Assembly (NCBI GenBank): GCA_018223125.1
Contig: JAAEZA010000032.1
Span: forward strand, 1-48,619
Origin: Paracoccaceae bacterium
GTDB lineage: Bacteria; Pseudomonadota; Alphaproteobacteria; Rhodobacterales; Rhodobacteraceae
Direction: 5' to 3'
DNA length: 48,619 bases
This document shows positions 1-48,619 of the stretch, one piece after another (the first letter of the stretch is position 1; each line of letters opens with the position of its first letter). The notes beneath the pieces were generated by a model. That model ran no database searches. It saw nothing but the letters and a program-made list of their open reading frames with translations, and was not told the origin of the DNA. The translations under genes were made by a program, and so were the position numbers.

Positions 1-283
1 TGCTGCGCAACCCCGGCGGCGCATACAAAGTGGCCTCGGGATAGGCTGCCGCCCAGTCTGCCAGCGAAAGGTGGTGCAGGGAGTTGGGGGCCACGATGTG
101 CCGCACGTCGCCCATGGCAGCCACGGCCTTGCGCAAATTGTCATTCAGGGAAACCGGCGACCAGATCATGAGATCGCCGCCATTCAACCGGATCACGGCC
201 ATGCGGGTCGGGTAGTGGAAACCGGCGACAGCGACAGTATCACCGGCTGTAATCCAGACATTCTCTCCGAATTTTTCCAGCAT
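1..283 (-). CDS. DUF4336 family protein (N-terminal part, cut by window edge)
   Basis: Partial reading frame of about 94 residues. The ATG at 283-281 follows an AGGAG ribosome site, and the gene runs off the left edge of the window. The visible protein begins MLEKFGENVWITAGDTV and contains FHYPTRMAVIRL, then LMIWSPVSL, then HIVAPNSLHHLSLADW. This matches my memory of DUF4336, a metallo-beta-lactamase-like family whose opening strands read 'PTRM..VRL..G.LW.WSP' followed by 'VAPN..HH'. The biochemical role of the family is not established. It lies 12 bp downstream of serB on the same strand, so it may be co-transcribed with it. The C-terminal half is outside the window and cannot be judged. Confidence 0.75.
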   Translation of the reverse strand, partial: MLEKFGENVWITAGDTVAVAGFHYPTRMAVIRLNGGDLMIWSPVSLNDNLRKAVAAMGDVRHIVAPNSLHHLSLADWAAAYPEATLYAPPGLRS

Positions 284-295
284 GACCTCTCCTGT

Positions 296-1174
296 TTACG
301 GGCGGACAAACTCCGCAGCTTTGTAACCCTGCAAATACAGCAGTCCCGTCAGGTCCGCATAATTCAGACGCAGATCGACCTGTGCCGCAACGACAGGCTT
401 GGCGTGCAGCGCCACGCCCGATCCGGCCAGATGCAGCATCCCCAGATCATTGGCCCCGTCCCCGACCGCGATCACGTCGTCAGGGGTAAGTCCCTTGGCC
501 GCTGTGATTTCGTTCAGCGCATCCACTTTAGCCTGTTTGCCCAGCACCGGAACCCCGTGTTCGCCGGTTAATTTTCCATCTTCCTGCAACAGCGTATTTG
601 CGCGGTTTTCATCAAATCCCAGCCTGGCCGCGACAGCCGAAGTAAAACTGGTAAACCCGCCGGAAACCAGTGCGGCGTAAGCGCCGTTCGCCCGCATGGT
701 CGCCACCAGTTCAGGCCCCCCCGGCATCAGGGTAATCCGATCGTTCAGAACCTTTTCGATCACACCAACTGGCAGGCCTTTCAACAGGCCGACCCGTTCC
801 TTCAACGCAGCCTCAAAATCCAGTTCGCCATTCATCGCCCGTGCGGTGATTTCGGCAACCCGTTCCCCCACGCCCGCTTCTGCCGCCAGTTCGTCGATGC
901 ATTCTTGCTGGATCATCGTGCTGTCCATATCCGCGAGAAGGACTTTCTTGCGACGGCCCGCGACCGGCTGCACACAAAAGTCGATTCGCATCCGGTCCAG
1001 CCCCCGCCAGAACACATCAAAACCGCTGGGTTCCTGCTCGAAATAGATATCACAAGCAATCCCTTCAGCCAGCCAGTCCACGTTGGAACCGTTCAGACGC
1101 GACTTTATTGATGACACCAGATCGGCGGTGACACGGACATCTTCGGGCTTGGAAATAAGGGTCGCAACGTACAT
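296..1174 (-). CDS. serB: Phosphoserine phosphatase SerB
   Basis: Catalyses the last step of serine synthesis, O-phosphoserine to L-serine plus phosphate, in the cytoplasm. About 292 residues from the ATG at 1174 ([12 protein letters not shown]). The first ~75 residues form the variable N-terminal domain of bacterial SerB. HAD motif I is [12 protein letters not shown], with the nucleophile and acid/base Asp in DMDST; motif II is the SGGFTSF segment; motifs III/IV end in [10 protein letters not shown]. The frame stays open upstream to about 1858 antisense to serC, but the added residues are low-complexity shadow sequence, so the internal ATG is chosen. It is divergent from serC-serA, so all three genes of the phosphorylated pathway sit together. 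Confidence 0.95.
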
Positions 1175-1246
1175 CTGAGCACTCTGTTTTGGGTCAACTT
1201 GCGGCGCTTTATTCGCCAAAAACGTCACAAAGACCAGTGTTTCCTG

Positions 1247-1275
1247 TTGCGATGCCGCAAAAACTGTCCTAGACG
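1247..1275 (+). promoter_or_regulatory. Candidate promoter of serC-serA
   Basis: TTGCGA at 1247-1252 and TAGACG at 1270-1275 are separated by 17 bp, a plausible sigma-70-type pair with a weak -10. A start about 6-8 bp further on would begin the transcript right at the structured leader described next, which is why I favour it. Prediction only. Confidence 0.35.
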
Positions 1276-1279
1276 CGGC

Positions 1280-1320
1280 GGTGGGACACCTCTCCCCAAC
1301 GAGAGGCTTATATCTGGAAG
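1280..1320 (+). ncRNA. serC-type leader RNA (candidate cis-regulatory element)
   Basis: A 6-bp hairpin, CCTCTC (1289-1294) pairing with GAGAGG (1301-1306) around the loop CCCAAC, is preceded by GTGGGACA and followed by CTTATATCTGGAAGGA leading into serC. A short leader with one pyrimidine/purine hairpin just before serC in an alphaproteobacterium fits the serC RNA motif found by comparative genomics (Rfam holds a serC family). The ligand or mechanism of that motif is unknown. The identification rests on position and general shape, not on a covariance search. Confidence 0.55.
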
Positions 1321-1330
1321 GATACCACTG

Positions 1331-2470
1331 ATGACGACATCTCAGCCGGGCGCACGCCCGCAAAATCCCCGTTTTAGCTCTGGCCCCTGCACGAAACCAC
1401 CGACGTGGTCTCTGGATGCGTTGCGCGATGCGCCGCTTGGCCGTTCCCACCGTGCCGCTGTGGGCAAAGACAAGCTTAAAGCCGCAATCGAAACCACCCG
1501 CGAAGTTCTTGGCGTTCCAGCCGATTACAAGATCGGCATCGTTCCCGCATCCGATACCGGGGCGGTTGAAATGGCGCTTTGGTCCCTGCTGGGCGCACGG
1601 GGCGTGACCATGCTGTCCTGGGAAAGCTTCGGTGCGGGCTGGGTGACGGATGTAACCAAACAACTCAAGCTGGATGTAACGCATCTGAATGCGGATTACG
1701 GCCAGCTTCCCGACCTTTCCACCATCAATTTTGACGACGACGTGGTGTTCACATGGAACGGCACCACATCCGGTGTGCGCGTGCCAAACGGTGATTTCAT
1801 TCCGGCTGACCGCGCGGGCCTGACCATCTGCGATGCGACCTCTGCGGCCTTTGCGCAAGACCTGCCTTGGGACAAACTGGATGTGACCACTTTCTCATGG
1901 CAGAAGGTTCTGGGCGGGGAAGCCGCCCACGGTGTGCTGATCCTGTCGCCCCGCGCTGTGGAACGTCTGGAAAACTATACCCCGCCTTGGCCCCTGCCGA
2001 AAATCTTCCGCATGACCAAAGGCGGCAAGCTGATCGACGGTATCTTTACCGGCGCTACCATCAACACGCCTTCGATGCTGTGTGTTGAAGATTACCTCTT
2101 CGCGCTCGACTGGGCGAAATCGGTGGGCGGACAGGACGGGCTGAAAGCCCGCGCCAATGCGAACCTTGCCGAGATCGAAACTTTTGTGGCGGCAAACGAC
2201 TGGATCGACTTTCTGGCCGAAACGCCCGAGACCCGCTCCAATACCTCTGTCTGTCTGAAGTTCACGGATGCGCGGATCACGGACGGCGCGGCTTTTGCCA
2301 AAGCAGTTGCAAAACGTCTGGAAACCGAAGGTGTGGCGCTTGACATCGGTGCCTACCGCGATGCCCCTGCGGGCCTGCGCATCTGGTGCGGCGGTACGGT
2401 TGAAACAGCCGATATTGCGGCCCTGCTTCCATGGCTCGACTGGGCGTTTAACGCCGAGATCGCCCAATAA
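1331..2470 (+). CDS. serC: Phosphoserine aminotransferase SerC
   Basis: PLP enzyme converting 3-phosphohydroxypyruvate and glutamate to phosphoserine and 2-oxoglutarate. 379 residues from the ATG at 1331, preceded by GGAAGG; the longer frame from 1199 would run through the leader hairpin and is rejected. The protein contains PRFSSGPC near the N-terminus, [10 protein letters not shown] around residues 37-46, and the PLP lysine in [15 protein letters not shown] near residue 193. This is the compact alphaproteobacterial SerC type rather than the E. coli type. serA follows after 63 bp in the same direction, so the two probably form one transcript under the leader element. Confidence 0.95.
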
Positions 2471-2477
2471 GCTTTTC

Positions 2478-2498
2478 GCCCCGCGCCGGACGCGGGGC
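2478..2498 (+). other. Intercistronic hairpin between serC and serA
   Basis: Perfect 8-bp stem GCCCCGCG / CGCGGGGC with a 5-nt loop (2486-2490). It has no T-run, so it is more likely an mRNA-stabilising or processing hairpin than a terminator. serA has its own AAGGAA ribosome site downstream. Confidence 0.5.
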
Positions 2499-2533
2499 CA
2501 CCCCCACATATTTATACATAAGGAACGCCCCAA

Positions 2534-4129
2534 ATGGCCCCTAAAGTACTCGTCTCTGACAAACTCAGCCCCACTGCCGTGCAAATCTTCCGTGACAACG
2601 GCATCGAAGTGGATTTCGAACCGGATCTGGGCAAGGACAAAGTAGAACTGATGAAACGCATCGGGGAATACGACGGTCTTGCCATTCGCTCTGCCACCAA
2701 AGTTACCGAGAAGATCCTTGAAAACGCGACAAACCTTAAGGTGATCGGCCGCGCCGGTATCGGTGTGGATAACGTTGATCTGAACGCCGCGTCCCGCAAA
2801 GGTGTGATCGTGATGAACACGCCGTTTGGAAACTCTATCACCACCGCAGAACATGCGATTGCAATGATGTTCGCCGTGGCCCGCCAGATCCCCGAAGCAT
2901 CGGCATCGACCCATGCAGGTAAATGGGAAAAGTCCAAGTTCATGGGGGTCGAGCTGACCAACAAGACCCTTGGCCTGATCGGCTCCGGCAACATCGGGTC
3001 CATCGTGGCCAGCCGTGCGCTGGGTCTGAAAATGAAGGTTGTGGCCTATGACCCCTTCCTGTCCGAAGAGCGTGCAGCGGATTTGGGCGTGAAAAAAGTA
3101 GAGCTGGACGAACTTCTGGCCCAAGCCGACTTTATCACCCTGCACGTTCCCAAAACCGATAAAACAGCCGGTATGCTGGACGCCGCTGCCATTGCCAAAA
3201 TGAAAAAGGGTGTACGCATCGTAAACTGTGCCCGTGGTGGTCTGGTGGACGAAGAAGCACTGGCGGAGGCACTGAAATCCGGACATGTCGCCGGTGCAGC
3301 CTTTGACGTTTTCGCGGTAGAGCCTGCCACGGAAAGCCCGCTGTTCAACCTGCCCAACGTGGTTGTGACCCCACACCTTGGCGCCGCCACCAGCGAAGCG
3401 CAGGAAAACGTTGCAATCCAGGTGGCCGAGCAGATTTCCGATTACCTGCTGAACGGTGCCGTTACAAATGCGATCAACATGCCGTCGATCACAGCGGAAG
3501 AAGCGCCGGTTCTCAGCCCGTTTGTGAAGCTTGCCTCCCATCTTGGCGCCTTTATCGGCCAGATGACGGAAGAGGCCATTGAAAGCGTGAACATCCTTTA
3601 CGATGGTAAAGTTGCCGAAATGAACACCAAAGCCCTGTCCTCTGCGGCAATTGCCGGTGTGATGAAGGCGCAGAACCCTGACGTGAATATGGTATCCGCC
3701 CCTGTTGTTGCAGCAGAGCGTGGCATCCAGTGTTCGACAACCACGCAGGAAAAATCCGGTGTGTTTGACAGCTACATCAAGCTGACTGTCAAGACCGCAA
3801 AGAAAACGCGTTCCATTGCCGGAACCGTATTCTCGGACGGGAAACCACGGTTTATCCAGATCAAAGGCATCAACATTGACGCCGAGATCGGGCGCCACAT
3901 GCTTTACACCACCAATGATGACATGCCCGGTATCATCGGGACGTTGGGCCAGACTCTGGGGCAGAACGACGTGAACATCGCGAACTTTACGCTGGGCCGT
4001 TCCGAAGCCGGCGCAAACGCCATCGCGCTTCTGTACCTAGATGCACAGCCTCCGGTATCTGTTCTGGACAAACTGAAAGCAACTGGCATGTTCCAGCAGG
4101 TCAAGCCATTGGAATTCGACGTAGAATAA
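2534..4129 (+). CDS. serA: D-3-phosphoglycerate dehydrogenase SerA (long form with ACT domain)
   Basis: First and committed step of serine synthesis: 3-phosphoglycerate to 3-phosphohydroxypyruvate with NAD+. 531 residues, the usual length of the long form. An N-terminal substrate domain is followed by the NAD-binding Rossmann fold (GLIGSGNIGSIVA, about residues 146-158). The catalytic Arg lies in NCARGGLVDEEAL and the His in PHLGAATSEAQ. After that come the intervening domain (about 315-450) and a C-terminal ACT domain starting at MLYTTNDDMPGIIGTLG. ACT domains usually confer serine feedback inhibition. The start ATG follows AAGGAA. It ends in a strong terminator 22 bp after the stop codon. 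Confidence 0.97.
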   Translation: MAPKVLVSDKLSPTAVQIFRDNGIEVDFEPDLGKDKVELMKRIGEYDGLAIRSATKVTEKILENATNLKVIGRAGIGVDNVDLNAASRKGVIVMNTPFGNSITTAEHAIAMMFAVARQIPEASASTHAGKWEKSKFMGVELTNKTLGLIGSGNIGSIVASRALGLKMKVVAYDPFLSEERAADLGVKKVELDELLAQADFITLHVPKTDKTAGMLDAAAIAKMKKGVRIVNCARGGLVDEEALAEALKSGHVAGAAFDVFAVEPATESPLFNLPNVVVTPHLGAATSEAQENVAIQVAEQISDYLLNGAVTNAINMPSITAEEAPVLSPFVKLASHLGAFIGQMTEEAIESVNILYDGKVAEMNTKALSSAAIAGVMKAQNPDVNMVSAPVVAAERGIQCSTTTQEKSGVFDSYIKLTVKTAKKTRSIAGTVFSDGKPRFIQIKGINIDAEIGRHMLYTTNDDMPGIIGTLGQTLGQNDVNIANFTLGRSEAGANAIALLYLDAQPPVSVLDKLKATGMFQQVKPLEFDVE

Positions 4130-4151
4130 ATCTCTGTCGCATTTGATCCAT

Positions 4152-4191
4152 GACCTGCGGGTATCCTCGTGATGTCCGCAGGTCTTTTTTT
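4152..4191 (+). terminator. Rho-independent terminator after serA
   Basis: 9-bp perfect stem GACCTGCGG (4152-4160) / CCGCAGGTC (4176-4184) followed by seven T (4185-4191). It ends the serC-serA transcript and lies between convergent serA and the AlkB-like gene. Confidence 0.9.
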
Positions 4192-4220
4192 GCTTTCCGC
4201 TTCGGTATGAGGCAACAGCC

Positions 4221-5354
4221 CTAGCGCGGTAGCGGGTTCAAGGCTTTGTTATAGGGTGTCCAGTCTTCCACATCCGGATAGTATTTGCGCCGCCACGCCC
4301 GCACTTTCGGGTTCATGTAGCGCCGCCAGAACGGAGGCATCATCGCCAGTATCGTCATGATCGGATAGCTGTAGGGCAGTTGCGGAGCCTCTTCCGCATC
4401 ATATGTCTGCAGCAGGGGGAAACGGCGGCTGGGTTTATAGTGGTGGTCGGAATGACGTTGCAGATTGATCAGCACGTAATTGGTCACACGGTGCGCTGCA
4501 TTCCATGAATGGCGGGGCAGGACGTGTTCGTATTTGCCATCCCCCAAATGGCGGCGGGTCAGCCCGTAATGTTCCACATAGTTTACAAGCTCCAGTTGCC
4601 AGACCGCCACAAAAGCCTGCAAACAAAACATGCCGACACCGGCCCATCCACCGATCATATAGGCCAGTAGCAGCCACCCCGCCTGCCAGGCAGCATATCG
4701 CCAGAACGGATTGCTGCGGTGGGTGGCAGGCAATCCCTTACGTGCAAGCATCGCCTTTTCCGCCTTGAAAGCGGAGCGCAGGCAAGAGACCAGAACCCGC
4801 CGGAAAAACCGGTGGAACCCTTCGTTGTAGCGGGCCGTCACCGGATCGCGCGGTGTGCCCACATAGCGGTGATGCACCAGCAGGTGTTCGCTGCGGAAAT
4901 GGCCGTAAAGCACCATTGTCATCAACATATCGCCCAGAAACCGTTCGAAGCGGGACTTCTGGTGCATCAATTCATGGGCGTAGTTTATCCCGATGGTGCC
5001 ACTGGCAATGCCGACGGTCGCCATGAAGGTCCAGCTTTCCCGCGTGCCCAGCCGGTCCCCCCAACTGACATAAGCCAAGGCGCCGAATACCAGCAAAACC
5101 TGCAAGAAAGGCCAGATCAGGGTAATCAGCGTGTACCAGCGCAGGCTTTCATCCGGTGTCTCGGGGTCCGCGTTCCCGGTGCGCAAGCCGCCGATCACAT
5201 CCACAACCGACATGATCCACCAGCCGAACACCGGCGGCAGCGCCAGCCACCAGCCCCCCTGCCAACCGGCAAATGCGATGACTGGCAGATAGCCAAGCGA
5301 CAACCAGAACGGCAGCGCGGCAAGAAGATTGGTGCGGATGGGATCGCCAGACAT
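4221..5354 (-). CDS. AlkB-family membrane di-iron hydroxylase (alkane 1-monooxygenase-like)
   Basis: Integral-membrane non-haem di-iron oxygenase. 377 residues from the ATG at 5354 (MSGDPIRTN), chosen because GGAG lies 6-7 bases upstream; a frame extension to 5402 adds 16 unlikely residues. Hydrophobic segments occur at about residues 15-50, 80-120 and 215-255. All histidine clusters are present: HELMH, EHLLVHHRYVG, the NYVEHYGL signature, and LQRHSDHHYKPSRR. The set NYxEHYGL plus LQRHSDHH is characteristic of AlkB and separates it from ordinary fatty acid desaturases. The likely reaction is terminal hydroxylation of an alkane or alkyl chain, with electrons from a rubredoxin; no rubredoxin gene is nearby. 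Roseobacters often carry a single AlkB-like gene of untested substrate. Confidence 0.85.
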   Translation of the reverse strand: MSGDPIRTNLLAALPFWLSLGYLPVIAFAGWQGGWWLALPPVFGWWIMSVVDVIGGLRTGNADPETPDESLRWYTLITLIWPFLQVLLVFGALAYVSWGDRLGTRESWTFMATVGIASGTIGINYAHELMHQKSRFERFLGDMLMTMVLYGHFRSEHLLVHHRYVGTPRDPVTARYNEGFHRFFRRVLVSCLRSAFKAEKAMLARKGLPATHRSNPFWRYAAWQAGWLLLAYMIGGWAGVGMFCLQAFVAVWQLELVNYVEHYGLTRRHLGDGKYEHVLPRHSWNAAHRVTNYVLINLQRHSDHHYKPSRRFPLLQTYDAEEAPQLPYSYPIMTILAMMPPFWRRYMNPKVRAWRRKYYPDVEDWTPYNKALNPLPR

Positions 5355-5422
5355 GAATGCTCCGGTTTTTTTCGCAATCTTGCACGAATGACCGGAACAC
5401 ACAATTCAAACGGTGGGGAAGG

Positions 5423-5448
5423 CTGGCCGCGCTGTAAAGGGCGGCCAG
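5423..5448 (-). terminator. Hairpin after the class III aminotransferase gene
   Basis: CTGGCCGC (5423-5430) pairs with GCGGCCAG (5441-5448), an 8-bp perfect stem 30 bp beyond the stop codon of the leftward aminotransferase gene. The following bases on the minus strand (CCTTCC) form only a weak T-rich tail, so termination is plausible but not certain. Confidence 0.45.
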
Positions 5449-5477
5449 TCCTGTTGTCAAAGGGTCTTCAGGCGGAA

Positions 5478-6830
5478 TCAACCCGCAGCAGAGATACCCG
5501 CGTCGATCGCGTTAAGGACCGTGTCGACTTCGGCTTCGCTGATAACCAGCCCCGGTGACAGCAGGATATTCGCGCCGGACACCCGCAGCATCGCGCCGTG
5601 TTCATAGGCAACTTTGGCAACTTTGGCACCAAAGTCCGGTCCCATTTGCGTCTTGCTCTCGCGGTCGGAGACAAATTCGATGGCTGTCATCAGGCCGTGG
5701 CCGCCGCGCACATCGCCGATAACGCTGTGCTTTTCTTTCAGACGCTGCACGCCCTCAAACATCTGTGTTCCGCGTGCCGCAGCGTTGCCCCGCACATCCA
5801 GACGCTGTGTTTCTTTCAGACAGGCAACCGCAGCAGCAGCCCCGACCGGATGACCGGAATAAGTGTAACCGTGCCCGATAGACCCTTCGGGTCCGGCTTT
5901 TTCGAAGACTTCGACCATGCTTTCCCCGATCATGCAAGCCCCGAACGGATAGTAGCCATTGGTGATCGCTTTAGCGGTACACATCATGTCAGGCTGCACC
6001 CCCCAATGGCGCGAACCGGACCAGTCGCCAGTGCGGCCAAAGGCGGTAATCACCTCATCCGCAATCATCAGGATACCGTGGCGGGAACAGATTTCACGCA
6101 TCCCCGGCATAAAGGTTTCATGGGGCACCATAATGCCCCCCGCACCAAGGATCGGCTCCATAATAAAGGCGGCAATGGTGTCCGGCCCCTGAAACGCGAT
6201 CTCGTCTTCGGCTGCCTGCAGGATCAGTTGCGCCAGTTTTGCAGGGTCTGATTCGTTGAACGGGTTGCGATAGGCATAAGGTGCCGGCAGGTGGCGGCAG
6301 CCGGGCAGAAGCGGTTCATAGGCGGTGCGGAACCGGTTGTTGCCATTAACGGATGCTCCCCCGAAGTGGGTGCCGTGATAGCCTTTTTTCAGGCTCAGGA
6401 ATTTGGTGCGCTGGGTATCACCGCGAACTTTGTGGTACTGACGGGCCAGACGCAGGCTGGTCTCAACGGAATCAGATCCCCCGCTGGTGAAAAACGCACG
6501 CGCCATGCCTTCCGGCCGGAAAAATTCCTGAAGCATATAGGACAGTTCGATCACAGCGTCATTGGATGTGCCTGCGAATGTGGAATAGTAAGGAAGCTGG
6601 TTCAACTGACTGGAAATTGCCTCTTTCACCACATCGCAGGAATAGCCGAGGTTCACGTTCCACAGGCCGCCAACCGCATCAATCGCTTCATGCCCGTCAA
6701 TGTCGGTGATTTTCACGCCCGCAGCACCCGTGATGATTACCGGCGGATTTTCTTGCTGAGCGCCCGGATGCGCCATCGGGTGCCACATATGCTTGGCGTT
6801 GTTTTCCTTCAGGAAGTTATCGTCTTTCAT
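5478..6830 (-). CDS. Class III PLP aminotransferase (omega-amine:pyruvate type)
   Basis: 450 residues from the ATG at 6830 (MKDDNFLKENN), preceded by AAAGGA eight bases upstream; an ATG 24 bases earlier lacks such a site. Fold-type I motifs are clear: HPMAHPGA and GLWNVNLGY in the N-terminal part, FTSGGSDSVET for cofactor phosphate binding, KKGYHGTHFGG, IADEVITAFGRTG (the PLP-ring Asp), the Schiff-base Lys in CTAKAITNGYYPFGA, and GYTYSGHPVG. This pattern fits diamine/omega-amino acid:pyruvate transaminases (SpuC, Tpa and beta-alanine relatives). The substrate is not readable from sequence. It follows the IclR gene by 54 bp on the same strand, so it is probably regulated with the divergent transporter operon. 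Confidence 0.85.
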   Translation of the reverse strand: MKDDNFLKENNAKHMWHPMAHPGAQQENPPVIITGAAGVKITDIDGHEAIDAVGGLWNVNLGYSCDVVKEAISSQLNQLPYYSTFAGTSNDAVIELSYMLQEFFRPEGMARAFFTSGGSDSVETSLRLARQYHKVRGDTQRTKFLSLKKGYHGTHFGGASVNGNNRFRTAYEPLLPGCRHLPAPYAYRNPFNESDPAKLAQLILQAAEDEIAFQGPDTIAAFIMEPILGAGGIMVPHETFMPGMREICSRHGILMIADEVITAFGRTGDWSGSRHWGVQPDMMCTAKAITNGYYPFGACMIGESMVEVFEKAGPEGSIGHGYTYSGHPVGAAAAVACLKETQRLDVRGNAAARGTQMFEGVQRLKEKHSVIGDVRGGHGLMTAIEFVSDRESKTQMGPDFGAKVAKVAYEHGAMLRVSGANILLSPGLVISEAEVDTVLNAIDAGISAAG

Positions 6831-6884
6831 CTTTCCGATCCTTTGATTGGTCAAAACCCGTTCGGGCAGTTTCAGGGGGCGGGC

Positions 6885-7658
6885 CTATTCGGCCGCGTCG
6901 GGCACCGGCTGACGCCGTGCCCCGTAAAGTCTGGAAATGGCCTGTGCCGCTTCGTTCAGCCCGAGCGCGATACAGTCGCGGACACGATCGTCAAAGCGGG
7001 ACATGGGCGTTGCCACTGCCACCGAACCGCAGACCCGGTCCGTGTGGTCGAAAACCGGAGCAGCCATCCCGACAACATCGGCTTCGAACGTTCCGAACAT
7101 CACAGAGTGGCCCGCAGCCTGCGCCTGCTCCACCAGTGCCAGAACTGATTCGCGCTCCAGCGGGGTCTTGTTTGTGATCCGTTCGAGCGCACGGGCCAGA
7201 ATCTCGTCCCGCTCCGGCGCATCAAGGCAGCTCAGGTAAGCGATACCGGAGGCCGTGGCATGAAAAGGCAGGATTTCAGCCGGATCAATATAGACGCGTG
7301 TCGCCCTGATGGACGTTTCCACGATGGCAATTTCGCTTAGTCCGTTTTTCTGGTGATGCGAAAGATGTGCCGTCTCTCCCGTTTTGGCCACAAGATCCGA
7401 CAGCACATTTTTTGCTGCGATTTCAATTGGATACGTCAGGTTTCGTACAGCAGCCAAACGGGTGACGGCAGGGCCGAGATGATAGGCTTTGCTGAGGGGA
7501 TCCTGTTCAAGAAAGCCTTGGGCCTCTAACGCGCTGAGATAGCGTTGCACGGTGGCTTTATCCCGTTTCAGCAGCCGTGCTGCCTCTGACAGGCCGACAG
7601 ACGGACGGGCCGTGTGAAACAGATCCAATATGCCCAAAGCCTTCTCTACGGTGCTCAT
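6885..7658 (-). CDS. IclR-family transcriptional regulator
   Basis: 257 residues. The N-terminal winged helix-turn-helix starts MSTVEKALGILDLF, with the recognition region SEAARLLKRDKATVQRYLSALEAQGFL (cited in parts) at about residues 24-50. The C-terminal effector domain includes AHLSHHQKNGLSEIAIVE, FHATASGIAYL and GMAAPVFDHT..CGSVAVATP. IclR proteins bind small metabolites in this domain and control adjacent catabolic genes. It is divergent from tctC across a 140-bp spacer that holds a near-perfect inverted repeat. The class III aminotransferase lies directly downstream. It is the likely local switch for the whole island; the effector is probably the imported substrate or its product. Confidence 0.93.
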   Translation of the reverse strand: MSTVEKALGILDLFHTARPSVGLSEAARLLKRDKATVQRYLSALEAQGFLEQDPLSKAYHLGPAVTRLAAVRNLTYPIEIAAKNVLSDLVAKTGETAHLSHHQKNGLSEIAIVETSIRATRVYIDPAEILPFHATASGIAYLSCLDAPERDEILARALERITNKTPLERESVLALVEQAQAAGHSVMFGTFEADVVGMAAPVFDHTDRVCGSVAVATPMSRFDDRVRDCIALGLNEAAQAISRLYGARRQPVPDAAE

Positions 7659-7703
7659 CTGTTACCCTATCGTTGCAAATGCATCGTTTTTTGTTTGACA
7701 CCG

Positions 7704-7732
7704 ATACTGCTTTGAAGCAATCATTATTTCAA
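7704..7732 (-). promoter_or_regulatory. Candidate iclR promoter
   Basis: On the minus strand TTGAAA (7732-7727) and CAGTAT (7709-7704) are separated by exactly 17 bp. The -35 box lies inside the left arm of the adjacent inverted repeat, so a protein bound there would block this promoter. That would give autoregulation, which is usual in the IclR family. Prediction only. Confidence 0.5.
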
Positions 7733-7752
7733 CCAACGGATTGAATAATGAT
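7720..7752. promoter_or_regulatory. Inverted repeat, candidate IclR operator
   Basis: ATCATTATTTCAA (7720-7732) and TTGAATAATGAT (7741-7752) are inverted copies, identical except for one extra T in the left arm, around an 8-bp centre. It sits between the divergent iclR and tctC genes, overlaps the candidate iclR -35 box, and lies just downstream of a TTGACA box (7695-7700) that could serve tctC. A long palindrome in this position is typical for an IclR dimer or tetramer. Confidence 0.65.
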
Positions 7753-7798
7753 CCGAGGTTATGACTTGGAACACAAGACATCGGACAGGGAGTCCCAT

Positions 7799-8740
7799 AT
7801 GAAACATTTCTTATCTGCAGCAGCTGCGGCTGTTTTGACAGCGGCCGCAATCGGCACGCCTGTGCTGGCCGAATACCCCGAAAAGCCCGTCAACTTCATC
7901 GTGCCGTGGCCTCCGGGTGATCTGGAAGACGTTCTGACCCGCATGATCGCCGAGGATTTCCAGAAAGAATACGGCGTTGCTGCAGCCGTGGTGAACAAAC
8001 CGGGCGGTGGCGGCGGCCCTTTCCCGGGGGCAATTGACGTGGCAACCGCCCCTGCGGACGGTTATACCATCGGCTCTTTCGTGATCGGCGTTCCGCTTAT
8101 CGGCCATGAGATCGGCATCGACGAACTGTCTCCTGCAAAATTCGATCCGCTCGGGATCTTCCTGACATATCCTTTTGTTCTGGCAACATCCGGTGATGCG
8201 CCGTTCAAAACGGTTGAGGAAATGGCCGAACATGCCAAGTCCAACGAACTCGCACTCGGCCACTTCGGCGCTCCACTGATCCCGACCAAAGTCTCGCTGG
8301 CCTATGCCAAAACAGCCGGATTTGAATGGGGGTCCGAAGCTGCATTTGATGCGCTGGATTGTAATACGCTGGCTTCCGGCGATGCGGATGTGATCAACAC
8401 GACATTGCAACTGGTTCTGCCCTGTCTTGACAGCATTACCGTCCTGGCTACCATGACAGACGAGCGCATTCCCCAGGTTCCGGACACACCGACTATGGGT
8501 GAAGTAAATGCCGATCTGGGTATCTCCCTGTGGAACGGCCTGTTCGTGACCAAGGACACTCCGCAAGACGTGCGTGAGAAAATTATCGCCGTTGCAAAGA
8601 AAACCATGATGTCCGAGCGTGCCCAGAAACTGGCCGCCGAAACGGGTGCAGGTGTCTACTGGCAGGATGCCGAAACATCTGCTGCGCGGATCGAAACAGA
8701 TGCCGGCAAACTGGGCACACTGAACGGTCTGGTAGAATAA
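7799..8740 (+). CDS. Tripartite tricarboxylate transporter substrate-binding protein (TctC/Bug family)
   Basis: Periplasmic binding protein of a TTT-type secondary transporter. 313 residues from the ATG at 7799, preceded by GGGAG with 6-base spacing; an in-frame ATG at 7748 would put 17 residues before the signal peptide and is rejected. The signal peptide is MKHFLSAAAAAVLTAAAIG with cleavage near LAE-YPEKPV. Family marks are YPEKPVNFIVPWPPGD, VVNKPGGGGGPFPGA, the APADGYTIGSF segment, and a C-terminal NGLFVTKDTPQDVREKI. Bug proteins bind carboxylates, amino acids or related small molecules, so the substrate cannot be read directly. It is first in the operon and separated from tctB by a terminator-like hairpin. 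Confidence 0.92.
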   Translation: MKHFLSAAAAAVLTAAAIGTPVLAEYPEKPVNFIVPWPPGDLEDVLTRMIAEDFQKEYGVAAAVVNKPGGGGGPFPGAIDVATAPADGYTIGSFVIGVPLIGHEIGIDELSPAKFDPLGIFLTYPFVLATSGDAPFKTVEEMAEHAKSNELALGHFGAPLIPTKVSLAYAKTAGFEWGSEAAFDALDCNTLASGDADVINTTLQLVLPCLDSITVLATMTDERIPQVPDTPTMGEVNADLGISLWNGLFVTKDTPQDVREKIIAVAKKTMMSERAQKLAAETGAGVYWQDAETSAARIETDAGKLGTLNGLVE

Positions 8741-8762
8741 TCCGACCCTGATCCACGATTAG

Positions 8763-8787
8763 AACCGGCCCAATCGGGCCGGTTTTT
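8763..8787 (+). terminator. Attenuator-like hairpin between tctC and tctB
   Basis: 9-bp perfect stem AACCGGCCC (8763-8771) / GGGCCGGTT (8776-8784), loop AATC, followed by TTTTT. It is a complete intrinsic terminator shape inside the operon. It probably lets the binding protein be made in excess over the membrane subunits, by partial termination or 3'-end protection. Confidence 0.75.
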
Positions 8788-8810
8788 CCAAACCTGCGAA
8801 GGAGCACGCA

Positions 8811-9329
8811 ATGAGCGCCGAACCGAAAAGAGCCAAACCCGGAGAGTTTCTGTTTGTAGGCCTGTTCTTCGCAATATCCGCATTTCTGCTGACGCAAATC
8901 GGCGATCAGGCCAAGTTTTCCGCCAAAGGGAAGCTTTTTGCGCAGCCCGCCTTCTGGCCCGGAGTCGGTGTGATCGGCATGGTCCTATTCACCGGCCTGC
9001 ACCTTCTGACCCACATGCGGCAACAGACCAAAGACGGTACCGGTGCCGAAATCGTGGTCTGGCTGCGTGCCTTTGAATTCGTTGGCTGGTTCATGGTTTA
9101 CGTGGTGCTGGTCCCGCGTCTGGGCTATCTGCCCAGCACGGTCCTCTTTACCTTCCTGCTTGCCCTTCGCATGGGCTATCGCAGTCCGGCGATGCTGGGC
9201 TGGGCCGCTACATCCGGTGTGGCGATTGTAGTGATCTTCAAGACACTTCTCGGCGTGAAAATCCCGGGCGGCGCGCTCTACGAGTATCTGCCCGACGGAT
9301 TGCGCAACTTCATGATTTTGAATTTCTGA
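8811..9329 (+). CDS. TTT transporter small membrane subunit (TctB family)
   Basis: 172 residues with about four hydrophobic spans (residues 14-30, 47-66, 85-102 and 120-150) and the family's poor sequence conservation. The start ATG follows GAAGGAG (spacing 7). Its position between a TctC-type binding protein and a TctA-type permease, ending one base before tctA, identifies it as TctB. It forms the membrane part of the transporter with TctA. Confidence 0.88.
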   Translation: MSAEPKRAKPGEFLFVGLFFAISAFLLTQIGDQAKFSAKGKLFAQPAFWPGVGVIGMVLFTGLHLLTHMRQQTKDGTGAEIVVWLRAFEFVGWFMVYVVLVPRLGYLPSTVLFTFLLALRMGYRSPAMLGWAATSGVAIVVIFKTLLGVKIPGGALYEYLPDGLRNFMILNF

Positions 9330-9330
9330 T

Positions 9331-10815
9331 ATGGACCTGCTTCTCTCCAGCTTTGACATCCTCGCCCGCTGGGATGTCCTCATCGCCCTTGTCGTCGGTT
9401 CAGTCGGAGGCGTCATCATCGGCGCCATTCCCGGTGTTGGTGCTGCGGTGGCGATTGCCATCCTGCTTCCGGCGACCTTTTCGCTTGATCCGATTGTCGG
9501 TCTGACCGCGCTGTTGGGGATTTACGGCAGTTCCATGTATGGCGGCGCGATCCCTGCTGTGCTGGTGAACACACCGGGTACAGCGGTCAACGCTCTGACC
9601 ACCTATGACGGCTATCCGATGACCCAAAGGGGAGAGGGCCGCCGCGCCCTGTCGCTGGCCTACTCTGCCAGCTTTTTCGGCGGCGTCTTTGCAGTGGTCT
9701 GCCTGATCTTCCTGTCACCCGTACTGGCCGCTATCGCCCCCCATTTCGGCAGCCGCGAGATTTTCCTCGCCTCGCTGCTCGGCATCATACTGGTGGTGCT
9801 GGCCCATCGCGGGCAGATCCTGATAGCGGGTGCGCTGGCCTGTTTCGGCATCTGGCTGAACACTATCGGGCTGGAGCCGATCCAGTATTCCAAACGCTAT
9901 ACCTTCGGACAAAGCTGGCTGTCCGGCGGCGTTGATCTGATCGTAGTGGTGCTGGGTCTGTTCGCCATTTCCCAAGCGATCGTCTTGCTGGTGGACAAGA
10001 ACCGCGCACCGCGCACCGGTACCCTGTCCGGCGATCTGTTTCAGGGCTTTAAGGAACTGTTCCGCTACAAACGGGTGGCCAGTGTCAGTTCCTCTTTCGG
10101 GGTGCTGATGGGAATGATCCCGGGCGTCGGAGAATTTACCGCACAGTTCATGTCCTACACCGCCGCAAGACGCGGTTCCAAAACGCCCGAGCAGTTCGGT
10201 AACGGCGCACCCGAAGGTTTGATCGCCTCTGAAGCCTCGAACAACGCCGTGCCCGCCGCTGCAATGATACCGCTGCTGGCCCTTGGCATACCGGGCGAGG
10301 CGCTGACCGCTATGATGCTGTCCGTGTTTTATGTGCATAATGTCGTGCCCGGCCCGCAGTTGTTCCAGAACCAGATGGATTTTGTTGTCGCACTATATAT
10401 CGCCCTTCTGGTGCTGAACGTGATGGTCGTGGCCTTCCTGCTGTGCTCTACAAACCTGCTGCTGAAGATCATCCAGATTCCGACCCGTTTTCTGGGCGTC
10501 ATCATCCTGACCCTGTCCTTTGTCGGCGTCTATTCCCTGCGCAATTCTACCATCGACTGCGCCATCGCTGCCGGTTTCGGTGTGTTCGGATTTATGCTGA
10601 AACGGCTCAACCTGCCGATCGTACCAATCATTCTGGGCATGGTTCTGGGTGGCATCATGGAAGCCAAGCTGCGCACCTCGATGATGCGGGTGAAATCCCC
10701 ACTCGATATGATCGACCGCCCCATCGCCTTTATCCTGTTTCTCCTGATCCTCGTCGTGCTTGGCTCTCATGTCTGGCGCATGTGGAAGGATCGCAATTCA
10801 ACGGAAGACCTATGA
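9331..10815 (+). CDS. TTT transporter large permease subunit (TctA family)
   Basis: 494 residues and about twelve membrane segments; the usual TctA length is near 500. The two diagnostic glycine-rich loops are present: GGVIIGAIPGVGAAVAIAIL near residues 27-46, and GVLMGMIPGVGEFTAQFMSY about residue 255, which mark the two homologous halves. NNAVPAAAMIPLLALGIPG is the other conserved stretch. It drives ion-coupled import of whatever TctC binds. Its stop codon overlaps the ATG of the aldehyde dehydrogenase gene (ATGA), so transport and metabolism are translationally coupled. Confidence 0.95.
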   Translation: MDLLLSSFDILARWDVLIALVVGSVGGVIIGAIPGVGAAVAIAILLPATFSLDPIVGLTALLGIYGSSMYGGAIPAVLVNTPGTAVNALTTYDGYPMTQRGEGRRALSLAYSASFFGGVFAVVCLIFLSPVLAAIAPHFGSREIFLASLLGIILVVLAHRGQILIAGALACFGIWLNTIGLEPIQYSKRYTFGQSWLSGGVDLIVVVLGLFAISQAIVLLVDKNRAPRTGTLSGDLFQGFKELFRYKRVASVSSSFGVLMGMIPGVGEFTAQFMSYTAARRGSKTPEQFGNGAPEGLIASEASNNAVPAAAMIPLLALGIPGEALTAMMLSVFYVHNVVPGPQLFQNQMDFVVALYIALLVLNVMVVAFLLCSTNLLLKIIQIPTRFLGVIILTLSFVGVYSLRNSTIDCAIAAGFGVFGFMLKRLNLPIVPIILGMVLGGIMEAKLRTSMMRVKSPLDMIDRPIAFILFLLILVVLGSHVWRMWKDRNSTEDL

Positions 10816-12296
10816 CCACACAATCGCAAATCGACGCGCTGCGCAGCGAAACCGTTGCCCCGCAGAGCCTGTTCATCGACAACGCCCCCGCTCAAGGCAC
10901 CGCCGAACCGATGGCCGTGACCTCTCCGATTGACGGGGCGCAACTGACCACAATTGCCAATGCCACTTCTGCCGAGGTGGATATGGCCGTGGCCTCGGCC
11001 CGCACGGCCTTTAACGACGGGCGCTGGTCCCGACTGGCCCCAGCGGCGCGCAAGAAGGTTCTTTTCGCCGTGGCCGATGCGATCGAGGCCGATGCGCTGG
11101 CGCTATCGGTGCTTGGCATCCGCGACAACGGCACGGAATTCGCCATGGCCTACAAGGCCGAGGCCGGTTCCGCCGCCGCAACCTTCCGCTACTATGCCGA
11201 AGCCATCGACAAGATACCGGGCGAAATTGCCCCCACCGCACCGGGCACACTGGGTCTGGTCCATCATGAACCTGTTGGTGTCGTTGGTGCGATTATTCCA
11301 TGGAATTTCCCCCTGATGATCGGCGCTTGGAAGATTGCCCCGGCCATTGCAGCGGGCAATTCCATCGTGGTGAAACCGGCCGAAACGGCATCCCTGTCGC
11401 TGTTGCGTCTGGCTGAAATCGCCGCTGGCGCCGGTCTGCCTGCGGGTGTGCTGAACGTCATCACCGGCGATGGCCGGATCGCGGGAGATGCACTGGCACG
11501 ATCCATGGATGTGGATGTGCTGGCCTTCACCGGATCAGGCATGACAGGACGCAAACTGCTGGAGGCTTCGGCCCAATCAAACCTGAAACGGGTCTATCTG
11601 GAACTGGGCGGGAAATCCCCGAATGTGGTCTTTGCCGATGCGCCCGATCTTGACAAGGCGGCAGCGGTTTCGGCGGCAGGCATCTTCCGCAACGCGGGCC
11701 AGGTCTGCGTGGCCGCATCCCGCCTGCTGGTCGAACGCAGCATCCATGATGATTTTGTGGCGGCGCTGAAAACCCATGCCGAAGCCTTTAAGGTTGGTGA
11801 TCCGCTGGACCTGAACACACAGATTGGCGCGGTCAATTCGGAAACCCAACTGGCCGGAAACCTGCGCCTGACAGAAGCCGCCATCAACGAGGGCGCGGAA
11901 TGCGTCACAGGCGGCAAGCGTATTCTTGAAGACACCGGCGGCAGCTATATGGCGCCCACCATCCTGTCCGGCGTGACATCGTCCAACACTGTGTTCCGCA
12001 AGGAAGTTTTCGGGCCGGTTCTGGCGGTAACGCCGTTTGAGACAGAGGAAGAAGCAGTACAGCTCGCCAACGACAGCGAATTGGGGCTGGCCGCAGGTGT
12101 CTGGACCGCCAATCTGTCCCGCGCCCACAATATGATCGGTGCAATCAATGCGGGCGTTGTCCATGTGAACACCTATGGCGGGCCGGACAATACCGTGCCG
12201 CTAACGGGGCATAAGCAATCGGGCAACGGTTCGGATAAATCGCTCCACGCGCTGGACAAATACACCAACCTGAAAACCGCATGGATTCAGCTATGA
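10812..12296 (+). CDS. NAD(P)+-dependent aldehyde dehydrogenase
   Basis: 494 residues from the ATG at 10812, which overlaps the tctA stop as ATGA; the longer open frame back to 10443 lies antiparallel to tctA meaning and is rejected. ALDH superfamily motifs are intact: PWNFPLMIGAWKIAPAIAAG, the Lys in VVKPAETASL, FTGSGMTGRKL, the general-base Glu in LELGGKSPNVVF, and the catalytic Cys in FRNAGQVCVAASR. The C-terminal NxxGGPDNTVPLTGHKQSG is like that of gamma-glutamyl-aminobutyraldehyde and betaine-aldehyde dehydrogenase relatives. In this operon it most likely oxidises the aldehyde released by the next gene's product. Confidence 0.93.
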   Translation: MTTQSQIDALRSETVAPQSLFIDNAPAQGTAEPMAVTSPIDGAQLTTIANATSAEVDMAVASARTAFNDGRWSRLAPAARKKVLFAVADAIEADALALSVLGIRDNGTEFAMAYKAEAGSAAATFRYYAEAIDKIPGEIAPTAPGTLGLVHHEPVGVVGAIIPWNFPLMIGAWKIAPAIAAGNSIVVKPAETASLSLLRLAEIAAGAGLPAGVLNVITGDGRIAGDALARSMDVDVLAFTGSGMTGRKLLEASAQSNLKRVYLELGGKSPNVVFADAPDLDKAAAVSAAGIFRNAGQVCVAASRLLVERSIHDDFVAALKTHAEAFKVGDPLDLNTQIGAVNSETQLAGNLRLTEAAINEGAECVTGGKRILEDTGGSYMAPTILSGVTSSNTVFRKEVFGPVLAVTPFETEEEAVQLANDSELGLAAGVWTANLSRAHNMIGAINAGVVHVNTYGGPDNTVPLTGHKQSGNGSDKSLHALDKYTNLKTAWIQL

Positions 12297-13573
12297 ACCC
12301 GCTCAGCAAATCTCTGCTCGCGCGCCGTGATGCAGTTCTCGGGCCGAATATGTCTACCTTCTACGAAGAACCCGTCCATCTGGTGAAAGGGGAAGGCGTT
12401 TGGGTCTGGGATCATGACGGCAAGAAGTACCTCGACTGCTACAACAATGTCCCCCATGTGGGGCATTGCCACCCCCATGTGGTCAAAGCCATGTGCGATC
12501 AGGCGGCGACGCTGAACACCCACACACGGTATCTGCACGAAGGTATTGTCGATTATGCGGAAAAGCTGACGGCGACCTTTGACGACCCGCTGAACACTGC
12601 GTTGCTGTGTTGCACGGGGTCAGAGGCCAATGACGTTGCCCTGCGCATGGCAGAGGCCGTGACCGGTAAAACGGGGATCATCGTCACCGATCACACCTAC
12701 CATGGCAACACCACGGCAGTTTCGGCCCTCTCCACCACCAACCCGTCGAAATTCGGCAAATCGGGCCACATCCGGCATGTACCGGCCCCCGACAGCTATC
12801 GTCCGCCCTCGGATGATCCTGCGGCGTATTTTGCCGAGCAGGTGAAGGCAAAGATTGCCGAACTGGAAGAAAGCGGTCACGGGTTTGCCGCCCTGCTGAT
12901 TGATCCGTTCTTTGCCAATGAAGGTTTTCCCGATCTGCCCGCCGGTTTCCTTGATGCGACGCTGAAAGCTGTCCACGGTGCCGGCGGCATCCTTATCGCG
13001 GATGAGGTCCAGCCCGGTTTCGGACGCACCGGAAGCCATATGTGGGGGCATCAGTATCAGGGGATCACACCGGATGTTGTGACCCTTGGCAAACCGATGG
13101 GCAACGGCCATCCGGTTGCAGGCGTGGTTACGACATCTGCAATCATGCACGAATTCCGCACAGCCTTCCGCTATTTCAACACCTTCGGCGGCAATCCAGT
13201 GTCCTGCGCCACCGCAATGGCGGTGTTAGAAGTGATTGAACAGGAAGGACTGATGCAACAGGCCGCGGATGTGGGGGCCTATGCCAAAGCCAGACTGCAA
13301 GAGCTTGCAGACAAACACCTGGTTATTGGCGATGTGCGGGGTCGGGGCATGTTCTTTGGCGCGGAACTGGTGACAGATCGCGCCACCAAAGCGCCTGCGA
13401 CGGAGTATCTGTTGCGGGTGATTGAGGAACTGCGCAATCGCGGTGTGCTACTGAACAAGATCGGCATCCACTACAACACACTGAAAATCAGACCGAACCT
13501 GCAATTTACCCGCGAAAACGCGGATCTGCTGGTAGAAACGCTGGATCAGGTGCTGACGGATGTGCAGCCATGA
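12293..13573 (+). CDS. Class III PLP enzyme resembling ethanolamine-phosphate / phosphohydroxylysine phospho-lyase
   Basis: 426 residues from the ATG at 12293 (ATGA overlap with the upstream stop); an in-frame ATG at 12281 is also possible. It is a fold-type I enzyme with KKYLDCYNNVPHVGHCHPHV, CCTGSEANDVALRMA, HTYHGNTTAVS, ADEVQPGFGRTGSHMWG and the Schiff-base Lys in LGKPMGNGHPVAG. The stretch YLDC-NNV-HVGHCHP and the DEVQ-GFGR signature are, from memory, those of animal AGXT2L1 (ETNPPL) and AGXT2L2 (PHYKPL), which eliminate phosphate and ammonia instead of transaminating. An adjoining small-molecule kinase gene supports the phospho-lyase reading. An ordinary transaminase of the AGXT2 type remains possible. 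Confidence 0.8.
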   Translation: MNPLSKSLLARRDAVLGPNMSTFYEEPVHLVKGEGVWVWDHDGKKYLDCYNNVPHVGHCHPHVVKAMCDQAATLNTHTRYLHEGIVDYAEKLTATFDDPLNTALLCCTGSEANDVALRMAEAVTGKTGIIVTDHTYHGNTTAVSALSTTNPSKFGKSGHIRHVPAPDSYRPPSDDPAAYFAEQVKAKIAELEESGHGFAALLIDPFFANEGFPDLPAGFLDATLKAVHGAGGILIADEVQPGFGRTGSHMWGHQYQGITPDVVTLGKPMGNGHPVAGVVTTSAIMHEFRTAFRYFNTFGGNPVSCATAMAVLEVIEQEGLMQQAADVGAYAKARLQELADKHLVIGDVRGRGMFFGAELVTDRATKAPATEYLLRVIEELRNRGVLLNKIGIHYNTLKIRPNLQFTRENADLLVETLDQVLTDVQP

Positions 13574-14517
13574 CACAGACGCTTGCGCAACAGGCAATCG
13601 GCCGCTGGGATGTTGAAACACTTTCTGTCGAACTGGTGGCCGAACGGGAAAACCGCGTCTACCGCGTGACCACACCTGATGCGGTCTACGCCCTGCGGCA
13701 TCACCGCAGCGGCTATCGCACAGACGCAGAGCTGCGTTCGGAACTGGCGTGGATGGACGCGCTTGACGGGGCCGGACTTTCGCTGCCCCGCCCGATAGCC
13801 GGTTCGGATGGTACCCATCTGCAAGTGCTGGAGGGCGCGCAGTTCGACCTGCTGACATGGTTGCCCGGCCACCAGATGGGCGCCTACGGAACGCCACTTG
13901 ATCTGGATGACCCGGAAGGTACGTTTTACAAGCTTGGACAGGCCATGGCGCGGATGCATGGGGCCTCTGATGCGTGGACACCGCCACAGGGATTCACCCG
14001 TCCGGCTTGGGATGCCGAAGGTCTGATCGGTGAATCCCCGCTTTGGGGGCGGTTCTGGGACAATCCGACCCTGACGGCAGAGCAAAAAACGCTGCTTGAA
14101 CACTTTCGCGCGAAGGCTGCAACGGCATTGGCAGAGGGGCAGCATGATTTCGGCCTGATCCACGCCGACCTGCTGCGCGAGAATATCCTGATCGACGGGG
14201 ACGACCTGCATCTGATCGACTTTGACGATTGCGGCCACGGTTTTCGGCTGTTTGAACTGGCTACTACGATTTTCCGCATCCGCGACGAAAGCAACGCCGG
14301 TGAATTGCAAGCTGCGCTGATCGACGGCTACCAGTCCGAACGCGCCCTCAACATCACACACCTGCCCCTGTTCATCGCCCTGCGGGCCTGTACATATGTT
14401 GGCTGGATCGTGACGCGGATGGAACTGGAAGGCGCAGAAGCACGCAATGCGCGCAATATCAAAGCCGCAACCCAAGTGGTTGCAAACTGGCTGAATTCGG
14501 GAGGCACCCATGTCTGA
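13570..14517 (+). CDS. APH-fold small-molecule kinase (hydroxylysine kinase / homoserine kinase II-like)
   Basis: 315 residues; the ATG at 13570 overlaps the previous stop as ATGA. Aminoglycoside phosphotransferase fold: an N-lobe with YRVTTPDAVYALRHHRSGYR, hinge region LEGAQFDLLTWLPGHQMG, catalytic loop LIHADLLRENILIDGD (Asp and Asn of HxDxxxxN), and the metal-binding Asp in HLIDFDDCGHGFRLFEL. The family includes HYKK (AGPHD1), choline/ethanolamine kinases and ThrB2. Coupling to an AGXT2L-like enzyme mirrors the human HYKK plus PHYKPL pair and the bacterial amino-alcohol kinase plus phospho-lyase route. The likely role is to phosphorylate a hydroxyl group next to an amine. The substrate is not determined. 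Confidence 0.8.
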   Translation: MTQTLAQQAIGRWDVETLSVELVAERENRVYRVTTPDAVYALRHHRSGYRTDAELRSELAWMDALDGAGLSLPRPIAGSDGTHLQVLEGAQFDLLTWLPGHQMGAYGTPLDLDDPEGTFYKLGQAMARMHGASDAWTPPQGFTRPAWDAEGLIGESPLWGRFWDNPTLTAEQKTLLEHFRAKAATALAEGQHDFGLIHADLLRENILIDGDDLHLIDFDDCGHGFRLFELATTIFRIRDESNAGELQAALIDGYQSERALNITHLPLFIALRACTYVGWIVTRMELEGAEARNARNIKAATQVVANWLNSGGTHV

Positions 14518-15745
14518 CAAGACTATTCTAATCGTTGGCACCTATGACACGAAAGACGACGAGTTGAACTATATGGCAGAACGGATCACCGCGATGGGCG
14601 GCGGCGTTCTGACAATGGATGTCAGCGTTCTGGGCGACCCGTCAGAGCCTTGCGATCACTCCAAACATGCCGTGGCCGAGGCCGCCGGAAGTTCTATCAA
14701 GGCGGCGATCGACTCTGGCGATGAAAACACCGCCATGCAGATCATGGCGCGGGGCGCATCCCAGCTTGCAGCGCATCTTTACCGTCAGGGCGCGTTTGAC
14801 GGTGTGGTCATTCTGGGCGGCACGATGGGCACGGATCTGGCGCTGGATGTGTGTCAGGCCCTGCCCATGGGCGTGCCGAAATACGTTGTGTCCACGGTCT
14901 CTTTTTCCCCGATCATCCCGCCGGAACGCCTGTCAGCGGACATCCAGATGATCCTTTGGGCGGGGGGGCTCTACGGCCTCAACTCTGTCTGCAAAGCCTC
15001 CCTGTCGCAAGCAGCCGGTGCCGTTCTGGGGGCGGCCCGTGCAGTAGAGCCGCCAACTGCGGACCGGCCCATCGTCGGGATGACATCGCTCGGGTCGTCC
15101 TGCCTGAAATACATGAAACTGCTGAAACCCGCTTTGGAACAACGGGGCTATGAGGTTGCCATTTTCCATGCCACCGGCATGGGCGGCATGGCCTTTGAAT
15201 CCCTTGCTGCGCAGGGGCGGTTCTGTTGCGTAATGGATTTCGGCCTGTCGGAACTTGGCAATCTGATAGCCGGATCCGTCGTCAGCAGTGGCAGCCAGCG
15301 GATGCTGAGCGCAGGGCAGGCTGGCATCCCGCAAATCGTGGCACCCGGCTGTTTCGATCTGGTGGATTTCGCAGGCTGGCAGGAGATCCCCGAAAGCTAT
15401 CGAGATCGCCCGTTTCATGAACACAACCGCCTGATCAAATCATCCGCCTTCAATGCCGACGAACGCCGCGAATCCGCCCGCGAAGTGGCAAAACGGCTGG
15501 CGCAAGCTACAGCGCCGACCCATTTCATCATGCCGCTGCACGGGGTTGAAGAATGGGACAGGGAAGGTGATGTCGCCCATGATCCCGAAGGGCTGGCCGC
15601 GTTTACAGATGAAGCCCGCAAGGTGATGACTGATCCCATCGGGTATTCCGAGGTGGACGCCCATATCAACGATCAGGCCTTTGCCGATAAAGCGTTGGAA
15701 ATCTTTGACGCATGGGTGGCCGACGGAACGATCCGCAAGGGCTGA
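14510..15745 (+). CDS. Tm-1-like / UPF0261 family protein
   Basis: 411 residues; the start overlaps the kinase gene by 8 bp and follows GGGAGG. It begins KTILIVGTYDTKDDELNYMA and contains GVVILGGTMGTDLALDVCQALPMG, KYVVSTVSFSP, TSLGSSCLKYMKLLKPALEQ (cited in part), FHATGMGGMAFESLAAQG, AGIPQIVAPGCFDLVDF and FIMPLHGVEEWDREG. This is the Tm-1-like ATP-binding family (UPF0261), named after the tomato virus-resistance protein. Bacterial and fungal members are widespread but have no established reaction. As last gene of the operon it is tightly co-expressed with the kinase and phospho-lyase-like enzyme, which suggests a metabolic role on the same substrate or a product. Confidence 0.9.
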   Translation: MSDKTILIVGTYDTKDDELNYMAERITAMGGGVLTMDVSVLGDPSEPCDHSKHAVAEAAGSSIKAAIDSGDENTAMQIMARGASQLAAHLYRQGAFDGVVILGGTMGTDLALDVCQALPMGVPKYVVSTVSFSPIIPPERLSADIQMILWAGGLYGLNSVCKASLSQAAGAVLGAARAVEPPTADRPIVGMTSLGSSCLKYMKLLKPALEQRGYEVAIFHATGMGGMAFESLAAQGRFCCVMDFGLSELGNLIAGSVVSSGSQRMLSAGQAGIPQIVAPGCFDLVDFAGWQEIPESYRDRPFHEHNRLIKSSAFNADERRESAREVAKRLAQATAPTHFIMPLHGVEEWDREGDVAHDPEGLAAFTDEARKVMTDPIGYSEVDAHINDQAFADKALEIFDAWVADGTIRKG

Positions 15746-15759
15746 AGGCCCGCAACCCG

Positions 15760-16803
15760 TTAACGGCAGAGATCCCAAGCCTTGCGCATCACTGTGGGCA
15801 GATCGGCGGGGGAAAATCGGTCACGGGGCAGGAAACTGCCACTGTCAGGTTCGCCGCGCACGTCTCGGGCAAAGCGGACCCGAAGGCGCAAATGGAAGTG
15901 GGTGAAGGTGTGGCGCACCTCTCCCCTGTCCTGCCAGTCCGCATCAAGGGGCGGCTCTGCGTCATGGGGGGCTTCCTGCCACGTGCTGCCGGGCCAGCCG
16001 AGCATGCCACCCAGAAGCCCCTTGTCAGGGCGGCGTTCCAGCAGCACCGCGCCGTCTGTACGCTCTGCCACATAGGCGATGCCCAGCCGGATGGGCTTGG
16101 CGGCTTTCGGTGTCTTTCGCGGCAGGCTGGCGGCATCGCCCGCCAGTCGCGCGGCGCAATCCCTCATCCACGGACAGATTCCGCAGGCCGGCGTGCGCGG
16201 TGTGCAGATTGTCGCGCCCAGATCCATCACCGCCTGTGCATAATCCCCGCAACGGCGGTCCGGTGTCAGCCCGTCTGCAAGGGCGCGAACGGACTCTTTT
16301 GAGGCCGGTAAAGGGTCTGAAACCCTGTAATACCGCGCCATAACCCGTTCTACATTCCCATCCAGAACCACCGCGCGGCGGTCAAAGGCAATGGCAGATA
16401 TGGCGCCGGCGGTGTAAGGCCCGATGCCCGGCAGCTTTAACAGGGCATCGTAAGTATCTGGGAAGACACCAGCATAATCCTGCGTCACGACACGGGCACA
16501 TTTCAGCAGGTTGCGGGCGCGGGCGTAATAGCCAAGCCCCGCCCAAGCCGCCATGACATCCCCGTCTTCAGCCCCGGCCAGATCGCCCACAGTCGGCCAG
16601 AGACTGACGAATTTGCGGAAATAATCCTTCACTGCGGCCACGGTGGTTTGTTGCAACATCACCTCGGACAGCCAGATGTGATAGGGGTCGGGCCGCACGC
16701 CTTTCTTACGCGCGGCGGGGCCGACACGCCACGGCATTTCGCGGGCATGAATATCATACCAGTCCAGCAATTCTGCCGCCTGCTGAGTCAACTTCTCACA
16801 CAA
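15760..16803 (-). CDS. mutY: A/G-specific adenine glycosylase MutY (TTG start)
   Basis: Removes adenine mispaired with 8-oxoguanine. 347 residues. The helix-hairpin-helix glycosylase domain shows SEVMLQQTTV (catalytic Glu), the LPGIGPYTAGAISAIAF hairpin and DGNVERVMAR (catalytic Asp). The [4Fe-4S] loop C-X6-C-X2-C-X5-C is CTPRTPACGICPWMRDC. A C-terminal Nudix-like domain for 8-oxoG recognition follows. A stop codon lies two codons upstream of TTG 16803, and AGAGGTG is seven bases before it, so a TTG start is the best choice; no in-frame ATG occurs before the conserved region. It converges with the Tm-1-like gene, 14 bp apart, and is divergent from the DUF721 gene. Confidence 0.95.
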   Translation of the reverse strand: MCEKLTQQAAELLDWYDIHAREMPWRVGPAARKKGVRPDPYHIWLSEVMLQQTTVAAVKDYFRKFVSLWPTVGDLAGAEDGDVMAAWAGLGYYARARNLLKCARVVTQDYAGVFPDTYDALLKLPGIGPYTAGAISAIAFDRRAVVLDGNVERVMARYYRVSDPLPASKESVRALADGLTPDRRCGDYAQAVMDLGATICTPRTPACGICPWMRDCAARLAGDAASLPRKTPKAAKPIRLGIAYVAERTDGAVLLERRPDKGLLGGMLGWPGSTWQEAPHDAEPPLDADWQDRGEVRHTFTHFHLRLRVRFARDVRGEPDSGSFLPRDRFSPADLPTVMRKAWDLCR

Positions 16804-16886
16804 GTTTTATCACCTCTTTACCACCAATTCGCTGGCATCCGCCCTTCGCCTGCGTAAGATAACCTGAATCAAAGGTTAAGACAGCC

Positions 16887-17426
16887 ATGGCCGCCATGAA
16901 ATCGAAGAATTCCCCGTCCAAGCCCGCGTTTACGCGGCGCAAGGCCCGTGGGTTTCTGCAAACCGGCGGTATCCTAGGCACACAAATCCGCAAGGCTTCG
17001 GAAAAGCGGGGGTTCTCGGAGACCCGTCTGCTGACCCACTGGGCAGAAATCGCCGGAGAGTCTGTTGCGCGGATCGCCCGCCCTGTGAAAGTCGGCTATA
17101 CCCGTCAGGGCATGGGGGCAACCCTGACCCTGCTGACAACCGGTGCCAACGCGCCAATGGTTCAGATGCAATTGCCCCAGATCAAGGACCGCGTGAACGC
17201 CACCTACGGCTATGCTGCGATCAGCCGCATCCACATCACCCAGACATCCCCGACAGGTTTTGCCGATAAACAGGCGGATTTCCACCATGACCGCCCTGAA
17301 AAACCGCCGCTCAGCCCCGAAAAGAAAGAGGTGCTTGCCCGAACCGTATCTGACGTGTCAGACGGTGGGTTGAAAGCGGCCCTTGCCGCGCTGGGTGAGA
17401 ACATCCTGAAGAAACAGAAATCCTAA
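16887..17426 (+). CDS. DUF721 (DciA-like) protein
   Basis: 179 residues, basic N-terminus (MAAMKSKNSPSKPAFTRRKA), then the DUF721 core: RKASEKRGFSETRLLTHW, AEIAGESVARIARPVKVGY and a compact alpha/beta stretch ending near YAAISRIHITQ. DUF721 includes DciA, the helicase operator found in bacteria lacking DnaC; whether this shorter alphaproteobacterial form does the same is inferred. The C-terminal third is charged and probably flexible. It sits 17 bp ahead of dsbA, an arrangement I recall from Rhodobacteraceae, where smc usually follows. Here a CoA-transferase follows instead. Confidence 0.8.
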   Translation: MAAMKSKNSPSKPAFTRRKARGFLQTGGILGTQIRKASEKRGFSETRLLTHWAEIAGESVARIARPVKVGYTRQGMGATLTLLTTGANAPMVQMQLPQIKDRVNATYGYAAISRIHITQTSPTGFADKQADFHHDRPEKPPLSPEKKEVLARTVSDVSDGGLKAALAALGENILKKQKS

Positions 17427-17443
17427 TCCAAGAGGTTCCCGTT

Positions 17444-18049
17444 ATGATTACCCGCCGTACCGCATTGGCCACTTTGGCCGCGACCACACTGCCCGGCTCT
17501 ATCACTTTCGCACAGGACGACGCCATCACCGTTCCTGATATGCGCCTTGGCAACGAACTCGCCAAAGTTACGGTGACAGAATACGCGTCTTTCACCTGTC
17601 CCCATTGCGCCAGCTTCCACGCCAACACCTATCCCCAGCTCAAGGCGAATTACATCGACACGGATAAAATCAATTTCGTCTACCGCGAAGTCTATTTTGA
17701 CCGGTTCGGCCTGTGGGGTGCGATGATTGCGCGCTGTGATCCGGCCAAGTTCTTTGGCATTGCGGATATGCTTTACAAACGTCAGGCAGAATGGTCCCGC
17801 GCCGGAGAACCTGCTGAAATCGTTTCAGAAATGCGAAAGATCGGCAAGATTGCCGGCCTGTCCGATGAACAACTGGACGAATGCCTGAACAATCAGAAAA
17901 TGGCCGAAGCCATGGTGGCGCGTTTTCAGGAAACCTCTACAGCGGATGAGGTAAACTCCACACCGACCCTGTTGGTGAACGGCACCAAATACGGCAACCT
18001 GCCTTACAGCGAACTGGCCGAGATCATCGACGCCGAACTCGGCAGCTGA
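17444..18049 (+). CDS. DsbA-family periplasmic thiol oxidoreductase
   Basis: 201 residues. The N-terminal signal (MITRRTALATLAATTLPGS) contains an RR pair and could be Tat- or Sec-type; the mature part starts near QDDAITV. It is a thioredoxin fold with active site FTCPHCASFH, the helical insertion of DsbA/DsbG-type proteins, and the cis-proline loop STPTLLVNG. It probably oxidises or isomerises disulfides in exported proteins. An AGAGG ribosome site precedes it. It is transcribed with the DUF721 gene and followed after 3 bp by a CoA-transferase gene. Confidence 0.9.
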   Translation: MITRRTALATLAATTLPGSITFAQDDAITVPDMRLGNELAKVTVTEYASFTCPHCASFHANTYPQLKANYIDTDKINFVYREVYFDRFGLWGAMIARCDPAKFFGIADMLYKRQAEWSRAGEPAEIVSEMRKIGKIAGLSDEQLDECLNNQKMAEAMVARFQETSTADEVNSTPTLLVNGTKYGNLPYSELAEIIDAELGS

Positions 18050-18052
18050 TCC

Positions 18053-19195
18053 ATGACGAATACGCCGTTACAAGGCCTGCGGGTGGTCGAACTCGCCCGT
18101 ATTCTGGCTGGTCCCTGGGCTGGCCAGACGCTTGCCGATCTGGGGGCGGAGGTTGTGAAGATCGAAGCGCCGGACGGCGATGATACCCGCAAGTGGGGCC
18201 CGCCCTTCATTGATCGGGGCGATGATGTTGCTGCGGGATATTTTCATGCCTGCAACCGCGGCAAGAAATCGGTGGTGGTGGATTTCCGCACTCCCGAAGG
18301 CAAGGCGGATCTGCTGGGCCTGATCGCCGAAGCCGATGTGCTGATCGAAAACTTCAAAGTTGGCGGGCTGGCGAAATACGGTCTGGATTACGACAGTCTG
18401 AAAGAGGCAAATCCCCGTCTGGTGTACTGCTCGGTCACGGGTTTTGGGCAGACCGGACCTTATGCGCCCCGCGCGGGATATGATTTCCTGATGCAGGGCA
18501 TGTCCGGCCTGATGTCGATTACCGGCGAAATTGACGGCGAACCGCAGAAATGCGGCGTGGCGATTACCGACCTCTTCACCGGATTATACTCCGTAATCGC
18601 CATTCAGGCCGCGCTGGCCCACCGCGAAAGAACCGGCAAGGGGCAGCACATTGATATGTCCCTGCTGGATGTGGCCACCGCCGTGACGGCCAATCAGGCG
18701 TGGAACTATCTGGCCACCGGAAACCCGCCCGGTCTGACAGGCAATGCCCATCCCAATATTGTGCCCTATCAAGTGCTGCCCACATCGGACGGGCATGTGA
18801 TTATCGCTTGTGGTAACGACGGCCAATACCGGCGCTTTTGCGATGTTCTGGGCCGCCCCGATCTGGCCACCCACGAAAATTACATCACCAATCCGCTGCG
18901 GGTGAAACATCGGGAGGCACTGGTGCCGGTCCTGCAACAGGAAACCCTGAAGCACACCAAAGCGGACTTGCTGGCAGCCTGTGATGCCAATACGGTTCCT
19001 GCCGGCCCGATCAACAACATGAAGGAACTGTTCGAAGATCCCCATGTGCAGGCGCGCGGGATGCAGATCGAACTGGACGGGCTGCCCGCTGTGCGCTCTC
19101 CGATCCGGTTTTCGGGGTCCGATCTGGCCACCAAAGACGCCGCACCGAAACTTGGCGCCCATACCGAAGAACTGCTCGGGAAAAAAACGTCCTGA
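18053..19195 (+). CDS. Family III CoA-transferase (CaiB/BaiF)
   Basis: 380 residues, the usual length for class III CoA-transferases, which move CoA between carboxylic acids through aspartyl-CoA anhydride intermediates. Motifs: LQGLRVVELARILAGPWAGQ, LGAEVVKIEAPDGDDTR, RGKKSVVVDFRTPEGKAD, ADVLIENFKVGGLAKYG, YDFLMQGMSGLMSITG and GVAITDLFTGLYSVIAIQAA. The Asp in the ITDLFTG segment is the expected nucleophile by analogy to formyl-CoA transferase. The substrate pair is unknown. It starts 3 bp after dsbA and converges with the DUF1906 gene, with only 4 bp between stop codons. Confidence 0.93.
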   Translation: MTNTPLQGLRVVELARILAGPWAGQTLADLGAEVVKIEAPDGDDTRKWGPPFIDRGDDVAAGYFHACNRGKKSVVVDFRTPEGKADLLGLIAEADVLIENFKVGGLAKYGLDYDSLKEANPRLVYCSVTGFGQTGPYAPRAGYDFLMQGMSGLMSITGEIDGEPQKCGVAITDLFTGLYSVIAIQAALAHRERTGKGQHIDMSLLDVATAVTANQAWNYLATGNPPGLTGNAHPNIVPYQVLPTSDGHVIIACGNDGQYRRFCDVLGRPDLATHENYITNPLRVKHREALVPVLQQETLKHTKADLLAACDANTVPAGPINNMKELFEDPHVQARGMQIELDGLPAVRSPIRFSGSDLATKDAAPKLGAHTEELLGKKTS

Positions 19196-19199
19196 TCGA

Positions 19200-20207
19200 C
19201 TATTGATAGGCTGGCATCTGCGCCGAAGAGGTCAGGACTTCGGCGCGGACATACCCTGCGATCCGGTCTGTCCCGTCCAGTGACACCGCATGCCAGTCCT
19301 TGATGGATTTCAGTACAATCGGATTATAGGCCAACGTCAGGGACCGGACCACTTTGGCATTGGTGTCCGGCTTTTCATAGACCGCAGCCTTCCGGCGGCT
19401 TGAAAAATAGAACTGGTCCTTTAACAGAAACGCCGTTCCGAAATCCGCCGGTTGCGCGACAGACCTGCGCGAGAAATCCCCGAAATCCGGCGCAACCGGA
19501 TTGATCACATTCCCGTCCACCTGATTTTTGCCAAACCACAGATGATGGGAAAACTGGAACAGGTTCCACCGCTCCTGATTGTAAAACTGCCGTGTGCCGG
19601 GCCAGCCCCGCGACAGGGCAAGCCACGTCAGATCCGTCAGCCCTGCATCCAGCAACCGCCCCAGCACCAGCCCCGAACCGTAAGCCCCGATGCGGTAGCG
19701 GTTGCCATTCTTCTGGAAAACACGGCGTACGGATTCAAAATAGGCCATGACACCGGCCAGTTGCGCCGCGACGTTCCAACTGCCGTCCACACCGAAATAG
19801 ATCGCCGATCCTGCCGGTTGACCGATGGTATTCTGCGCATACTCCAGCGCGTGTTCCGCATCCGCCTGCCCGCGCTTTGGCGTGATGCTTTCCAGTTTAT
19901 CGTTATTGTATTGGAAGACCGCGCCAATGTTTATGCCCGCGGCCCATAACGCCTCGGCTTCGTGGCGCCGCAGCACCTTATGGGGCAGGTTGCGTTCGGG
20001 CTGGTCCTTATAGGCATAATAGCGGAACACCGTGCGCACCTTGCGCGCCACCAGCATATCCATCATGCCCTTGCGCCGTGTCATGTCAAAGGCAGCGTCG
20101 ATCACGGCGGTCGGGATAAAGGCGGGTAGAACCTCGGCCGATGCGCTGGCAGGAAGGGCGAGCGCCGCCCCCGTTAGTGCCATCATCTGCCGCCGCGTCA
20201 GGTCCAT
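19200..20207 (-). CDS. Exported DUF1906 (glycoside-hydrolase-like) protein
   Basis: 335 residues. The N-terminus MDLTRRQMMALTGAALALP followed by ASASA looks like a Tat signal (twin Arg followed by hydrophobic core). The body matches DUF1906, a GH25-like TIM-barrel family: AAFDMTRRK at the first strand, RYYAYKD, EAEALWAAGINIGAVFQYNND, AIYFGVDGSWN (an acidic residue at the position of the catalytic Asp) and YRIGAYGSGLVLGRLL. The last ~80 residues (VYEKPDTNAKVVRSLT...GYVRAEVL) look like a bacterial SH3-type domain that could bind the cell wall. A cell-wall hydrolase role is inferred only. It is one base from the thioesterase gene. Confidence 0.75.
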   Translation of the reverse strand: MDLTRRQMMALTGAALALPASASAEVLPAFIPTAVIDAAFDMTRRKGMMDMLVARKVRTVFRYYAYKDQPERNLPHKVLRRHEAEALWAAGINIGAVFQYNNDKLESITPKRGQADAEHALEYAQNTIGQPAGSAIYFGVDGSWNVAAQLAGVMAYFESVRRVFQKNGNRYRIGAYGSGLVLGRLLDAGLTDLTWLALSRGWPGTRQFYNQERWNLFQFSHHLWFGKNQVDGNVINPVAPDFGDFSRRSVAQPADFGTAFLLKDQFYFSSRRKAAVYEKPDTNAKVVRSLTLAYNPIVLKSIKDWHAVSLDGTDRIAGYVRAEVLTSSAQMPAYQ

Positions 20208-20208
20208 G

Positions 20209-20628
20209 CTATTCCTCTGCCAAAGGTTCTAACACATTTCGCAGCGGTTCGGGCCAGGGCACTGCATTTTTTTTGATAAAATCCACGCAGACAAGGGTAA
20301 TGCGCGCGGTCAGGCGCTTTTCCCCTGCGCACACCGTCTCAATCGAAAGATCCAGACTGCGCCCGCCCAGACGGGTCACGCGCAGTTGGAACTCCAGAGT
20401 ATCCTCCAACCGCGAGACTGCGATGAAATCTGTTTCGATATGGACCGTTGGCACGGAGGTCTTCAGTTCTTCGTGCATCCGGTGAAACGACCAGCCGGTG
20501 ACATTCTCAAAGAATTCCTCAACCGTCAGGTTCAGCATTTCGAAGTAGCGGGGATAAAAAACGATCCGCGCCGGATCACAATGCTGGAACCGGACAACTT
20601 GGGTTGTGGTGTGTACAGGATCAGCCAT
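20209..20628 (-). CDS. 4-hydroxybenzoyl-CoA-thioesterase-like acyl-CoA thioesterase
   Basis: 139 residues from the ATG at 20628 (MADPVHTTTQ); this start overlaps the fadB stop by 8 bp and avoids nine unlikely residues. Hotdog-fold family: VVRFQHCDPARIVFYPRYFEM carries the catalytic Asp of the 4HBT type (the HCDPARIVFYPRYF core), followed by the long helix and VHIETDFIAVSRLEDTLEF. It hydrolyses an acyl-CoA, probably aromatic or medium chain. Direct coupling with the bifunctional beta-oxidation gene suggests it relieves CoA trapping or releases a product of that pathway. Confidence 0.88.
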   Translation of the reverse strand: MADPVHTTTQVVRFQHCDPARIVFYPRYFEMLNLTVEEFFENVTGWSFHRMHEELKTSVPTVHIETDFIAVSRLEDTLEFQLRVTRLGGRSLDLSIETVCAGEKRLTARITLVCVDFIKKNAVPWPEPLRNVLEPLAEE

Positions 20629-22597
20629 TGCCCTGTTCCGCCACCTTGGCAGCAAACATCGGTCCGCCCCGCCAGCGCGGGAAACCGTAGCCGTTGATCA
20701 TCACCACGTCGATGGCCTCCGCGCTGGCAGCAATACCTTCGTCCAGGATCGCCTGCCCTTCCGACACCATCGCACCAAGGATGCGGTCCATGATTTCCTC
20801 GGCGGTGAAGTCGCGCTGCTCAACCCCGTTCTTCTTCGCTTCCTCTGCAATGATCCCTGCCACCAGCGGATCGGGTTCCCCCCTGCGGCTGCCTTCGGGA
20901 TAGTTGAACCAACCCGCGCCGGTTTTCTGCCCGAAGCGGCCCAACTCGCACAGGCGGTCGGCAATCGCCACATATCGTTCCTTCGGATCGCGGGTCGGGG
21001 CGCGGCGCTTGCGGGCGGCCCAGCCGATGTCCAGCCCTGCCATATCCTGCATCGCGAAAATGCCCATCGGGAAACCATATGCTTTCATCGCGCTGTCTAC
21101 TTCCTGCGGTGTCGCGCCATCCTCGACCATATAGTCACACTCCCGCCGGTAGGCCGACAGGATGCGATTGCCGATAAACCCGTCACAAACCCCCGCAGGC
21201 ACCGCGATCTTGCCCAACTGCTGCCCCAGGGCAAACCCTGTTGCCAGCACATCATCCGCCACCTGATCGGGGCGCACGATTTCCAAAAGCTTCATCACAT
21301 GGGCGGGAGAGAAGAAATGCAGCCCCAACACGCGGGAGGGATCCGCCACGCTGGCAGCGATCTCGTTCACGTCCAGATAAGAGGTATTGGTCGCCAGCAC
21401 CGCATCAGGCCGTGTGGCGGCATCAAGCGCCGCAAACACCTGTTTCTTGACCTCCATATCCTCAAACACCGCTTCGATCACCAGATCGGCCTGCGCCAAA
21501 GAGTCGTATTCGACCGAACCGATGAACCCTTCAAGCAATCTGTCCCGTTTGTCCGGTGAAATCAGCCCCCGCTGGACACTGGCCATCAGCGTATCGGCGA
21601 CGCGGTTCTGACCGGCAGACAGAGCCTCTTCATCCCGTTCGATCATCGTAACATGAAGGCCGGACAAAAGCAGCGCCACAGCGATGCCTGCCCCCATCGT
21701 ACCACCGCCAATCACCCCCACATGGGACAGCGCACGGGGCGCAACGCCGCGCAGTTCCGGCAGTTTTCCCACAGACCGTTCCGCAAAGAACACATAACGC
21801 AAGGCCGCCGATTGCGGGTCTTCCATCAACTCTGAAAACACCTGACGCTCCACTGCCAGCGCCGCTGTTCCGTCCAGACGCAAAGACTCTCCGATCGCAT
21901 CCACAGCACGGATGACCGAATTCTGCCCGCGCGCTTTGGAGACCAGCTTGCCCGCTATGTCGCGCCAGTTTTCCTCATCCGGTGCATCCACCGGCGCACG
22001 GTTCACAAGAGCTTCGGGCAGGGGATCACCGGCGATTTCACGGGCAAAGGCAATCGCATCCGCCCGCAGATCACCGACGGATTTCCGGTCGGCCAGCCCG
22101 ATTTGCACCGCATCCTGTGCGCGAACCGGACGGCCCGTTGCCACCATTTCCGCAGCGCGGGCCACTGGCACAATGCGGGGCAGCCGCACAGTTCCGCCCG
22201 CCCCCGGAATAAGGCCCAGATGTACCTCTGGCAGACCCAGCTTCGCGCGGGCATCCACGATCCGGTAATGACAGCCCAGCGCCACCTCCAGACCACCGCC
22301 AAGCGCTGTGCCGTGGATTGCAGCAACCCACGGTTTGCGGGCGGCTTCAATCCCCAGAACAACATCGGGCAGGTTCGGGTCCTGCATCGGTTTGCCGAAT
22401 TCCTTGATCTCGGCGCCCGCCATGAAGGTACGACCGGCCGCGATCAACACCACCGCCCGCACCGCATCATCCGCATCGGTCTGCGCCACCGCGTCCGCCA
22501 GCCCCTGACGGACCCCGTGGCCCAGCGCATTCACCGGAGGATTATCTACCGTGATGACGGCAATACCGTCTGTCATTTCCGTTGTTACTGCCGTCAT
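20621..22597 (-). CDS. Bifunctional enoyl-CoA hydratase / 3-hydroxyacyl-CoA dehydrogenase (FadB/FadJ type)
   Basis: 658 residues. The N-terminal crotonase domain (about 1-190) has GRTFMAGAEIKEFG for the oxyanion hole and CoA site, and two candidate catalytic Glu in GGGLEVALGCHYRI and LPEVHLGLIPGAGGT. The C-terminal dehydrogenase has the NAD loop GVIGGGTMGAGIAVALLLSG, NTSYLDVNEIA, the catalytic His in GLHFFSPAHVMKLLEIV and CDGFIGNRI. At about 660 residues it is shorter than E. coli FadB, like the peroxisomal-type multifunctional enzyme. It catalyses steps two and three of beta-oxidation. The start ATG follows AGGA. A thioesterase gene overlaps its end; no thiolase is in the window. Confidence 0.93.
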   Translation of the reverse strand: MTAVTTEMTDGIAVITVDNPPVNALGHGVRQGLADAVAQTDADDAVRAVVLIAAGRTFMAGAEIKEFGKPMQDPNLPDVVLGIEAARKPWVAAIHGTALGGGLEVALGCHYRIVDARAKLGLPEVHLGLIPGAGGTVRLPRIVPVARAAEMVATGRPVRAQDAVQIGLADRKSVGDLRADAIAFAREIAGDPLPEALVNRAPVDAPDEENWRDIAGKLVSKARGQNSVIRAVDAIGESLRLDGTAALAVERQVFSELMEDPQSAALRYVFFAERSVGKLPELRGVAPRALSHVGVIGGGTMGAGIAVALLLSGLHVTMIERDEEALSAGQNRVADTLMASVQRGLISPDKRDRLLEGFIGSVEYDSLAQADLVIEAVFEDMEVKKQVFAALDAATRPDAVLATNTSYLDVNEIAASVADPSRVLGLHFFSPAHVMKLLEIVRPDQVADDVLATGFALGQQLGKIAVPAGVCDGFIGNRILSAYRRECDYMVEDGATPQEVDSAMKAYGFPMGIFAMQDMAGLDIGWAARKRRAPTRDPKERYVAIADRLCELGRFGQKTGAGWFNYPEGSRRGEPDPLVAGIIAEEAKKNGVEQRDFTAEEIMDRILGAMVSEGQAILDEGIAASAEAIDVVMINGYGFPRWRGGPMFAAKVAEQGNG

Positions 22598-22645
22598 CGT
22601 CCTGTTTCCTCAGCTTATTCCGTCAATATGTCAGCCTGCCCCGGA

Positions 22646-23764
22646 TCAGGCCACCGCATCCAGCGCCTTGCGCAGCTTGGCCACGGCGCCATCCACATCA
22701 TGCAGTTTGTCCAGACCGAACAACCCCAGACGGAAGGATTTGTAATCCGCAGGCTCGTCACACATCAGCGGCACACCGGCTGCGATCTGCATACCTTGGG
22801 CTGCAAATTTGCTACCGTTCTGGATATCGGGATCGTCGGTATAGCTGACCACCACACCCGGCGCGCCGAACCCGTCCGCAGCCACACTGGTAAAGCCCTT
22901 TTCCGCCAGCAGCTTTCGCACCGCTGCACCAAGTTCCAATTGCTCGGCGCAGACCTTGTCAAACCCGTAGTCTCTGGTCTCCAGCATAGTATCGCGGAAA
23001 GACCGCAATGCATCGGTGGGCATGGTGGCGTGATAGGCGTGGCCGCCGTTTTCATAGGCCTGCATGATGGAATACCACTTGCCCAGATCACAGGCAAAGG
23101 AACTGCTTTGCGTCTCGCCAATCTTGGCCAGCGCCCGTTCGCCCATCATCACCAGTCCGGCGGAAGGGGACGCAGACCAACCCTTTTGCGGGGCGGAGAT
23201 CAGAATATCGACGCCGGTTTTCTGCATGTCCACCCAGACACAGCCCGAAGCGATACAATCCAGAACAAACAGCCCGCCATAGGCGTGAACCGCCTCGGCC
23301 ACAGCGGTGATATATTCATCCGGCAGGATCATCCCGCTGGAAGTCTCCACATGGGGGGCGAAAACCACATCGGGCTGTTCTTCGGCGATCTTTGCCACCA
23401 CTTCACCAAGTGGTGCCGGAGCAAACGGCGATGCTGTTTCATTGGCCACCTGACGGGCCTTCATCACGGTTTCGCTGGCCGGAATACCGCCTGCCTCGAA
23501 GATTTGGGTCCAACGATAGGAGAACCAGCCGTTGCGGATCACCAGCGCCTTTTTACCGGCGGCAAACTGGCGGGCCACAGCCTCCATCCCGTAGGTGCCG
23601 CCCCCCGGAACAATCGCCACGCCTTCGGCCTTGTAGACTTCTTTCAACATGCCGGAAATATCCAGCATGACCTGCTGGAACGCCTTGCTCATATGATTCA
23701 AAGACCGGTCGGTGAACACCACCGAAAATTCCATCAAACCATCGGGGTCAACTGCACTGTTCAT
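22646..23764 (-). CDS. Class V PLP aminotransferase (alanine/serine-glyoxylate type)
   Basis: 372 residues from the ATG at 23764; GTG lies one codon upstream, but AGGA is spaced seven bases from this ATG. Fold-type I class V family: FTDRSLNHMSKAFQQVML, VPGGGTYGMEAVARQ (phosphate cup), HVETSSGMILP, VLDCIASGCVWVDMQKTGVD (cofactor Asp; cited within limit) and the Schiff-base Lys in SAPQKGWSASPSAG. These enzymes use glyoxylate, pyruvate or related acceptors. The exact substrate is unclear, and it differs from classic serine-glyoxylate aminotransferase around the Lys. It stands between lpxK and the fad genes as a probably separate transcript. Confidence 0.85.
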   Translation of the reverse strand: MNSAVDPDGLMEFSVVFTDRSLNHMSKAFQQVMLDISGMLKEVYKAEGVAIVPGGGTYGMEAVARQFAAGKKALVIRNGWFSYRWTQIFEAGGIPASETVMKARQVANETASPFAPAPLGEVVAKIAEEQPDVVFAPHVETSSGMILPDEYITAVAEAVHAYGGLFVLDCIASGCVWVDMQKTGVDILISAPQKGWSASPSAGLVMMGERALAKIGETQSSSFACDLGKWYSIMQAYENGGHAYHATMPTDALRSFRDTMLETRDYGFDKVCAEQLELGAAVRKLLAEKGFTSVAADGFGAPGVVVSYTDDPDIQNGSKFAAQGMQIAAGVPLMCDEPADYKSFRLGLFGLDKLHDVDGAVAKLRKALDAVA

Positions 23765-23962
23765 CACGTCATCCTATTGTAAGCTCGTTTGCGCCGTAGG
23801 CTACGCAGCGCTGGTGAAAGCGCAAGCCGATTGTGTGGCCAAACCTTCGTCATTGCCTTTTATAACAGGTTTTCATCCTGCCCGCGATCGAAGCCCCGAT
23901 CTCTTGGCTTCTTCTGGTCCAAAATATCCAAAACCATCACCCTGCGGCACCGCGGAACGGGC

Positions 23963-24961
23963 CTAGTTGCGCGCCACAACCGGTTCCAGCAACTCTGCCA
24001 GACGATCCGGTTCTTCAACCGACAGGCGCACGGGCAGGGTCACGACTTTGTGGCGGAAACTGCGGGGCAGGCGCACGGCGTCTTTTTCGGTGGTCACCAT
24101 CTGCGCGCTCAAAGTCTCGGCCTCGCTCTCCATCCGCTTGAGCAGCGTATCCGACAGGGTCTCGTGATCCCCGAAAGACCGTGTTGCCACGACTGTGGCA
24201 CCGCTTGCCCGCAAGGTTTCAAAGAACTTCTCTGGCCGGCCAATTCCGGCAAAGGCAAAGGCCCTCAGATCCTGCCAGAGCATTCCGGTTTCAAGCGGCT
24301 TCAATTCGGCCCGCAATAGGGGCACGCCGCCAAGATCGGGCCATGCGGTCGCAAAGGTCTTCTGCGCCTCTTGCGGGCCGATGGACAGGATCATATCCGC
24401 CTGCGCCAAACCGCTTTCAAGGGTCTGGCGCAAAGGTCCCGCAGGCAAAACCCGCCCGTTGCCAAAGCCCACAGAAGCATCCACCACGGTGATGGTAAAA
24501 TCCTTCACCAGATCGGGATTTTGCATCCCGTCATCCAGAATGATCACATCTGCCCCTGCGGCCACGGCAGCCTCGGCGCCCGCCGCGCGGTCCCTGGCGA
24601 CCCAGCACGGACCGAATGCGGCCAGCAGCAAGGGCTCGTCGCCCACATCGCTGGCGGTATGTGTCACCTCATCCACCCGCAGCGGCCCGATTGCCTGTCC
24701 GCCATAGCCTTTGGACACCACATGGGGGCGCAGCCCCATCTCGGCCAGCAAGCCCATAAGGGCAATCACGGTCGGTGTCTTTCCGGTGCCGCCAATATTG
24801 ATATTGCCAACACAGATCACCGGCACCGGCACCCGCAGGTGCCGCCCCTTATCGTGCCGCCGAGCCGCGCCAAAGCGCCAGAGCGCAGAGAGTGGTGCCA
24901 GCAGACGTGGCCAGAGACCGGGTGCGGACTGTGGTGCATACCAGAATGCAGGCGGCTTCAT
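23963..24961 (-). CDS. lpxK: Tetraacyldisaccharide 4'-kinase LpxK
   Basis: 332 residues, normal for LpxK, the inner-membrane enzyme that phosphorylates the lipid A precursor at 4'. The N-terminal hydrophobic/basic segment PRLLAPLSALWRFGA docks to the membrane. The P-loop is NINIGGTGKTPTVIAL, followed by VSKGYGGQ and ILDDGMQNPDLVKD, the Asp-rich metal/catalytic site. Its ATG overlaps the stop of the upstream waaA-like gene (ATGA), so the two are translated together, consistent with joint function in lipid A-Kdo assembly. Confidence 0.95.
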   Translation of the reverse strand: MKPPAFWYAPQSAPGLWPRLLAPLSALWRFGAARRHDKGRHLRVPVPVICVGNINIGGTGKTPTVIALMGLLAEMGLRPHVVSKGYGGQAIGPLRVDEVTHTASDVGDEPLLLAAFGPCWVARDRAAGAEAAVAAGADVIILDDGMQNPDLVKDFTITVVDASVGFGNGRVLPAGPLRQTLESGLAQADMILSIGPQEAQKTFATAWPDLGGVPLLRAELKPLETGMLWQDLRAFAFAGIGRPEKFFETLRASGATVVATRSFGDHETLSDTLLKRMESEAETLSAQMVTTEKDAVRLPRSFRHKVVTLPVRLSVEEPDRLAELLEPVVARN

Positions 24962-26241
24962 AGCGAAGCCCCCATCGGGATCATATCCCAGAGCACCTCT
25001 ACCAGTTCATCCGTGGCATCTGCCCCTTCGGAGCAAACGTGCCAGCCGGCATGGGCCATCTCTGCGGCGCGGTCGGGCACGATCAACTCGCTTACGGCTT
25101 CTGCCAGTGACGGAACGGAGTTAACCTCTATCGCCGCACCTGCCTGTTGCAGGCGCAGATAATTATCCGCGTAATTGTCCACATGTGGGCCATGGATGAT
25201 CGCAGAGCCGAGCCCCGCAGCCTCCAGCGGCGTATGCCCGCCCCGCTCTACCAGAGAGCCGCCAAGAAAACACACTGCGGCCAGTTGATACCAAAGACCA
25301 AGCCCGTCCAGCCCCCGCGCGATGATTACATCCGTGCGGGGGGAAAGATCTTCAAGCCCATCGCTACAACACCACGCTATACCCGCATCATCGCAGGCTG
25401 CTTTGACCGCAGGTACGCCATCCGGACTGACAGGAACCAGTATCAACAGCAGACGGTGGGTCATTCGCATCGCCTGACTGTGCGCTTCCAGCACCTTGCC
25501 GATCTCTTCCTGCGCCACTTTTGCGGCCAGCCAGACCGGGCGTCCGTCCAGCTGCCGCGAGAGTCTCGCGCGGCGGGTTTCATCATGGGGCAGGGCGAGC
25601 GTTTCTTCACAAAGCCGCCCCATGACACTGGCGTCCACCCCGAAGCCGCGCACGGCCTGTGCGGTTGCTTCATCTGCGGTCAGGATTGTTTCAAAACTGC
25701 GCAGGGCGGATTTGGAAACCCGAGACATCCAGCGGAACTGCGGACCGCTGCCGCCCACATTGCCAAGATCTGCAAGCACCGCAGGAATACCCCTCCTTGC
25801 ACTGGCGGTGTTCAGGACGGGCATCAACAGGTCATCCGTCCAGACACACAAATCCGGTTGCCAGTGATCGAGAAACCGCTCCACCGCTGCCAGTTTATCC
25901 AGAGGCGCATATTGATGCAGGGTACGCACCGGCATCCGCATGGCAAAGACATGGTCCTTGATCCGCATCTGTGTCGTTACCAGAAAGGTGATCTCGGGCA
26001 GTTGGGTGTGAATCTGGCCAATCACACCGATCAGGTTCAATGCGCCTTGCATATCATGGGTGTGGCACCAGACCAACACGCCTTCAGGCCGGATAAGATC
26101 GCTTTTACCCTGCCGTTCATGGGCGCGGTTCGCATCTTCGTGGCCACGGGCAACGCGGCGGGCCAGTTCGTGCTGCATCAGCGGTTCGGTGATGCGCGCG
26201 GCACTTCGGATCAGGGTCTCACCAAGGCTTTTGCTGGACAT
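24958..26241 (-). CDS. WaaA (KdtA)-like Kdo transferase, divergent
   Basis: 427 residues from the ATG at 26241 with GGAG seven bases upstream. Overall layout is that of WaaA: N-terminal glycosyltransferase domain, then a GT-B C-terminal half with FLGGSLVERGGHTPLEAAGLG and HGPHVDNYADNYLRL, which are well conserved. The N-terminal half is not. Where WaaA normally reads 'H..SVGE' with the proposed catalytic Glu, this protein has WCHTHDMQGALNL. The usual 'ETELWPN' is VWTDDLLMPVL, and 'STHPGEE' is replaced by AKVAQEEIG. It is therefore either a paralog with altered specificity or a weakly active enzyme. Coupling to lpxK keeps it in lipid A/LPS core assembly. Confidence 0.75.
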   Translation of the reverse strand: MSSKSLGETLIRSAARITEPLMQHELARRVARGHEDANRAHERQGKSDLIRPEGVLVWCHTHDMQGALNLIGVIGQIHTQLPEITFLVTTQMRIKDHVFAMRMPVRTLHQYAPLDKLAAVERFLDHWQPDLCVWTDDLLMPVLNTASARRGIPAVLADLGNVGGSGPQFRWMSRVSKSALRSFETILTADEATAQAVRGFGVDASVMGRLCEETLALPHDETRRARLSRQLDGRPVWLAAKVAQEEIGKVLEAHSQAMRMTHRLLLILVPVSPDGVPAVKAACDDAGIAWCCSDGLEDLSPRTDVIIARGLDGLGLWYQLAAVCFLGGSLVERGGHTPLEAAGLGSAIIHGPHVDNYADNYLRLQQAGAAIEVNSVPSLAEAVSELIVPDRAAEMAHAGWHVCSEGADATDELVEVLWDMIPMGASL

Positions 26242-26372
26242 AAACGGCTCCGCCGGAATTTACAAAAAACGCTGTGCCAGAGGCGCAGACGGAAAAACGG
26301 GTGCAGGTCTGGTCTGAATTTAAGGGCTGGCAGCGGCGCTTGCAATCTCCCTGTGCCTTCCATCCTTCCTTG

Positions 26373-27149
26373 CTATCCCGTCACATGGGCCAGCAGGTTG
26401 TCCCTGATACGCGGGGCGCAGGCGATCATTCCGGCGGTCTTGGCGCCGCGCGAATTATAGACCGGAACCCTGCCTTTGGTGTCAAAAACGCTGGCCCCCG
26501 CCTCTGTACAAATCAGATCCCCTGCGGCCACATCCCATTCCCACGCAGGGCGGAATGAGATCATGGCGTCGAACCGGCCATTCGCCACCAGCGACAGACG
26601 ATAGGCCAGCGACGAACGGAAGTTCCGGCGCAGCGGCGGCACGCCACCGCGCCAGTAAGACGGCTCCATCATCGGTTTGGCAACCAGTGCTTCGGCCTGA
26701 TCCAGCGCAGCAACACTGCTCGGGGTGATCGGTGCGCCGTTCAAGGTTGCACCGCCACCAAGAGAGGCCGCAAAGGTCAGGCTTTTGGCGGGCATATGCA
26801 CCACAGCCGCTGTCACCACACCGTTTTTGGCGATTGCAAGGGAATGGGCGAAATTTTCGTGTCCGGCGATGAAGGAACGGGTGCCGTCGATCGGGTCGAT
26901 GATAAACGTGCGCTCGCAATCGAGCCTTTCGGGATCGTCGGGGCTTTCCTCGGACAGCCAGCCGTAATCGGGCCGCGCGGCCTGAAGACGGTACTCGAGC
27001 ATCCGGTTTACCTCCAGATCGGCCACAGAAACCGGCCCCTGCTCCCCCGGCTTGTCCCAGTGATCAGGCTCTTGCTGGAAATGCTTCAGGGCAATTTCGC
27101 CTGCCTCTTCTGCCACATCCAGAAGCAGGTCGAGATCACGCACCGGCAA
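26373..27149 (-). CDS. Inositol-monophosphatase-superfamily phosphatase (CysQ-like), TTG start
   Basis: 258 residues. Lithium-sensitive phosphatase motifs: WLSEESPDDPERL (metal Glu), FIIDPIDGTRSFIAGH, the core DPIDGTRSF, and WEWDVAAGDLI. The superfamily covers 3'(2'),5'-bisphosphate nucleotidase (CysQ) and inositol/other sugar phosphatases; Rhodobacterales members beside pmbA are commonly annotated CysQ. The first codon is TTG at 27149, with GAGGGG seven bases upstream; no in-frame ATG precedes the conserved region, although GTG at 27143 is possible. It overlaps the 3' end of pmbA by 14 bp. Confidence 0.87.
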   Translation of the reverse strand: MPVRDLDLLLDVAEEAGEIALKHFQQEPDHWDKPGEQGPVSVADLEVNRMLEYRLQAARPDYGWLSEESPDDPERLDCERTFIIDPIDGTRSFIAGHENFAHSLAIAKNGVVTAAVVHMPAKSLTFAASLGGGATLNGAPITPSSVAALDQAEALVAKPMMEPSYWRGGVPPLRRNFRSSLAYRLSLVANGRFDAMISFRPAWEWDVAAGDLICTEAGASVFDTKGRVPVYNSRGAKTAGMIACAPRIRDNLLAHVTG

Positions 27150-28482
27150 TGGTCAGCCCCTCGACCAGAAGGCTTGGCACAACACGGCTGAGATGGGGGC
27201 GCCCGTCATTGGCAGGCGTGATATTCATAAGCATGTCCCGCAGGTTGCCCGCCACAGTGCATTCATTGACAGGGCCGGTGATTTCCCCGTTTTCCACCCA
27301 GAAGCCCGAAGCGCCGCGCGAATAATCCCCGGTGTTCGGGTTGATTGTAGACCCGATCATCGACGTTATGATCAATCCTGTGCCCATCTGCGCGATCAGG
27401 TCTTCGCGGCTGGCGCTGCCTTGCGTCAGCGAAAGGTTGCCAAGGGACGGGGAAGGCGGGGAAGAGATACCACGGCTTGCATTGCCGGTGCTTTCCATAC
27501 CAAGCTTGCGCCCTGTGGCCAGGTCCAGCGTCCAGCCTTGCAGGATGCCGTCCTTTACCAGTGCGCGCTCCTGCACCGGCAGACCCTCGCCATCAAAGGG
27601 GCGGCTGCCCGCCACGCGGGGACGGTGGGGGTTTTCGATCAGGGACAGGCTGGCAGGCAGAACCTGTTCGCCCAGCGCATCTTTCAGAAAACTGGCCCCG
27701 CGCACAATGGCAGATCCGTTGACGGCCCCCGCCAGATGCCCGATCAGCGAGGCCGCAATCCGTTCGTCAAACAGAACCGGATAGGCGCCGGTGGGCGGGC
27801 GGGTCGAACCGGCACGGGCCGCAGCGCGTTCACCGGCGATACGTCCGATGCTGCGCGGGTCCGGCAGATCGGCATAATGGCTGCGGGCCTCTCCGTTATA
27901 GTCCCGCTCCATCGACAGGCCCTGACCGGAAATCGCCACACAAGAGGTGGAATAGGCGCCACGGCGATAGCCACCGGAAAATCCGTTGCTGGCGGCCAGA
28001 TGCAAAGAGGTTTCGCTATAACCTGAACTGGCCCCCTGCACCTGATCCACGCCCGAAACCTCCAGCGCGGCAGCTTCGGCTTCCAGCGCAAGGCGTTCCA
28101 GATCCGCAGGGCTTGGTGCTGCGCGGTCGTCATAGAGTTCCAGCGCGGCCACATCCCATTCCGTCGCCAGTTGGTCCGGTCTTGCCAGTCCGCAGGTGGG
28201 ATCGTCCGGTGCTTCGCGGGCCATGGCCACAGCCCGTTCCGCCATCGTGGCGATACTGGCCGCGCTGTCATCGGAAATCGACACACAGGCCTGTTTCGCA
28301 CCACACAGAACCCGCAATCCCAGATCCACCCCTTCAGAGCGTTCCGCATGTTCCAGAGCGCCTGTGCGCACCTCGATAGAAATCGACGTGCCTTCCATCA
28401 CCAGCGTGTCCGCGCTATCTGCCCCTGCGCGTTTTGCGGCGTCCAACACCTGTTGCGCCAAATCCGACAATCTGCCTGTCAT
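27136..28482 (-). CDS. pmbA: PmbA/TldE-like metalloprotease subunit
   Basis: 448 residues from the ATG at 28482 (MTGRLSDLAQQVLDAA), preceded by GGAG; another ATG at 28509 is a possible start. TldD/PmbA family: ADSADTLVMEGTSISIEVR, DLGLRVLCGAKQACVSIS, the NGSAIVRGASFLKD region, STGNASRGISSPPSPSLGN and NPNTGDYSRGASGFWVENG. TldE/PmbA lacks its own HExxH zinc motif and works with TldD as a heteromeric protease; tldD is not in this window. Known substrates in other bacteria include peptide antibiotics (microcin B17) and the antitoxin CcdA. The gene heads a run pmbA-cysQ-waaA-lpxK on the minus strand. Confidence 0.93.
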   Translation of the reverse strand: MTGRLSDLAQQVLDAAKRAGADSADTLVMEGTSISIEVRTGALEHAERSEGVDLGLRVLCGAKQACVSISDDSAASIATMAERAVAMAREAPDDPTCGLARPDQLATEWDVAALELYDDRAAPSPADLERLALEAEAAALEVSGVDQVQGASSGYSETSLHLAASNGFSGGYRRGAYSTSCVAISGQGLSMERDYNGEARSHYADLPDPRSIGRIAGERAAARAGSTRPPTGAYPVLFDERIAASLIGHLAGAVNGSAIVRGASFLKDALGEQVLPASLSLIENPHRPRVAGSRPFDGEGLPVQERALVKDGILQGWTLDLATGRKLGMESTGNASRGISSPPSPSLGNLSLTQGSASREDLIAQMGTGLIITSMIGSTINPNTGDYSRGASGFWVENGEITGPVNECTVAGNLRDMLMNITPANDGRPHLSRVVPSLLVEGLTIAGA

Positions 28483-28523
28483 GCCTGCTCCGCCTGTTTT
28501 ACCTGTCATAGACACCTAGAACA

Positions 28524-28551
28524 AACGGCAGGGCTGCAAAACCCTGCCGTT
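28524..28551 (-). terminator. Terminator between the DUF2125 gene and pmbA
   Basis: 10-bp perfect stem AACGGCAGGG / CCCTGCCGTT with an 8-nt loop (28534-28541), 24 bp beyond the DUF2125 stop codon on the minus strand. It is followed there by TTTGTTC. The opposite strand also has a T-run, so it could work both ways. Confidence 0.7.
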
Positions 28552-28574
28552 CCGTTTTTACCCGAATAGAAAGG

Positions 28575-30017
28575 TTATTTGATCCGCTGGCCGTTTGCCA
28601 GAATGGACCCGTCCGCGTTCATTTCGATTTTCGAGACCAGATGATCCGTACCATCGCCCCCGGGAACTGCGAACATGCCGGACATCATCTTGACCATCTG
28701 CCCCTGCTGTTGGGGCACCAGCCCTAGCGCGACCAGTTTGTCCAGCAGGCCAACACCGCCCCGCAGGTCCATGTTCACTTCGCCCACAGGCATCGGCGGG
28801 AATGTGGCGTTGTTCAGCTTGGCCTCGCCGTTTCCGTTCAGGGCGGCACCGGCAATGTTCAGGGTAACATCGTTGATTTTCACACTGTCGACCTCAACCG
28901 GAACCGATTTGGCCTCTGCCGCGCCGAGCGCTTCGACCAGCCATCTGACTTGCGCACCCAGATCAATATTCAGCCTGGCCGAATCCCGTGGCAGCGATCC
29001 GGTCGGGTCGAACATCCCCCATACCGTGTCGGACAGTTCCAGCCCGTCGAACCCCAACTGGATGCGTGCGGGGAGCGGTGTTTCTACCTTTTTCAGCGGC
29101 AGTTTCACCTGCGTGGTCACAGCCTTCATAGATGCCGTAAACGGCGGCAGGGGCATGTCTTTCAATTTGACGTCATAGGCCACATCTTGCGCAGTACCAC
29201 CCATATCGAACGTTCCATCCAGCACAGAAAAACTGCCATCTGCGCTACTGGCGCTTGTTTCTACAACCATAGCCGATTGCGGCGCGGTAATATCGGTAGA
29301 CCCAGCCATTTTACCCATCTGGTAACTGACAGACAGGTTGCGCGTGCCTGCGAACAGTTCGTCCAGTGACGCCTCGTTCACGGCGTCCATATCAAAGCTG
29401 GCCGACAGGTCGTCATAACTGCCGGTTGAGGACATCTTGGTCTTGCCGTCATCCAGATCATAACGCATTTCCAGATTGGCCGCTTTCATGTTCCCCTTGT
29501 AGTGCAGCGCCTCTGCGCCGGAACTGACCTGATTGACCACCACATCATTCGCGGCCAGTTCCATCGAAAATGGCGGCTCTCCGGTGGCCATTTCAACAGC
29601 GATCCGGCTGGCGGTAATATCGTGGTTCCGCGCCGCTTTTACACCGGACACAATGTGGGTAATTCCCTCTGTGCGCACCATGATATCAGCTTTGGGCTGT
29701 TCTCCTTTGGGATCAATGGTGATCTTTACCTCCGGCGGGTAACTGAGAGAGACTTTACCACCGCCCATTTCTTCTGCCCGCATGAAATCCAGTGTGTAAC
29801 TGCCTTCATCCTCTGGCAGTCCGATCACAATATCGCGCCATTCAACGGTTGAGCCGGTTACGCTTTCCTGACCGGGTGCCACGGTCATGCCGCTTGCGCG
29901 CAACTCGTCGAAGTATTCGTTCACCACTTCCTGTGCCAGTTCCTGCGCCAGAACCGGAGAGCCGAGAGCCGTGGACAAGAGAAATACCGAGGATAAATTC
30001 TTAAAGGAAATTGACAT
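28575..30017 (-). CDS. DUF2125 family exported protein
   Basis: 480 residues from the ATG at 30017, preceded by a perfect AGGAGG with 5-base spacing. Signal peptide MSISFKNLSSVFLLSTALG, cleavage probably after SPVLA-QE. The mature part is rich in beta-strand patterns, with EWRDIVIGLPEDEGSYTL and repeated 'motif-D-polar' strands, and a C-terminal LVSKIEMNADGSILANGQRI (within limit). DUF2125 is an alphaproteobacterial family of unknown function that resembles a long beta-repeat periplasmic or lipid-transfer type protein. It is followed by a terminator and preceded by a 175-bp spacer, so it is probably a single-gene transcript. Confidence 0.75.
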   Translation of the reverse strand: MSISFKNLSSVFLLSTALGSPVLAQELAQEVVNEYFDELRASGMTVAPGQESVTGSTVEWRDIVIGLPEDEGSYTLDFMRAEEMGGGKVSLSYPPEVKITIDPKGEQPKADIMVRTEGITHIVSGVKAARNHDITASRIAVEMATGEPPFSMELAANDVVVNQVSSGAEALHYKGNMKAANLEMRYDLDDGKTKMSSTGSYDDLSASFDMDAVNEASLDELFAGTRNLSVSYQMGKMAGSTDITAPQSAMVVETSASSADGSFSVLDGTFDMGGTAQDVAYDVKLKDMPLPPFTASMKAVTTQVKLPLKKVETPLPARIQLGFDGLELSDTVWGMFDPTGSLPRDSARLNIDLGAQVRWLVEALGAAEAKSVPVEVDSVKINDVTLNIAGAALNGNGEAKLNNATFPPMPVGEVNMDLRGGVGLLDKLVALGLVPQQQGQMVKMMSGMFAVPGGDGTDHLVSKIEMNADGSILANGQRIK

Positions 30018-30156
30018 GAAGCCTCCTAATTTTGTGGAAATCATATGCGGGCCGCGCCGGTATATTGTGATATTGGGGATATTCGGATTCGGCACGTGCT
30101 TTAGTTTCTCATAGTTCGGAACGGGTTGCAATTTAGACCGGATACAGGGGCAGCGT

Positions 30157-30174
30157 CTGTGTGTATTCACACAG
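30157..30174. other. Hairpin between the regulator gene and the DUF2125 gene
   Basis: 7-bp perfect stem CTGTGTG / CACACAG with loop TATT, followed on the plus strand by TTTT. It lies 18 bp past the stop codon of the leftward winged-helix gene, so it may end that transcript, though the T-run is on the opposite strand. The rest of the 175-bp spacer upstream of the DUF2125 gene contains a CACGTG palindrome and one GAATC site but no clear promoter. Confidence 0.4.
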
Positions 30175-30192
30175 TTTTCCTGAAAACCGGCG

Positions 30193-30918
30193 TCACAACA
30201 TGCGGATGACATCCCGATCAATCGACAGGGTATAGCCCTTACGGCTGATGTTCTTGACCAGAAGGTGGGACACCAGTTGATTGCCCAACTGGTCCCGCAA
30301 GCGTTTGATCCGTGTGGCACCGGCCGCCTCTTCACAATCGGCGGCATTCTTACCCGAAATCATGGATTCCAGTTCGGCCCCTGTAATGACCTCGTCATCT
30401 AAGCGCGCCTCACAGAGAACCGAAAGAGTTTCGCAGATACTTTCGGTCAGTTCGAACTCCATATTGTTGATATAAACCACCCGTTCGTCGCGACTGACGA
30501 TCAGGCTGGTGATATGAATACCAAACTGTTCGATTTCATCCAGCCGGCGCGACAGTCCGTAGTTGGTGAACAAAAAGTAAAGCGCTGACAGCAACAGCGC
30601 CGAGGCCAGCAAAAGCAGGATGAAGATTATCAAACGATAGCTTTGCAGCACATCTGCGAAAGCTGTGCCGGACTGCGCGAGAATTTCCAGAAGTTTGACC
30701 TGCTCTCCGGTGGTCAGCGCGTCGTTTTCTGCAAAGATCCGTGCCACACGGTCGTTGAATGCATTGGCATCCGGCAAGGCCATAAACAGAACAACCGCTG
30801 TCACAAGGATAAGCAGCAGAACCATAACAGACCCGGAAACCACCACATTACGGGGCTTCATTCGCTGAATCATGCTTTTGCGTGAAGCATCAATATCTAA
30901 GGAAGTAGGGTCCGGCAT
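30193..30918 (-). CDS. Membrane-anchored winged-helix regulator (OmpR/ToxR-type DNA-binding domain at the C-terminus)
   Basis: 241 residues from the ATG at 30918; ATG 30939 is an alternative and neither has a strong ribosome site. Two membrane spans at about residues 25-48 (VVVSGSVMVLLLILVTAVVL) and 94-117 (LIIFILLLLASALLLSALYF) enclose a ~45-residue periplasmic loop. The cytoplasmic C-terminal domain (about 140-241) has the pattern of a Trans_reg_C winged helix: VVYINNMEFELTESICETL, a helical core, IKRLRDQLG as recognition helix region, and the wing KNISRKGYTLSID. This is ToxR/CadC logic with the topology reversed (membrane part first). Its start lies inside the 3' end of a small exported-protein gene, suggesting a paired sensor. 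Confidence 0.72.
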   Translation of the reverse strand: MPDPTSLDIDASRKSMIQRMKPRNVVVSGSVMVLLLILVTAVVLFMALPDANAFNDRVARIFAENDALTTGEQVKLLEILAQSGTAFADVLQSYRLIIFILLLLASALLLSALYFLFTNYGLSRRLDEIEQFGIHITSLIVSRDERVVYINNMEFELTESICETLSVLCEARLDDEVITGAELESMISGKNAADCEEAAGATRIKRLRDQLGNQLVSHLLVKNISRKGYTLSIDRDVIRML

Positions 30919-31207
30919 TGTCCTGTCTCGCTTGCAGGCCATTGCGGCCGAATGTGGAAACGATGCGCAGCAGGGTCCAGCCATCCGGCGCGATCCGGCG
31001 GCTAACGGCCTGTTCTGCCCGACTCGGGGACTGGCAGGCTCGGGCGCTCAATTCTATGACACCATAATGCAATTCCAGACTGCCCGAAACAGACCGTTTC
31101 GCTTTGTAATCGGCGAAACAACCGTTCTGCTGTGCGTGAACCGGATGCACTGCGACCAGTCCGGCAAGCAGTACACCCAATATCCATATGTGTGATACGT
31201 GTCTCAT
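30890..31207 (-). CDS. Small exported protein encoded with the membrane regulator
   Basis: 105 residues from the ATG at 31207, with AGGA seven bases upstream. Signal peptide MRHVSHIWILGVLLAGLVAV, cleavage near VHA-QQNGC. The mature part, about 78 residues, contains NGCFADYKAKRS, LELHYGVIELSARAC and APDGWTLLRIVSTFG, and ends AGPYFLRY. Two cysteines (NGC and RAC) could form a disulfide. I recall similar small periplasmic proteins in Rhodobacteraceae without an assigned function. The 3' end overlaps the start of the winged-helix regulator by 29 bp, so both are made from one mRNA. Confidence 0.75.
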   Translation of the reverse strand: MRHVSHIWILGVLLAGLVAVHPVHAQQNGCFADYKAKRSVSGSLELHYGVIELSARACQSPSRAEQAVSRRIAPDGWTLLRIVSTFGRNGLQARQDNAGPYFLRY

Positions 31208-31241
31208 GCCAAATTCCTGCGCAATACGGACGGGTAATACA

Positions 31242-31280
31242 ATAACAAAGCCGTTTCGGGGCCGTGTTATCCCATAACAA
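31242..31280. promoter_or_regulatory. ATAACA repeat cluster, candidate operator between divergent genes
   Basis: Three ATAACA elements in the 166-bp spacer between the small exported-protein gene and the His-rich gene: ATAACAA at 31242-31248 and 31274-31280 in direct orientation 32 bp apart (about three helical turns), and TGTTAT at 31265-31270 inverted. The last two form the palindrome TGTTAT-CCC-ATAACA. The bases after the direct copies are also alike (AGCCG and GGCGG). Looks like a regulator binding site; the binder is unknown. Confidence 0.4.
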
Positions 31281-31373
31281 GGCGGTGTTTTTGTCTGACA
31301 GCAGGGGTTTGGGCAGGGTTGGACCATGACGTGATGCACTCCGCATTGCCCGACCCCAAAAAAGGAAAACGCC

Positions 31374-31760
31374 ATGTTCCATAAAATGACCCTGACAGGA
31401 ATTCTCGCCCTTGCCCTTGTTGCAGCACCGATCACAGCACCGGCAGCACTGGCAAAAGACAACGTCGACCGTCTGTTGCTGGGCCTGACCGCACTGGGTG
31501 TGATCAGCGTTATCGCCAATGAAGCCAGCAAATCGAACCACCAGCCGACCTATGTGCGTCCCGCGCCCCAGCCCCGCTATCAGCCCCATTATCACGGCGG
31601 GAAACACTATCACGCACAGCGCCCCCACAAACCCCACTTTACTCCGCCCGCGAACTGCCTGCGTAAAAAATGGACCCAGAACGGGTGGGTTAAATTTTAC
31701 AATCGGGCCTGTGTGAACAAATACCGTCCTGCACACAAACACGGCCACTACCGCCGCTGA
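31374..31760 (+). CDS. Small histidine-rich exported protein
   Basis: 128 residues; the ATG follows AGGAAAA. Signal peptide up to APAALA-KDNVD. The mature N-terminus has a hydrophobic stretch, DRLLLGLTALGVISVIANEA. The rest is rich in His, Pro, Tyr and Arg: ten histidines in the last ~75 residues (for example PHYHGGKHYHAQ and AHKHGHYRR) and two cysteines (NCLR, ACVN). This could bind metal or anionic polymers, but similar basic His/Tyr-rich small proteins are common in Rhodobacterales without known function. It stands alone, followed by a terminator. Confidence 0.75.
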   Translation: MFHKMTLTGILALALVAAPITAPAALAKDNVDRLLLGLTALGVISVIANEASKSNHQPTYVRPAPQPRYQPHYHGGKHYHAQRPHKPHFTPPANCLRKKWTQNGWVKFYNRACVNKYRPAHKHGHYRR

Positions 31761-31784
31761 TCCAAGCGGTATAACCGGATGCAG

Positions 31785-31809
31785 CAGCGCCCCGTATCGG
31801 GCGCTGTTT
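31785..31809 (+). terminator. Terminator after the His-rich gene
   Basis: 8-bp perfect stem CAGCGCCC (31785-31792) / GGGCGCTG (31799-31806) with a six-base loop, followed by TTT. Its position upstream of the chosen rnhB start supports beginning rnhB at 31857 and not at the in-frame ATG 31779. Confidence 0.6.
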
Positions 31810-31856
31810 GCACGGGGCCGCTTGCCAAACCTGCGCACAAACGGCACCTACAGAGA

Positions 31857-32489
31857 ATGATTGATACGAGCATAGAACCCGAACTTCGCCGCAAACACGG
31901 ACTCACGCGTATCGCAGGTGTTGACGAAGTGGGACGCGGCCCTTGGGCCGGACCGGTCACCGCCTGTGCCGTCGTGCTTGATCCCCTGCGCATACCGGAC
32001 GGACTGAATGATTCGAAAAAACTGTCTGCAAAGCGGCGGGATGTTCTGTTTGATCAGATCATGGAGCAGGCGGATGTTTCTGTTTTTCACGTCAGTGTGG
32101 AAGAAATCGACCGGATCAACATCCTGCAAGCCTCTTTGCTGGCGATGCGGCGCGCGATTGAAGGGCTGGCACAACCGGCAGAATTTGCACTGATTGACGG
32201 CAACAAAACCCCGCAGGGACTGGCCTGCCCGTCCGAAACGCTGGTGAAAGGGGACGGGCGCTGCCTGTCCATCGCGGCTGCTTCTATTGTGGCAAAAGTA
32301 ACGCGTGACCGGATGATGGTTGCGCTTTCGCAACAGTTTCCAGGATATGGATGGGAAACCAATGCCGGATACGGCACAAAAGCCCATATCGCGGGGCTGG
32401 AAACACTTGGAGTGACACAACATCATCGCAGATCGTTCAAGCCAATCCACAACATATTGTGCTCAGAGGGCTGCCCCAAAAACGTCTAA
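31857..32489 (+). CDS. rnhB: Ribonuclease HII
   Basis: Degrades RNA in RNA-DNA hybrids and removes single ribonucleotides from DNA. 210 residues from the ATG at 31857, which gives the normal length; the ATG at 31779 would read through the terminator hairpin. Motifs: AGVDEVGRGPWAGPV (catalytic DE), LNDSKKLSAKRR, ALIDGNK (second Asp), SIAAASIVAKVTRDRMM and GYGTKAHIAGLETLG. All metal-binding acids are in place. ccrM follows after 90 bp with its own promoter candidate; rnhB next to ccrM is a pairing I recall from alphaproteobacteria. Confidence 0.95.
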   Translation: MIDTSIEPELRRKHGLTRIAGVDEVGRGPWAGPVTACAVVLDPLRIPDGLNDSKKLSAKRRDVLFDQIMEQADVSVFHVSVEEIDRINILQASLLAMRRAIEGLAQPAEFALIDGNKTPQGLACPSETLVKGDGRCLSIAAASIVAKVTRDRMMVALSQQFPGYGWETNAGYGTKAHIAGLETLGVTQHHRRSFKPIHNILCSEGCPKNV

Positions 32490-33686
<1,197 letters not shown>

Positions 33687-33701
33687 AAGTTTACCGCCGA
33701 C

Positions 33702-33721
33702 GCCCGGGGCCGCCCCCGGGC
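33702..33721. other. GC-rich hairpin after ccrM
   Basis: 8-bp perfect stem GCCCGGGG (33702-33709) / CCCCGGGC (33714-33721), loop CCGC, 15 bp past the ccrM stop codon and without a T-run. It may act with the terminator that follows, or protect the mRNA 3' end. Confidence 0.55.
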
Positions 33722-33778
33722 GCGAAGCCTGACTAGCCCTGCCCTTGTGGCAGGGCCTTTTTTTGGTCAGGCGTCGCG
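33721..33778 (+). terminator. Strong ccrM terminator inside an outer inverted repeat
   Basis: Inner stem GCCCTGCC (33736-33743) / GGCAGGGC (33749-33756) with loop CTTGT and seven T (33758-33764) is a textbook intrinsic terminator. It is enclosed by an outer inverted repeat: CGCG-AA-GCCTGAC (33721-33733) pairs with GTCAGGC-GT-CGCG (33766-33778). The whole could extrude as a nested hairpin on either strand. Confidence 0.85.
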
Positions 33779-33792
33779 AGGCATTCAAGACC

Positions 33793-33848
33793 CTGCATTT
33801 GCGAAGCTTCATTTAAGAAGCTTCTTTTATGAAGCTTCATATATGCAG
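33793..33848. repeat. 56-bp symmetric array of three GAAGCTTC palindromes
   Basis: GAAGCTTC occurs at 33803-33810, 33817-33824 and 33831-33838, exactly 14 bp apart, separated by A/T-only hexamers. The array is bounded by CTGCAT (33793-33798) and ATGCAG (33843-33848). The complete segment is an imperfect palindrome centred on the middle copy. It lies between convergent genes, after the ccrM terminator and 96 bp beyond the end of the leftward oxidoreductase gene. It could be a protein-binding array or a long RNA hairpin ending the oxidoreductase message. No known element is recognised. The remainder of the 258-bp spacer (33849-33944) holds only a weak hairpin, CAGTCA / TGACTG. Confidence 0.85.
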
Positions 33849-33944
33849 TATGTTGAGGCGGTTTCTCTATCAGTTCCAGTCAGTTAGAAAGTTGACTGCT
33901 TTCGTGCGCTTTGCGCGATTCCCGCCAGATTCGGGGTACACTCT

Positions 33945-35120
33945 TCAGCCGTAAATTTTAGCCTTAACATTTAGCCAGACCGTTCGGGCCATTGTGCGCC
34001 AGCCGAAGCGGGATCGCACCAGCGCCGTCATTTCCTGTTCGGACAGGCGGCCCAACCGTTCAACCGATTTGTCCCAACGCTCCGGTGAATAGCCCGCAAT
34101 GCGTTTGTTCACCATGAAGCCGAACTTGTAATCCCGCTGGAACGCCCGTCGGGCTGCCGCCTCATACCGGCCAAGCGCCTTATCGTCCCCGCCAAGGTGG
34201 GCTGTCACCTCCGCCCCCAGCAAACGGCCGTATTCCACAGCGATGCGGATACCTTCCCCCACGGTCGGTGTTGCGAAGTTCGCCGCGTCCCCTGTACGCA
34301 CGACGTTGCCGTACACCAGTTCGGGATCGTAAGGCTCTGACGGGATGATCCCCGCGTTGGTTTCATAGTCTTGCGGGATCTTGATACCGTAACGGGCCGC
34401 CTGACCGGACTCCTCAAATGCGTCCATCACCTGCCTTGGCGTCAGATCGGTATCCGGATTGATCACCCCGATCCCAAGTCGCAGCCTGTTATCCGGCGTC
34501 GGGAATATCCAGCCATAGCCTGTGAGCGCCGAAGACCCCACAAACAGAACCGCCCTGTAGGGATCAAAATCCCCGATGGGAAATTCGTATTCGATCCCGA
34601 CGCCGGTGCGCGCTGGCTTGTGCCCCAGTCCCAGACTTTCAAGAACGGCACACTGCCAGCCGGAGGCGTCGATCACCATACGGGACAGGATGCTGAAATT
34701 ACCCCGCTCCCGCGAACGGATCTGGGACAGGAACTGCCCGTCCTCCTGTTCTATGCAACTCAGAAACTTCGCGCCGGTCATCAGCTCGCTGCGCTTGCCA
34801 TCCGACAGGCTGGCAAGGTGCCGGTAAACTGCGGTCACGTCCATCACCGCCATTTTATCGTCTTTCACCGCGAAATGTGCCTCGGCGTTGTCCGAATAAA
34901 AGTCGAGCCGGTCGATGACGCGGTACATTTCCGGCGGGATGCCCAGCGCCTGCATATCCCGCAGCCATGTGCCGCCACTTGTCCGGACAGGCAGGCCGAT
35001 TTCCGCGTCCTGATGCACCACGATACTGTGAACATCATCCCCGAGATGGGAGGCAACGGACAGGCCAGCCGGCCCGCCCCCGACGATCAGCACGTCACAG
35101 GCTATGATGTCAGTCAGCAT
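33945..35120 (-). CDS. FAD-dependent oxidoreductase, geranylgeranyl reductase family
   Basis: 391 residues. The N-terminal dinucleotide site is DVLIVGGGPAGLSVASHLG (residues 9-27), followed by VRTSGGTWLRDMQ, VIDASGWQCAVLESL, GYGWIFPTPDNRLRLGIGV and the FAD-binding segment GDAANFATPTVGEGIRIAVE. This set is typical of the GGR family (isoprenoid reductases, also FixC-like quinone oxidoreductases). Photosynthetic neighbours such as bch genes are absent, so it is not clearly BchP. It may reduce an isoprenoid lipid or act on a polyprenyl quinone. It overlaps the HAD phosphatase gene by 11 bp and is translated after it. Confidence 0.85.
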   Translation of the reverse strand: MLTDIIACDVLIVGGGPAGLSVASHLGDDVHSIVVHQDAEIGLPVRTSGGTWLRDMQALGIPPEMYRVIDRLDFYSDNAEAHFAVKDDKMAVMDVTAVYRHLASLSDGKRSELMTGAKFLSCIEQEDGQFLSQIRSRERGNFSILSRMVIDASGWQCAVLESLGLGHKPARTGVGIEYEFPIGDFDPYRAVLFVGSSALTGYGWIFPTPDNRLRLGIGVINPDTDLTPRQVMDAFEESGQAARYGIKIPQDYETNAGIIPSEPYDPELVYGNVVRTGDAANFATPTVGEGIRIAVEYGRLLGAEVTAHLGGDDKALGRYEAAARRAFQRDYKFGFMVNKRIAGYSPERWDKSVERLGRLSEQEMTALVRSRFGWRTMARTVWLNVKAKIYG

Positions 35121-35772
35121 CCAACCTCAAGAGATCAAACGCGATTTCCGGCACTTCTTCGGGTGCGCCCGCCAAAGCATCCGCTTCGGACTGGTGCAGC
35201 TCGTCCGGTTCGCCATAGCCCCACAGCGCCCCGATACTCGGGATTTCATTGTTGCGGGCACCGAATATATCAAACCGGCGGTCCCCGATCATGACAGTCT
35301 TTGCCGGATCAGCACCGGTTTCATCCAGTGCGAATTTCAGCAGATCGGTTTTGTCGGAATTGGTGCCATCCAGTTCGGAGCCGAACAAACGTTCCACATG
35401 GGCGTGAATGCCGAAATGCTCTATGATTTCCTGCGCATAGACATGGGGCTTGCTGGTGGTGATGAACATCTTGGCGTCCACCTGATGCAGGGCATCGAAC
35501 ATTTCGCCCACACCGTCATAGACATCCGCCAGATACATCGCCTCATCCGTGTAGAACGCACGATACAGATCCACCGCCTGATCCAGATCGGCACCCGGCC
35601 CAAGCAACACGTCAAAGCTGTTCCACAAGGGCGGCCCGATGCACCATGTCAGATCATCTGCATGGGGGATATCAACCATCCCCATTTCACCAAGCGCGTG
35701 CTGGATGGCTTGGGTGATGCCCTCTTTAGGGTCAATCAGTGTCCCGTCGAGATCAAAGAAGAGTGTAAGCAT
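35110..35772 (-). CDS. HAD-superfamily phosphatase (phosphoglycolate phosphatase-like)
   Basis: 220 residues. Motif I is LFFDLDGTLIDPKEGITQAI (nucleophile Asp in DLDGT), motif II is FITTSKP, the Lys is in the PKSYAxE-like SKPHVYAQEI segment, and motif IV is VMIGDRRFDIFGARNNEI. The small helical cap is of the Gph/PpaX type. It dephosphorylates a small phosphate ester such as 2-phosphoglycolate or a nucleotide; the substrate is not determinable here. Its stop overlaps the start of the FAD oxidoreductase gene. Confidence 0.9.
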   Translation of the reverse strand: MLTLFFDLDGTLIDPKEGITQAIQHALGEMGMVDIPHADDLTWCIGPPLWNSFDVLLGPGADLDQAVDLYRAFYTDEAMYLADVYDGVGEMFDALHQVDAKMFITTSKPHVYAQEIIEHFGIHAHVERLFGSELDGTNSDKTDLLKFALDETGADPAKTVMIGDRRFDIFGARNNEIPSIGALWGYGEPDELHQSEADALAGAPEEVPEIAFDLLRLDAD

Positions 35773-35889
35773 GATATCCCGCTGCTGGTCCTGTCGCCGC
35801 TGTTATCGGTAAAAACAATGCGGATTGCCAGCCCATACCTTGCGGGAACAGATAAAGACCCTGTGTGCGGCACAGGGTTGCGCCACGGT

Positions 35890-36213
35890 TCAGTCGTAAA
35901 ACGGGGTTACTTGCGCCACAACCACCGAATTTTCGTCGAGCGCCCGTTGCATCAGGCCTTCTTCGTCTTCGCTGATGTCGTGGCCTTCCGCACGGCGCTC
36001 GGCCAGCGTGCCATACCCCGACACATCCAGCGGCGCCATATCCGCCTGTTTCAGAATCGCCACGGTTTCGCGCACCGCTTCGGCTTCGTCTATACCGCTG
36101 GCAAAACACATCAGTGCCGCGCCGGTTGCGTTCTTTGGCAGGCCATCGCCATCGCTGCGGCCGACTTCGACCAGAAGGGTGAAGACTTGTTGTTTGGAAT
36201 CTGGTTTTGCCAC
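35890..36213 (-). CDS. 107-aa protein of unknown function downstream of dapD
   Basis: No in-frame ATG precedes the conserved-looking part; GTG at 36213 with AAGG eight bases upstream is the best start (V/MAKPDSKQQVF). The sequence is acidic: VFTLLVEVGRSDGDGLPKN, GAALMCFASGIDEAEAVRE, LKQADMAPLDVSGYGTLAE and a terminus with ENSVVVAQVTPFYD. The shape suggests a small alpha/beta domain with two similar halves. Codon pattern matches the neighbours, and the reading direction agrees with dapD, 59 bp upstream. I do not recognise a family. Confidence 0.6.
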   Translation of the reverse strand: MAKPDSKQQVFTLLVEVGRSDGDGLPKNATGAALMCFASGIDEAEAVRETVAILKQADMAPLDVSGYGTLAERRAEGHDISEDEEGLMQRALDENSVVVAQVTPFYD

Positions 36214-36272
36214 AGGGAATGCCTTTGCTGGCGCACCGCAAGGCGATGCGCCGGTTTCATAGAGATGGCGGT

Positions 36273-37100
36273 TTAGTCGCGCAGCAACTCGTTGATCGAG
36301 GTTTTCGAACGTGTCTGCGCATCCACCCGCTTTACGATCACAGCGCAATAGAGGTTCACACCGTTTTTCGATGGCATGGAACCGGACACCACAACCGAAC
36401 CGGCGGGCACTTCGCCATACATTACTTCGCCGGTTTCGCGGTCCACGATCTTGGTGGACTGGCCGATAAACACGCCCATACCCAGAACAGAACCTTCACG
36501 AACGATACAGCCTTCCACAACTTCGGAACGGGCACCGATAAAGCAGTTGTCTTCAATGATGGTCGGGCCAGCCTGCATCGGCTCCAGAACGCCGCCGATG
36601 CCAACACCACCCGACAGATGCACGTTCTTGCCGATCTGCGCACAGCTTCCAACGGTGGCCCATGTGTCAACCATGGTTCCTGTGTCCACATAGGCGCCAA
36701 GGTTCACGAAAGAGGGCATCAGCACCACACCCGGCGCGATATAGGCGGATTTGCGCACGATACAGTTTGGTACAGCGCGGAAGCCGGCCTCACCCCATTG
36801 CGCGTCATCCCAGCCTTTGAACTTGCTGTCGACCTTGTCCCACCAGCCAGCGCCTTGCGGCCCGCCGGACTGCTGTTCCATGTCCTTCAGGCGGAAACCC
36901 AGCAGAACAGCCTTTTTGGCCCACTGGTTTACATGCCAGTCGCCGTTGTCCTGACGCTCTGCAACCCGCAGCTTGCCACTGTCCAGCGCGTTCAGTGTTT
37001 CCTCGATCGCATCACGGGTTTCGCCCGTGGTGGCCGGTGTGATCGCGTCACGATCTTCCCATGCGGCTTCGATGGCGGATTCAAGCTGTGCGTTAGACAT
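36273..37100 (-). CDS. dapD: 2,3,4,5-tetrahydropyridine-2,6-dicarboxylate N-succinyltransferase DapD
   Basis: Succinylase branch of lysine/diaminopimelate synthesis. 275 residues from the ATG at 37100 ([10 protein letters not shown]), the standard DapD length; a frame extension to 37166 is rejected. An alpha-helical N-terminal domain precedes the left-handed beta-helix made of hexapeptide repeats, for example [40 protein letters not shown] and [10 protein letters not shown]-like turns up to about residue 250. It converts tetrahydrodipicolinate and succinyl-CoA to N-succinyl-2-amino-6-oxopimelate. It follows the threonine-dehydratase gene on the same strand. Confidence 0.96.
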
Positions 37101-37166
37101 ATCGGTTTTCCGTTCTGATGGTCTGAAGTTCCAAGGCGCTATAGCCCTAAAGTGCCCGTCGCGCAA

Positions 37167-38087
37167 TCACCCGAACGGGTCCTGGGACAAGTTGCTGCCG
37201 CACAGCAGGACAGCGACCTTTTCGCCCGGCGCGGGCTTGTAGGCACCGCACATCAGGGCAGACAGGGCGGTGGCCCCTGCGGGTTCAACCAACTGGCGTG
37301 TTTCCTGCCAGAGCGCCTTCTGTGCTGAAAGGATTGCATCATCCGGCACAAGCACGCTTTCAACCTGCGTCTTTCGTGCAAGATCGAAACAGATCTGCCC
37401 GATTTTCCCGGCGCCCAGCGCATTGGCCGCAACGCCGCTGACGTCCACCTGTGCCGGTTCACCTGCGGCCAATGCAGCGTTCAGGGTCGGTGCAAGCACG
37501 GGTTCGACTGCCACGATTTTCCGCCGTTTGCCAAGCCAAGCCATGGCCCCGCCGATCAACCCGCCACCGCCGACAGCGATCAGCACCGTGTCCGCATCCA
37601 GACCCTGGTCTTCCCATTCCAGCGCAACAGTGCCCTGCCCTGCGACGGTGGGACCGGCATCATAGGCATGCACCTGCATCGCGCCGGTTTCTGCCTCGTA
37701 AGCCTGCGCCGCCGTCAGCGCGTTGGCATAGACACCGCCGACCACTTCCAGATCCGCGCCGCAGCGTTCGATCAGGCCGATTTTGGCAGGCCCTGCCAGT
37801 TCCGGTACAAAAATCTTTGCACGGTGGCCCAGTTTCTGCGCAGCATAGGCCACCGCTGCCCCGTGGTTCCCCCCCGAAGCCGCGACCAGCCCCGCCTTTG
37901 GCACATCCAGCGACAACAGTGTGTTGAACGCCCCGCGTGCCTTGAAACTGCCGGTATGTTGCACCTGCTCCAGCTTGAGAGACACCGGATAACCAAGGCC
38001 GAAGCCATCGATTTCCAGCACCGGAGTGCGCAACACATGGGGCGCAACCCGCTGATAGGCTGCGGTAATTTCTGTTTGCCAATTCAT
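37167..38087 (-). CDS. Threonine/serine dehydratase-like PLP enzyme
   Basis: 306 residues from the ATG at 38087 (MNWQTEITAAYQ), with GGAAAGAC upstream; an ATG at 38126 has no ribosome site. Fold-type II PLP enzyme: the Schiff-base Lys in HTGSFKARGAFNTL, SGGNHGAAVAYAA, the phosphate-binding glycine loop VGGGGLIGGAMAWLG and LLCGSN at the end. It has no C-terminal ACT regulatory domain, so it is the short catabolic kind (TdcB/serine racemase-like). It deaminates threonine or serine to 2-oxo acids, or a related hydroxy amino acid. It is divergent from the LOG gene. Confidence 0.88.
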   Translation of the reverse strand: MNWQTEITAAYQRVAPHVLRTPVLEIDGFGLGYPVSLKLEQVQHTGSFKARGAFNTLLSLDVPKAGLVAASGGNHGAAVAYAAQKLGHRAKIFVPELAGPAKIGLIERCGADLEVVGGVYANALTAAQAYEAETGAMQVHAYDAGPTVAGQGTVALEWEDQGLDADTVLIAVGGGGLIGGAMAWLGKRRKIVAVEPVLAPTLNAALAAGEPAQVDVSGVAANALGAGKIGQICFDLARKTQVESVLVPDDAILSAQKALWQETRQLVEPAGATALSALMCGAYKPAPGEKVAVLLCGSNLSQDPFG

Positions 38088-38184
38088 AAGTTTAGTCTTT
38101 CCGATTTCTTGACCTGACACGGACATTGCAAAAGGCTAGACGACAGGCAATGCTGGTGCAACACAGAACCAAGAGGCTTTATCA

Positions 38185-39054
38185 ATGGCACGCAAACAAA
38201 ATACTTTTCCCAACGCCGAAGACGACATTTCCAGAGCAGCCGGCGTCCCGGACACTCCGCAAACCCGTTCGCCCGCCTATCGACTGGCCTTTGCCGACGA
38301 TGATTTCCTGTGCCGTGATGAATTGCGGGCAACACGCATCCAGCTGGAAATGCTGAAACCGGAACTCATCCTTGCAGAAAAAGGGATTGAAAGCACCGTT
38401 GTCATGTTTGGCGGCGCACGTATTCCTGAACCTTCTCGAAAGGATGAAGCCCGTACCAAAACACTGGCAGACCTGTCCAAATACTACGATCAGGCCCGCG
38501 AATTCGCCCGTTTGATGACGATAAAATCAATGGAAAGCTACGGACGCGAGGATGTTATCGTCACCGGTGGTGGCCCCGGTGTGATGGAAGCAGGCAACCG
38601 TGGTGCGGCGGATGCGGGGGGGGCATCGATGTCACTGAACATCGTGCTACCACACGAACAGGCACCAAACGAATATTGCACGCCGGACCTCTGTTTCAAC
38701 TTCCACTATTTCGCCACCCGCAAGATCCACTTCCTGATGCGCGCCAAGGCGATCACGGTGTTTCCGGGCGGCTTTGGCACTCTGGATGAATTGTTCGAAA
38801 CCCTGACACTGATCCAGACCGGCCGGATGGAACGGATGCCGGTTCTGTTGTTTGGCGAAGAGTTCTGGCGCAAGATCATCAACTGGGAGGCACTGGCAGA
38901 TGCGGGCACGATCTCGGCAGAGGATATCAAGCTGTTCCACTTTGTGGAAACCGCCGCAGAAGCGGTTCAGATCATTGAAGATTTCAAGGATGTAACCGAC
39001 CCACTGAACGCGCCTGTGATCGATTCAACCATACCGGAACAATCCGTTCGCTAA
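38185..39054 (+). CDS. LOG-family protein (TIGR00730-like Rossmann fold)
   Basis: 289 residues. It contains VVMFGGARIPEPS, the nucleotide-binding VTGGGPGVMEAGNRGAADAG and the family signature FPGGFGTLDELFETLTLIQ with the PGGxGTxxE core. LOG-type enzymes cleave nucleoside 5'-monophosphates to base plus ribose 5-phosphate; in plants this activates cytokinins. Bacterial forms handle AMP, GMP or similar nucleotides. The N-terminal ~75 residues before the core are longer than in the small LOG proteins, a type common in Proteobacteria. It converges with mepA. Confidence 0.9.
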   Translation: MARKQNTFPNAEDDISRAAGVPDTPQTRSPAYRLAFADDDFLCRDELRATRIQLEMLKPELILAEKGIESTVVMFGGARIPEPSRKDEARTKTLADLSKYYDQAREFARLMTIKSMESYGREDVIVTGGGPGVMEAGNRGAADAGGASMSLNIVLPHEQAPNEYCTPDLCFNFHYFATRKIHFLMRAKAITVFPGGFGTLDELFETLTLIQTGRMERMPVLLFGEEFWRKIINWEALADAGTISAEDIKLFHFVETAAEAVQIIEDFKDVTDPLNAPVIDSTIPEQSVR

Positions 39055-39076
39055 CGCGCGTGCGGATCAAATAAAA

Positions 39077-39101
39077 GGGGCGCAATCTGGAATTGCGCCC
39101 C
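39077..39101 (-). terminator. Terminator of mepA (shared hairpin with the LOG gene)
   Basis: 10-bp perfect stem GGGGCGCAAT / ATTGCGCCCC with loop CTGGA. Read on the minus strand it is followed by TTTTATTT, giving an intrinsic terminator 21 bp past the mepA stop codon. On the plus strand the LOG gene ends 22 bp before it, but no T-run follows. Confidence 0.8.
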
Positions 39102-39122
39102 CGTGTGCGAAACGGATCGCTG

Positions 39123-40109
39123 TCAGTTGCTTTGCAGCACAGTCATGCACTGTTTGGGAAGATCGGCCATTGTGTAATCCCGCGCCCCCCGCTTGCGCGG
39201 CGTCTTTTTCGCGGGTTTCTTCTTTTTCTGCGTCACTTTCTTCGGCGGATTCAGATAGTCGGTTACCCACCAGTTCAGTGTCGCATCACAGCCATCGCCT
39301 CCCTTTGACAAAGCTTTGACCGTTGGCGTCTGATTGATACATCCCGCCTGCCCGCGCGGACATTTCAGGCGTACGTGGAAATGGGTATTATGCCCGTACA
39401 GGGGACGCACCTTTTGCAACCACTTCCGGTTTCCTCTGGTGTTGTTACACATCCAGATCTTCGCTGGCGCCGTGATGAAAATACGGTCCACACGGGGGTC
39501 TTCTGCGGCCCGTTTGATGATATTTGCGTGCTGCTGGGTCCAGTTACTGTTAACACTACGCTGATCACCGGACCGGACGTTGGTGGAAGACAGACGCTCC
39601 CGCTCGGACCGGCTGAGGTTCAGTCGGGTCGGACGGTAAAGCCAGATATCCGCGTCCAGCCCCAACTGGTGGGACTGGTGCCCTGACAGCATCGGCCCGC
39701 CGCGCGCCTGCGAGATGTCCCCCAGATACAACCCCGCCCATCCCGGCTGGGTCGCTGCATAGGCGCTGAGGTCTTTCAGGAACTGGATCGTTTCGGGATG
39801 GCCCCAATGCCGGTTCCTGCTCAGCCGCATGGCCTGCCAGGTCGGCCCGCTTTCTGCCAGTTGAACCCCGCCTGCAAGACAACCTTTGGCATAGGTGCCA
39901 ATAGCGGCCGGCTTGTGGCGCGACGGTGCACCCTTTGCCCCGAAAAGCTGGTTGGCTTTGGTGCCGGAGGTGGATTTGCGAATGATCTGGGCTTGGGGTT
40001 CTGGCGCTATGGCCGCCCCGTCCCGCAGTGTTTGCCCTGTCTGTGCCAGCGCCTGAAAGCCCAAGGCACAGGCCAGAACGGCAGCGCCCCCCACAACAGA
40101 AAATCGCAT
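39123..40109 (-). CDS. mepA: Penicillin-insensitive murein endopeptidase MepA
   Basis: 328 residues from the ATG at 40109, preceded by GGAGTAGG. Signal peptide MRFSVVGGAAVLACALGFQ, cleavage near ALA-QTGQ. The MepA peptidase domain has GCLAGGVQLAESGPTWQAMR, MLSGHQSHQLGLDADIWLY (zinc His and Asp of HxxxxxGxxxD) and YGHNTHFHVRLKCP (HxH zinc motif), with six or more cysteines for disulfides. It cleaves D-Ala-meso-DAP cross-links in the periplasm. A Lys-rich insert, KKVTQKKKKPAKKTPRKRG, sits before the last ~20 residues and is not part of the catalytic domain. It starts 4 bp before the end of the MFS gene, forming an operon with it. Confidence 0.95.
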   Translation of the reverse strand: MRFSVVGGAAVLACALGFQALAQTGQTLRDGAAIAPEPQAQIIRKSTSGTKANQLFGAKGAPSRHKPAAIGTYAKGCLAGGVQLAESGPTWQAMRLSRNRHWGHPETIQFLKDLSAYAATQPGWAGLYLGDISQARGGPMLSGHQSHQLGLDADIWLYRPTRLNLSRSERERLSSTNVRSGDQRSVNSNWTQQHANIIKRAAEDPRVDRIFITAPAKIWMCNNTRGNRKWLQKVRPLYGHNTHFHVRLKCPRGQAGCINQTPTVKALSKGGDGCDATLNWWVTDYLNPPKKVTQKKKKPAKKTPRKRGARDYTMADLPKQCMTVLQSN

Positions 40110-40113
40110 TATC

Positions 40114-41445
40114 CTACTCCTTTGATGTCTCAACCCACTTCAACATGATCAGTCCGATACCGAACAATAGTATAATTGGTAGTGAAATTCCAAACCGCTG
40201 GCTACCGGTGGCCAGCACGCAAATGCCGATCAGCATCGGCGCGATGAAGGTCGTCGCCCGTCCCGACAGCGCATAAAGGCCGAATGCCTCGGTCAGGCGG
40301 TCGTCTTTCACCTGATGCACCAGCAAGGTCCGCGAGGCCGCCTGAATGGTGCCCCCTGCCGCGCCGATAGAGGCCCCGCAGATCATGAACAATACATCCG
40401 GCAGGCTGCTGCCCGCCGCCAGTTCCACACCAAAGACAGACTCGCGCCCCGTCCCGGCGATCAGGACACAGACCCCGATCAGGATCGAAATCGATAGAAC
40501 CACAACAAACTTCGGCCCCATCCATTTGTCGAGATAACCGCCAAGCCAGCAGAACAAAGCCCCCGCCGCAATCGATACGATGCCGTAAACACCAAGCTGG
40601 CCAATCTCCCAGCCCAGAACCCCCGTGGCATAAATGCCACCAAAGGAATAAAGCCCGTTCAGCGCGTCGCGGTAAAACATGGAAGAGCCGAGATACATGG
40701 CAAAACTGCGCCTCTCGGGCAGGCTGCGAACGGTGTTCCACAGCCCCTTCAACGCCTGTCCGACAGCACCTGCCGCCCGCTTGCGCCGCACCACATCAGG
40801 CACCCAGAAGAAAAACGGCAGGATAAAGATGAAATACCAGAGCGCCGTTAACGGCCCGAGAGCGCGTTTATCCTCCCCCAAGGCAGGATCAAGCCCGAGG
40901 ATCGGGTCCATGCCGGTGATTGTTTTCCCTTCAGACAGGACAACCACAAACAGGATCGCAAGGATCAGCGCAAAAAATCCGCCCAGATAGCCAAAGGCCC
41001 AGCCACTGCCCGAAATGCGACCCAGTTCATCCTTCGTTCCTAACGTCGGTAAGATTCCGTTTACAAAAATCTGGGATAATTCGACCCCGATGAGCCCGAT
41101 TGCAAAGGAAACCAGAACCCAGAAAACCGTCTCCATCTGGGGCAAGGCAAACCACAAACCGGTTGCCCCGATGATGTAAAACAGGGAAAAAACAAAAATC
41201 CACGGTTTACGCGGACCGGTCGTGTCTGAAATCGCCCCCAGTATCGGGGCTGCGATGGCAATGGCGATCCCCGTCAGGGTCAGCATCAGGCTCCAGTAGG
41301 CGGTGCCTGTTTCCTTATCAAGAGCCACAAAATCAGTAAAATATGGTGCAAAAAAGAAAGTGATCAGCAGAGTGTGATAGGGCTGCGCCGCCCAATCATA
41401 GAAGAACCAGCCCCAGACGGATTTTTTTGAGGGTACGGTGGCCAT
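40114..41445 (-). CDS. MFS transporter, UMF1/Atg22-like family
   Basis: 443 residues from the ATG at 41445 (MATVPSKKSVWGW) with AAGGAG seven bases upstream. About twelve membrane segments. The opening WGWFFYDWAAQPYHTLLITF and the first loop PILGAISDTTGPRKPW are those of the UMF1 (DUF894) group related to yeast Atg22, a vacuolar amino acid effluxer. LGGYLDKWMGPK is the second-half loop. Bacterial substrates are not known. Its end is separated from mepA by 4 bp, so a link to peptidoglycan fragment recycling is conceivable but unproven. Confidence 0.9.
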   Translation of the reverse strand: MATVPSKKSVWGWFFYDWAAQPYHTLLITFFFAPYFTDFVALDKETGTAYWSLMLTLTGIAIAIAAPILGAISDTTGPRKPWIFVFSLFYIIGATGLWFALPQMETVFWVLVSFAIGLIGVELSQIFVNGILPTLGTKDELGRISGSGWAFGYLGGFFALILAILFVVVLSEGKTITGMDPILGLDPALGEDKRALGPLTALWYFIFILPFFFWVPDVVRRKRAAGAVGQALKGLWNTVRSLPERRSFAMYLGSSMFYRDALNGLYSFGGIYATGVLGWEIGQLGVYGIVSIAAGALFCWLGGYLDKWMGPKFVVVLSISILIGVCVLIAGTGRESVFGVELAAGSSLPDVLFMICGASIGAAGGTIQAASRTLLVHQVKDDRLTEAFGLYALSGRATTFIAPMLIGICVLATGSQRFGISLPIILLFGIGLIMLKWVETSKE

Positions 41446-41624
41446 AGAGTGGCTCCTTAATGAATTCAATCTTTGCCCGAGTAGAACCCGTTTCCGCAAA
41501 GCCGTGCAAGGAATAACGAACCAGGAGACGGACTTCCCTGTAACGCCGGTTTAACGCCAACGCGCCATCTTGCGCTGGAGCTTTGCAGACACTAGGTCTC
41601 TATTAAAGTAAAATGGGAATACAG

Positions 41625-41906
41625 ATGACCACTCTCGGACTTATCCTTCTCGCCATTCTGAATGTTGCATGGTGGATTTTGATCGCACATATCGTGATCG
41701 GCTGGCTGGTAAACTTTCAGGTGCTGAACATGCGCCAACCGATCGTTGCGCAGATCTACTTTGGCCTGAACCGCATACTGGAACCGGTCTACGAACCGAT
41801 CCGCCGCTTCCTGCCGCCCACCGGCGGTCTGGATTTCTCGCCGATCATCGTGTTTCTGGGCATTGTGGTGCTGCGGATCATCATCACGCAGAACATGATC
41901 TACTAA
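41625..41906 (+). CDS. YggT family membrane protein
   Basis: 93 residues from the ATG at 41625, preceded by GGGA with suitable spacing; an ATG four codons earlier has none. Two hydrophobic regions, LGLILLAILNVAWWILIAHI and SPIIVFLGIVVLRIII, surround the conserved amphipathic loop with LNRILEPVYEPIRRFLPP, which is diagnostic for YggT. YggT proteins are linked to osmotic tolerance and are often coded near division genes; the mechanism is unknown. It converges with msrA, 6 bp apart. Confidence 0.93.
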   Translation: MTTLGLILLAILNVAWWILIAHIVIGWLVNFQVLNMRQPIVAQIYFGLNRILEPVYEPIRRFLPPTGGLDFSPIIVFLGIVVLRIIITQNMIY

Positions 41907-41912
41907 TCCGGA

Positions 41913-42563
41913 TCAACCGTTCGGCAGGCTGTGCGCTTCTGCGCCCCACAAGGCGCGGATGCGTTGGTCCCGACCACAGGCATCGCGGTATTTTTTGTAG
42001 GCGTCCTTGCGCTTGACCAAGCCGAACCGCGTTAAGACTTTTTTCGAGCTTTTGTAGTAATCCTGATGGTAGGCTTCTGCGGGATAAAACGCCGGTGCCT
42101 TCAGGATAGGGGTTACAATCCGCTGGCCAAGCGCAGCTTCGGCCTTGGCCTTTGACGTTCGTGCTGTTTTCTCTTGCGCCGCACTGACCGGAAAAACAGC
42201 GGTTCGATAACTGTCGCCCCGATCACAGAATTGCCCGCCCGCATCTGTCGGGTCCACCGAACGCCAGAATTTATGCAACAGGCTGGCATAGCTGATCTTC
42301 GCCGGATCAAAGCGGATCAACACGGCCTCGTAATGGCCGGTTCCCCCCTTAGACACAGTCTTGTAATCCGCCTTATCCGCTGGTCCGCCGATGTAACCCG
42401 ATTGTGCGTCAATCACACCGGGGAGCGATTCAAAATCGGATTCCACACACCAGAAACAGCCCCCCGCAAAAATCGCATCCTCTGCCACCACCGCCTTTAA
42501 CGGCACAACGCCGGCAAAAACAGTCAGGACGATGAGGCGTAAAAGATGTTTGGAATAGACCAT
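41913..42563 (-). CDS. msrA: Exported peptide-methionine (S)-S-oxide reductase MsrA
   Basis: 216 residues. An N-terminal signal sequence (LLRLIVLTVFAGVVPLKAVVA, cited in part) points to the periplasm. The catalytic motif is AIFAGGCFWCVESDFESLPG, with the nucleophilic Cys in GCFWC, then GYIGG, GHYEAVLIRFDP and the C-terminal YHQDYYK. Resolving Cys candidates are in QFCDRGD and RDACGRD. It repairs oxidised methionine in exported proteins. MsrB is not in the window. The gene is divergent from a sulfotransferase-like gene whose 5' end lies close by. Confidence 0.93.
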   Translation of the reverse strand: MVYSKHLLRLIVLTVFAGVVPLKAVVAEDAIFAGGCFWCVESDFESLPGVIDAQSGYIGGPADKADYKTVSKGGTGHYEAVLIRFDPAKISYASLLHKFWRSVDPTDAGGQFCDRGDSYRTAVFPVSAAQEKTARTSKAKAEAALGQRIVTPILKAPAFYPAEAYHQDYYKSSKKVLTRFGLVKRKDAYKKYRDACGRDQRIRALWGAEAHSLPNG

Positions 42564-42647
42564 GGGACAACAGTTCTTTCGCTAGGGAAGGTTTATTGTT
42601 ACTGCAAATTCACTGGTTCACTTACAATTAACAACTCGGTGATAGAT

Positions 42648-43391
42648 GTGACTTCGACAGACAAACCGCTGAAAATTGCCATGTGGTCCGGCCCGCGCAA
42701 TCTCTCCACGGCGATGATGTATGCTTTTGCCCAACGCCCGGATACAGAGGTTTGGGACGAACCCTTTTATGCCGCCTATTTGAAGGCGACCGGCCTGGAT
42801 CACCCGATGGGCGCGGAAATTCGCGCTGCGGGGGAACAGGACGCCAGCGCGGTGATCAGCGCCTGTACCCGTGCCGGTCCGGCGTCAAAACCGGTTTTTT
42901 ACCAGAAACATATGACCCAGCACATGATTGACGGGGTTGACCGGACCTGGATCAGGGAAATGTGCAATGTGTTCCTGATCCGCCATCCCGCACGGGTGCT
43001 TGCCTCTTATGACAAGAAGCGCGGCAATCCTACCTTGGACGACATCGGCTTTCGCCAGCAGGAAGAACTGATCGACCTTCTGCAGAAAGACAAAGGCCAG
43101 CCACCGGTTATTATCGACAGCGCAGACATTCGGGAAAATCCCGAAAAAATGCTGCGGCTGCTGTGTGACCGGCTGGAAATTCCGTTTTATCCGGCGATGT
43201 TATCATGGGCGAAAGGCGGCAATCCGCAGGATGGGGTCTGGGCACCGCACTGGTATGGCGCGGTCTGGAACAGCACGGGTTTCGCAGGGGCAGAAGGGCC
43301 GGTGCCGGAGGTTTCCGAAAAGCTCCTGCCGGTCCTTGAACAGGCGCAGGAAATTTACGACAGGATCGCGCCGCTGAAACTCTCCGCCTGA
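42648..43391 (+). CDS. P-loop sulfotransferase-like protein
   Basis: About 247 residues if begun at GTG 42648 (GGTG six bases upstream); the frame is open back to 42546, but that part overlaps the msrA start, and another start cannot be excluded. KIAMWSGPRNLSTAMMYAFA is the P-loop-like 5'-phosphosulfate site; TEVWDEPFYAAYLKATGLDHP and VFLIRHPARVLASYDKKRG (3'-phosphate region, RHP..V.AS) follow. This sulfotransferase-fold group is widespread in alphaproteobacteria and fungi with no known acceptor. It is a single gene between msrA and a bidirectional terminator. Confidence 0.75.
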   Translation: MTSTDKPLKIAMWSGPRNLSTAMMYAFAQRPDTEVWDEPFYAAYLKATGLDHPMGAEIRAAGEQDASAVISACTRAGPASKPVFYQKHMTQHMIDGVDRTWIREMCNVFLIRHPARVLASYDKKRGNPTLDDIGFRQQEELIDLLQKDKGQPPVIIDSADIRENPEKMLRLLCDRLEIPFYPAMLSWAKGGNPQDGVWAPHWYGAVWNSTGFAGAEGPVPEVSEKLLPVLEQAQEIYDRIAPLKLSA

Positions 43392-43403
43392 AGGCTTCAA
43401 TAA

Positions 43404-43434
43404 AAAAATGCCGGAGTTTGAAACTCCGGCATTT
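43404..43434. terminator. Bidirectional terminator between the sulfotransferase-like gene and argG
   Basis: Perfect inverted repeat of 15 bp arms (AAAATGCCGGAGTTT at 43404-43418 and AAACTCCGGCATTTT at 43420-43434) with one central base. An A-run lies on the left and a T-run on the right, so it works as an intrinsic terminator from both sides for the two convergent genes. Confidence 0.92.
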
Positions 43435-43448
43435 TAATTCGTAAAACC

Positions 43449-44666
43449 CTAGCGGTTATTTCGCGCCGCCAGCAGTTTCAAACGTAACGCGTTGATTTTG
43501 ATAAAGCCGGCCGCATCCGCCTGATCATAGGCCCCTGCGTCATCTTCGAACGTAACATGCTGTTCGGAATACAGGCTGTCGTCAGACCAGCGGGCCACAG
43601 TGTTCACAGAACCTTTGAACAATTTTACCCGCACAACACCGTTCACATGTGTCTGGCTCTGGTCAATCAGCGCCTGCAACATTTCACGTTCGGGGCTGAA
43701 CCAGTAGCCGTTGTAGATCAGCTCTGCATATTTCGGCATCAGCTCGTCTTTGAGATGGGCTGCACCACGATCAAGCGTGATGGATTCAATACCGCGGTGG
43801 GCTTCCAGCATGATTGTCCCGCCCGGTGTTTCGTAGACACCACGGGATTTCATCCCTACGTAACGCCCTTCGACCAGATCAAGCCGGCCAACCCCGTGCT
43901 TGCCACCCAATTCGTTCAGCGCAGTCAGCATTTCCGCAGGTGTTTTCTCTACGCCGTTCAGGGCAACCGGATCCCCTTTTCTGTAGGTGATCTCGACAAA
44001 TTCCGGCGTATCCGGCGCGTCTTCAGGGTTAACCGTGCGCTGGTAAACATAATCCGGCGCTTCCTGTGCAGGATCTTCCAGAACCTTGCCTTCCGAAGAC
44101 GTGTGCAACAAGTTCGCATCCACCGAGAAAGGCGCTTCGCCGCGCTTGTCCTTTGCGATCGGAATCTGGTTTTCCTCGGCAAATGCCAGCAGCTTGGTCC
44201 GGCTGGACAGATCCCACTCCCGCCAGGGCGCGATCACCTTGATGTCAGGGTTCAGCGCATAGGCCGAAAGCTCGAACCGCACCTGATCGTTCCCCTTGCC
44301 CGTCGCCCCGTGGGCCACAGCATCTGCGCCGGTTTCCTTGGCAATTTCAACAAGGCGCTTGGAAATCAGGGGCCGCGCGATGGAGGTCCCCAGCAGGTAC
44401 AACCCTTCATACACAGCATTGGCACGGAACATCGGGAAGACAAAATCGCGGACGAATTCCTCGCGGACGTCCTCGATAAAGATATTTTCCGGCTTGATCC
44501 CCAGCAGTTCCGCTTTCTTGCGGGCCGGGTCCAGTTCTTCGCCCTGACCCAAATCAGCCGTAAAGGTCACAACCTCGCAACCGTATTCGGTTTGCAACCA
44601 TTTCAAGATAATCGAAGTATCCAGCCCGCCAGAATATGCCAGAACTACTTTTTTCGGTGCCGCCAT
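43449..44666 (-). CDS. argG: Argininosuccinate synthase ArgG
   Basis: 405 residues from the ATG at 44666 ([14 protein letters not shown]), preceded by AGGAG at eight bases; a 13-residue extension is rejected. The ATP pyrophosphatase P-loop is [47 protein letters not shown] and [15 protein letters not shown] are conserved substrate and nucleotide sites. It joins citrulline and aspartate, using ATP, to give argininosuccinate in arginine synthesis. It is a monocistronic gene; A/T tracts fill the upstream region. Confidence 0.98.
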
Positions 44667-44801
44667 CGAGCCTTCTCCTAAAAAACCGTGATTTTTTTCT
44701 CGCATCTATTTGTTTTTTTTGCTCTCGACAAGGGGACATAGTGCCCGCACCATGGGCCGCGTATCAACGAGCGACGCCAAATTTACCGGAAACCTCCAAC
44801 A

Positions 44802-45563
44802 ATGAAATTAAATTCCTACAGTTTCGGTGAAGAAACCGGCACCCCTCTTGTCATCGTTCACGGGCTGTTCGGGTCTGCGCGGAACTGGCACAGTTTGGCG
44901 CGTAATCTGGCCAGAGAACGGTGGGTCGTATCTGTCGACCTGCGCAATCACGGCCAGAGCGGATGGAGCGAGTCTAACACTTATCCCGATCTCGCCGGTG
45001 ATCTTGGAGAAACAATCGACGGATTGGGCGGGCTGGCAACGGTTCTCGGGCATTCAATGGGCGGGAAAGCCGCCATGATGCTCGCTGCGACGGCACCCGA
45101 AAAAATCGATCGCCTGATCATCGCAGACATCGCTCCTGTATCTTACGCTCATGATCAGACAGATAATATCGAGATCATGAAAGCACTGCCACTCGACGAA
45201 TTTACCAGACGTTCGGAAGCGCAGGTCTGGCTGGAAGGAAAAACCGAAACCCCTGCCCTTGCAGCCTTCTTTTCCCAAAGTCTGGAGCATCAGGACGGCA
45301 CACTCCGCTGGCTTTTGAATCATGATGCTCTGGCAACCCATATGGCGGAAATTGTGGGGTTTCCAGAGGTTGATTTTCACTTCGATAGACCCACTCTCGC
45401 CATTCGCGGCGGCGCTTCACAGTATGTGGACGCAAAGGGACAAGAGGCGCTGGAACAGCATTTCTCTCAGTTGACGGTAGAAACGATTCCGCAGGCTGGC
45501 CACTGGCTCCACGCTGAAAAGCCGAAAGAATTCCTGTCTGCCGTGAAGGACTTCCTCGGGTGA
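44802..45563 (+). CDS. Alpha/beta hydrolase (YbfF-like esterase)
   Basis: 253 residues. Alpha/beta hydrolase features: IVHGLFGSARNWHSLARNL (oxyanion loop), SVDLRNHGQSGWS, the nucleophile elbow VLGHSMGGKAAMML, IADIAPVSY and the catalytic His in QAGHWLHAEKPKEFL. This is the profile of the YbfF esterase family, which hydrolyses short acyl esters or acyl-CoA. No substrate is known. The ribosome site is weak. It is divergent from argG across 135 bp and converges with the Hpt gene, 35 bp between stop codons. Confidence 0.9.
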   Translation: MKLNSYSFGEETGTPLVIVHGLFGSARNWHSLARNLARERWVVSVDLRNHGQSGWSESNTYPDLAGDLGETIDGLGGLATVLGHSMGGKAAMMLAATAPEKIDRLIIADIAPVSYAHDQTDNIEIMKALPLDEFTRRSEAQVWLEGKTETPALAAFFSQSLEHQDGTLRWLLNHDALATHMAEIVGFPEVDFHFDRPTLAIRGGASQYVDAKGQEALEQHFSQLTVETIPQAGHWLHAEKPKEFLSAVKDFLG

Positions 45564-45598
45564 AAATCCAGACAGGGTAAAAATCAAATTCGCGCGGC

Positions 45599-45946
45599 CT
45601 ATTGGTTTCCATCTGCAAATCCGGCAGGGAAACCTTGCAGAAACAGCGCCTTGGAGTCTTGATACAACCGCACCACATCGCCTACCGGCACTTCGAATAC
45701 CTGCCCTTTCTCTGCTTTGGTTTCACCCCGCGCACAGGTTTCTGCGAAGGCGACAAATCCCATTGAAGACGCACTTCCTTTCAGAAAGTGCAGCGTGGCA
45801 GCCATCCGGTCACCCGCATCAGGTGGCAGGCTTTTCAGTTCCGCGATCGCCTCTTCCGCTTCTGCCAGAAACAGGGCGACGACGCCGGAAAGTTCATCAC
45901 GGCCGATATCCTCTTCCAGTTGCCTGACCTGCGCCCAGTCAATCAT
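45599..45946 (-). CDS. Histidine phosphotransfer (Hpt) domain protein
   Basis: 115 residues from the ATG at 45946 (MIDWAQVRQLEED). A four-helix bundle with the phospho-accepting His in AATLHFLKGSASSMGF, matching HxxKGSxxxxG, and FLAEAEEAIAELKSL as the second helix. It is a stand-alone Hpt, so it would shuttle phosphate between a sensor kinase and a response regulator. The response regulator/PP2C gene is divergent, 155 bp away, and is the likely partner. Confidence 0.92.
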   Translation of the reverse strand: MIDWAQVRQLEEDIGRDELSGVVALFLAEAEEAIAELKSLPPDAGDRMAATLHFLKGSASSMGFVAFAETCARGETKAEKGQVFEVPVGDVVRLYQDSKALFLQGFPAGFADGNQ

Positions 45947-46101
45947 CGCAAATGTCCCCTGTCCCGCATCGGAGTCAGGATAAACAGAACCGACGATTAT
46001 GAATATCCGGTTAAGGCGGCACAGGAAAAAAGCTTTCAACATAGACGTTTTGTTAAGGATTTGCCGCGATCTTCGCCCTTGATCGAAAAGGGGATCTTGA
46101 T

Positions 46102-47442
46102 GTGGAAAACGCCGAACAGATAGAGGATTTGCCATCCGCCCCCATGCACCCGATGGGGGAACAGGCGCTATGCGTCCTCGTTGTGGACGACAGCATTTTA
46201 CAGCGAAGGATCGTCGCACTTAGCCTGCGCAAATGGGGATATTCCGTGTTCGAAGCATCCAGCGGCGTGGAGGCGCTGGCGATTTGCACAAGCGAAAAGA
46301 TTGATCTGGTATTAAGCGACTGGATGATGCCAGAAATGGACGGGCTGGAGTTTTGCAAACAGTTCAGACAGTTGGCGCGCGAAAGTTACGGATACTTTAT
46401 CCTGCTCACCTCCAAGAACGAAAAAAACGACGTCGCAGAAGGGCTGGATATCGGTGCCGACGATTTTCTATCCAAACCAGTGAATTCTGCGGAACTGAAG
46501 GCCCGCATCCGCGCCGGCGTGCGTGTCCTTGAAATGGAACAGACCCTGATTGCGCAGAATACCACGCTCGCGAACACGCTGGATGAACTCCAGACTCTTT
46601 ACGAAGGGATGAACAAAGACCTTTTAGAAGCAGAAAAACTTCAGAAATCGCTCATCCCGCCGCCGTTCCGGAAGGGGGATTTCGGGGATATGTCGGTTCT
46701 GTTCCAGCCCAGCAGTCATGTCGGGGGCGATCTTGTCGGCTTCTTCAATTTCACCGAAACACGCCTCGGGCTGTATTCCATAGATGTGTCGGGGCACGGG
46801 GTATCTTCGGCCCTGTTTACGGCAAGACTGGCCGGCTACCTCAGCGCGCATAACCGGGAACAGAACGTTGCATTCGAACACGTCGGAGGGGAAAAGTACC
46901 GGCAGCTTCCCCCTGCGGAAATTGCGGCTTCCCTGAACCAGCTGATAATTGAGGAGCTTGCAACAGAACTTTATTTTACAATGGTTTTTACCGACCTTGA
47001 TCTTACCACCGGCAGGGTGGAAATGGTTCAGGCCGGACATCCGCATCCGGTTCTGTGGACGGCATCACAGGGTGCCTGTTTCCTTGGGCGGGGCGGGCCT
47101 CCTATCGGTCTCTTGCCGGATATGAATTATGAAACAGTCACGTTTTCGATTGCTCCGGGTGACCGGCTGCTCTTGTATTCCGACGGGTTAACCGAATGTC
47201 AGAATTTTGCAGGGGACCTTCTGGATGATGCCGATCTGCTGCGCATGATGGATCGCCGGTCCAAAAGCACGGGCGCGCAATTTCTTTTGGATCTCACCTG
47301 TGATCTTACCGAATTCGCCGGTGGCAGACCTTTTTATGACGATCTGTCCGCCATCATGTTCGAGTTCAAAAAATACGGGGAACCTCCGCCCGGCGAAGGC
47401 ACAAAGCGGACCATACAAGGCGCCGCAAACCGGAAAGCCTGA
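46102..47442 (+). CDS. Response regulator with PP2C (SpoIIE/RsbU-type) phosphatase, RbaY-like
   Basis: 446 residues, beginning at GTG 46102 (MENAEQIEDLPS) with GGGG eight bases upstream; ATG 46144 is an alternative. Receiver domain about 22-145: VVDDSILQRR, phospho-acceptor Asp in VLSDWMMPEMDG, LLTSKNEK and FLSKPV. A coiled-coil linker (about 147-185) leads to the PP2C domain: VGGDLVGFF (metal Asp), SIDVSGHGVSSALF, LLLYSDGLTEC and YDDLSAIMFEF. Such proteins dephosphorylate anti-sigma-factor antagonists when the receiver is phosphorylated. The architecture equals RbaY of Rhodobacter capsulatus, which feeds a partner-switching circuit; orthology is not proven. Confidence 0.9.
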   Translation: MENAEQIEDLPSAPMHPMGEQALCVLVVDDSILQRRIVALSLRKWGYSVFEASSGVEALAICTSEKIDLVLSDWMMPEMDGLEFCKQFRQLARESYGYFILLTSKNEKNDVAEGLDIGADDFLSKPVNSAELKARIRAGVRVLEMEQTLIAQNTTLANTLDELQTLYEGMNKDLLEAEKLQKSLIPPPFRKGDFGDMSVLFQPSSHVGGDLVGFFNFTETRLGLYSIDVSGHGVSSALFTARLAGYLSAHNREQNVAFEHVGGEKYRQLPPAEIAASLNQLIIEELATELYFTMVFTDLDLTTGRVEMVQAGHPHPVLWTASQGACFLGRGGPPIGLLPDMNYETVTFSIAPGDRLLLYSDGLTECQNFAGDLLDDADLLRMMDRRSKSTGAQFLLDLTCDLTEFAGGRPFYDDLSAIMFEFKKYGEPPPGEGTKRTIQGAANRKA

Positions 47443-47453
47443 CGCGATTGCGG

Positions 47454-47891
47454 TTACAGCCTGCACACCCGCTGCACAAAATCACGATCCCCGCTGTTGC
47501 TTAATGTGACGACAGCTTCATCGGGGCGCATCCACAGCACCTCGTGGTCCGGTTCAACCGGTGGACCAATGCGAAGCGTGGCTGTGCAGATAAAGATGTG
47601 GCAAACCTTGCGGGCCCAAAGCCTGTATTCCGGCATGTAGGTATATCGCTGATACGCACCCACACGCCGCAGGTTGGCGATATGAAAGCCGGTTTCCTCA
47701 AACACCTCGCGGTGAAGGGCCTGCACTGGAGATTCACCCGGATCAATGCCTCCACCCGGTAATTGGATTTCGGGGACTTCCGCGTTCTGCCGAGTTAACA
47801 ACAGATATTGTCCGTCAGCGACAATGGCATAGGCGCCGGCCCTTTGGGTATAAGCCACCCCGTTCCGTTTCGGTTCGCCAAAGCGCCTCAT
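47454..47891 (-). CDS. Nudix hydrolase
   Basis: 145 residues from the ATG at 47891 (MRRFGEPKRNGVAY), preceded by GGGGGAA; 13 more residues upstream are unlikely. The Nudix box GGIDPGESPVQALHREVFEE followed by TGF matches GX5EX7REUXEEXGU exactly. The start of the domain, GAYAIVADGQYLLLTRQ, and the ending MRPDEAVVTLS are normal. It cleaves a nucleoside diphosphate linked to another group; the substrate is unknown. It converges with the PP2C regulator (11 bp) and is divergent from hslO. Confidence 0.93.
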   Translation of the reverse strand: MRRFGEPKRNGVAYTQRAGAYAIVADGQYLLLTRQNAEVPEIQLPGGGIDPGESPVQALHREVFEETGFHIANLRRVGAYQRYTYMPEYRLWARKVCHIFICTATLRIGPPVEPDHEVLWMRPDEAVVTLSNSGDRDFVQRVCRL

Positions 47892-47988
47892 CCGTGTTCC
47901 CCCAAAGAATTTACCACCCCGCAGGGGCACCGCATTTGCACTTATCCGAAAACAACACTATTTCCAGCCGGTAACAAGGATAAGAACC

Positions 47989-48619
47989 ATGCAAACTGAA
48001 AAAGACACTAAACGCTGGGATGACATCATCCTGCCTTTCCAACTGGATCGCGCCGATGTGCGGGGCCGTGTAGCACGGCTCGATTCCACGCTTGACCAAA
48101 TCCTGCGGCAGCACGATTATCCGGAAGTCGTATCCGGACAGGTTGCCGAAGCCGCCCTGTTGACCGCGCTGATCGGCCAGACCATTGATTTGCGGTGGAA
48201 ACTTTCCATCCAGATCCGCGGCGACGGGCCTTTGCGGATCATTGCGACAGACTATTTCGCGCCCAAAAGCGAGGCCGAACCGGCCAGAATCCGTGCCTAT
48301 GCAAGCTTTGATGCCGAAGCCATAGAGGCAAGCGAGCGTGCGCCCTTCGACCTGCTTGGCAACGGCATGTTCGCGATCCTGATTGATCAGGGCAAAGGCA
48401 CACAGCCCTATCAGGGAATCACCCCGCTGACAGGCGGGTCGCTTTCGGTTTGCGCGGAAAACTATTTTGCCCATTCGGAACAACTGCCCACCCGTTTTGT
48501 CACCTCCGCGGCACAGGAACTCGGCCAGTCCGAAGGCCCTGCATGGCGCGCCGGTGGCATCATGCTGCAACACATGCCCAAAGCCTCGCCCTTTGCGAAA
48601 CCCGCCGAAGACACACAAG
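47989..48619 (+). CDS. hslO: Redox-regulated chaperone Hsp33 (N-terminal part)
   Basis: About 210 residues are visible from the ATG at 47989, preceded by AGGA at eight bases; the gene runs off the right edge. WDDIILPFQLDRADVRGRVA at the start, LLTALIGQTIDLRWKLSIQI and LIDQGKGTQPYQGITPLTGG belong to the Hsp33 substrate-binding domain. The C-terminal zinc-binding CxC/CxxC redox switch should lie just beyond the window. Oxidation by HOCl or peroxide unfolds the C-terminus and activates holdase function. Confidence 0.93.
   Translation, partial: MQTEKDTKRWDDIILPFQLDRADVRGRVARLDSTLDQILRQHDYPEVVSGQVAEAALLTALIGQTIDLRWKLSIQIRGDGPLRIIATDYFAPKSEAEPARIRAYASFDAEAIEASERAPFDLLGNGMFAILIDQGKGTQPYQGITPLTGGSLSVCAENYFAHSEQLPTRFVTSAAQELGQSEGPAWRAGGIMLQHMPKASPFAKPAEDTQ

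What the first reader, a model, noticed from the sequence alone, without database searches (positions are those of the whole stretch)
5478..15745. Candidate amino-alcohol (or hydroxylysine-like) catabolic system: TTT transporter + kinase + phospho-lyase + aldehyde dehydrogenase + Tm-1-like protein under IclR control
Seen: tctC-tctB-tctA, ALDH, an AGXT2L-like PLP enzyme, an APH-fold kinase and a UPF0261 protein on one strand, with ATGA or 8-bp overlaps from tctA to the end, and IclR plus a second class III aminotransferase divergent. Known: human HYKK + PHYKPL (hydroxylysine) and ETNPPL (phosphoethanolamine), and the bacterial aminopropanol/ethanolamine kinase plus phospho-lyase route, all give an aldehyde, ammonia and phosphate; an aldehyde dehydrogenase then finishes. 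Inference: this operon imports a hydroxylated amine or amino acid, phosphorylates it, eliminates phosphate and ammonia, and oxidises the aldehyde. A dedicated TTT transporter with this chemistry plus a Tm-1-like member is, to my knowledge, not described.
Basis: partly seen in the sequence, partly recalled or inferred. Interest (0 to 1): 0.82.

Follow-up and report, generated by a model that had tools for sequence, protein, structure and literature searches.

The report
Bacterial pathway for octopamine-like amines
A marine bacterium carries a gene cluster that probably imports ring-bearing amines related to octopamine, noradrenaline, tyramine or dopamine and breaks them down, using phosphate tagging followed by elimination for the hydroxylated ones, and it ties a protein family of unknown role (UPF0261/Tm-1-like) to this kind of breakdown.

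Summary
The genes are as described. The PLP enzyme belongs with phospho-lyases; the kinase's nearest solved relative is 6ef6, recalled to be aminopropanol kinase. The chemistry guess stands; the substrate guess does not. Relatives in Rhodobacterales, rhizobia, Sphingobium and an actinobacterium lie beside or inside homoprotocatechuate (hpa) genes. Of 295 family genomes, 35 of 39 with the closer kinase encode HpaD against 68 of 256 others; HpaD lies within 20 kb in 14 of 39, against 1 of 88 genomes with a more distant kinase. Solved phospho-lyase 5g4i is encoded beside phenylacetaldehyde dehydrogenase and hpa genes. UPF0261 tracks HpaD even without the closer kinase: transaminase, IclR, TctCBA, ALDH and UPF0261 form a core often lacking kinase and lyase, which in most relatives lie between ALDH and UPF0261. 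Best reading: an arylethylamine catabolic core plus a module turning beta-hydroxylated arylethylamines into arylacetaldehydes, then arylacetates for the hpa pathway. The own genome has hpaFEDGHI on another contig but no HpaB. Substrates and UPF0261's role are inferred; nothing was assayed.

The parts
5478..6854 (-). AT2: class III omega-transaminase (PRK07481), core member; inferred to deaminate non-hydroxylated arylethylamines to arylacetaldehydes
   Evidence: NF005683 712 bits over cut-off 575; best solved relative 5lh9 omega transaminase, 418 bits; AKAITNGY motif at residue 294
6885..7658 (-). IclR-family regulator, divergent
   Evidence: PF09339, PF01614 over cut-off
7695..7724 (+). promoter-like hexamers before tctC
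   Evidence: TTGACA-18-AATCAT; a consensus match only (3 found, 1.0 expected in that stretch); TTGACA also seen in relatives printed
7738..7754 (.). operator-like imperfect palindrome GGATTGAATAATGATCC, candidate IclR site
   Evidence: read; L093 carries GGTTCAAATATTGAACC; not tested against chance
7799..8740 (+). TctC periplasmic binding protein with acidic loop PPGDLED
   Evidence: PF03401; GDLED in 46 of 48 cluster TctC; BugD reads AAGGPTD there
8811..9329 (+). TctB small membrane subunit
   Evidence: PF07331
9331..10815 (+). TctA large membrane subunit
   Evidence: PF01970 432 bits
10812..12296 (+). aldehyde dehydrogenase (KauB/PuuC-like); inferred to oxidise an arylacetaldehyde
   Evidence: PF00171; best solved relatives 6b4r KauB and 5iuu; LELGGK at 263 and GQVC at 296
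12293..13573 (+). PLP-dependent phospho-lyase (AGXT2L/ETNPPL-like); lysine at residue 271 of the 430-aa form that starts at 12281
   Evidence: 5g4i 416 bits, ETNPPL 375, next family 213; parted from DGD and AT2 by a 99* branch
13570..14517 (+). APH-fold kinase; HADLLREN at 198, IDFDD at 216
   Evidence: PF01636; best solved relative 6ef6, 4e-36; motifs
14510..15745 (+). UPF0261 / Tm-1-like protein, role unknown, tracks HpaD
   Evidence: NF002676 626 bits over cut-off 556; co-occurrence

Best explanation
The region is an aromatic-amine (arylethylamine) uptake and breakdown system with two entry routes to one aldehyde. Core, inferred: TctCBA imports an arylethylamine; AT2 transaminates non-hydroxylated amines (tyramine, dopamine or phenethylamine type) to an arylacetaldehyde; ALDH oxidises it to an arylacetate, which enters homoprotocatechuate (hpa) meta-cleavage encoded elsewhere in the genome; IclR senses substrate or intermediate. 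Added module: the APH-fold kinase phosphorylates the beta-hydroxyl of a beta-hydroxylated arylethylamine (octopamine, noradrenaline or phenylethanolamine type) and the PLP phospho-lyase eliminates phosphate and then ammonia, giving the same arylacetaldehyde. Plain transamination of such an amine would give a mandelaldehyde, which does not lead to the hpa route; that is the proposed reason for the module. Shown here: gene content, family placement, linkage and co-occurrence with hpa genes, position of the module. Inferred: substrates, direction of each step, regulation. The role of UPF0261 is unknown; I claim only that it belongs to this pathway.
For: Phospho-lyase placement; kinase kinship to 6ef6. 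Any HpaD over cut-off (two models) in 35 of 39 genomes with the closer kinase vs 68 of 256 others, Fisher p 3e-14; within 20 kb in 14 of 39, against 1 of 88 genomes with a more distant kinase. Kinase and lyase among hpa genes in L114, L132, L136. 9 Mesorhizobium loci beside hpa genes, 6-8 genes seen in 8 of them. Of 16 annotated plasmid neighbourhoods picked by hand from 91 records, 9 have hpa enzymes and 1 hpaR only, including Sphingobium and Paenarthrobacter, where the solved phospho-lyase 5g4i (420 of 420 residues) lies beside a homologous kinase, a phenylacetaldehyde dehydrogenase and hpaE/H/I. PF00282 pyridoxal-dependent decarboxylase genes (aromatic type is my label) near L093, L097, L098, L132. 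An APC permease stands in place of TTT in four annotated rhizobial and nine Mesorhizobium clusters and acidic residues occupy the TctC loop: both fit an amine ligand. UPF0261 with HpaD in 89 of 100 genomes, p 3e-47. Own genome has hpaFEDGHI.
Against: No enzyme assay. hpa genes are not in the window; in the own genome they lie on another contig. HpaB is absent from the own genome and from 38 of 39 closer-kinase genomes, so either the ring is already 3,4-dihydroxylated or another hydroxylase acts. 4 of 39 closer-kinase genomes have no HpaD by either model, and in 25 of 39 it is not seen within 20 kb (many contigs are short). One genome of the more distant kinase class, G178, has HpaD 5.7 kb away. 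6 of 16 annotated plasmid neighbourhoods show no hpa gene. Of 33 fuller named clusters, 20 show no hpa gene in the stretch fetched. The ALDH's best solved relative is KauB, not a phenylacetaldehyde dehydrogenase. Three Rhizobiales loci (L012, L025, L030) use TTT, so the APC swap is not general. TTT systems are better known for carboxylates (recalled). The kinase classes were split at 226 bits after seeing the list, and genomes are related by descent, so p values overstate independence.
Confidence: 0.65

Rival explanations
1. The kinase/phospho-lyase pair acts on a small aliphatic amino alcohol (ethanolamine, 1-amino-2-propanol), giving acetaldehyde or propanal for the ALDH.
For: Phospho-lyase kin act on phosphoethanolamine (ETNPPL, 6tor); the kinase resembles 6ef6, recalled to be an aminopropanol kinase.
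Against: hpa linkage; no Eut or microcompartment gene annotated in the eight neighbourhoods.
Confidence: 0.12
2. The imported compound is an aromatic beta-hydroxy amino acid (beta-hydroxytyrosine, phenylserine or droxidopa type), decarboxylated before the kinase acts; this would suit a TTT carboxylate carrier.
For: PF00282 decarboxylase genes near some clusters.
Against: No decarboxylase gene in the window cluster; acidic TctC loop and APC replacement fit an amine better.
Confidence: 0.1
3. Hydroxylysine or another hydroxylated aliphatic amino acid is the substrate, as in human HYKK + PHYKPL.
For: Same enzyme classes; the phospho-lyase family includes PHYKPL (recalled).
Against: hpa linkage; the closest solved relative, 5g4i, is encoded beside a phenylacetaldehyde dehydrogenase.
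Confidence: 0.05
4. The PLP enzyme is an ordinary transaminase and the kinase a homoserine-type kinase; the cluster is a loose collection.
For: Both families are broad; some public records call the kinase homoserine kinase.
Against: Phospho-lyase clade; homoserine kinase model 70 bits against cut-off 271; conserved pairing.
Confidence: 0.04

Closest known systems
ETNPPL / PHYKPL phospho-lyases with HYKK-type kinase (animals)
   Same: Enzyme classes and inferred reaction: phosphorylate an amino alcohol, eliminate phosphate and ammonia, oxidise the aldehyde
   Different: Inferred aromatic substrate, bacterial operon with TTT transporter, hpa linkage, UPF0261
Paenarthrobacter aurescens pTC2 phospho-lyase 5g4i (AAur_pTC20101)
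   Same: Homologous lyase (45% identity) near a homologous kinase (36%) and an ALDH
   Different: Amino acid permease instead of TTT; no UPF0261 and no second class III aminotransferase listed in the 25 kb read (the gene table is incomplete by the tool's own word)
Kinase / aminotransferase cluster of the 1-amino-2-propanol microcompartment (PMC6620236, passages read)
   Same: APH-family kinase plus aminotransferase-type enzyme plus aldehyde dehydrogenase
   Different: Shell proteins there, none here; that paper proposed transamination, not elimination
4-hydroxyphenylacetate / homoprotocatechuate pathway (hpaRBCDEFGHI)
   Same: Inferred sink for the arylacetate; genes beside many relatives and, without hpaB, in the own genome
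   Different: The window cluster is an upstream funnel, not the meta pathway itself
Octopamine and synephrine dehydratase activities, EC 4.2.1.87/88 (recalled, no call)
   Same: Net result: arylethanolamine to arylacetaldehyde plus amine
   Different: Recalled as ATP-free hydro-lyases without known genes; whether any is really kinase plus lyase is untested
PbfA, (R)-1-hydroxy-2-aminoethylphosphonate ammonia-lyase (PMC8154272, passages read)
   Same: Class III PLP lyase acting on a beta-hydroxy amine
   Different: Window lyase scores 220 bits against the PbfA cut-off 525; water, not phosphate, leaves in PbfA

Membership tests
AGXT2L/ETNPPL-type phospho-lyase | closer to known phospho-lyases than to transaminases or decarboxylase | tested here: met
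   416 and 375 bits vs 213 for the next family; 99* branch from DGD and AT2, with long-branch warnings from the tool
AGXT2L/ETNPPL-type phospho-lyase | PLP lysine in GKPM[GA]NGHP (motif read from the alignments) | tested here: met
   GKPMGNGHP in the window; 121 of 138 sequences carry GKPMANGHP or GKPMGNGHP, 5 other variants, 12 no match to the pattern
AGXT2L/ETNPPL-type phospho-lyase | releases phosphate from a phospho-amine | not testable with these tools
   needs purified enzyme
APH-fold small-molecule kinase | APH fold with HxDxxxxN and DFD-type motifs | tested here: met
   PF01636; motifs in the window; both in 143 of 158 kinases extracted
APH-fold small-molecule kinase | phosphorylates an amino alcohol | not testable with these tools
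   needs purified enzyme
Homoserine kinase | score above curated cut-off | tested here: not met
   NF003558 70 bits vs 271
PRK06148 kinase-peptidase-lyase fusion | single fused chain over cut-off | tested here: not met
   window lyase 520 bits vs 1128, C-terminal part only; a true fusion, 1449 bits, is elsewhere in the own genome
PbfA ammonia-lyase | score above curated cut-off | tested here: not met
   220 bits vs 525
Tripartite tricarboxylate (TTT) transporter | TctA, TctB and TctC present and over cut-off | tested here: met
Tripartite tricarboxylate (TTT) transporter | carries a carboxylate | not testable with these tools
   acidic loop GDLED argues for another ligand
UPF0261 (PRK02399 group 4) | score above curated cut-off | tested here: met
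   NF002676 626 vs 556
Homoprotocatechuate (hpa) pathway in the own genome | HpaD, HpaE, HpaH over cut-off | tested here: met
   411/321, 763/638, 379/352 bits; HpaI 362 just under 369 and the HpaG C-terminal model 156 under 276
Homoprotocatechuate (hpa) pathway in the own genome | HpaB 4-hydroxyphenylacetate 3-hydroxylase | tested here: not met
   no PF03241 match

The most novel reading that the evidence does not exclude
A widespread bacterial route degrades neurotransmitter-type beta-hydroxy arylethylamines (octopamine, noradrenaline) by ATP-dependent phosphorylation and PLP-driven elimination; the solved phospho-lyase 5g4i is one of its enzymes; and UPF0261/Tm-1-like proteins of this subgroup are a dedicated part of arylethylamine-to-homoprotocatechuate catabolism, the first pathway assignment I know of for that family.
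Probability: 0.5. Interest if true: 0.8.

Novelty: new variant of a known kind. Interest (0 to 1): 0.68.

Why it matters
If right, it supplies genes for the breakdown of octopamine/noradrenaline-type amines in marine and plant-associated bacteria, gives a likely natural substrate class for a phospho-lyase that already has a crystal structure, and gives UPF0261, a family whose fused tomato member Tm-1 blocks a virus (abstract start), a testable metabolic setting. Bacteria living on invertebrates, algae and legumes could use such amines as food or alter host signals (inference).

Tried and rejected
Small amino alcohol and hydroxylysine readings were set aside on the hpa linkage. Homoserine kinase, PbfA and the PRK06148 fusion were rejected as memberships. 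A generic link of the kinase family to hpa was tested and not found: genomes with only the more distant kinase have HpaD in 19 of 84, those with neither kinase in 49 of 172, p 0.37. HpaB as the missing hydroxylase was rejected for this genome; a P450 found near 6 relatives has only two weak matches, 24% and 35% identity, in the own genome. Residues separating the lyases of the two classes (110, 173, 297, 350, 382) were listed but gave no clear substrate clue. A GKPMGNGHP-only count looked poor (36 of 74) because many members read GKPMANGHP. Paper searches: octopamine/synephrine dehydratase, octopamine hydrolyase or hydro-lyase, octopamine or phenylethanolamine kinase gave 0 papers; phospholyase with Arthrobacter aurescens and transaminase gave 0; (20 shown of 23, 20 of 392, 7 of 7, 20 of 27) listed nothing that, by title and abstract start, describes this gene set. 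Subscription journals are not held, so this is weak evidence of absence. UPF0261 occurs in 5 held papers (listing only). Structure prediction and fold search were not used.

Rows dropped, chosen or mislabelled: the window duplicates L083 and L105 were left out, sequences over 480 residues were cut to their last 440, and treekit dropped L023_A and L121_A; labels A/B were set by the gene content of the fetched stretch, so short stretches (e.g. L084, L085) can be mislabelled B, and L157, labelled A, lies in the B clade. 40 UPF0261 loci were fetched from 40 of the 63 genomes outside the closer-kinase set; five of them (G175, G123, G271, G227, G059) were picked because HpaD was known to be near. 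The 16 annotated plasmid neighbourhoods were chosen by hand from 91 records.
Full report
OBSERVATION. All nine genes exist at the stated coordinates, with the stated overlaps, and match their families. The phospho-lyase start at 12293 gives an ATGA overlap with ALDH; a start at 12281 is also open. The TctC start is more likely 7799 than 7748.

CHEMISTRY. Against solved structures the PLP enzyme scores 416 bits to 5g4i (a phospho-lyase) and 375 to ETNPPL (6tor); the next family, dialkylglycine decarboxylase, scores 213. In a tree of 140 rows the window enzyme, 5g4i, ETNPPL and the lyase part of the own genome's PRK06148 fusion (identified) lie on one side of a 99* branch, with dialkylglycine decarboxylase and the divergent transaminase on the other; the tool warns of long branches. 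The kinase's best solved relative is 6ef6 at 4e-36, labelled aminoglycoside phosphotransferase; I recall it as the (S)-1-amino-2-propanol kinase of a mycobacterial microcompartment. The homoserine kinase model is far from its cut-off. The divergent aminotransferase is closest to an omega-transaminase (5lh9, 418 bits). The ALDH is closest to KauB; 5iuu, next, I recall as an indole-acetaldehyde dehydrogenase.

SUBSTRATE CLUE. Annotated neighbourhoods of relatives show hpa genes near the cluster: Ruegeria AD91A, R. conchae with hpaR only, Agrobacterium leguminum, Rhizobium CIAT894, R. leguminosarum, Pseudosulfitobacter, Paenarthrobacter aurescens pTC2, Rhizobium C104 and R. binae, Sphingobium TomTYG72. 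Those without: Shinella (a PF00282-type decarboxylase and an ALDH are present), Gemmobacter, Pseudomonas MPC6 (whose PLP enzyme is only 26% identical), Sphingobium TomTYG74 near a record end, Acinetobacter, A. fabrum C58. These 16 were picked by hand from 91 records. The pTC2 aminotransferase is 5g4i itself: the 420-residue segment matches exactly.

STATISTICS. In 295 genomes of the family, HpaD is over cut-off in 92 by one model and in 36 by a second one, 103 together. Kinase matches were split at 226 bits, after seeing the list: 39 genomes above (own genome included), 84 with only weaker ones, 172 with none. In three stretches the pair lies among hpa genes: L114 (TctA, ALDH, UPF0261, hpaFEDGH, lyase, kinase on one strand), L136 (hpaHGDEF flush with kinase and lyase) and L132 (hpaI on one side, hpaH about 4.4 kb off on the other). 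In the 80 named loci, 33 have the fuller cluster, 13 of them with at least two hpa genes (9 of these 13 are Mesorhizobium) and 20 with none in the stretch; 23 have the pair only, 1 with hpa genes; 24 others have none. Relatedness makes the p values optimistic.

A CORE AND A MODULE. UPF0261 close to the window's (E up to 1e-100) occurs in 100 of 295 genomes; 89 of them have HpaD, p 3e-47; outside the 39 closer-kinase genomes it is 54 of 63, p 1e-32 (first model alone 79 of 100 and 49 of 63). Of 40 such loci fetched outside that set (five of them chosen because HpaD was near), none has the lyase (40% identity or more) or the kinase (30% or more) in the stretch; 29 have ALDH, 28 the transaminase, 25 TctA, 20 all three, and 7 at least two hpa genes, five of these being the five chosen ones. 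In those 20, ALDH and UPF0261 are 0-107 bp apart. In the 39 stretches around the closer kinases (38 genomes), 23 have ALDH, UPF0261 and lyase, and the lyase lies between ALDH and UPF0261 in 15 (13 of them all on one strand), outside in 8. So transaminase + IclR + TctCBA + ALDH + UPF0261 reads as the core and kinase + lyase as an added module. In four annotated rhizobial and nine Mesorhizobium clusters an APC permease stands where TctCBA stands elsewhere; three Rhizobiales loci keep TTT (L012, L025, L030). A TctC loop reads PPGDLED in 46 of 48 cluster members and GDLED in 22 of 25 core-only members, where BugD reads AAGGPTD; that this loop touches the ligand is recalled, and a ligand with a positive head group is my inference.

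MODEL. Non-hydroxylated arylethylamines are transaminated; beta-hydroxylated ones are phosphorylated and undergo elimination; both give an arylacetaldehyde, then an arylacetate for HpaD and following enzymes. The own genome carries hpaFEDGHI on another contig. Caveat: HpaB is absent from it and from 38 of 39 closer-kinase genomes; among HpaD genomes it is 1 of 35 versus 14 of 68, p 0.017. Either the amines are already catechols (dopamine, noradrenaline) or another hydroxylase acts. Rhizobial clusters do have hpaB and hpaC next door in several cases.

NOVELTY. Kinase plus phospho-lyase routes are known; an aromatic substrate, the hpa link, the natural setting of 5g4i and the pathway link of UPF0261 are, as far as my searches of an open library show, not described there. 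Older literature on bacterial octopamine and synephrine breakdown exists (recalled) and could not be read. No activity has been measured here.

Noticed in passing
L066 10365, L039 12941, L149 5605, L131 4823, L126 17900, L120 5664: A cytochrome P450 gene lies about 1.7-7.3 kb from the phospho-lyase in six relatives (three of them 97% alike), with a glutamine-synthetase-like gene also found in five of these six; possibly an extra entry step such as ring hydroxylation or N-demethylation.
   Followed up: partly
L031, L033-L038, L040, L082, L095-L098 and some Rhodobacterales (L008, L015, L020, L056, L129): A HAD-IA hydrolase gene, 60% or more identical to the Rhizobium CIAT894 copy, accompanies the cluster; no such gene lies between AT2 and IclR in the window. 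It may clean up wrongly phosphorylated compounds.
   Followed up: no
e.g. L047, L048, L162: A second class of phospho-lyase + kinase pair without transporter or ALDH nearby, in recurring surroundings that include a nicotinate phosphoribosyltransferase gene (19 of 116 loci) and an isochorismatase-fold gene (18 of 116), none of these in fuller clusters; substrate unknown.
   Followed up: partly
G000:C43, L110 7016-9106: The own genome's second UPF0261 gene (30% identity) sits beside a PEP_hydrolase-like gene (PF09370) and ABC transporter genes, unlike the window copy.
   Followed up: partly
G000:C33, L111 6514-9594: The own genome also encodes a true PRK06148 fusion of kinase and lyase type (1026 aa, 1449 bits over cut-off 1128), 39% identical to the window lyase over that part.
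   Followed up: partly
L143: A diverged version: TctC and TctA only 44-46% identical, TctC loop GDVDD, lyase 69%, kinase 44%; perhaps a different amine.
   Followed up: no
window 7650-7799 and relatives, 43 intergenic regions in all: Between IclR and TctC many relatives share TTGACAGA/TCTGTCAA (24 of 43 regions hold it on either strand) and, in those printed, a GGTTC-N7-GAACC-like palindrome.
   Followed up: partly
TIGR02295 and TIGR02298 across 295 genomes: Two unrelated HpaD types occur; 25 of the 103 HpaD genomes carry both, often side by side.
   Followed up: partly
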